Below, piece by piece: positions 1 to 24,656 of a DNA stretch of 24,656 bases (its first letter is position 1; each line of letters starts with the position of its first letter). Under the pieces are notes generated by a model. It did not search any database, was not told the DNA's origin, and saw nothing but the letters and a program-made list of their open reading frames with translations. The stretch comes from a virus. Location of the stretch: IMG/VR virus record IMGVR_UViG_3300006919_000413, positions 1 to 24,656 of that record. One strand, 5' to 3'. The position numbers were made by a program, and so were the translations under genes.

Positions 1-2
1 AA

Positions 3-353
3 GAATTGGTCAGGTGTCGTGTTTGGATTGAGAATGCTCTTGCTTACGGTGACGGTACTCATACTTTTGACGATGTGGCTCGTGGCGTTTTGCAAGGAAC
101 TCATCATTTATGGCCTTTGCCGAATAGTTGCGCGGTGACAGAATTTGTGGTTTATCCGCAAACAAAACACTTTCACGTTTGGCTTGCTGGAGGTACACTC
201 AATGAAATTTTAGAGTTAAATGAGCCATTTGCTCAGTTTGCCAAGGCAAATGGCTGTACCGCGATGACTATTGCTGGCAGACCGGGATGGGAAAGAGCAT
301 TAGACAAATTGGGCTGGGGATTCCAGTTCACAACGCTTAAAAGGGAGATTTAA
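3..353 (+). CDS. GNAT-like phage protein, 5' end cut by window
   Basis: The reading frame is open to the left edge, so the gene probably starts outside the window. A TTG at position 6 exists but too little sequence lies before it to show a ribosome binding site. The visible 116 residues end with a pattern (AGRPGWERALDKLGW) that I know from phage proteins annotated as acetyltransferase-like, where a conserved G-R-x-G-W precedes the last strand of a GNAT-type fold. Such proteins often sit among late virion genes, but their role is not known. The stop is immediately followed by the ATG of the next gene, so it belongs to the same late operon. The family assignment is from memory of the pattern and catalytic activity is not shown. 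Confidence 0.6.
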   Translation, partial: ELVRCRVWIENALAYGDGTHTFDDVARGVLQGTHHLWPLPNSCAVTEFVVYPQTKHFHVWLAGGTLNEILELNEPFAQFAKANGCTAMTIAGRPGWERALDKLGWGFQFTTLKREI

Positions 354-890
354 ATGGGCGGCGGCGGAAAAGGTGGAAAACAGACCACCACAACAACAAT
401 TCCAGAGTGGGTCAGGGAGCCAGCAGAGCGTAACATTGCTAGGGCAGAGACTGCTCAAAAAATCGGCTACATGCCATATTATGGCCCAGATATCGCGGCC
501 TTCAATCCAACGCAGAATGCGGCATTTAACGCAAATATTAGCGCGGCGGAAGCGTTCGGATTGGTTCCTCAAGGATCGTTGACTGCATTTCAGGGCATGG
601 CTCCGGCTCCAACAACATATGCTGGCGGGATACAGGCATATTCATCTGGCGATTTATTTGATCAGGCGCTCGCTGAGTTAGAGGCAAGACGACCGGGTCA
701 AGTTGCTCAGTACAACAAACTGTTCGTTGATCCATTTACTGGAGATCAACCAGCTCCATTAGTTGAGCAAGACGAGACATCAGGGAAGAGACCGTATACT
801 TCACTAATGCTACACAATCAGATGCCATATGGCATGACGTATAGAACTGGGCCAATGGGCAATAATATCAGCGGATATTATCAATATTAA
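354..890 (+). CDS. Virion structural protein, MGGGGKGG type
   Basis: The protein has 178 residues. The start is ATG directly after the upstream stop, with AAGGGAG about 6 bases before it. The N-terminus is glycine-rich (MGGGGKGG), followed by a Thr stretch, a P-x-W segment and a YMPYYGPDIAAFNPTQNAA segment. This N-terminal layout is typical of podovirus virion proteins that are usually placed in the tail or the DNA-ejection apparatus. The second half, from about residue 85, is of mixed composition and unlike anything I recognise. In many phages the same N-terminus continues into the YMNPYTQ-type region found here in the next gene, so this may be the front half of a split gene. Structural role is likely; the exact position in the virion is unknown. 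Confidence 0.75.
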   Translation: MGGGGKGGKQTTTTTIPEWVREPAERNIARAETAQKIGYMPYYGPDIAAFNPTQNAAFNANISAAEAFGLVPQGSLTAFQGMAPAPTTYAGGIQAYSSGDLFDQALAELEARRPGQVAQYNKLFVDPFTGDQPAPLVEQDETSGKRPYTSLMLHNQMPYGMTYRTGPMGNNISGYYQY

Positions 891-902
891 GAGGAAACAA
901 AT

Positions 903-1661
903 ATGGCTGGCGCACCACAAGGTGGAATCGGAAACGTAAATCAGGCGGCGGCAACAGCTGTTCTAAACGCTGGATTGTCTACTGGACAGGACATGTTTTA
1001 CGGGCCTCAGCAAGTTCAAGCTGGGCAGTTGGCGACGACAGATTACGCGCCATACATGAATCCATATACGCAAAATGTTATTGATGCACAGGCCGCTGAT
1101 GTTCTTAGGAATGCTCAAATAGGACTTGGCAACTTAGGCGCTCAGGCTCAGGCCGCAAGGGCGTTTGGTGGATCGAGGCACGGCATTGCCGAGGCAGAAC
1201 TTGGTCGAGGCGTGACAGAAACTTTAGGGCAACAAGCATCAGCATTAAGAGCGCAAGCATTCCAGAATGCACAAGCAGCGGCACAGCAAGATATTGCAAA
1301 TAGACTTGCCGCAGAACAGTTTAATGTCCAGTCTGGATTATCTGGTCAGCAAGCTCGTTTGGCGGCAGCTGGTCAATTAGCGGATATCGGGAACATTGGT
1401 TTCGGAATGGGGCAGAAGATACAGCAGAACTTAATGCAGCAAGGCGCATTACAACAGGGCGTACAGCAAGCATTAATTGATGCTGCTAAACAGCAGTACG
1501 CTGGATATACAAGTGCCCCAGCAACAACTATTAATTACGCAAGTAATGCTTTACAGGCTGTACCGCAGGGCGGTGGAGTTACTCAAACAACGAGCGGCAG
1601 TCCGGGCCTCTTTGGAATGCTCTCATCAATCGCAAGTCTCGCATCAGGGATCCCAGCATGA
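903..1661 (+). CDS. Virion structural protein with YMNPYTQ motif
   Basis: The protein has 252 residues, with ATG preceded by AAGAGGA. It carries the YMNPYTQNVIDAQ segment at about residues 50-62 and the FGGSRHGIAEAEL segment near residue 95, both recurrent in podovirus and siphovirus virion proteins. A long Ala/Gln-rich helical stretch follows (about 100-205), then a Gly/Ser/Thr-rich tail ending in a short hydrophobic segment. Composition and context (ejection-type proteins downstream, then portal) fit a tail or DNA-transfer protein. Its stop overlaps the next start as ATGA, so translation is probably coupled. Structural assignment is fairly safe; the precise role is inference. Confidence 0.75.
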   Translation: MAGAPQGGIGNVNQAAATAVLNAGLSTGQDMFYGPQQVQAGQLATTDYAPYMNPYTQNVIDAQAADVLRNAQIGLGNLGAQAQAARAFGGSRHGIAEAELGRGVTETLGQQASALRAQAFQNAQAAAQQDIANRLAAEQFNVQSGLSGQQARLAAAGQLADIGNIGFGMGQKIQQNLMQQGALQQGVQQALIDAAKQQYAGYTSAPATTINYASNALQAVPQGGGVTQTTSGSPGLFGMLSSIASLASGIPA

Positions 1662-2113
1662 CGCCAGAAGAACTTGAACGACTAAAAATGCTGCTGTCTA
1701 TGTCGCCTCAGTCGGCATATCAGGCTCCGGGAACTGCTGGATACGTTCCGTTTAATGTTGCTGCACCTATAACACCACAGCAAGCGGTGGCTCCGATTCA
1801 GAGGGCGCCATCGATGCCGATGCCTATGCCAGCTGCCCCATCGATGGAGCAAGCAATGGGAGGAGGCGCTGTTGGAGGTTTAGGCGGATTAAGGAAGATT
1901 CCGGGACTGCTGGAAAAGTTAAAGAGCGCAACTGGCCCCGGCGTTACATTCAGGGATAACTTACTTGGCAGCAACTACATTCGAGGCGCTGCTATCCCAC
2001 AGAATCCAAACATTGGATTGCCAAACAATGCGTTTGGAATACAAGGAAATATCGGGAGCATTGCTAGACAGGTGATGCCAATGAGGTTTAGCGGAAACTT
2101 ATTTGGATTTTAG
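1658..2113 (+). CDS. Pro/Met/Gly-rich virion-operon protein, unknown
   Basis: The protein has 151 residues and starts in an ATGA overlap with the preceding gene. The first 75 residues are low in complexity: Pro, Ala, Met and Gln, with repeated P-M-P and A-P-S segments. A glycine-rich hinge (GGGAVGGLGGLRKI) at about residues 68-82 is followed by a short amphipathic segment. The C-terminal third is rich in Asn, Ile and Gly and ends in FGF. There are no transmembrane helices or catalytic motifs. The position between two virion genes with no gaps suggests a minor structural or ejection component. I do not recognise the family. Confidence 0.7.
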   Translation: MTPEELERLKMLLSMSPQSAYQAPGTAGYVPFNVAAPITPQQAVAPIQRAPSMPMPMPAAPSMEQAMGGGAVGGLGGLRKIPGLLEKLKSATGPGVTFRDNLLGSNYIRGAAIPQNPNIGLPNNAFGIQGNIGSIARQVMPMRFSGNLFGF

Positions 2114-2115
2114 AT

Positions 2116-4125
2116 ATGGAATATACCGATCAAGCAACAATCCTTGAGAATCAAAGACGAGAAGATGAGTATATAAAGGCTCAGATTAAGGCTGCTAGGC
2201 AAGAGAAAGCCGCACAGCAAGCTCGAGACGATGAGATTACTCGAAGAATGCTCAATCGTAGTAGAGGCCCGGCTCCAATGTCGGCTACCGACCAGAACTT
2301 GCAATCCTTAATCAATCGTGGAGGATTATTGGCTCCAGCGTTTGATGAGACTGGAAACGTTATCACGACTACAAACGTTACGGCTCCGACTGTTGATCTA
2401 TCGAATATTCCTGTATTTGAAGATATAGTTGTGACTCCTGAGAGGCAATATTTTGAGTATAGGGATGCCCCAGAGCGCCCGGGCGTAAATTACGTCGATC
2501 GAGGAAACATTGATCCGTCTCCAGTCATGACGACTGGCATAGGACTGCTTGGCCCTATCGCAGATAAGGTGATGCAAAAGAGGTTCTCTCCGAATGAGTT
2601 GCAAGGCGTTCCGAGCGGGGGCAGCAACATTAGGACGGACGGTCGAGTTACTGATGGTGCTCTATTAAGCCAGCAACCATACTCTGGCGTTGTAACAAAT
2701 CAGATGGTTCCAACTGCTCCGGTAAGGGGAGCAGTTTCAATGCCGCAAAGACAGCAAATTGATCCTACGCAAATGAACGCTCGTCAGGCAATTGATTTAA
2801 GTGTTGTGCCAAACATGCCGCCTCCAAATATACAACGGCAAAACATTGTTGCAGATGCGCCTAGAGCTGGATCAAATGTCGGAAACTTAGAACGTTTGGC
2901 AAAAGCGGGATCATTATCTACTAAATTTGATGGTGCTGCTGCAACTCAAGATGAAGTTGTCGATCAGGATCGCAACTTAAAAGCTGGGAACGCTGTTCTT
3001 AGTGAATATGCTAGAACGGGTGCGGCAGATCCAAATATGGCTAGAGCGCTTAGTGATGCGTTGGAAGATTCGAAAAAAGATCCTAGCGATCCATACAAGT
3101 GGCAGAACTTCTTTGCTAGTGCCGCGATCGCGTTCGATAATTTAAGAATGCCATCAATGCGTAATCCAGCGTTAGTCAAAATGATGGCAGATAGGATCCA
3201 ATTTAACAGAACTCTGGTTAAGAGCGCTCGATCGGCTGATTCAATAGCATCAATTGGAACGCCAAAAGCACAAATGCTTGCACAAGCGGTTAGGGACGGA
3301 ACAATAACTGTTAAAGATGCATTCACTGCTCTTTACAAGAACAAGTCGCAGTTCCAAGACATGCTCGATCTCATGCAGAATGATCCAGCCAACTTTGCGA
3401 AGATTGCGCCATACATTACTCCGGGATACGGCGAAGGCAATGCTGCAATTCTTAAAGAAGTAATGAAGCAAAGAACAGCGTTAAGTGAAAAAGCAGATAC
3501 ATCAAAAGGTTTATTTGACGGGATATCGAGAATCCAGCGAGTGATCGATGATTTCAAATCTGAAGGATATGAAAGCGGCCCGTCAGCAGAGATGAAGAAG
3601 AGAATACTTCAGACTCTTAATTCTTATGGATTAGAGTTTAACGAAGGATTCTTGGAGAAAGCTCAAACATTTGAGGCAGCGTCAAATTTATTAGTTGCAG
3701 AGCAGTTAAGGCAGAACAAAGGCCCACAGACTGATTTTGACGCTCTGTTTACGCAATCATTTGTTCCTAGTCTTAAGAATTTCGATGAAGCAAATCAAGA
3801 AATGATTTCTTACATGAGTTCTGTTGCCTTGGCCGACATGCTAATCAATCAAGCCGCTCAGGATGTAAAGATCAGTCAAGTAAATCCAAACCAGTCTCTA
3901 GAGGAAGTGTATCGCATCAATGCTTTGAAGAACGACAAAGATTTTGCAAAAGTTGTTAAAGTTCGTGATGCGTCAGATGGGCAGCCAGCCAAGTTTTCTA
4001 CTTTTGAAAGTTTTGTCACTGCTTACAGAGATGCAGATAGCAATGCTGCCGCAATTGATATTATTGAAGACTGGATGAAAACAGTAGCTAAGGCAAGAAA
4101 ATCTCTAAAATCAAAGGCTCTATAA
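2116..4125 (+). CDS. Large helical virion protein, probable ejection/internal protein
   Basis: The protein has 669 residues, with ATG two bases after the upstream stop. Residues 1-50 form a highly charged coiled-coil-like helix. Residues 60-280 are low-complexity and Pro/Gln/Asn-rich, with scattered short motifs. Residues 285-669 are predicted mostly helical by composition, with many Ala, Lys, Asp and Gln, and end in a basic tail. No lysozyme or peptidase motif is visible. Very long helical proteins placed in tandem beside the portal gene are characteristic of the internal (ejection) proteins of podoviruses. The stop is followed directly by the next ATG, so this pair is probably made in fixed ratio. 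Confidence 0.75.
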   Translation: MEYTDQATILENQRREDEYIKAQIKAARQEKAAQQARDDEITRRMLNRSRGPAPMSATDQNLQSLINRGGLLAPAFDETGNVITTTNVTAPTVDLSNIPVFEDIVVTPERQYFEYRDAPERPGVNYVDRGNIDPSPVMTTGIGLLGPIADKVMQKRFSPNELQGVPSGGSNIRTDGRVTDGALLSQQPYSGVVTNQMVPTAPVRGAVSMPQRQQIDPTQMNARQAIDLSVVPNMPPPNIQRQNIVADAPRAGSNVGNLERLAKAGSLSTKFDGAAATQDEVVDQDRNLKAGNAVLSEYARTGAADPNMARALSDALEDSKKDPSDPYKWQNFFASAAIAFDNLRMPSMRNPALVKMMADRIQFNRTLVKSARSADSIASIGTPKAQMLAQAVRDGTITVKDAFTALYKNKSQFQDMLDLMQNDPANFAKIAPYITPGYGEGNAAILKEVMKQRTALSEKADTSKGLFDGISRIQRVIDDFKSEGYESGPSAEMKKRILQTLNSYGLEFNEGFLEKAQTFEAASNLLVAEQLRQNKGPQTDFDALFTQSFVPSLKNFDEANQEMISYMSSVALADMLINQAAQDVKISQVNPNQSLEEVYRINALKNDKDFAKVVKVRDASDGQPAKFSTFESFVTAYRDADSNAAAIDIIEDWMKTVAKARKSLKSKAL

Positions 4126-6576
4126 ATGGCTAATTTTGATCCTGACGCATGGCTCAAGGGCGAGCAAGAGAATGCTAAAAACTTTGATCCGTATGGACAA
4201 AGAGAAGCAGAAGCTCAAGTAGATACAACAATCGCAGTTGATGCTGCACCTAATCAGCAAAAATTTGATCCAAATGCGTGGCTTGATCAGCAGAAAACTG
4301 GCATTACTTCAGATTCTCAAATGGAGTATTACAATCAGGGATTCGAGGTCGTTAGCAAAGATGTCACTTATCCTGATAACGGCAAAATAATGTTTAACAG
4401 AGACACGGATCAACTTATCTTTGTCTCTGATAAAGGCGTCATCACAGACCGAAATGTTGTTCAAGGTTTGATGGACAGACCGGGCGCAGATCCATTTGAG
4501 GCGCAGAGAATGAGTGAGCAGTTGCAAGGTCGAGGCGGCGAAGCTTTTGCTTTAACAGCTGCTGAGTCTTTGCCATACGTTGGTGGATTTATTCCTCGGG
4601 CGGTTGATGTGTTTAGACGCGGATATGAGTCTCCAGAGATGAGGGCGGCTCAGGAAAGTATGGGATTTGATTTAGATCCTAATGCGCCAAAGTCAAGCGA
4701 ACTTATTTCTCAGTTTGCTGAGGAAAGTCCGGGCCTAAGTTTGGGCGCAAAAGGTCTTGGTCTGCTTGGGCCAACTGGGGCAAGCTTGGGACTAAGAAAA
4801 ATGCTTGGGAGCACTGCTGGACAGTTCCAGCCAAGATTTACTTCCGGAAGCAAGTGGGATCCTTTAAAACGAATTTCATATCAGACTGCAAGAGGTGCAG
4901 CTGAAGCTGGACCAGAGTCTGCAATTTACGAATTTGGTCGAGCATTTAGTGCAGCTGACCGAGGTGAGTTTGATGTCGGTGAGGCGATACAGAGGTCAAA
5001 AGAGTCTGGGACGTTAGGCACAGGAGCTGGAGCAGGTCTTAGCGGTAGCGCTGCTCTTATGGGTGAGCTGTTTAATAAATACAGAAACAGGGCATCTGTA
5101 ACATCACTTGCGCCAGCGATACAAAAATCTTTTGGTTTTTCACCAGAGACATCAAAACTAATTGAGCAATCAATTGCTGAAGGATTGGATCTAGAGCAAG
5201 CTGGTCGAAGACTTCAACAGTTAAGACTTAGAGGTGGCGTCAGTGATGCGACAATTGCTGATGCAGACGCAGCTGCTGCTGTGCTGCTAGATGCTGCTGC
5301 ATCGGCGACTCCTCGAGCACAACAAGAGGCAAAAAGAATAGTAGGCGAGAGCGCTGAAAGGGCTGGCGAAAGAGCTGGCCAGATAATGGATCAGTACTTT
5401 GGCAAGCAAATTAGTCCGCTAAAGGATCCGATAGACGAAATAATGAAGCGGTCTAGAAAAGAGAGATACAACGCATACTCAAATGCGTACTCTCAGAAGA
5501 TCAATTATGACTCTCCAGAGGGCCAAGAGCTAATATCCATTCTTGAGGATCTCAATAGAGTAGATCCAAACTTTGTTAAAGGAATCAGCGGAAGAATCGA
5601 TTTTCTTGGCGCGTTTGATCCAGATAACATTAAAGCGCCATTGTTTCAAGATGTCTCTATTGTTGGAAAAGATGGTTCTATTAAGTACGATCGAGCGCCC
5701 AGCGTAAAAGCTTTGGATTTGATCAAGAGAAAAATCAATGACATGGCATATACGCCAGACGTTGATCAAACCGAAAAAGCAGCTCTAGTCGAACTGTCAA
5801 GAAGATTAAGGACTGCTTTAGGAGATGCTGTCCCTGAGTATAATGCCGCAGCTAAGATAGGCGGTGATGCCATTATGAATAGGATGGCTTACGAGGCCGG
5901 AGCAGATATAAACAAGACTCCGATTAGTGAAGTATTTAGATTAGCAAGATCATCAAAGGAAGCTAAGTCTGGTCTGAGAGAAGGCGTCAGGTCAAACTTG
6001 CAGAGAATGATTGATACTGCAAAACGTCCTCCTTCGACGCTTGATGCTGAGGAAATATCTCAAGCAGTAAAGATGTTAAGAGATACATCATCTAAGGATT
6101 ACCAAACAAAAGTTAGGCTAATTCTTGGCAAGAAAGAAGCCAAGGAGTTCTTTGATAAATTGGACGGAATCAGAGCAAAATTACAAACAAAATCTTTGGT
6201 TGGAACTGGATCGGCAACAGCGCTTCGTCAGCAGAACATTAGATTTATTGATGACATAACAAATCCAGCGTTGAAAGAGGCAGTCGGATCAGTATTTACA
6301 GGCGAGTTCCAAAAAGGATTAAGGCAAGTCAAAGATGCTCTTGGTAGCGGAGATCCAAAAACTAGAGCAAAAATTGCTGACGAAATGATTGAGTTCTTGA
6401 CTGGAGTCAACATTAACAGAAGATCTCCAGAAATGGCAATCTCCAGATTGAAGCAAATTAAAAAGGGCAAAGTAAGTGAAAAAGACATCGCATTTATTGC
6501 ATCGTCTTACTTGAGGACTTTCCTCGCTCTACCATTCGCAAGAGAATTCTCTAGAGAATCTGATCTTAGGAAATAA
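4126..6576 (+). CDS. Large virion protein with duplicated FDPxAWL motif
   Basis: The protein has 816 residues. The N-terminus contains the motif FDPDAWL at residues 4-10 and again as FDPNAWL at about residues 48-54. FDPxAWL/FDPxAYL short motifs occur near the N-terminus of large podovirus ejection proteins, where they are thought to be interaction or packaging signals. Residues 60-110 look like a small beta domain. A Gly/Ala-rich, weakly hydrophobic region (about 195-320) could interact with membrane, and the remainder is charged and helical, ending in a basic helix. No transglycosylase or other enzyme motif was found. The gene starts immediately after the preceding stop. Internal or ejection protein is the best guess. 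Confidence 0.75.
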   Translation: MANFDPDAWLKGEQENAKNFDPYGQREAEAQVDTTIAVDAAPNQQKFDPNAWLDQQKTGITSDSQMEYYNQGFEVVSKDVTYPDNGKIMFNRDTDQLIFVSDKGVITDRNVVQGLMDRPGADPFEAQRMSEQLQGRGGEAFALTAAESLPYVGGFIPRAVDVFRRGYESPEMRAAQESMGFDLDPNAPKSSELISQFAEESPGLSLGAKGLGLLGPTGASLGLRKMLGSTAGQFQPRFTSGSKWDPLKRISYQTARGAAEAGPESAIYEFGRAFSAADRGEFDVGEAIQRSKESGTLGTGAGAGLSGSAALMGELFNKYRNRASVTSLAPAIQKSFGFSPETSKLIEQSIAEGLDLEQAGRRLQQLRLRGGVSDATIADADAAAAVLLDAAASATPRAQQEAKRIVGESAERAGERAGQIMDQYFGKQISPLKDPIDEIMKRSRKERYNAYSNAYSQKINYDSPEGQELISILEDLNRVDPNFVKGISGRIDFLGAFDPDNIKAPLFQDVSIVGKDGSIKYDRAPSVKALDLIKRKINDMAYTPDVDQTEKAALVELSRRLRTALGDAVPEYNAAAKIGGDAIMNRMAYEAGADINKTPISEVFRLARSSKEAKSGLREGVRSNLQRMIDTAKRPPSTLDAEEISQAVKMLRDTSSKDYQTKVRLILGKKEAKEFFDKLDGIRAKLQTKSLVGTGSATALRQQNIRFIDDITNPALKEAVGSVFTGEFQKGLRQVKDALGSGDPKTRAKIADEMIEFLTGVNINRRSPEMAISRLKQIKKGKVSEKDIAFIASSYLRTFLALPFAREFSRESDLRK

Positions 6577-6579
6577 AAT

Positions 6580-8673
6580 ATGAAGCCAGAAAAGATGGAT
6601 AGATCAACGATCGAGGGCGTAATTAGAGACGCAGTACAAGACGCAGTCGACTTTATTGAGAGCGAGATTGCTGACGATCGAATTAAGGCTCAAAGATACT
6701 TTGATGGCGAAGTTGATATTGGCGAAGAAGACGGACGATCAAAAGTCGTCGCAACAAAAGTTCGAGACACGGTTAGATCAATTAAGCCGAGTCTCATGCG
6801 CGTGTTCTTATCAACCGACAGGTCGGTCGAGTACACGCCTCAAGGCCCGGAGGACGTAGCAGTAGCGCAACAGGCAACACAGTACATGCACTGGGCATTC
6901 AATGAACTCAACGGCTATAAATTGCTGAATGATGCGTTCCATGACGCGATGGTTAAGAAGGCCGGGGTTCTTAAAGTTTATTGGGACAAATATACCGATG
7001 CCGAAACGTACTCATATACTAATCTCACGGATGAAGAGTTTGCTGTCATTGTTAACGATGATGATGTCGACGTTATTGAACATTCTCAGGAAATGTCAAT
7101 TGTTATTGATGACATGGGAATGGAAGTCGAAATGCCAGAGCATTCTGTCACGATTAGCAGAAAGACTGAAAAAGGGAAGTTAATGGTCGAGTCTGTGCCA
7201 CCTGAAGAGTTCATGGTGGACAGAAATGCTCGATCAATTGACGACTTTTATGTCGTCGCACATCGTACAGAGATGCGCGTATCTGACGTCGTAAACATGG
7301 GATACGATTTTGAAGAAATCGCTCAATTAGACGGAATCGGATCGAGTGACACATACTCAGAGGCCGAGGACTTCGAGCGTCGCGGATATCAGATGGAAGA
7401 AGAGGAGCACACAGAGGATCTGTCAATGCGACTCGTCGCTATCACCGAGGCGTACATGAAGATGGACATCGAGGGCACAGGAATTGCCCAGATGTACAAA
7501 TTCACACTTGGCGGCAGTAACTACAAGCTGCTCGATTACGAGCCATTTGGCTATGTGCCATTTGCTGTATTTGAAGTCGATCCAGAGCCACATGCATTCT
7601 TTGGTCGGTCAATCGCAGATCTCATCATGGATGATCAGGATGCGTCCACAGCAATGTTACGAGGTGTCCTTGATAACGTGGCATTGACGAATAATCCAAG
7701 GATTGGCGTTGTTGCAGATCAGGCCAACATGGATGATGTACTAAACAACGAAATTGGCGGGATTGTTAGGATGAAGAATCCTCAAGCGATTGTGCCGCTT
7801 GCAGTGCCATTTGTGGCCTCTCAGACGCTTCCAGCGCTCCAGTATATGGATGACTCCATTGAGACCAAAACGGGCGTTTCTAGGGCTTCTATGGGCCTTG
7901 ATCCGGACGCATTGCAGAACACTACTGCTACAGCTGCCCAAATCACAAAACAGGCTGGAGCTGCTCAGGTCGAGGTTATGGCGCGGAATCTTGCCGAGGG
8001 CGGCATGAAGCGTCTATTTAAGTTAATGCTCAGGCTCTTTGTTGAGAATACCGACGAAGAGAAAATGATGCGGATGAATAGCCAGTTTGTGCCAGTTGAT
8101 CCTCGAGTATGGAACACGAGCATGGACGTCATGTGTAACGTTGGTCTTGGCACAGGCAAAGAGGACGAGAAGATGGCTGTTCTGCAACAGGCGCTACAGC
8201 TGCAAATGCAGATCTGGCAGACATACGGCCCCGGCAACGGTCTCGTTACAATGACTCTTATTCGCAACACACTGGCTGACATGTTGGCTATTGCTGGCGT
8301 CAGAAACAGTGACAGATATTTCTCACCGATGAATGAGCAGTTCGAGCAGCAGCTGATCATGATGAAGCAGCAGCAAGCAGCGATGCAGCCCAAGCCGATG
8401 GATCCGGGAGCGGCAATGGTACAGGCCGAGCAACTTAAGGCTCAGGCCAAGGCCCAGAGCGATCTCGCTAAAATCCAGATCGATGCACAAAAAGCTATCG
8501 CTCAGGACGATCGAGAGCGCGACAAGATGGATCAAGATCTACTCGTTGAGGCTGCTAAAATACTTGGTCAATATGGCACACAAGTTGACGTGGCAAACAT
8601 CCGCAAGGCGCAGCAGGAGGCAAGATATCCAGATGAGCGCCCAAGCGAAGCTGTTACTGGCGGTAGATTCTAA
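6580..8673 (+). CDS. Portal protein, P22-like
   Basis: The protein has 697 residues, close to the usual 600-750 for P22-type portals. The N-terminal part contains the typical block around residues 50-90 (VATKVRDTVRSIKPSLMRVF, then STDRSVEYTPQGPED), a conserved signature of podovirus portal proteins, followed by the wing/stem region. The C-terminal 110 residues are rich in Gln, Ala, Met and Lys and strongly helical, as expected for the barrel or tunnel region. The dodecameric portal sits at one capsid vertex, serves as the DNA-packaging channel and anchors the tail. The order portal, small helical protein, scaffold, capsid supports the call. Its stop TAA overlaps the next ATG. Confidence 0.93.
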   Translation: MKPEKMDRSTIEGVIRDAVQDAVDFIESEIADDRIKAQRYFDGEVDIGEEDGRSKVVATKVRDTVRSIKPSLMRVFLSTDRSVEYTPQGPEDVAVAQQATQYMHWAFNELNGYKLLNDAFHDAMVKKAGVLKVYWDKYTDAETYSYTNLTDEEFAVIVNDDDVDVIEHSQEMSIVIDDMGMEVEMPEHSVTISRKTEKGKLMVESVPPEEFMVDRNARSIDDFYVVAHRTEMRVSDVVNMGYDFEEIAQLDGIGSSDTYSEAEDFERRGYQMEEEEHTEDLSMRLVAITEAYMKMDIEGTGIAQMYKFTLGGSNYKLLDYEPFGYVPFAVFEVDPEPHAFFGRSIADLIMDDQDASTAMLRGVLDNVALTNNPRIGVVADQANMDDVLNNEIGGIVRMKNPQAIVPLAVPFVASQTLPALQYMDDSIETKTGVSRASMGLDPDALQNTTATAAQITKQAGAAQVEVMARNLAEGGMKRLFKLMLRLFVENTDEEKMMRMNSQFVPVDPRVWNTSMDVMCNVGLGTGKEDEKMAVLQQALQLQMQIWQTYGPGNGLVTMTLIRNTLADMLAIAGVRNSDRYFSPMNEQFEQQLIMMKQQQAAMQPKPMDPGAAMVQAEQLKAQAKAQSDLAKIQIDAQKAIAQDDRERDKMDQDLLVEAAKILGQYGTQVDVANIRKAQQEARYPDERPSEAVTGGRF

Positions 8674-8906
8674 TGGCTGGTGTAAAAGATAAAGCGGCAA
8701 AGATTAGACGGCTCCAAGACGATCCAACATTCAAGGAAGTCATGGAAGGCGTCAGGATGCTACAAGTTAGCATCTTTATGGATCCGGCTTCAACTACTGA
8801 GGCTCTGGATGAGGCGCACGATATTATTCGTGCATTGAGTAAAGTCGAGGATTACATCAACACTGTTTTGGCAGACGAGGCAGTCTTCGACAAAAAAGGG
8901 AGATAA
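8673..8906 (+). CDS. Small helical head-operon protein
   Basis: The protein has 77 residues and starts in a TAATG overlap with the portal gene. It is charged and apparently all-helical (KAAKIRRLQDDPTF..., ending in DEAVFDKKGR), with no cysteine cluster or membrane segment. Small proteins of this kind between portal and scaffold are regularly seen in related marine podoviruses. The tight coupling to portal suggests a head-assembly accessory role. No specific function can be assigned. Confidence 0.8.
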   Translation: MAGVKDKAAKIRRLQDDPTFKEVMEGVRMLQVSIFMDPASTTEALDEAHDIIRALSKVEDYINTVLADEAVFDKKGR

Positions 8907-8912
8907 AGCACC

Positions 8913-9908
8913 GTGGCAGACACGACTGAAAACTCATTCGATGGCAGCATCGAGGCAGCAGTTGGTTTAATTACTCGTCCTGAAGAGCCAGAGACAGTTG
9001 AGCAAGAAGAAATTACAGAATCTGAGGATGTATCTCCAGAACTGGAAGCATCGGAATCAGAGGATGTTGATGACGCCGAAATCGACGACGGCGAGGAAGA
9101 TGAAGTAGAAGTCGAAATGTCGGACGATGACGAGGCAGATGACGAAGCCGATCAAGAAGCCCCAGTTCTATATACCGTCAAAGTTGATGGTAAAGAGGAA
9201 CAGGTAACGCTTGAGGATCTACAGCGAGGTTATTCAGGCCAGAAGTACGTCCAAAAAGGGATGCAAGAGGCAGCTGCTCAGAAAAAACAAGCTGAGGAGG
9301 TTTACTCTGCATTGCTAGCCGAACGGCAACAACTCGTTGACATGTATCAACAAATGCAACAAGGGCAGTTCTTGTCCAAGCCGAATCCACCATCGGAAGA
9401 ACTACTCGCCGAGGATCCAATCGGATACATCGAAGAGAAGGCGCGATACGATAAGGCTGTGGAGCAGTACAATCAGCAACAGGGCAAAATGAGCCAGCTC
9501 ATGCAGCAAAGTGAGCAAGCTCGAGAGCGCGCTGTTCAGGCGTATTTGCAGCAAGAAATGCAAAGCTTGGCAAATGTTATTCCTGAGTTTGGTGACGCCC
9601 AAAAGGCATCTAAACTTAAGAACAAATTGATCGATGGTGGCCAGAATCACTACGGCTACACGCAAGAAGAAATCGGTCAAATCATGGATCATCGAGCAAT
9701 CCGGGTTTTGAATGATGCGATCAAGTACCGCGAGATAGTCGCTGGCAAATCGAAGGCCGAGCAAAAAGCTAAGGGCGCGAAACCAGTTATCAAGCCGGGA
9801 GCTAAGAGAGCACAGAATCCAAGCCGTAAAGCAATGGATAAGCAAAAGGCTAGGCTTAAGAGAAGCGGTAGCATCGAGGATGCACTCGCTTTAATTGTTA
9901 ATGAATAA
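8913..9908 (+). CDS. Capsid scaffolding protein
   Basis: The protein has 331 residues. The start is GTG with GGGAG about 10 bases upstream, a weaker initiation site than those of its neighbours. Residues 18-75 are extremely acidic (runs of Asp/Glu). A short beta-like segment follows (YTVKVDGKEEQVTLEDLQRGY, about residues 88-108), of the kind common in phage scaffolding proteins, then a long Gln/Glu/Lys coiled-coil region. The C-terminus is very basic (from about residue 285), as needed for binding the inner capsid surface. Position directly before the major capsid gene fits an internal scaffold that is lost on maturation. No protease motif is visible. Confidence 0.88.
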   Translation: MADTTENSFDGSIEAAVGLITRPEEPETVEQEEITESEDVSPELEASESEDVDDAEIDDGEEDEVEVEMSDDDEADDEADQEAPVLYTVKVDGKEEQVTLEDLQRGYSGQKYVQKGMQEAAAQKKQAEEVYSALLAERQQLVDMYQQMQQGQFLSKPNPPSEELLAEDPIGYIEEKARYDKAVEQYNQQQGKMSQLMQQSEQARERAVQAYLQQEMQSLANVIPEFGDAQKASKLKNKLIDGGQNHYGYTQEEIGQIMDHRAIRVLNDAIKYREIVAGKSKAEQKAKGAKPVIKPGAKRAQNPSRKAMDKQKARLKRSGSIEDALALIVNE

Positions 9909-9928
9909 CTTAATGAAAGGATGCCATC

Positions 9929-10903
9929 ATGGCTCAACCAACCAATACATTCGATAGCTACGATGCTGTCGGCATCAGAGAAGACCTCTCTGATATCATC
10001 TATGACGTTTCACCAGAGCAAACTCCTTTTTACTCAAAGTGTAAAAAAGTAAAGGCGACTAATGTCCTACATGAATGGATGACCGATTCTCTCCGTTCGT
10101 CAGCGACTAATGCTCACATCGAAGGTAATGCAATTACTTCAACTGCACGGACAGCAACGACAAGGCTAGGAAATTATTCTCAAATTTTCGTTGACAGCGT
10201 TTCTATTCCAGATACTGACGCTGGCCTTAAAAAAGCTGGTCGCGCATCTGAAATTGCGTATCAAATGTTGAAGGCTGCAAAAGAGCAAAAGCTCGATATC
10301 GAGTCCGCGCTTTGGGCATCACAGGCCCGCGTTGCTGGAAACAGCACAACGACTGCACGACGTCTTGCTGGTGTTCCAGCATGGCTAACAACAAACACAA
10401 GTTTTGTTACTGGCGGTGTTACTGATGGGGCTGACCCCAGTGGAGATGGGACTGACACCAGAACAGACTCATCCGATCAGGAAGCTTTTAGCCAAACTAA
10501 ATTTGACACAGTCATGCAGTCAATCTGGGAGAACGGCGGTAATCCAAACACTGTTTACCTCTCAGCATTCCAGATGAACAAGGCTCTTGATTTCACAGGA
10601 ATGAACAATCAGCGTTCAACGATTGGTGCATCAGTTGGTGGAACTAACAGTGTCATCAACGCAGTTGACGTTTATGTGACTCCTTGGGGCACAGTCAACT
10701 TCATGCCATCTCGTGAAAACCGCTCTCGTGACGTATTCATCATCCAAGATGATATGTTCAGCGTTGCAGTTCTTCGTCCAACCAAGAACATTGAGTTGGC
10801 GAAAGACTCAGACGCAACACGACGCGCTGTTATCACTGAACTGACGCTTGTCTCAAACAATGAGAAAGCATCTGGTGGTGTCTTTGACTGTACAACATCT
10901 TAA
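9929..10903 (+). CDS. Major capsid protein, SU10/DUF5309 type
   Basis: The protein has 324 residues with a strong AAAGGATG site before ATG. The sequence matches the SU10-like (DUF5309) major capsid family: an N-terminal IREDLSDIIYDVSPEQTPFY segment (residues 16-35), a central stretch with repeated Thr/Ser (EGNAITSTARTATTRLGNYSQIF), then KKAGRASEIAYQMLKAAKEQKLDIE, and a C-terminal segment with the WGTVNFMPSRENRSRDVFII pattern. It has an HK97-type fold by family knowledge. Codon choice looks smoother than in neighbouring genes (for example CGT/GTT/ATC use late in the gene), as expected for a highly expressed product. It is the last gene before a strong terminator. Confidence 0.93.
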   Translation: MAQPTNTFDSYDAVGIREDLSDIIYDVSPEQTPFYSKCKKVKATNVLHEWMTDSLRSSATNAHIEGNAITSTARTATTRLGNYSQIFVDSVSIPDTDAGLKKAGRASEIAYQMLKAAKEQKLDIESALWASQARVAGNSTTTARRLAGVPAWLTTNTSFVTGGVTDGADPSGDGTDTRTDSSDQEAFSQTKFDTVMQSIWENGGNPNTVYLSAFQMNKALDFTGMNNQRSTIGASVGGTNSVINAVDVYVTPWGTVNFMPSRENRSRDVFIIQDDMFSVAVLRPTKNIELAKDSDATRRAVITELTLVSNNEKASGGVFDCTTS

Positions 10904-10912
10904 TCGATGTAT

Positions 10913-10939
10913 GGGGGGCTTTATGCCCCCCCTTTTTTT
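10913..10939 (+). terminator. Intrinsic terminator after major capsid gene
   Basis: A 7-bp all-GC stem (GGGGGGC, 10913-10919, with GCCCCCC, 10925-10931) encloses a 5-base loop TTTAT and is followed by seven T at 10933-10939. It lies 9 bases after the capsid stop. The T run is directly followed by AGGAG (10940-10944) of the next gene, leaving no room for a promoter in between. Confidence 0.92.
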
Positions 10940-10950
10940 AGGAGATTAGT

Positions 10951-11247
10951 TTGAGCAAAATCAAAGAAGTTGTGCATCATGACGACGGGGGAGACACCTT
11001 AACGGTGGAGACCGTATATGACAATGAGCCGACGTTAAATCAGGTAAAACACCTAAAAGATGCTGGATTCGATCAGCAAAGAGGTGATAATAGACTCGTT
11101 GGCCGGATACCTCTGCACATTTTGTCGCAATGGTTGAAGGAAGCTGGCGTTGACTGGTCTGATCATGGAGCAGCACAGGAAGTGATTAAACGAAAAATCT
11201 TATCCGGTGATTTTGCCAAATTTAGAGTTTGGGAAGGAACGTTCTAA
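10951..11247 (+). CDS. Conserved phage protein after capsid gene
   Basis: The protein has 98 residues. TTG is chosen as start because AGGAG stands 6 bases before it and no ATG lies near. The conserved C-terminal pattern (RIPLHILSQWLKEAGVDWSD ... FAKFRVWEGTF) recurs in phage proteins encoded near the capsid gene; I know it as a conserved hypothetical, without a function. The composition is soluble and mixed alpha/beta. Because the gene starts immediately behind the capsid terminator, its expression probably depends on incomplete termination. Head completion or virion accessory protein is possible but not shown. Confidence 0.82.
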   Translation: MSKIKEVVHHDDGGDTLTVETVYDNEPTLNQVKHLKDAGFDQQRGDNRLVGRIPLHILSQWLKEAGVDWSDHGAAQEVIKRKILSGDFAKFRVWEGTF

Positions 11248-11499
11248 ATGGGACAAACAATCGTAAACTGGGCCTTATTGTCCGTCAGCGCTTTAATAGG
11301 TTTTTTTGGACACTTGGCGTGGATGGCTATCAGAGACATCCAAAAGGCTCAGTCTCGATTGCAAATGAGAGTTAGCGAAGTCGAGATACTCGTCGCTGGT
11401 GATTATTTGCGAAAGCAAGAATTTGAAAAGTTTGTCGATCGCGTCATCTGCAAACTCGACGCCATCGACGATAAGATCGATCGAAAGGCGGATAAGTGA
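11248..11499 (+). CDS. Single-span membrane protein with coiled coil
   Basis: The protein has 83 residues. ATG follows the preceding stop directly, with AAGGA about 9 bases upstream. Residues 4-28 (IVNWALLSVSALIGFFGHLAWMAI) are a transmembrane helix. The rest is a charged coiled coil that contains GDYLRKQEFEKF and ends in DKIDRKADK, a pattern seen in many phage membrane proteins of the lysis or tail region. It could be a holin-like or spanin-like component; the single span with a long coil fits an inner-membrane spanin better than a classical holin. No lysis enzyme lies beside it in this window, so this stays tentative. Confidence 0.8.
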   Translation: MGQTIVNWALLSVSALIGFFGHLAWMAIRDIQKAQSRLQMRVSEVEILVAGDYLRKQEFEKFVDRVICKLDAIDDKIDRKADK

Positions 11500-11651
11500 A
11501 TGAGTTTATTCAGCTATGGCCAATCATCTCGGCACTAGGAATCTTGGCCGCGATGCTTATCAGTTTCCGCAGTGAGACTCTTCTTAGACTGAAACATTTA
11601 GAAGAGAAAATAAAAACCTTATTCGATCTTTGGAATGGCAAAAGCAAATAA
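11496..11651 (+). CDS. 51-residue membrane protein
   Basis: A short frame opens with GTG at 11496, overlapping the upstream stop (GTGA), and ends with TAA at 11649. It encodes MNEFIQLWPIISALGILAAM and onwards, with one hydrophobic helix at about residues 6-24 and a charged helix (ETLLRLKHLEEKIKTLF) behind it. The topology copies that of its two neighbours, and the overlap with both of them argues that it is translated. An ATG at 11500 in another frame gives only 12 codons and was not used. Function unknown; holin or spanin partner is possible. Confidence 0.68.
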   Translation: MNEFIQLWPIISALGILAAMLISFRSETLLRLKHLEEKIKTLFDLWNGKSK

Positions 11652-11751
11652 AGAGATTGTTCGCCCAATTCCGAAGCGAACAAAGCTAAACAAGAAACAG
11701 CGTCAGCGTTTGCTGAAGAAGTCGAACGCCAAGCGCTCATTGTTCCGATGA
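11635..11751 (+). CDS. 38-residue lysine/arginine-rich protein
   Basis: The frame runs from ATG at 11635, inside the end of the membrane-protein gene, to TGA at 11749. It encodes MAKANKEIVRPIPKRTKLNK and 18 further residues, of which well over a third are Lys or Arg. The stop overlaps the next ATG as ATGA. It has no hydrophobic segment. The overlaps on both sides and the striking basic composition, shared with four other mini-genes downstream, support its being real. A nucleic-acid-binding or membrane-surface role is only a guess. Confidence 0.6.
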   Translation: MAKANKEIVRPIPKRTKLNKKQRQRLLKKSNAKRSLFR

Positions 11752-12023
11752 AAGACTTTGACATAGCGAAGGCGCTGGCTAGTTTAGTCCCAGTTCTTTT
11801 AGCCGCTATGTGGTGGGTCATTTCTTCTATTGGCGAGATACGTTCAGACATTCAGCTGATCCGCGCCAACCAAATGCAACTTATTAGTCCGAACGGCGAG
11901 ATTGTTCCAAGCCCGGGCAATGCATTTGCGCGCCAAGAACTAAAAGAGGAAATGCTGGAGCACATTCACGATCTGAAAGTTAGAGTTAAATTGCTAGAAA
12001 GGCAAGGTGGAAATGGTAGCTAA
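11748..12023 (+). CDS. Membrane protein with coiled coil, holin/spanin candidate
   Basis: The protein has 91 residues. Residues 5-28 (DIAKALASLVPVLLAAMWWVISSI) form a transmembrane helix. A short linker with the pattern SPNGEIVPSPGNAFARQELK at about residues 47-66 and a C-terminal coiled coil (EMLEHIHDLKVRVKLLERQ) follow. The N-in single span plus coil resembles inner-membrane spanins or small phage membrane proteins of unknown role. The GEIVPSPGNAFAR motif is familiar to me from other phages as a conserved hypothetical. It starts in an ATGA overlap and its 3' end overlaps the next gene. Confidence 0.8.
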   Translation: MKDFDIAKALASLVPVLLAAMWWVISSIGEIRSDIQLIRANQMQLISPNGEIVPSPGNAFARQELKEEMLEHIHDLKVRVKLLERQGGNGS

Positions 12024-12285
12024 AAAATATCAGAATCCAAAAGGTGGTTTGAACGAAAAAGGCCGCAAACACTTTGAGGCGAAGGATGGCGGCAATCTGA
12101 AGGCGCCAGTCAAGTCTGGAACAAATCCTCGACGTGTTTCATTCGCCGCACGATTCGCTGGCATGAAGGGGCCGATGAAAGATTCTAAAGGCAGGCCAAC
12201 TCGTAAAGCATTGGCCCTAAAAGCATGGGGCTTTGGCAGTGTCGAGGCCGCAAGAAATTTTGCTAACAGACATAAGAAGAAGTGA
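12013..12285 (+). CDS. DUF6321-like basic phage protein
   Basis: The protein has 90 residues. ATG at 12013 is preferred over the in-frame GTG at 12007 because the AAGG element (12004-12007) lies a suitable distance before it. Recognisable segments are NPKGGLNEKGRKHFEAKDGG, LKAPVKSGTNPRRVSFAARF and KGRPTRKALALKAWGFGSVE. This set is very widespread in aquatic phage genomes and corresponds, from memory, to DUF6321. It is rich in Lys/Arg and Gly and lacks membrane segments and cysteines. The function is not known to me; a nucleic-acid-associated role is plausible from the charge. Confidence 0.85.
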   Translation: MVAKKYQNPKGGLNEKGRKHFEAKDGGNLKAPVKSGTNPRRVSFAARFAGMKGPMKDSKGRPTRKALALKAWGFGSVEAARNFANRHKKK

Positions 12286-12286
12286 C

Positions 12287-12466
12287 ATGGCTAAAAAAGG
12301 ACTCTACGCGAACATACACGCTAAACGTAAACGAATTGCCGCTGGAAGTGGTGAAAAGATGAAAAAGCCGGGGACAAAAGGTGCACCAACAGCAGAGCAA
12401 TTTAAAAAAGCCGCAAAAACAGCAAAAACGCCGAAAAAGAAAAAAAACTCCAGAGCAGCAACGTGA
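12287..12466 (+). CDS. 59-residue basic protein, MAKKGLYANIHAKRKR type
   Basis: ATG at 12287 follows the preceding stop by one base. The N-terminus MAKKGLYANIHAKRKRIAAG, then GSGEKMKKPGTKGAPTAEQF, is almost a fixed sequence in many marine phages. That fixes the start here and excludes the longer upstream frame from 12233. The C-terminus is a run of Lys with AAKTAKTPKKKK. The last 86 bases overlap the endonuclease VII-like frame, and an 8-A tract (12440-12447) lies in the overlap. Function unknown. Confidence 0.85.
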   Translation: MAKKGLYANIHAKRKRIAAGSGEKMKKPGTKGAPTAEQFKKAAKTAKTPKKKKNSRAAT

Positions 12467-12845
12467 CCACCACTTAAAACATAAATACGGCATAGTCTTT
12501 TCTGACTATGTTGAGATGGCGTACAAGCAGAACAACAAGTGCTCCATCTGCGGGATGGACGGCAAAGATACTGGCAAGGGAAAATTATACATTGACCACT
12601 GCCACAAGACTGGCAGAATAAGAAAACTGCTATGTCATAACTGCAACAGCAGCATAGGTTTGATTGGTGATGACCACAAACTGGCATTCAGGTCAGCATT
12701 TTATTTAATTAAGTTTCATGTGAAACACATATGTTTGGACTTGGCACAGAAGTTATATTGGCTATTGGCGGTAACATCGTCGGCGTCATATCTGGTCTTG
12801 TGGCGAATAGCCAGAAAAGTAAAGCAGATCATCAAAAAATGCTGA
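12381..12845 (+). CDS. Recombination endonuclease VII-like nuclease
   Basis: The frame encodes 154 residues with the endonuclease VII core: C54-x2-C57, the catalytic-type IDHCHKTG at 71-78 (D72, H73), LLCHNCNSSIG at 83-93 (C85, C88) and GDDHKLAF. T4 endonuclease VII resolves branched DNA during packaging, and short phage homologues are common. The ends are odd. The only start is GTG at 12381 (GGGGA about 6 bases upstream), deep inside the preceding gene. The typical N-terminus (KKTPEQQRDHHLKHKYG) lies 20 codons downstream without a start codon. The last 115 bases read out-of-frame through the next gene. The domain call is good; the exact ends are uncertain. Confidence 0.8.
   Translation: MHQQQSNLKKPQKQQKRRKRKKTPEQQRDHHLKHKYGIVFSDYVEMAYKQNNKCSICGMDGKDTGKGKLYIDHCHKTGRIRKLLCHNCNSSIGLIGDDHKLAFRSAFYLIKFHVKHICLDLAQKLYWLLAVTSSASYLVLWRIARKVKQIIKKC
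12712..12727. other. parS-like dyad
   Basis: The 16-mer AGTTTCATGTGAAACA matches the bacterial ParB-binding consensus TGTTTCACGTGAAACA at 14 of 16 positions; the mismatches are position 1 and position 8. It consists of GTTTCA and TGAAAC arms around TG. It sits four bases before the ATG of the next gene, at the end of the nuclease domain. By a rough equal-base estimate a match this good is expected well under once in a window this size, but the motif was noticed after the fact. It may simply be a small dyad near a start codon. Confidence 0.35.
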
Positions 12846-13201
12846 TGGAGCGTTTGACGTTTGACGTCGAGCGCATGAAGGCACAGTCCGAAATGTCAAA
12901 CAAAGAGTTCGAGCTGCGGTCAAAGGATCGGTTCTCGAGCATGACTAGGCGCGTGTTGGTGTTATTCTTCATGATCATGATCGCCGTGATTAGTCTGGCT
13001 CCAATGTTAGGGACGGTTGATATCGCTGTTCCTGTAGAGATGAAAAGTGGCGGTAAATATTTATTGGGTCTGATCGATACTAGCAAGACTTGGATCGAAT
13101 GGCATACAATCAAAAATGCAGTAATGTTCCGGGAGAACTTCGACACTATTTTGGTGATGATTTTCTCATTCTATGTTGGCAGTTCAGCTGTTAAGAGGTG
13201 A
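12731..13201 (+). CDS. Two-span membrane protein, holin-like
   Basis: The protein has 156 residues. The N-terminus (GTEVILAIGGNIVGVISGLVA) is a weak hydrophobic helix. A charged helical stretch follows (about 25-70), then a strong transmembrane helix at about residues 75-93 (RVLVLFFMIMIAVISLA), a loop, and a final hydrophobic helix at about 137-152 (FDTILVMIFSFYVGSSA). The layout resembles the three-TM phage/GTA holin-type proteins, but that is a topology argument, not a sequence match. No good ribosome binding site precedes the ATG, so it may be translated by coupling with the overlapping nuclease frame. Confidence 0.78.
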   Translation: MFGLGTEVILAIGGNIVGVISGLVANSQKSKADHQKMLMERLTFDVERMKAQSEMSNKEFELRSKDRFSSMTRRVLVLFFMIMIAVISLAPMLGTVDIAVPVEMKSGGKYLLGLIDTSKTWIEWHTIKNAVMFRENFDTILVMIFSFYVGSSAVKR

Positions 13202-13203
13202 AA

Positions 13204-13314
13204 ATGAAAACTTGTCCTACCTGTCCAAATCCTAGAAGCTGCATGGCAGCTGGCAAATGTCTAATGAAGGCAATGGTCAAAACAAAAAGGCCAGCTGCTA
13301 AAAAGAAGAAATAA
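13204..13314 (+). CDS. 36-residue Cys/Lys mini-protein
   Basis: ATG at 13204 has AAGAGGTG just upstream and ends at TAA 13312-13314. The product begins [20 protein letters not shown], with four cysteines (4, 7, 13, 19) that could bind one zinc, and ends in a Lys tail (AAKKKK). Small CPTC...C...KC proteins of this kind are known to me from aquatic phages as conserved hypotheticals. The stop overlaps the next start as TAATG. Confidence 0.68.
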
Positions 13315-13451
13315 TGCCGCTCGTTAAAAGCAAATCTAAGAAGGCATTCAAGAAGAACGTCGAGGCCGAAATCAAAGCTGGCAAGCCGCCTAAACAGGCG
13401 GTCGCAATCGCTTACGCTGTAAAGAAGAAAGCTTCGAAGAAAAAGAAATGA
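13314..13451 (+). CDS. 45-residue basic phage protein, [14 protein letters not shown] type
   Basis: The frame begins at ATG 13314 (TAATG overlap) and ends at TGA 13449-13451, overlapping the next gene as ATGA. The product contains the widespread phage signature [12 protein letters not shown], then [19 protein letters not shown], and ends in four Lys. This signature is frequent in phages and some bacteria without an established function. The sequence match is clear even though the gene is very short. Confidence 0.8.
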
Positions 13452-13699
13452 TCCCCGGACGCATCCTTGGCGCGCTCTGCATTGCGCTAGTGTGCCAAGG
13501 CTGTTCCATTATGACGGCCAAGAGGATCGTGGAGAAGCTACAGGAGCCGTCAGCGCCTATTTATAACATTACCTACGAATGTCCGGCTATGATGCCGCAG
13601 ACGGTCTTAGAGACCGTCCGGGAGTACATCATCATAGATGCTGAGATGGATCGTCACTTTGAGGAGTGTGACTTAGAAGTGGACTGTTTCCGGCCTTAG
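13448..13699 (+). CDS. Putative lipoprotein, outer spanin candidate
   Basis: The protein has 83 residues. Residues 6-18 are hydrophobic ([13 protein letters not shown]) and followed by C19-S20, giving an imperfect lipobox because position -3 is Cys. This suggests a secreted lipoprotein. The mature part has a further Cys pair and an acidic end ([13 protein letters not shown]). As the last gene of the rightward block next to several single-span coiled-coil membrane proteins, it could be an Rz1-like outer-membrane spanin subunit. It is longer and less Pro-rich than classical Rz1, so this is tentative. Its stop overlaps the stop of the opposite-strand gene by four bases. Confidence 0.72.
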
Positions 13700-14145
13700 C
13701 CGAAGTGTTTTGCACACTCCGGGCCAATGCCAGTCTTGATACTGTCTGGATGAGTAAGAGTGCGATTGCAGCGGCAGCAACGGCCCTCGTGCATGATCTC
13801 GAAACCGTCCATGTCTCGGCGGTACAACTTCATCAAAACCCACTGTAGCGCTTTAAAACTAGGGGCATCAGGCTTGCCTTTTTTACCAGCGAGCAATGGA
13901 TCAGCGTCAACTGGAAGCGCGTACTCTTTAAGGAATCCAATATACTGACTAGCCGCCCAGTCTTGATTGTCCGGGCCAGCAAGAACGCGCACAAAGTATG
14001 GAGCTGCGTCGCGCTCTCTCTCGCGTTTAGCTTGAGTCACTTTGTATGTGAAATGCTTATCAGTCTTGAGAGACTTGATAGTGAAGACAGCATTACCGCC
14101 GTAGATGAACTCAATTGCAGATTTGTGGTCGTCGAATTTGCTCAT
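13696..14145 (-). CDS. DUF6011 zinc-binding protein
   Basis: The protein has 149 residues. The C-terminus holds the DUF6011 signature: CCRCNRTLTHPDSIKTGIGP followed by EC, with cysteines arranged for one zinc. The first 120 residues form a domain with a TYKVTQAKRERERDAAPYFV strand pattern, common in phage DUF6011 proteins and possibly a DNA- or RNA-binding module. AGGAG followed by a run of A precedes the ATG. It has its own sigma70-like promoter (14199-14228) behind the terminator of the large minus-strand operon, so it is a separate unit. It converges on the late rightward genes with no spacer. Confidence 0.85.
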   Translation of the reverse strand: MSKFDDHKSAIEFIYGGNAVFTIKSLKTDKHFTYKVTQAKRERERDAAPYFVRVLAGPDNQDWAASQYIGFLKEYALPVDADPLLAGKKGKPDAPSFKALQWVLMKLYRRDMDGFEIMHEGRCCRCNRTLTHPDSIKTGIGPECAKHFG

Positions 14146-14198
14146 TTTTTTTCTCCTAGTTTAGATCGGTTGGCCAATTCCGCTCGATCGATGGCTCT

Positions 14199-14228
14199 AT
14201 TTAACCATGATTGACGCTTTTGTGTCAA
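14199..14228 (-). promoter_or_regulatory. Minus-strand promoter for the DUF6011 gene, with dyad
   Basis: On the minus strand TTGACA (14228-14223) is separated by 18 bases from TTAAAT (14204-14199). The -35 box is part of a perfect dyad TTGAC-8 bases-GTCAA (14228-14211). The 13 bases ATAGTGTTGACAC around the -35 box recur exactly at the promoter near 21540. The remaining leader to the ATG at 14145 contains CTAAAC just before AGGAG. Confidence 0.7.
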
Positions 14229-14238
14229 CACTATGATT

Positions 14239-14266
14239 AAAAAAAGGCCCACACGAAGTGGGCCTT
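14239..14266 (-). terminator. Terminator of the large minus-strand operon
   Basis: On the minus strand a 9-bp stem, AAGGCCCAC in plus coordinates (14244-14252) pairing with GTGGGCCTT (14258-14266), is followed by seven T (14245-14239). It lies 30 bases beyond the stop of the last operon gene at 14297. On the plus strand the hairpin lacks a T run. Confidence 0.88.
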
Positions 14267-14282
14267 AAAGAAGGAGAAAACT

Positions 14283-14324
14283 ATGAAAAAAGTAAGTCAA
14301 CCAAGCGAATTGAAAGCTTCGTAA
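14283..14324 (+). CDS. 13-codon plus-strand micro-ORF
   Basis: An ideal ribosome binding site, AAGGAG (14271-14276), stands 6 bases before an ATG that opens MKKVSQPSELKAS and stops. It is on the plus strand in an otherwise minus-strand region, just behind the hairpin at 14244-14266. A TTGACG-15 bp-TATGAT element (14211-14237) could serve as a weak promoter. It may be a leader peptide or the front end of a lost gene. The low confidence reflects its size and orientation. Confidence 0.3.
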   Translation: MKKVSQPSELKAS

Positions 14325-14515
14325 ACTCGCTCCACTTGATTATAACCGTATTTCTTGGCTAATGTGAGCGCCTCTGAAGCTTTGTATGTCTTCCCATCGA
14401 TAAACCTAAACAATGGCTCTCCATCCTTTATCTTATCTATTGCTACAAGATAGTAAGGCCCAAACTTAATGTGTTTGATCCTTTTGTTATGTTTTCTTAG
14501 ATTGAAACTAACCAT
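14297..14515 (-). CDS. Unknown small basic protein
   Basis: The protein has 72 residues. It starts at ATG 14515, overlapping the end of the preceding HTH gene by eight bases, and is probably translated by coupling since no clear ribosome binding site is seen. It is basic at the N-terminus (NLRKHNKRIKHIKFG) and then mixed alpha/beta with a DGKTYKASEALTLAKKYGY segment. It has no cysteines or membrane helix. It is the last gene before the operon terminator. I do not recognise it. Confidence 0.68.
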   Translation of the reverse strand: MVSFNLRKHNKRIKHIKFGPYYLVAIDKIKDGEPLFRFIDGKTYKASEALTLAKKYGYNQVERVYEAFNSLG

Positions 14516-14852
14516 ACATCCCAGCTACCAAATAAAACATCGCGAATATTGCAGCGCATCCTAGCAGCATCCCGCAGATCCCAATCCAGCTAATTTTGCT
14601 AAATAGTAGCGCATTGCGCTCGGGATCTAGGTAGATCTGGTCTTGCTCGATCTTCCCGGTGTAGAACAGTTGCTCTAACTTTTGCTTATTTTGATCAGAC
14701 GGCAAGTTAGCGCCGTTTTCCCAATCGCTCACTGTCTTGCGACTAACGCCAAGCATGACGGCAAGTTCACGCTGGCTAAGTTTAAGTTTAATCCTATGTG
14801 TCCGAATGTTATCGGCCGATCTCATGTTTTTAGTCAAGTTCCGTTCCACCAT
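14508..14852 (-). CDS. XRE-type HTH protein with C-terminal membrane helix
   Basis: The protein has 114 residues. ATG at 14852 is chosen because CGGAG lies 4-5 bases upstream; the longer frame to 14906 has no such site. Residues 12-62 are a canonical XRE/Cro helix-turn-helix (RTHRIKLKLSQRELAVMLGV then SRKTVSDWENG). Residues 87-110 are a strong transmembrane helix (ISWIGICGMLLGCAAIFAMF). A DNA-binding domain tethered to the membrane is unusual for a phage repressor and suggests a membrane-linked regulator or a host-interaction protein. The start overlaps the VRR-NUC gene by 23 bases. The domain calls are good; the biological role is unknown. Confidence 0.82.
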   Translation of the reverse strand: MVERNLTKNMRSADNIRTHRIKLKLSQRELAVMLGVSRKTVSDWENGANLPSDQNKQKLEQLFYTGKIEQDQIYLDPERNALLFSKISWIGICGMLLGCAAIFAMFYLVAGMYG

Positions 14853-15261
14853 AGTTCTCCGTGATTGTTGTAGTAAATTCCTCAATTTGAGACTTAGCAT
14901 CCTCAAATCCTTTAGCGACGATAACAGTTTGCTGCACCGATCTCAAATAATTTATCCAGTCTAACTGATTTTTCGACAATGAGCCGCCTTTTTTACGTTT
15001 CATCTCGATCCAAAGATTCCAAGCCGGGATCAACATATCTGGGACTCCGGGGGTCACGCCTTCGCTTTTGAGACGAACAGCGGTTACGATATTTCTGTGA
15101 CCGCCGTTTGGAATAGCAATGATTCTTACGCCTTCGTAATTTTTCCGAAACCAACTAACAAACTCTCGCTGCTCAACGTGTTCACTACGACCAACTTCTT
15201 TTTGTGACTTTGAAGTAGTTTCCTTCTTTTTTATAGGATATCTCATTTGGTGGAATTCCAT
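14830..15261 (-). CDS. VRR-NUC domain nuclease
   Basis: The protein has 143 residues. The VRR-NUC family pattern is plain: IIAIPNGGHRN, then RLKSEGVTPGVPDMLIPAWN, then LWIEMKRKKGGSLSKNQLDW, giving the D...E-x-K metal-binding residues, followed by ExA in the last helix. Phage VRR-NUC proteins are small structure-specific nucleases, often next to an SF2 helicase as here. The start is uncertain. ATG 15261 gives a 77-base overlap with the helicase gene and no clear ribosome binding site, and ATG 15246 is an alternative. The 3' end overlaps the HTH gene. Confidence 0.87.
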   Translation of the reverse strand: MEFHQMRYPIKKKETTSKSQKEVGRSEHVEQREFVSWFRKNYEGVRIIAIPNGGHRNIVTAVRLKSEGVTPGVPDMLIPAWNLWIEMKRKKGGSLSKNQLDWINYLRSVQQTVIVAKGFEDAKSQIEEFTTTITENYGGTELD

Positions 15262-16777
15262 TTAAGTTAAAAGAGTCACATATCTCATCCAGATCGAAGG
15301 CATTCTTTACATCGTCAATGACTCCGGCCTTTCTAGCATGTACATACACTGTCTGGCGCGCTGTTGTCCCGGCATATCCTTCGTGCGTCAGCGGAAAATA
15401 CTCTGTTATGATCGGATCACTAAACAATTTTGAGTAGTAAGTCACTTTAATCATTTCTTTGCCGCTGGCTCGAGACAAATGCGTCTCCCAGCGCCATGAA
15501 TCTACTAAAAGCTTATCGCCTCCACCGCCCATTATATCGACGTCATGAAGCTTCATCTTTTTCTCTTTTGGCGGCGGGAACACAAAATGGCATTCTGGGC
15601 ATTCTTTTACGGCTGGCGGCACTAGACTGTCGCATTGCGGACAGGCTTTAACAGGCGCCTCACCGTTGCCCTCTGTGGCCTTGTTTGGTGATTTAACGCC
15701 AGTAATTGGGCCGTGAGTCTGAACGACGCCAGCGAAATCCAGCACAAGGCAGTGATCCGTGTGACTCTTGACTCTCATGCCTCGCCCGGCCATCTGGACA
15801 TATAGGCCAGCGCTCATTGTGGGCCTCAGCATGGCGATCAAATCGATGTCTGGATAGTCGAAGCCAGTTGTGAGCACATTGGCGTTTGTTAGCGCCCTGA
15901 GTTCGCCAGACTTAAATCTTTTAATTATCTTTTCCCGCTCTGGCTTTGGCGTGTCCCCGGTAACGCATTCGGCTGGGATACCGTTCTCGATAAGCAGGTC
16001 TTTAATCGCCATAGCGTGTTTCACGCCAGCGCAAAAAAATAACCATGCCTTACGGTCTCCGGCTATTTTAATGACTTCCTTAACGGCCTCAGAATTGTTG
16101 TGCGGCTGGTTTACAGCTGCCTGTAGTTCTTTCTCGATGTACTCGCCGCCCCGCTTATGAACGCCCTCAACGCTTAACTTGATCCCGGTCAACTTTGACT
16201 TGAGCGGCGCCAAGAATCCATCCTCAACGAGCGCCTCGATCGAGGTCGGCTCGATCAGGTCATCAAATATGGCTGGTTTATCTGTGATCATCCCGTGGCC
16301 GAGTCGATACGGCGTCGCAGTAAGGCCAATGACTCTCAGCGCTGGATTGATGGCCTTTAGCGCGTCAATCAGTTTGCGATAACCAGTGTTTTGATCTGTG
16401 GATATCAGGTGCGCTTCATCGACGATCATGAGGTCGACGTGACCTATTTCGTGCGACTTGTTTCTGATAGACTGGATGCCAGCAAACGTGATTTGTTGAT
16501 GGGCCTCTTTACGCCCAATCCCAGCGCTGTATATTCCAAGCGGAGCGTCCGGCCAGTGCATCAACATTTTTTCGGCGTTCTGCTCTATCAATTCCTTGAC
16601 GTGAGTCGCCATCAAAACTCGAGTCTCAGGCCAATTGGTTATGGCGTCTTTGCAAAGCGCCGCAACGACGTGAGACTTGCCGCTTCCAGTTGGCAGAACG
16701 ATACATGGATTGCCATCGTTCGCCCTAAGCCAACTGTACAGCTGCTCAATCGCTAATTTCTGGTACTTCCTTAACAT
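15185..16777 (-). CDS. SF2 DEAD/DEAH-box helicase with zinc ribbon
   Basis: The protein has 530 residues. The ATG at 16777 is preferred because GGAGAG lies upstream and the helicase homology begins right there (MLRKYQKLAIEQLY); the frame extends 30 codons further without support. Motifs: Walker A PTGSGKS at 29-35, DEAH at 120-123, TAT at 153-155, and QMAGRGMR in the second RecA-like domain. After the helicase core come two Cys pairs (CPQCDSLVPP and CPECHFVF), a zinc ribbon, and a C-terminal region from about residue 430. Phage helicases of this type take part in recombination-dependent replication. It lies between DUF6378 and VRR-NUC, overlapping both. Confidence 0.93.
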   Translation of the reverse strand: MLRKYQKLAIEQLYSWLRANDGNPCIVLPTGSGKSHVVAALCKDAITNWPETRVLMATHVKELIEQNAEKMLMHWPDAPLGIYSAGIGRKEAHQQITFAGIQSIRNKSHEIGHVDLMIVDEAHLISTDQNTGYRKLIDALKAINPALRVIGLTATPYRLGHGMITDKPAIFDDLIEPTSIEALVEDGFLAPLKSKLTGIKLSVEGVHKRGGEYIEKELQAAVNQPHNNSEAVKEVIKIAGDRKAWLFFCAGVKHAMAIKDLLIENGIPAECVTGDTPKPEREKIIKRFKSGELRALTNANVLTTGFDYPDIDLIAMLRPTMSAGLYVQMAGRGMRVKSHTDHCLVLDFAGVVQTHGPITGVKSPNKATEGNGEAPVKACPQCDSLVPPAVKECPECHFVFPPPKEKKMKLHDVDIMGGGGDKLLVDSWRWETHLSRASGKEMIKVTYYSKLFSDPIITEYFPLTHEGYAGTTARQTVYVHARKAGVIDDVKNAFDLDEICDSFNLNGIPPNEISYKKEGNYFKVTKRSWS

Positions 16778-17051
16778 TATTAGTTCTCTCCAGCTCATCC
16801 GCAACAAGCTTGGCGTATCCACCAATGTCATGCCAAGTGTCGTGGAGATAATAGTTTCCACCAGCAAGGATCCTCGACATTTTGTTGCAAATCATGTCTA
16901 TGCTTTCCTTCATCATTGGCGGCATAAATTTATAATTTGGTGATTCTCTGACCACTTTCTTTAGACTCTGGCTGATCGCGCTGACCGTGACATAAGGCCC
17001 GTACTGGCCGTGGCGCTCCGCAAGTGTTGCTTCAATTGTTTTGTTTGTCAT
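16746..17051 (-). CDS. DUF6378 protein
   Basis: The protein has 101 residues. The family pattern is complete: ATLAERHGQYG at the N-terminus, KESIDMICNKMSRILAGG in the middle, and DTWHDIGGYAKLVADELE near the C-terminus. The all-helical layout and the conserved acidic/His residues resemble MazG-type nucleotide hydrolases in general character, but no activity is established for DUF6378 as far as I know. It starts in an ATGA overlap with the nuclease gene upstream and overlaps the helicase gene by 32 bases, so expression is coupled. Confidence 0.88.
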   Translation of the reverse strand: MTNKTIEATLAERHGQYGPYVTVSAISQSLKKVVRESPNYKFMPPMMKESIDMICNKMSRILAGGNYYLHDTWHDIGGYAKLVADELERTNNVKEVPEISD

Positions 17052-18058
17052 CCGGTTATCTTCCCATCAAATTGACTACGAATATCCATGACGTCTGGAT
17101 CCTGATTTACACAAGCTGCTGTGTTCGATACAAGTTCAATGCTGGAAAACGTGTTAGCGTCGCCTTCACCGTTTCTGATCGCTTTGCCATCGATCATGAA
17201 CACGGCCTCAGCGTCCGTGCTACTCTCGATCCTTGGCCAAGGCACGACGTCAGGATGAAGAACATGCGATGGGCATCCTGTTCGCTGAAACTCTTCAGGT
17301 ATCCCAGCTGACTCGAATCTTTCGCAGTCCCAAGTGCCATCAGGCATGGGCGTCGAGTGAGCGCATGTCCGACAGTTAATCTGCGTAGTTGGTTTTTCCT
17401 CGTGACAAATATGGCGAGCCGCACACTGTTTGCAAGTGAAGAACGTTGGATCGTTAGTGATCCTCGGTGGTGCCTCATTTGCCAATGTAATGAATTCTCC
17501 CTTTTTTAAAAGGCGCTCCGCGAACGGCTCATCGAAGTCGATGATCTCTGTGTACATCTCATCATTATTTTTGTTCACCGCGACGTACAGCGCCTTGTTG
17601 ATTTTCTTGCCAAGCATATACAGCTGCATTTGCGCGTAGTGCTGCGGCTTGGTTTCCTTCACGCCTTTCCTCGAGGTCGAGTCAAATGATCTCTGGTTGT
17701 GAGTCTTGAACTCAGCAATCATTGTCTCCGTCTCATGCCCGGGAACGCCGCCAGTAATAATGCCGTCGACCGAGCCGCTGACGTGATTTCCAAAATCAAC
17801 TTTAGACTGGTTATCGCCAACTTCTTTGATATTAATGCCAATCGCCCAAAGGTCAGAGACAATTGTATTCTCCTCGAGGTGGCCTCGACGAAACAACCGC
17901 CTCATCCGTCCCGAGAAGTTTTCCTTAAATGCCCAACGGAACATGTACCAAAGGAATCTTTCACACTTGTGACCTAATACAGAGCCGCCCATATGGCCGC
18001 GTTGCGTGTCTGTGGTTTTCTGATGGTACTCGTCAATCCGTTCGACAATTTTGCTCAT
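17048..18058 (-). CDS. RecB/Cas4-like PD-(D/E)XK nuclease, probable Fe-S cluster
   Basis: The protein has 336 residues from ATG 18058 (TAATG overlap with the preceding gene). It is a RecB-family nuclease: D98, then E116-F-K118 (AEFKT), then the QMQLY helix at 143-147. A cysteine at 32 (GHKCERFLWY) together with C209, C212 and C218 (CKQCAARHIC) reproduces the C...C-x2-C-x5-C spacing of Cas4/AddB-type iron-sulfur nucleases. A further Cys-rich segment (NCRTCAHSTPMPDGTWDCE ... GCP) forms a second metal site near residues 230-270. It probably acts as an exonuclease feeding single strands to the Sak4-type recombinase encoded upstream. Confidence 0.9.
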   Translation of the reverse strand: MSKIVERIDEYHQKTTDTQRGHMGGSVLGHKCERFLWYMFRWAFKENFSGRMRRLFRRGHLEENTIVSDLWAIGINIKEVGDNQSKVDFGNHVSGSVDGIITGGVPGHETETMIAEFKTHNQRSFDSTSRKGVKETKPQHYAQMQLYMLGKKINKALYVAVNKNNDEMYTEIIDFDEPFAERLLKKGEFITLANEAPPRITNDPTFFTCKQCAARHICHEEKPTTQINCRTCAHSTPMPDGTWDCERFESAGIPEEFQRTGCPSHVLHPDVVPWPRIESSTDAEAVFMIDGKAIRNGEGDANTFSSIELVSNTAACVNQDPDVMDIRSQFDGKITG

Positions 18059-18342
18059 TAACCAACCAACCTTTCTATTTTTAATTTGGATGCGATCCAC
18101 TCACCTCTACTTGAGATGTGACTTTTCCCATTCTTTAACGAATCATTAACGTAGAGAGCGTACTCAAGTTTATTAGCAACGTTTCTAATGCACTCCATTC
18201 CTTCGTCAGAATAAATCAAGTCCAGCGCATCAGTATTCATCAAAAACACTTCACTTAAAGTTTTTAATTCTGCGGTCGTCAGGATCAACGAATGCTTCGT
18301 GGCATTATCTAAGGCATCTTCTAAGTAATTTTCTAAATCCAT
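18058..18342 (-). CDS. Unknown acidic helical protein
   Basis: The protein has 94 residues. ATG 18342 is preferred over a TTG four codons earlier because GGAG (18352-18349) is placed six bases before the ATG. The sequence is acidic and helical (LENYLEDALDNATKHSLILT ...), ending in a short basic segment. It has no known motif. The gene starts immediately behind a terminator hairpin, so it should be made at reduced level unless another signal overrides termination. Its stop overlaps the nuclease start. Confidence 0.75.
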   Translation of the reverse strand: MDLENYLEDALDNATKHSLILTTAELKTLSEVFLMNTDALDLIYSDEGMECIRNVANKLEYALYVNDSLKNGKSHISSRGEWIASKLKIERLVG

Positions 18343-18352
18343 TGTTTTCTCC

Positions 18353-18380
18353 AAAAAACATTGAGGGGCCGAAGCCCCTC
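18353..18380 (-). terminator. Terminator with TTCG loop inside the minus operon
   Basis: On the minus strand GAGGGGC (18380-18374), a TTCG tetraloop and GCCCCTC (18369-18363) form a very stable 7-bp hairpin. Four bases later there are six T (18358-18353), which run straight into GGAG of the next gene. It ends the Cro-like gene's transcript or acts as an attenuator between recombination genes and the downstream nuclease/helicase genes. Confidence 0.85.
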
Positions 18381-18386
18381 TTGTTA

Positions 18387-18608
18387 TTAAAATCCGACTC
18401 TCTCAACTATCAAGTTTGCAATCTTTGGGTCGACCAAGCCAACCACATCAATATCAAACTTTTTCGAGATAGTCTTCGCATGATTGATCGGGAAATATCC
18501 TCTTGACTTGCAATGTGCAATGTACTGCTGAGTTACTCCCAATATTTTGGCCAGATTTTTTTGTGTTCCGGCCTCATCAATTGCGTGATTAACAAAATTT
18601 CGTGCCAT
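18387..18608 (-). CDS. Cro/YdaS-like HTH protein
   Basis: The protein has 73 residues. ATG 18608 has AAGGAG exactly six bases upstream; the frame continues further without support. The pattern MARNFVNHAIDEAGTQKNLA followed by KILGVTQQYIAHCKSRGYFP matches small Cro/YdaS-type repressors, in which a glycine-Thr-Gln turn precedes the recognition helix and a G-x-x-P segment follows. It lies inside the recombination operon rather than at a divergent switch. It may be a feedback repressor of the early promoters. Its gene is the last one before an internal terminator. Confidence 0.82.
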   Translation of the reverse strand: MARNFVNHAIDEAGTQKNLAKILGVTQQYIAHCKSRGYFPINHAKTISKKFDIDVVGLVDPKIANLIVERVGF

Positions 18609-18618
18609 AAAGATCTCC

Positions 18619-19080
18619 TTATTTCGCCCAAGGCGCGTTAGCGTTAGCGTTGGTATCAGCTGTTGGCGGCTTCGAGCCGTTGCCAGTTGTTTTCCAATCC
18701 TTAACGTCATTGGACGCTGCGTACTGACCAGAAGCTGGGCGCTCAGTTACTTTAATTTTTACATCGAGACCGACCAGTTCATTAGTATCTCTAGGTAGGC
18801 CGCTCATCCCGCCAGCTAACGCCAACTTACTGAGTTGAGTTCGGCCAATCTTTTCAGCAACTGGATTGGGATTGTGCACATTCAGGTTCCCCCAAATCAC
18901 ACGACCGCTATGCTCCGGGCCAGTGATATCGTAACGGACTGCGATGTATTTCCCGTTCCCGGCCTTTGTCGTTCTAAGTTCTGCCGACATGACTCGAGCG
19001 TCGTACCACCCATCAGGAACTGGGGCATAGTCAGCGTTTGCGTCTGCGACAAAGTCGTAAGTATCAAATTCAAGATCCAT
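18619..19080 (-). CDS. DUF669-like single-strand DNA-binding protein
   Basis: The protein has 153 residues from ATG 19080 (GAAGGA eight bases upstream). The DUF669 pattern is present: VPDGWYDARVMSAELRTTKA, KYIAVRYDITGPEHSGRVIW, LNVHNPNPVAEKIGRTQLSK, then LVGLDVKIKVTER. The last 30 residues are low-complexity (Asn/Ala/Thr) and end in APWAK, as in many SSB tails with a terminal hydrophobic residue cluster. In phages DUF669 proteins sit next to Sak-type annealing proteins or recombinases, as here, and are thought to bind single-stranded DNA. That role is by association. Confidence 0.88.
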   Translation of the reverse strand: MDLEFDTYDFVADANADYAPVPDGWYDARVMSAELRTTKAGNGKYIAVRYDITGPEHSGRVIWGNLNVHNPNPVAEKIGRTQLSKLALAGGMSGLPRDTNELVGLDVKIKVTERPASGQYAASNDVKDWKTTGNGSKPPTADTNANANAPWAK

Positions 19081-19082
19081 AG

Positions 19083-19475
19083 TTATTTTCCTTCTAAAGT
19101 TATTGAATACGAAGGTCTGCCCGGAACAGTTGTGATCGCTCCGAGAAGAGGCTTCGTAAGATTTTCGTCTGCCTTTTTCCAAGCAGACATGTTTATGTCC
19201 GGCTTCCACCTAAACAGCGTCGGCAGATGGTCGGACAATCCGTGTTCCGCTGCGATGTCTTGCAATACGTCACCATCGACTTTGCGAGTCATGCGGCTGG
19301 TAATTTTCAACTTGTAGTTGTTCTGAGTCAGCAACTTCGTGCCTTCTTCAGTCTCATCGAGTTTGATCAACTTGCTGATCTGATCCTCGATCTCTCGACG
19401 CTCATCGATAGCGGCTTTCTCTCGAGACTTTGCCGCTATCCATCGTCGACTGAGTGCGTCTAATGCATCAGGCAT
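19083..19475 (-). CDS. DUF7173-like recombination-operon protein
   Basis: The protein has 130 residues. ATG 19475 with GGAGG five bases upstream is the start. Residues 1-45 are a coiled coil (ALDALSRRWIAAKSREKAAI ...). A beta-rich part follows (NYKLKITSRMTRKVDGD), and the C-terminal half has FRWKPDINMSAWKKADE and ends in GRPSYSITLEGK. This layout is familiar from phage proteins encoded beside Sak4 ATPases (from memory DUF7173). It probably works with the recombinase, but no activity is known. It overlaps the Sak4-like gene by eight bases. Confidence 0.82.
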   Translation of the reverse strand: MPDALDALSRRWIAAKSREKAAIDERREIEDQISKLIKLDETEEGTKLLTQNNYKLKITSRMTRKVDGDVLQDIAAEHGLSDHLPTLFRWKPDINMSAWKKADENLTKPLLGAITTVPGRPSYSITLEGK

Positions 19476-20136
19476 CTTGACCTCCAATCTTTGCAATGAG
19501 TTTTCCTAAGTCCGGATCCTCCCAGTCAGAAAGCTTCCCGGAACGATCCTTCGCGATCCAAGATGTATCGCCCTTGCACATTAGGCCGCGCCATTCTTTG
19601 TCGTCAGTCTTGCCGAATCGCATCGCCAGAACTTCGTCAAACAGATACGGCAACTGCTGGCCAGTCTTGCTGCCGGGCATCGACGGCCCCCAGAACAACT
19701 TGCCGACGTCGTCTTGGACTTGCGACAACTTCGCGGTCATGTAAACGTGCATCGGTAAATTACGGAACGCACGGATGATTGACATCATGCTGTCAGCGAG
19801 CGCGCCATAAGCTTGACGAGGATCCTTCGACTTTTGTTTTTCCTCACTCAGTACGACCTCGCCGATTTCTGATATCGAATCGATGGCGACAGAAGAATAT
19901 TCGCCGCCCTCGTTCTTCAACCAGCTGTACGCCTCTTTAAGATCGTCCATCGTCTCGACCTCGATGTACGGGATGTCAGTCCCATCGAGTGAGCGCAGAC
20001 CAGATTCAGCTGACAAGATGATTGGTTTTGGAAGTGTTTTGATCAGAGTGGTTTTGCCTGAGCCGCTCTGGCCGTAACACAAGATGTTGATGTGACTCGT
20101 CGCGATCGACGATGTCGTTTTTAGATTTATAGCCAT
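19468..20136 (-). CDS. Sak4-like RecA-fold recombination ATPase
   Basis: The protein has 222 residues from ATG 20136, with TGGAG five bases upstream. Walker A is GQSGSGKT at 22-29. A Walker B-like segment SVAIDSISEI lies near residue 90, followed by HVYMTAKLSQVQDD (a sensor-type strand) and a C-terminal region with YLFDEVLAMRFG. This corresponds to the AAA_24/Sak4 group of short RecA-like phage proteins that promote single-strand annealing with the phage SSB. The DUF669 SSB-like gene and the DUF7173-like gene follow in the same operon, and a RecB-type nuclease comes later, giving a complete recombination module. Confidence 0.92.
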   Translation of the reverse strand: MAINLKTTSSIATSHINILCYGQSGSGKTTLIKTLPKPIILSAESGLRSLDGTDIPYIEVETMDDLKEAYSWLKNEGGEYSSVAIDSISEIGEVVLSEEKQKSKDPRQAYGALADSMMSIIRAFRNLPMHVYMTAKLSQVQDDVGKLFWGPSMPGSKTGQQLPYLFDEVLAMRFGKTDDKEWRGLMCKGDTSWIAKDRSGKLSDWEDPDLGKLIAKIGGQDA

Positions 20137-20186
20137 GTTTTCTCCAGTTAAATGGCGGTCGGAAAATCCCTTCGCCAATATTTAGG

Positions 20187-20477
20187 TTAGCAGAGTCGTT
20201 TTGGAATTGCAATATACTGGTCAGTATCCACAAGCATCTCACTGTATTCGTCGAACGCTTCGTCTCGATCGGACTTGATCGTTAGATCAGAGTCCGGGAA
20301 GAAGACCTCAATCGATTCTGCAATCGACGTGATGCCGTCTTGCTCGATGACGTAGAGTCCGACTCCCGGTAAGACGTGGTTAGACACAGTCGTGTTTCGA
20401 TCGCTTCCACTCACCGACACGAGTGTCACAAGCATTGGCGATTTCTCGTCCGTGGATACAAACTTTTTTATTTTCAT
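20187..20477 (-). CDS. Unknown small acidic protein
   Basis: The protein has 96 residues. ATG 20477 has GAGG about seven bases upstream. It is acidic, beta-rich in the middle (NHVLPGVGLYVIEQDGITSI) and helical at the end. No motif was recognised. The first 98 bases overlap the end of the upstream membrane-protein gene, which is long; an internal ATG at 20435 would shorten the overlap but lacks a good ribosome binding site. It is followed by 50 bases without a gene before the Sak4-like gene. Confidence 0.65.
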   Translation of the reverse strand: MKIKKFVSTDEKSPMLVTLVSVSGSDRNTTVSNHVLPGVGLYVIEQDGITSIAESIEVFFPDSDLTIKSDRDEAFDEYSEMLVDTDQYIAIPKRLC

Positions 20478-20589
20478 CTGTCTGCCTCTTATCCCATTCT
20501 AACGCAACGAGATAAGAGAGCATGATGACGACTAGGCCGCCGAGAAGAAAATACATAAGGTCAATGAGTCGTTCTAAAATTTTAAGCAT
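20380..20589 (-). CDS. Small single-span membrane protein
   Basis: The protein has 69 residues from ATG 20589, which overlaps the stop of the gene before it by eight bases. Residues 10-32 (DLMYFLLGGLVVIMLSYLVA) are a transmembrane helix. The C-terminal domain carries three cysteines (KVCIHGREIANACD ... HDCV) and is basic. Small membrane proteins in early phage operons often modify the host envelope or block superinfection, but nothing specific can be said here. Confidence 0.62.
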   Translation of the reverse strand: MLKILERLIDLMYFLLGGLVVIMLSYLVALEWDKRQTDENKKVCIHGREIANACDTRVGEWKRSKHDCV

Positions 20590-20854
20590 TCCAGTTATCC
20601 CATTTCTCAATCATGATTGGCTCAACGATATCGCAAAAGATTTTCGCCTCTTTGTGCATTTCGTACTCGTAAGTCTCGACGGCGGCAGTCTCGATCTCAG
20701 CAAAGTATCCAGCGTACTCGAGCACTTGAGGTAGATTCTTATCATCCCGGAAGATGTAACAGAACTTGCCCTCGACCTTCAGGATCTCTGGGATCTCGTG
20801 ATCGCGGTCAGCTGCCATCGCGAGGAACAATGTGTTTACTTTAATTACGACCAC
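20582..20854 (-). CDS. Unknown early protein, GTG start
   Basis: The protein has 90 residues. GTG 20854 is chosen because AAGGAG lies exactly six bases upstream, while the longer frame to 20878 would put that site inside the coding region. The middle contains KVEGKFCYIFRDDKNLPQVL and a very acidic, aromatic stretch (AAVETYEYEMHKEAKIFCDI), ending in IEKWDNW. It is acidic overall, a character often found in phage host-takeover proteins. No family is recognised. Confidence 0.7.
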   Translation of the reverse strand: MVVIKVNTLFLAMAADRDHEIPEILKVEGKFCYIFRDDKNLPQVLEYAGYFAEIETAAVETYEYEMHKEAKIFCDIVEPIMIEKWDNWNA

Positions 20855-21035
20855 GTTTATCTCCTTTTCTAATATCAATGCAAGACTTACACATCCACTT
20901 ACAATTACTTGTGTTAGCTCTAAACTTGCCGCCCTCGAGCGGCCTGTGTTTATTGCAATAGGCGCAGTATCGCTCCCCGGTGTATCGAGCGACGGCCTCG
21001 CGCATTTGATTTATTTTCATTCTTTGATCCGGCAA
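20841..21035 (-). CDS. Small zinc-finger protein, TTG start
   Basis: The protein has 64 residues. TTG 21035 stands six bases behind AAGGAG; ATG 21020, five codons further on, is a possible alternative. Two Cys pairs (ERYCAYC and CKWMCKSC) 22 residues apart make a treble-clef or zinc-ribbon-like finger, followed by a basic tail (RKGDKRGRN). It may bind nucleic acid. It overlaps both neighbours, the upstream one by 86 bases. Confidence 0.68.
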   Translation of the reverse strand: MPDQRMKINQMREAVARYTGERYCAYCNKHRPLEGGKFRANTSNCKWMCKSCIDIRKGDKRGRN

Positions 21036-21180
21036 CTTTTTCTCCTTCAAGTTTTACTGAGTTTATTTTCCAATTGTCACCATGAAGATTCTCATGGCAG
21101 GCTTCGTCATAATGCATTTTTGCGGATGCGTGGTCAACGTACTCGCCGACCACATATCCGTTGACTATGACCTTAAACAC
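20950..21180 (-). CDS. Unknown small protein, GTG start by coupling
   Basis: The frame begins at GTG 21180, overlapping the stop of the previous gene (GTGTTTAA). The first 50 codons give a well-formed sequence (MFKVIVNGYVVGEYVDHASA ... HGDNWKINSVKLEGEK). The last 25 residues are basic and overlap the zinc-finger gene in another frame. No ribosome binding site is visible, so translation would rely on coupling. The front part looks coding; the tail may be out-of-frame reading after loss of an earlier stop. Confidence 0.5.
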   Translation of the reverse strand: MFKVIVNGYVVGEYVDHASAKMHYDEACHENLHGDNWKINSVKLEGEKVAGSKNENKSNARGRRSIHRGAILRLLQ

Positions 21181-21463
21181 CGAAGCGCAGCGAGAAGATC
21201 GCTGACGTGGTGGTGTACTTTTCGCGAGTGTTAGAGTCAACACCCATGTCATCAATCAAAGTCTTCCAGTCAAGAACTTTGCGATTTGCTTCAACGTAAG
21301 TTGCGTTGTACACGTTGCCGCAGACTTTCTTGATACCGCTGGCTTGGCACTGGTCTTTGATCTCTGCCTCGAGCGCTTTGATCTCGCGATTGTAATCAGC
21401 AACGATTTTCTTCATTGCGCCAACTTTGTCGACTAGTGTCTCGAGCGTGTTTTCTGCTTTCAT
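21173..21463 (-). CDS. Coiled-coil early protein
   Basis: The protein has 96 residues. ATG 21463 is preceded by TTAGGAG and seven A. Residues 1-38 form a coiled coil (ENTLETLVDKVGAMKKIVAD ...). The second half has a CQASGIKKVCGNVYNATYVE segment and a WKTLIDDMG segment. It somewhat resembles Gam/Gp157-type phage proteins (coil followed by a small beta hairpin), which bind DNA ends or nucleases, but the match is too weak to name it. It is the first gene behind a strong promoter, so it is probably made early and abundantly. Confidence 0.78.
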   Translation of the reverse strand: MKAENTLETLVDKVGAMKKIVADYNREIKALEAEIKDQCQASGIKKVCGNVYNATYVEANRKVLDWKTLIDDMGVDSNTREKYTTTSAIFSLRFGV

Positions 21464-21515
21464 TTTTTTCTCCTAAGTTTAGGACTGTCGGCCCATCCGG
21501 CTGTCCATGTATGTA

Positions 21516-21545
21516 ATTCTAAACCAACTGACAGAAAAGTGTCAA
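21516..21545 (-). promoter_or_regulatory. Minus-strand promoter with GTGTTGACAC box
   Basis: On the minus strand TTGACA (21545-21540) is separated by 18 bases from TAGAAT (21521-21516). The flanking ATAGTGTTGACAC is identical to that of the promoter at 14199-14228, and GTCA again occurs at positions 8-11 of the spacer, giving a TGAC...GTCA dyad. The leader carries CCTAAACTTAGG (21483-21472), an inverted repeat touching the ribosome binding site. Confidence 0.75.
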
Positions 21546-21547
21546 CA

Positions 21548-21724
21548 CTATTGAAAGTGTTTAGCCAACCATTTCAGAACTGCTGGTTTTGTTTTTGGTA
21601 GCGGCGGCAGCTCGCAGACAATCCAACCAAGGTGCTGGTACTTATCCGTGAGCTGCTGCGCTTCCTTGAGGGAGCCAACATATGCTGTTGGCCGCCCCTC
21701 GATACTTACACGATAGATCTTCAT
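21548..21724 (-). CDS. Unknown 58-residue protein
   Basis: ATG 21724 gives MKIYRVSIEGRPTAYVGSLK and onwards. An ATG at 21739, closer to the upstream stop, would add five residues and is equally possible by reinitiation. The product is mixed alpha/beta with LKEAQQLTDKYQHLGWIVCE and a basic end (VLKWLAKHFQ). It resembles small phage proteins that take the shape of a single beta-alpha-beta unit, with no function known to me. It ends just before the promoter at 21540. Confidence 0.65.
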   Translation of the reverse strand: MKIYRVSIEGRPTAYVGSLKEAQQLTDKYQHLGWIVCELPPLPKTKPAVLKWLAKHFQ

Positions 21725-21745
21725 GATCCGATCGTACATCAATGA

Positions 21746-21931
21746 TCAGACGTTGTTAAGAGTCGTCGCCCGTCTCAGCACTCGAGCGCGCTCAGACTGG
21801 GTCAACGTCGATAACAGATTGAGCGCCTTGATGGCAAACTGGCGCTCGTGCTCTGCCGTGAATTTTTTCTGTCGAGGCTTGGATAGTCCAAGCTTCTTCA
21901 GAGTGTCAGAGTCAAGATCTTCTATTCTCAT
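21746..21931 (-). CDS. Unknown 61-residue helical protein
   Basis: ATG 21931 with GGGAG seven to eight bases upstream. The product, MRIEDLDSDTLKKLGLSKPR ... then LSTLTQSERARVLRRATTLN, is helical and ends in a segment with the ERARVLRRA pattern familiar from small phage proteins of unknown role. It is charged on both faces and has no cysteine or membrane segment. It lies in the first transcription unit of the leftward block. Confidence 0.75.
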   Translation of the reverse strand: MRIEDLDSDTLKKLGLSKPRQKKFTAEHERQFAIKALNLLSTLTQSERARVLRRATTLNNV

Positions 21932-21952
21932 ATTTTTCTCCCGTAAGAGGTA

Positions 21953-22348
21953 TTAGGCTTTCGCCCAATACCCGTAGATCATTTTGTGTGTGCTGTTCCA
22001 TGAGTCATGGGCCACACCGTCTTTGACAGCAACAAAGTGTTTCGCCATTCTTGCGATCACCGTGCCAGTCGGCATATCTCCAACGTATGCCTTGCGCCCG
22101 TCAAACTTTGGAGCAGAAAACCATTTCCAACCATGCGCCTCTAGCACTCGATTGAAGTCTTCTTTGAACACTCCGTTGCGAGCGCTCTTGACTCTCATCC
22201 GGCCAGCTGCATTCGCCTCAGCAAGTTCGTCGTAAGCGGCCTTGTAGTCAATGCCCAAGGCAATTGCCATTGCACGAGCTGCGCAATCTCCGGCCCTGCC
22301 TTTGAAATATTTGCTTCTACCGCCATCGTCATACTTGAAATTTGTCAT
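21953..22348 (-). CDS. Papain-like fold (cysteine-peptidase-type) phage protein
   Basis: The protein has 131 residues from ATG 22348, with TGGAGG six bases upstream. The segment GRAGDCAARAMAIALGIDYK holds a candidate nucleophile Cys22 at the head of a helix. ARMAKHFVAVKDGVAHDSWN holds candidate His104 and Asp115 (or Asn118). This Cys-helix, then His-strand-Asp/Asn order is that of papain/C39-type folds and is common in small phage proteins. Protease activity is not shown. An in-frame ATG at 22399 coincides with the predicted transcription start and could give a leaderless form 17 residues longer. It is the first gene of the leftward unit. Confidence 0.8.
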   Translation of the reverse strand: MTNFKYDDGGRSKYFKGRAGDCAARAMAIALGIDYKAAYDELAEANAAGRMRVKSARNGVFKEDFNRVLEAHGWKWFSAPKFDGRKAYVGDMPTGTVIARMAKHFVAVKDGVAHDSWNSTHKMIYGYWAKA

Positions 22349-22405
22349 GCAAAACCTCCAACTTTGTTTAGGACTTTCAGCGAAATGCTCTTTGTCCATA
22401 CCCCT

Positions 22406-22435
22406 ATTGTAAAACAGTTTTTCGTCCGAAGTCAA
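22406..22435 (-). promoter_or_regulatory. Leftward early promoter
   Basis: On the minus strand TTGACT (22435-22430) is separated by 18 bases from TACAAT (22411-22406). Both boxes are 5 of 6 matches to the sigma70 consensus. The spacing of 18 is the same as in the other two minus-strand promoters. The start point is predicted close to 22399. The 12-bp tandem repeat lies directly upstream of the -35 box. Confidence 0.8.
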
Positions 22436-22437
22436 AC

Positions 22438-22461
22438 AATATCGATAAAAATATTGATAAA
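22438..22461. repeat. 12-bp tandem repeat between divergent promoters
   Basis: AATATCGATAAA is followed without a gap by AATATTGATAAA (11 of 12 identical). It lies between the leftward -35 box (22430-22435) and the rightward -35 box (22479-22484). It may be a repressor operator, an UP-like A/T element, or part of an origin. The whole spacer 22349-22561 holds no gene or tRNA that I can see, only these control elements. Confidence 0.65.
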
Positions 22462-22478
22462 AAAACGTCATTTAGGGG

Positions 22479-22506
22479 TTGTGCGCTAGATTCGTTCGCG
22501 TATAAT
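22479..22506 (+). promoter_or_regulatory. Rightward early promoter
   Basis: TTGTGC (22479-22484), a 16-base spacer and a perfect TATAAT (22501-22506). The predicted start near 22513 leaves a leader of about 50 bases to the ATG at 22562. Confidence 0.78.
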
Positions 22507-22561
22507 TCAAGTTATGGGGCGAGAGCAATTAAGCCGAGATCCCGAAAACAAGGAGAAAAAC

Positions 22562-22819
22562 ATGAACAAATTTAATCATCACGGAACATTCGATTGCAGA
22601 ATATGCGGCAGACACACTCGCGATACTGAGCGCGAAAACGGCGAGGTTCAGTTGTGCCCGCACTGCGATCATCTGTCTGAGTTCGAGAACATGATCAATG
22701 ACGGCGATGCCTTGACCACCGCGCAGCAGAACACTGCGCTGGTCGTTGCGAGAGATCTCGAGACGAAATGCGACCACAAGGCGGCTGATCTTTTCCCATT
22801 CTTGGCAAAATTTAACTAA
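22562..22819 (+). CDS. Small zinc-ribbon protein
   Basis: The protein has 85 residues. ATG 22562 is set by AAGGAG six bases upstream; the frame is open for 16 more codons, but these lie in the leader. Two Cys pairs (FDCRICGRH and LCPHCDH) make a short zinc ribbon at about residues 11-37. The rest is helical, with TTAQQNTALVVARDLETKCD and ends KFN. Zinc ribbons of this size in early phage regions often bind nucleic acid or RNA polymerase, but no target can be named. It is the first gene of the rightward unit. Confidence 0.8.
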   Translation: MNKFNHHGTFDCRICGRHTRDTERENGEVQLCPHCDHLSEFENMINDGDALTTAQQNTALVVARDLETKCDHKAADLFPFLAKFN

Positions 22820-22826
22820 CATACGA

Positions 22827-22861
22827 AAGGACACCTAGCGCGTTAGGTGTCCTTAATTTTT
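22827..22861 (+). terminator. Hairpin with T run before the next small gene
   Basis: An 11-bp stem AAGGACACCTA (22827-22837) and TAGGTGTCCTT (22844-22854) with loop GCGCGT is followed by AA and five T (22857-22861), which run directly into GGAG (22862-22865) of the next gene. It starts 8 bases after the zinc-ribbon stop codon. Confidence 0.8.
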
Positions 22862-22871
22862 GGAGAAAAAA

Positions 22872-23063
22872 ATGCAGATCAAAGTTTTATCAGACAATGC
22901 GGCACACATCACAATCGGCGATTGGACGATCTACGTCGACAACAGCACAAACGAGCACGTCATATCCAGCTGGAAGGATGGATACAACGGCGTGATCAAT
23001 GTGAGATCAAATCAGGGAACGTTTACCGGATTCAAGTTAGACGTCGATCAAAAGGGGACATAG
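22872..23063 (+). CDS. Unknown 63-residue beta-rich protein
   Basis: ATG 22872 with GGAG six bases upstream; four preceding in-frame codons are not needed. The product alternates short strands and turns (MQIKVLSDNAAHITIGDWTI ... VISSWKDGYNGVINVRSNQG) and looks like a small all-beta domain. It has no cysteine or membrane segment. The gene is enclosed by a hairpin before and a terminator after it, so its message level is set by read-through of the first. Function unknown. Confidence 0.72.
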   Translation: MQIKVLSDNAAHITIGDWTIYVDNSTNEHVISSWKDGYNGVINVRSNQGTFTGFKLDVDQKGT

Positions 23064-23084
23064 CGCGCTACGTCCCTTTTTATT
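23051..23084. terminator. Bidirectional terminator
   Basis: GGGAC (23055-23059) pairs with GTCCC (23072-23076), extended inwards by TAG/CTA around a CGCG loop and flanked by A on the left and five T (23077-23081) on the right. It serves the rightward gene, whose stop TAG lies inside the stem, and, read on the minus strand, ends in TTTT after the HExxH gene. Confidence 0.8.
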
Positions 23085-23358
23085 CTGTCAGGTTGAGATA
23101 AATCCTCTCGATCTTGGCGCACTCGATCTCGCGGCTCTCCCACTCTTTCCAAGTCTGGGCTGGTTTATTCCCGGCTCTGGCATACTGAGCCGCGTGACAC
23201 GCCTCGTGGAGAATCACGTTTGGTTTATTCATGTGTGGCGCAAGGTAAATCACCGGGATATCGCCAGCGAGGAAAAAGGTCGCATTGCTTGGCGTGATAA
23301 CCGTGTTATCAGGATATTGCAGATTGAACAGCAAGAGAAAACTAATTAGTTCTTTCAT
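23080..23358 (-). CDS. Exported HExxH metallopeptidase-like protein
   Basis: The protein has 92 residues. ATG 23358 has GGAGG five bases upstream. The N-terminus (KELISFLLLFNLQYP) is hydrophobic and may be a signal peptide or anchor. The segment NVILHEACHAAQYARAG contains HEACH (51-55), the zinc-binding HExxH motif of metallopeptidases, and a downstream WESREIEC supplies a candidate third ligand (E77 or E79). The protein is small, so it may be a minimal peptidase, an inactive relative or a truncated domain. It is the only minus-strand gene among rightward genes here and has its own terminator and a TTGACA element upstream (23414-23409), like a moron. Confidence 0.78.
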   Translation of the reverse strand: MKELISFLLLFNLQYPDNTVITPSNATFFLAGDIPVIYLAPHMNKPNVILHEACHAAQYARAGNKPAQTWKEWESREIECAKIERIYLNLTE

Positions 23359-23380
23359 CGCATCCTCCGATCTGTGAGTC

Positions 23381-23409
23381 TTGATGTTAACTAATTTTTA
23401 AAATAAGAT
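23381..23409 (+). promoter_or_regulatory. Rightward promoter for HTH and primase-helicase genes
   Basis: TTGATG (23381-23386), 17-base A/T-rich spacer, TAAGAT (23404-23409). The predicted leader is about 26 bases to the ATG at 23442. The minus-strand TTGACA at 23414-23409 overlaps the -10 box, so the two promoters could interfere. Confidence 0.6.
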
Positions 23410-23441
23410 GTCAAAAAAACGGTTTTAACAAGGAGAAAAAC

Positions 23442-23630
23442 ATGGAATTACAAGAAATCAAAGACTTACTGTCTGACCGCAATCTTACCGAGGTCAGTCG
23501 CCGCACCAATGTCAGTTACTCGACGCTCAGGAATATACTGAGTGGGCGGTCGGTTGATCCGAGCTACAGCACCATCGACAAGTTGAGAAAGTATCTGATG
23601 TCAACATGTCCGAGGTGCGTCAATGGCTGA
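23442..23630 (+). CDS. Small Cro-type HTH protein
   Basis: The protein has 62 residues. ATG 23442 is preceded by AAGGAG at ideal spacing. Residues 10-45 (SDRNLTEVSRRTNVSYSTLR then NILSGRSVDPSYST) form a helix-turn-helix of the XRE/Cro kind, followed by a short helix and a C-terminal CPRC segment. As the first gene behind its promoter it is a good candidate for a regulator of the divergent early region. Its end overlaps the next gene by eight bases. Confidence 0.82.
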   Translation: MELQEIKDLLSDRNLTEVSRRTNVSYSTLRNILSGRSVDPSYSTIDKLRKYLMSTCPRCVNG

Positions 23631-24656
23631 TATTACTGAAATCTGGCGGGACAAAGTTCCTGTCGATCCACCTGAGATACAGTTCAAAAACGCAATCGAG
23701 GAGGCCGGGTTAGATGCGCCAGCAGAAATCATTTTCGATGGAAGAATTCACCGATTTAATTCGGGTAGCAGTGGAAGATCAAATCGTTCAGATAAAAGTG
23801 GTTGGTATATTGCTTTTGGCGGTGGCAGTATCGCTGCCGGGAAATTCGGAGACTGGCGCCTTTCGATCGAGAATAAGTGGAGACAGGATATTGGTCGCCA
23901 CCTCACGCCGAGTGAGGAACTTGAGTTTTCGAGACGTATGGAGGCGGCACGTCAAGCGAGAATCGAGGCCGAACAGGTAATGCACGACAATGTCTCCGAG
24001 GTCGTTGAAAAGATCTGGAGCGAGGCAGCAGCTGCAACTGATCATCCTTATCTCGTTAAAAAGAAGATTCATCCGCATGGCGCTCGAGTCACTGGCGATG
24101 GACGGCTCATCGTGCCGCTGTTTAACGATGACGGAGAGCTGACTACGCTGCAATACATAGATGGCTCCGGGGGCAAGCTTTATCACACTGGCGGTAAAAC
24201 TGGCGGGTCATTCTGGCGTGTTGGTGATAACGACGATGGCAATATATATGTCGCTGAGGGGTTTGCTACGGCTGCAACCATCGCTGAGACGACTTCTAAG
24301 GCGTGTTACGTTGCGTATTCGGCCTCCAACATACCAACAGTCGTCGGTCAGCTGCGTGAGCGCTACGGGCGCAAAAAGATCATTGTCGTTGCTGACCATG
24401 ATAAGTCTGGCGTCGGCAAGTCATACGCTGATCAGGCATCGGCCAAACACGGATCGATAACGATCGTGCCGCCGATCGAGGGGATGGACGCGAACGACTA
24501 TCTGCTCGACGGAAATGATCTCGCGGCACTTCTTGAGCCGCCTGAGCCAGTTCACGATTGGCTAATCGATGGCAATGAGTTCACCAAGAAACCAGCGCCG
24601 ATCAGCTGGTATGTAAAGAACTGGATCCAGAATCGATCATTGATGATGGTTCATGG
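23623..24656 (+). CDS. TOPRIM primase-helicase, 3' end outside window
   Basis: The frame is open from ATG 23623 (GAGG seven bases upstream) to the window end, 344 codons so far. Residues 1-110 form an N-terminal domain with IHRFNSGSSGRSNRSDKSGW, as in phage primases. The TOPRIM core follows: IYVAEGFATAATIAE with E212, then IIVVADHDKSGVGKS with D258 and D260, and MDANDYL after it. The last visible part (PISWYVKNWIQNRSLMMVH) is the usual lead-in to a RepA/AAA_25 helicase domain whose Walker A would lie just past the edge. It should prime and unwind DNA at the replication fork. It is the only large replication gene on the plus strand here. Confidence 0.9.
   Translation, partial: MADITEIWRDKVPVDPPEIQFKNAIEEAGLDAPAEIIFDGRIHRFNSGSSGRSNRSDKSGWYIAFGGGSIAAGKFGDWRLSIENKWRQDIGRHLTPSEELEFSRRMEAARQARIEAEQVMHDNVSEVVEKIWSEAAAATDHPYLVKKKIHPHGARVTGDGRLIVPLFNDDGELTTLQYIDGSGGKLYHTGGKTGGSFWRVGDNDDGNIYVAEGFATAATIAETTSKACYVAYSASNIPTVVGQLRERYGRKKIIVVADHDKSGVGKSYADQASAKHGSITIVPPIEGMDANDYLLDGNDLAALLEPPEPVHDWLIDGNEFTKKPAPISWYVKNWIQNRSLMMVH

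Follow-up and report, generated by a model that had tools for sequence, protein, structure and literature searches.

Two distant early promoters of an environmental phage share a plausible operator and a covarying leader hairpin that probably belong to one repeated early-gene cassette

In operators of the Cro/CI type an inverted repeat covers the −35 and spacer of an early promoter, and a small divergent HTH gene lies beside a replication gene. The phage locus described here has both traits; however, it carries two same-strand promoters 7 kb apart instead of one divergent switch, its inverted repeat is a candidate site only, and there is no clear site at the candidate regulator's own promoter. 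RNA structure straight after early promoters, in more than one copy per genome, is a feature of HK022 put and of the lambda nut boxB. The place of the put sites resembles that of the hairpin reported below, although put is much longer than 25–27 nt; here there is a single hairpin of 25–27 nt, and no boxA was noticed by eye. Stem-loops at the 5′ end that stabilise mRNA are found in T7 class III leaders, and the ompA 5′ stem-loop is longer than the phage hairpin. The latter resembles the ompA and papA structures in standing at a predicted 5′ end before a Shine-Dalgarno sequence, and is unlike them in its conserved internal loop and in occurring as several covarying copies per genome in many phages. 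As a covarying 5′ UTR element it is also comparable to the cis-regulatory leaders of Rfam 15, but no Rfam 15 match overlaps it, either in the window (searched to E 5) or at six further loci (searched to E 1). Stabilisation of mRNA by known 5′ stem-loops is described in passages of PMC3997798. Leader hairpins are a known kind of element, but this one recurs before several early genes of each genome, always with much the same spacing from the promoter.

The DNA searched was a whole record, a virus contig of 24,656 bases, which we call the window. Megablast of the window gave no GenBank phage match, and its portal protein is nearest to that of Octadecabacter Antarctic DB virus 2 (47.6% identity). 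The early operon runs from 21463 to 14297 with one of the two promoters (B) at its head; the other (A) stands before a short last unit, the DUF6011 gene, beyond which lie convergent late genes.

14199–14228, minus strand: promoter A, TTGACA (14228–14223), 18-base spacer, TTAAAT (14204–14199), ahead of the DUF6011 gene 13696–14145
21516–21545, minus strand: promoter B, TTGACA (21545–21540), 18-base spacer, TAGAAT (21521–21516), head of the early operon
22406–22435, minus strand: third promoter, TTGACT, 18-base spacer, TACAAT, ahead of gene 21953, without the AAAAGYG core described below
14244–14266, minus strand: terminator-like stem-loop and T run that ends the early operon, directly before promoter A

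A −35 and a −10 at 16–18 bases, as in sigma70 promoters, are found at A, at B and in the positional profile of 102 hairpin copies. Promoter B is the top match of a consensus promoter scan (11/12), which listed 14 promoters in the window against 20.5 in shuffles and thus no excess. The −10 of promoter A (TTAAAT) is weak and the scan did not list it. Orthologues of promoter A are present in the related contigs L006, L007, L009 and L010, and those of L006, L009 and L010 have CATAAT or TATAAT as their −10 with unchanged spacing.

It had been predicted from the window alone that both promoters carry ATAGTGTTGACAC at the −35 box, an 18-base spacer and GTCA at the same place within it. This is borne out, GTCA occupying spacer positions 8–11 in each. 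ATAGTGTTGACAC occurs exactly twice in the record, at 14222–14234 and 21539–21551, both on the minus strand, with no further place in the record within 1 mismatch. At up to 3 mismatches it is not enriched (7 places against 5.1 expected). The dyads, originally given as TGAC and GTCA separated by 8 to 10 bases, exist at both promoters with a spacing of N8 in each, and are better described by the 18-bp pattern TTGACAC-N4-GTGTCAA.

14211–14228: operator-like dyad A, TTGACAC-N4-GTGTCAA with 1 mismatch
21528–21545: operator-like dyad B, TTGACAC-N4-GTGTCAA with 2 mismatches

This pattern, which was formulated after inspection of relatives, has 2 sites in the window when up to 2 mismatches are allowed; 100 dinucleotide shuffles averaged 0.05, and none had two. 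The A4 tract reads AAAA in promoter A and TTTT in promoter B, which a symmetric site allows. The 13-mer ATAGTGTTGACAC was rejected as the conserved unit because its ATAG is lost in orthologues. A GTGTTGACAC-N6-GTCA pattern was also dropped, since it matches at least 119 viral-contig stretches, about chance by estimate, and so does not trace the operator by itself. Repeated TTGACACTTCACAGTCA-type promoters with TAATGT-like −10 boxes were seen in L040, L059, L107 and similar contigs, with three exact pattern matches on one 58.6-kb contig; they seem to form a separate family of operators or promoters.

Within the clade of the window, the dyad is represented by an AAAAGYG core. Among hairpin-led clade promoters this core lies within 70 nt upstream in 14 of 18, against a mean of 0.32 and a maximum of 3 in 500 mononucleotide shuffles, the motif having been derived from some of these 18; it is present in none of 32 hairpin-led promoters of other phages, both lists being hand-picked from model matches. 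The 12 Sak4-proximal clade copies, outside the 18 and counted separately, also lack it (0/12). The core starts about 30–34 nt before the hairpin in eight promoters, 44 in four and 53 in two; it lies over the −35 and spacer or 13 or 22 bp farther upstream. As its position shifts relative to the −35, it is more than a promoter consensus. The full dyad has 1 mismatch in front of the gene B orthologues of L139 and L007, 3 in L163, 5 in L006 and L140 and 7 in L010; in front of the DUF6011 orthologues it has 3 in L006 and 2 in L009 and L010, and it was not found at the DUF6011 promoter of L007. The gene B dyad of L007 is identical letter for letter to dyad A of the window. Overall, the dyad covers the promoter beyond chance and is conserved, though degraded in some relatives. 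The shared operator of the original prediction is plausible on these grounds, in particular the clade-specific core, with the reservations that the dyad decays in orthologues and that ATAG is not conserved. By eye, hairpin-led promoters of other phages (L158, L173, L187, L220, L253) show one dyad arm at the −35 and the other immediately downstream of the −10, for example GTGTTGAC...GTCAACAC, TGCTTGCA...TGCAAGCA and GGGTTGAC...GTCAACCC. A weak dyad-like site (score 10.9) lies at 22454–22471, between the divergent genes 22514 (plus strand) and 21953 (minus strand).

Three HTH proteins encoded in the window had been put forward as possible binding factors. All three are indeed HTH-like, with Pfam assignments of HTH_3, YdaS-like (below the Pfam cut-off) and HTH_3, respectively.

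14508–14852, minus strand: HTH1, HTH protein with a hydrophobic C-terminus, the weaker candidate
18387–18608, minus strand: HTH2, YdaS-like, in the window's own lineage only, unlikely to be a shared factor
23442–23630, plus strand: HTH3, Cro-like HTH, divergent from 23080–23358 and followed by a TOPRIM/primase gene, the best candidate

In tblastn searches HTH2 was found only in a contig nearly identical to the window. It was not found in L139, L007 or L010, which all cover its place and carry dyads with 2 or fewer mismatches, and was rejected as a shared factor because these three relatives retain the dyad. HTH1 and HTH3 are both conserved. We compared the helices that, going by the HTH fold, would be the recognition helices: that of HTH1 reads HYKTISKWE in L007 against SRKTVSDWE, and the YSTLRNI of HTH3 is identical in the four aligned clade members (window, L139, L140 and L007). 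Since L007 has the same dyad as promoter A, a different HTH1 helix and an unchanged YSTLRNI, HTH3 is favoured over HTH1. HTH3 adjoins the primase gene and is divergent from the recombination operon, and annotated regulators are similarly placed in Idiomarinaceae phage 1N2-2, Salicola phage CGphi29 and Alteromonas phage PB15. At its own promoter the dyad scores poorly, the best values being 4 mismatches in the window and 12.8 in L007; this counts against HTH3, as an autoregulator would be expected to bind there. HTH3 is the best candidate for the predicted dyad-binding factor. The C-terminal hydrophobic stretch of HTH1 could be a membrane anchor.

The likeness of A and B extends downstream from the promoter into a leader that is the better conserved part, consisting of a two-part hairpin followed by TAAAC(T)TAGGAG with the ribosome-binding site. 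The hairpin measures 25–27 nt and has an outer stem of 4–5 bp, an internal loop, an inner stem of 2–3 bp and a small apical loop. Two models were used for searches: R1 was built from ten clade leaders and R2 from 62 matches, partly from the Sak4 loci described below. The R2 E values listed for the first three copies are those of members of its training set, from which only the Sak4-proximal copy of the window was excluded.

14164–14189, minus strand: hairpin A, GAUCG/CGAUC outer stem, at the predicted start of the DUF6011 mRNA (R2 match 14152–14190, E 1e-5)
21482–21506, minus strand: hairpin B, GGAC/GUCC outer stem, at the predicted start of the early operon mRNA (R2 match 21470–21507, E 5.7e-7)
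22371–22397, minus strand: third hairpin, GGAC/GUCC, before the ribosome-binding site of gene 21953 (R1 E 0.018, R2 E 5.6e-5)
20153–20177, minus strand: fourth hairpin, UGGCG/CGCCA, before the Sak4 gene inside the operon (R1 E 0.67, R2 E 1.2e-4)
14153–14157, minus strand: Shine-Dalgarno sequence AGGAG of the DUF6011 gene
21470–21474, minus strand: Shine-Dalgarno sequence AGGAG of gene 21173–21463 (gene B)

The ten clade leaders, which were selected by gene and not by structure, share a similar fold when folded individually. In their MAFFT alignment 95.7% of 70 cells are paired, five of the seven pairs have changed on both sides, and the covariation is 0.711 against 0.182 in shuffles (0/500); one inner pair is unpaired in three of the ten. 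Extending the MAFFT alignment to 65 distinct copies gave an outer stem paired in 91.1% of 325 cells and a covariation of 0.768 against 0.185 (0/500), and a rule-based parse of these copies yielded 36 different outer-arm pairs. Compensatory changes of the kind expected of a structured RNA leader are therefore present in alignments that are blind to structure. Of the 65 inner stems, 41 are CGG/CCG, and the remainder include CAG/CUG, CUG/CAG and others. Among unpaired positions, conservation is highest for the A at alignment columns 7, 12 and 27 (1.3–1.7 bits), and the middle outer pairs carry 0.4 bits. Within the window itself the outer-stem letters differ between copies (GGAC, GATCG, GGAC and TGGCG) and the structure is kept. 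Copies of one genome with the same structure and different stem letters point to an RNA fold rather than to a DNA-binding protein, and we infer that the hairpin acts as RNA. The conserved internal loop in turn suggests that something reads it. An alternative pairing of UCCU with the Shine-Dalgarno sequence, assessed by eye, was dropped because it is impossible in some copies, and ACGGA was not retained as a CsrA-type ANGGA motif, since the copies whose inner stems are CAG/CUG or CUG/CAG have no GGA.

The hairpin keeps a fixed position relative to promoter and gene. The first three hairpins of the window (B, A and the one before gene 21953) lie 8–9 nt downstream of the −10. When 102 distinct copies are aligned on the stem, TAnAAT ends 10 bases before it, TTGACA occupies bases 39–34 before it, and a likely A-rich start lies 3 bases upstream. 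If transcription starts at this conserved A, the hairpin is probably 5′-terminal with 2–3 unpaired bases. Downstream of 99 of the 102 copies come a Shine-Dalgarno-like stretch, loosely defined for this count, and a start codon that opens an ORF of 25 or more codons, so that the hairpin occupies a fixed place in the 5′ UTR ahead of the ribosome-binding site. Twelve Sak4-proximal clade copies lie inside the operon; by eye, most have a −10-like TAATAT or TAAAAT and no clear −35 was seen, making a 5′-terminal place uncertain for these copies.

With R1, further copies were found in the window, its relatives and GenBank phages. We then used a set of viral Sak4 loci, the best 80 of 580 relatives, fetched with the Sak4 protein. 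R1 gave 48 matches in 40 of these 80 at E ≤ 0.1, and R2, for which part of them were training loci, gave 89 matches in 72, of which 87 were on the sense strand; the other 8 of the best 80 had no R2 match. Nine of 43 bacterial genome contigs were also matched by R2, against no match at E ≤ 1 in a control of 91 other loci (831,300 bases). Independently of any model, the stem pattern occurs within the 75 nt that precede the start codon of Sak4 in 49 of 79 loci from the best 80, compared with a mean of 5.9 and a maximum of 12 in shuffles. One exact hairpin allele is present in 56 viral stretches; 54 of these have an ORF next, which is Sak4 in 35, gene-B-like in 7 and another gene in 12. Gene-B-like proteins also lie downstream of the hairpin in other phages, and the gene B product itself (21173–21463) resembles Mu Gam only very weakly (E 0.07).

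A further 22 contigs or records searched whole had 0–3 matches each at E ≤ 0.1, and in the clade contigs searched whole the matches are confined to the early region. Idiomarinaceae phage 1N2-2 is matched by R2 (E 1.1e-4). R2 found no match at E ≤ 0.5 in nine phages with related genes (L156, L159, L283–L289), namely the Octadecabacter virus, Salicola, Alteromonas PB15, Moraxella Mcat32, Seurat, RHph_X3_2, Sulfitobacter M39, Me-ZS1 and PaMx25, and the hairpin is therefore missing from some Sak4 phages. The leaders of the Salicola phage (L159) and Alteromonas PB15 (L283) look similar by eye and, being unmatched by the models, were not counted. The match at 9681–9717 of L139, which falls within coding sequence, is probably false and remained in the R2 training set. 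Weak R1 matches in L015/L016 (E 0.4) and L012–L014 (E 4.5) were not recovered by R2. Titles and abstract beginnings on Sak4 with UTR and hairpin, on HK022 put RNA and on related topics, in a collection with few subscription journals, showed nothing alike, so that a prior description is possible.

Cassette parts, fixed spacing, covarying stems and conservation in related phages recur together at A and B, and we consider it rather probable that the two are copies of one early-gene cassette with a repressor dyad and a 5′ hairpin working as RNA. Such a cassette would begin with a sigma70-type promoter whose −35 and spacer are overlaid by the clade-specific dyad, followed by the 5′ hairpin and then by a Shine-Dalgarno sequence and start codon; the two distant promoters would be alike because they are copies of this larger unit. 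The dyad would be the operator of the phage repressor, most likely the Cro-like HTH3, which would shut promoters B and A together. Transcription would start 2–3 bases upstream of the hairpin, which may shield the 5′ end of early mRNAs and set their stability or translation, with a protein probably reading its conserved internal loop. Against the cassette, the dyad has decayed to 3, 5 and 7 mismatches at some of the orthologous promoters, and the third copy's promoter lacks the core. For the hairpin considered by itself, a 5′-terminal element controlling mRNA stability or translation is the most likely function. The 5′-terminal place and the 2–3 unpaired bases predicted here, which recall the mRNA-stabilising 5′ stem-loops in passages of PMC3997798, together with outer-stem pairing kept in free sequence, would also suit a pure clamp protecting early mRNAs from RppH and RNase E without any specific binder. 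We regard this as unlikely, since the internal loop and the inner-stem flanks are conserved in sequence, which would be superfluous for a clamp. A put-like antitermination, with the nascent hairpin RNA binding RNA polymerase so that early transcripts pass terminators, would explain why the hairpin stands at the head of early transcripts with constant promoter spacing, and why its several copies occur nowhere but in the early region of the searched contigs. A terminator-like hairpin even lies inside the window's early operon, at 18363–18380, immediately after the HTH2 gene; this gene, however, is an insertion of the window's lineage only, the hairpin also precedes the mid-operon Sak4 gene, and at the short DUF6011 last unit readthrough has no evident use, which together make antitermination quite improbable. 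A tentative but wider possibility is a widespread phage RNA regulon: a single trans-acting factor, either host RNA polymerase or an RNA-binding protein of the phage, would recognise the hairpin at the 5′ end of several early transcripts, with clade-specific repressors acting on the DNA. All early units would then be jointly controlled at the RNA level.

Two other readings bear on the dyad, and one of them on the hairpin as well. A recent duplication of the promoter region, leaving dyad and hairpin functionless, would account for the Shine-Dalgarno stretch and leader that A and B also share. It is very hard to reconcile with four copies that differ in stem sequence and not in structure and with orthologues bearing compensating changes; the covariation already contradicts it. 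The dyad might instead be a host regulator's site or merely a favoured form of the −35, with no phage HTH protein bound to it. GTGTTGACA-like −35 regions are common in the hairpin-led promoters of other phages too, and HTH3's own promoter has no clear site. This is nevertheless doubtful, as the AAAAGYG core is clade-specific and also found upstream of the −35, and as other phages have, by eye, other dyads at the equivalent place, as expected of phage-specific repressors.

The hairpin is carried by many environmental phages with Sak4 recombination genes and, in the window and six other loci, is unmatched at gathering score by the families of Rfam 15. If a factor reads it, it would offer a handle on how early genes are switched on in such phages, and the covariance model can be used by anyone to find further copies.

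Just ahead of the operon terminator, the minus strand at 14266–14290 carries a CU-rich stretch, TTCTCCTTC, that is complementary to Shine-Dalgarno sequences. The region has a weak match to the Rfam suhB/mmgR sRNA model (28.1 bits against a cut-off of 41), and similar CTCCT stretches lie at the equivalent place in L006, L007, L009, L010, L139 and L145–L147.
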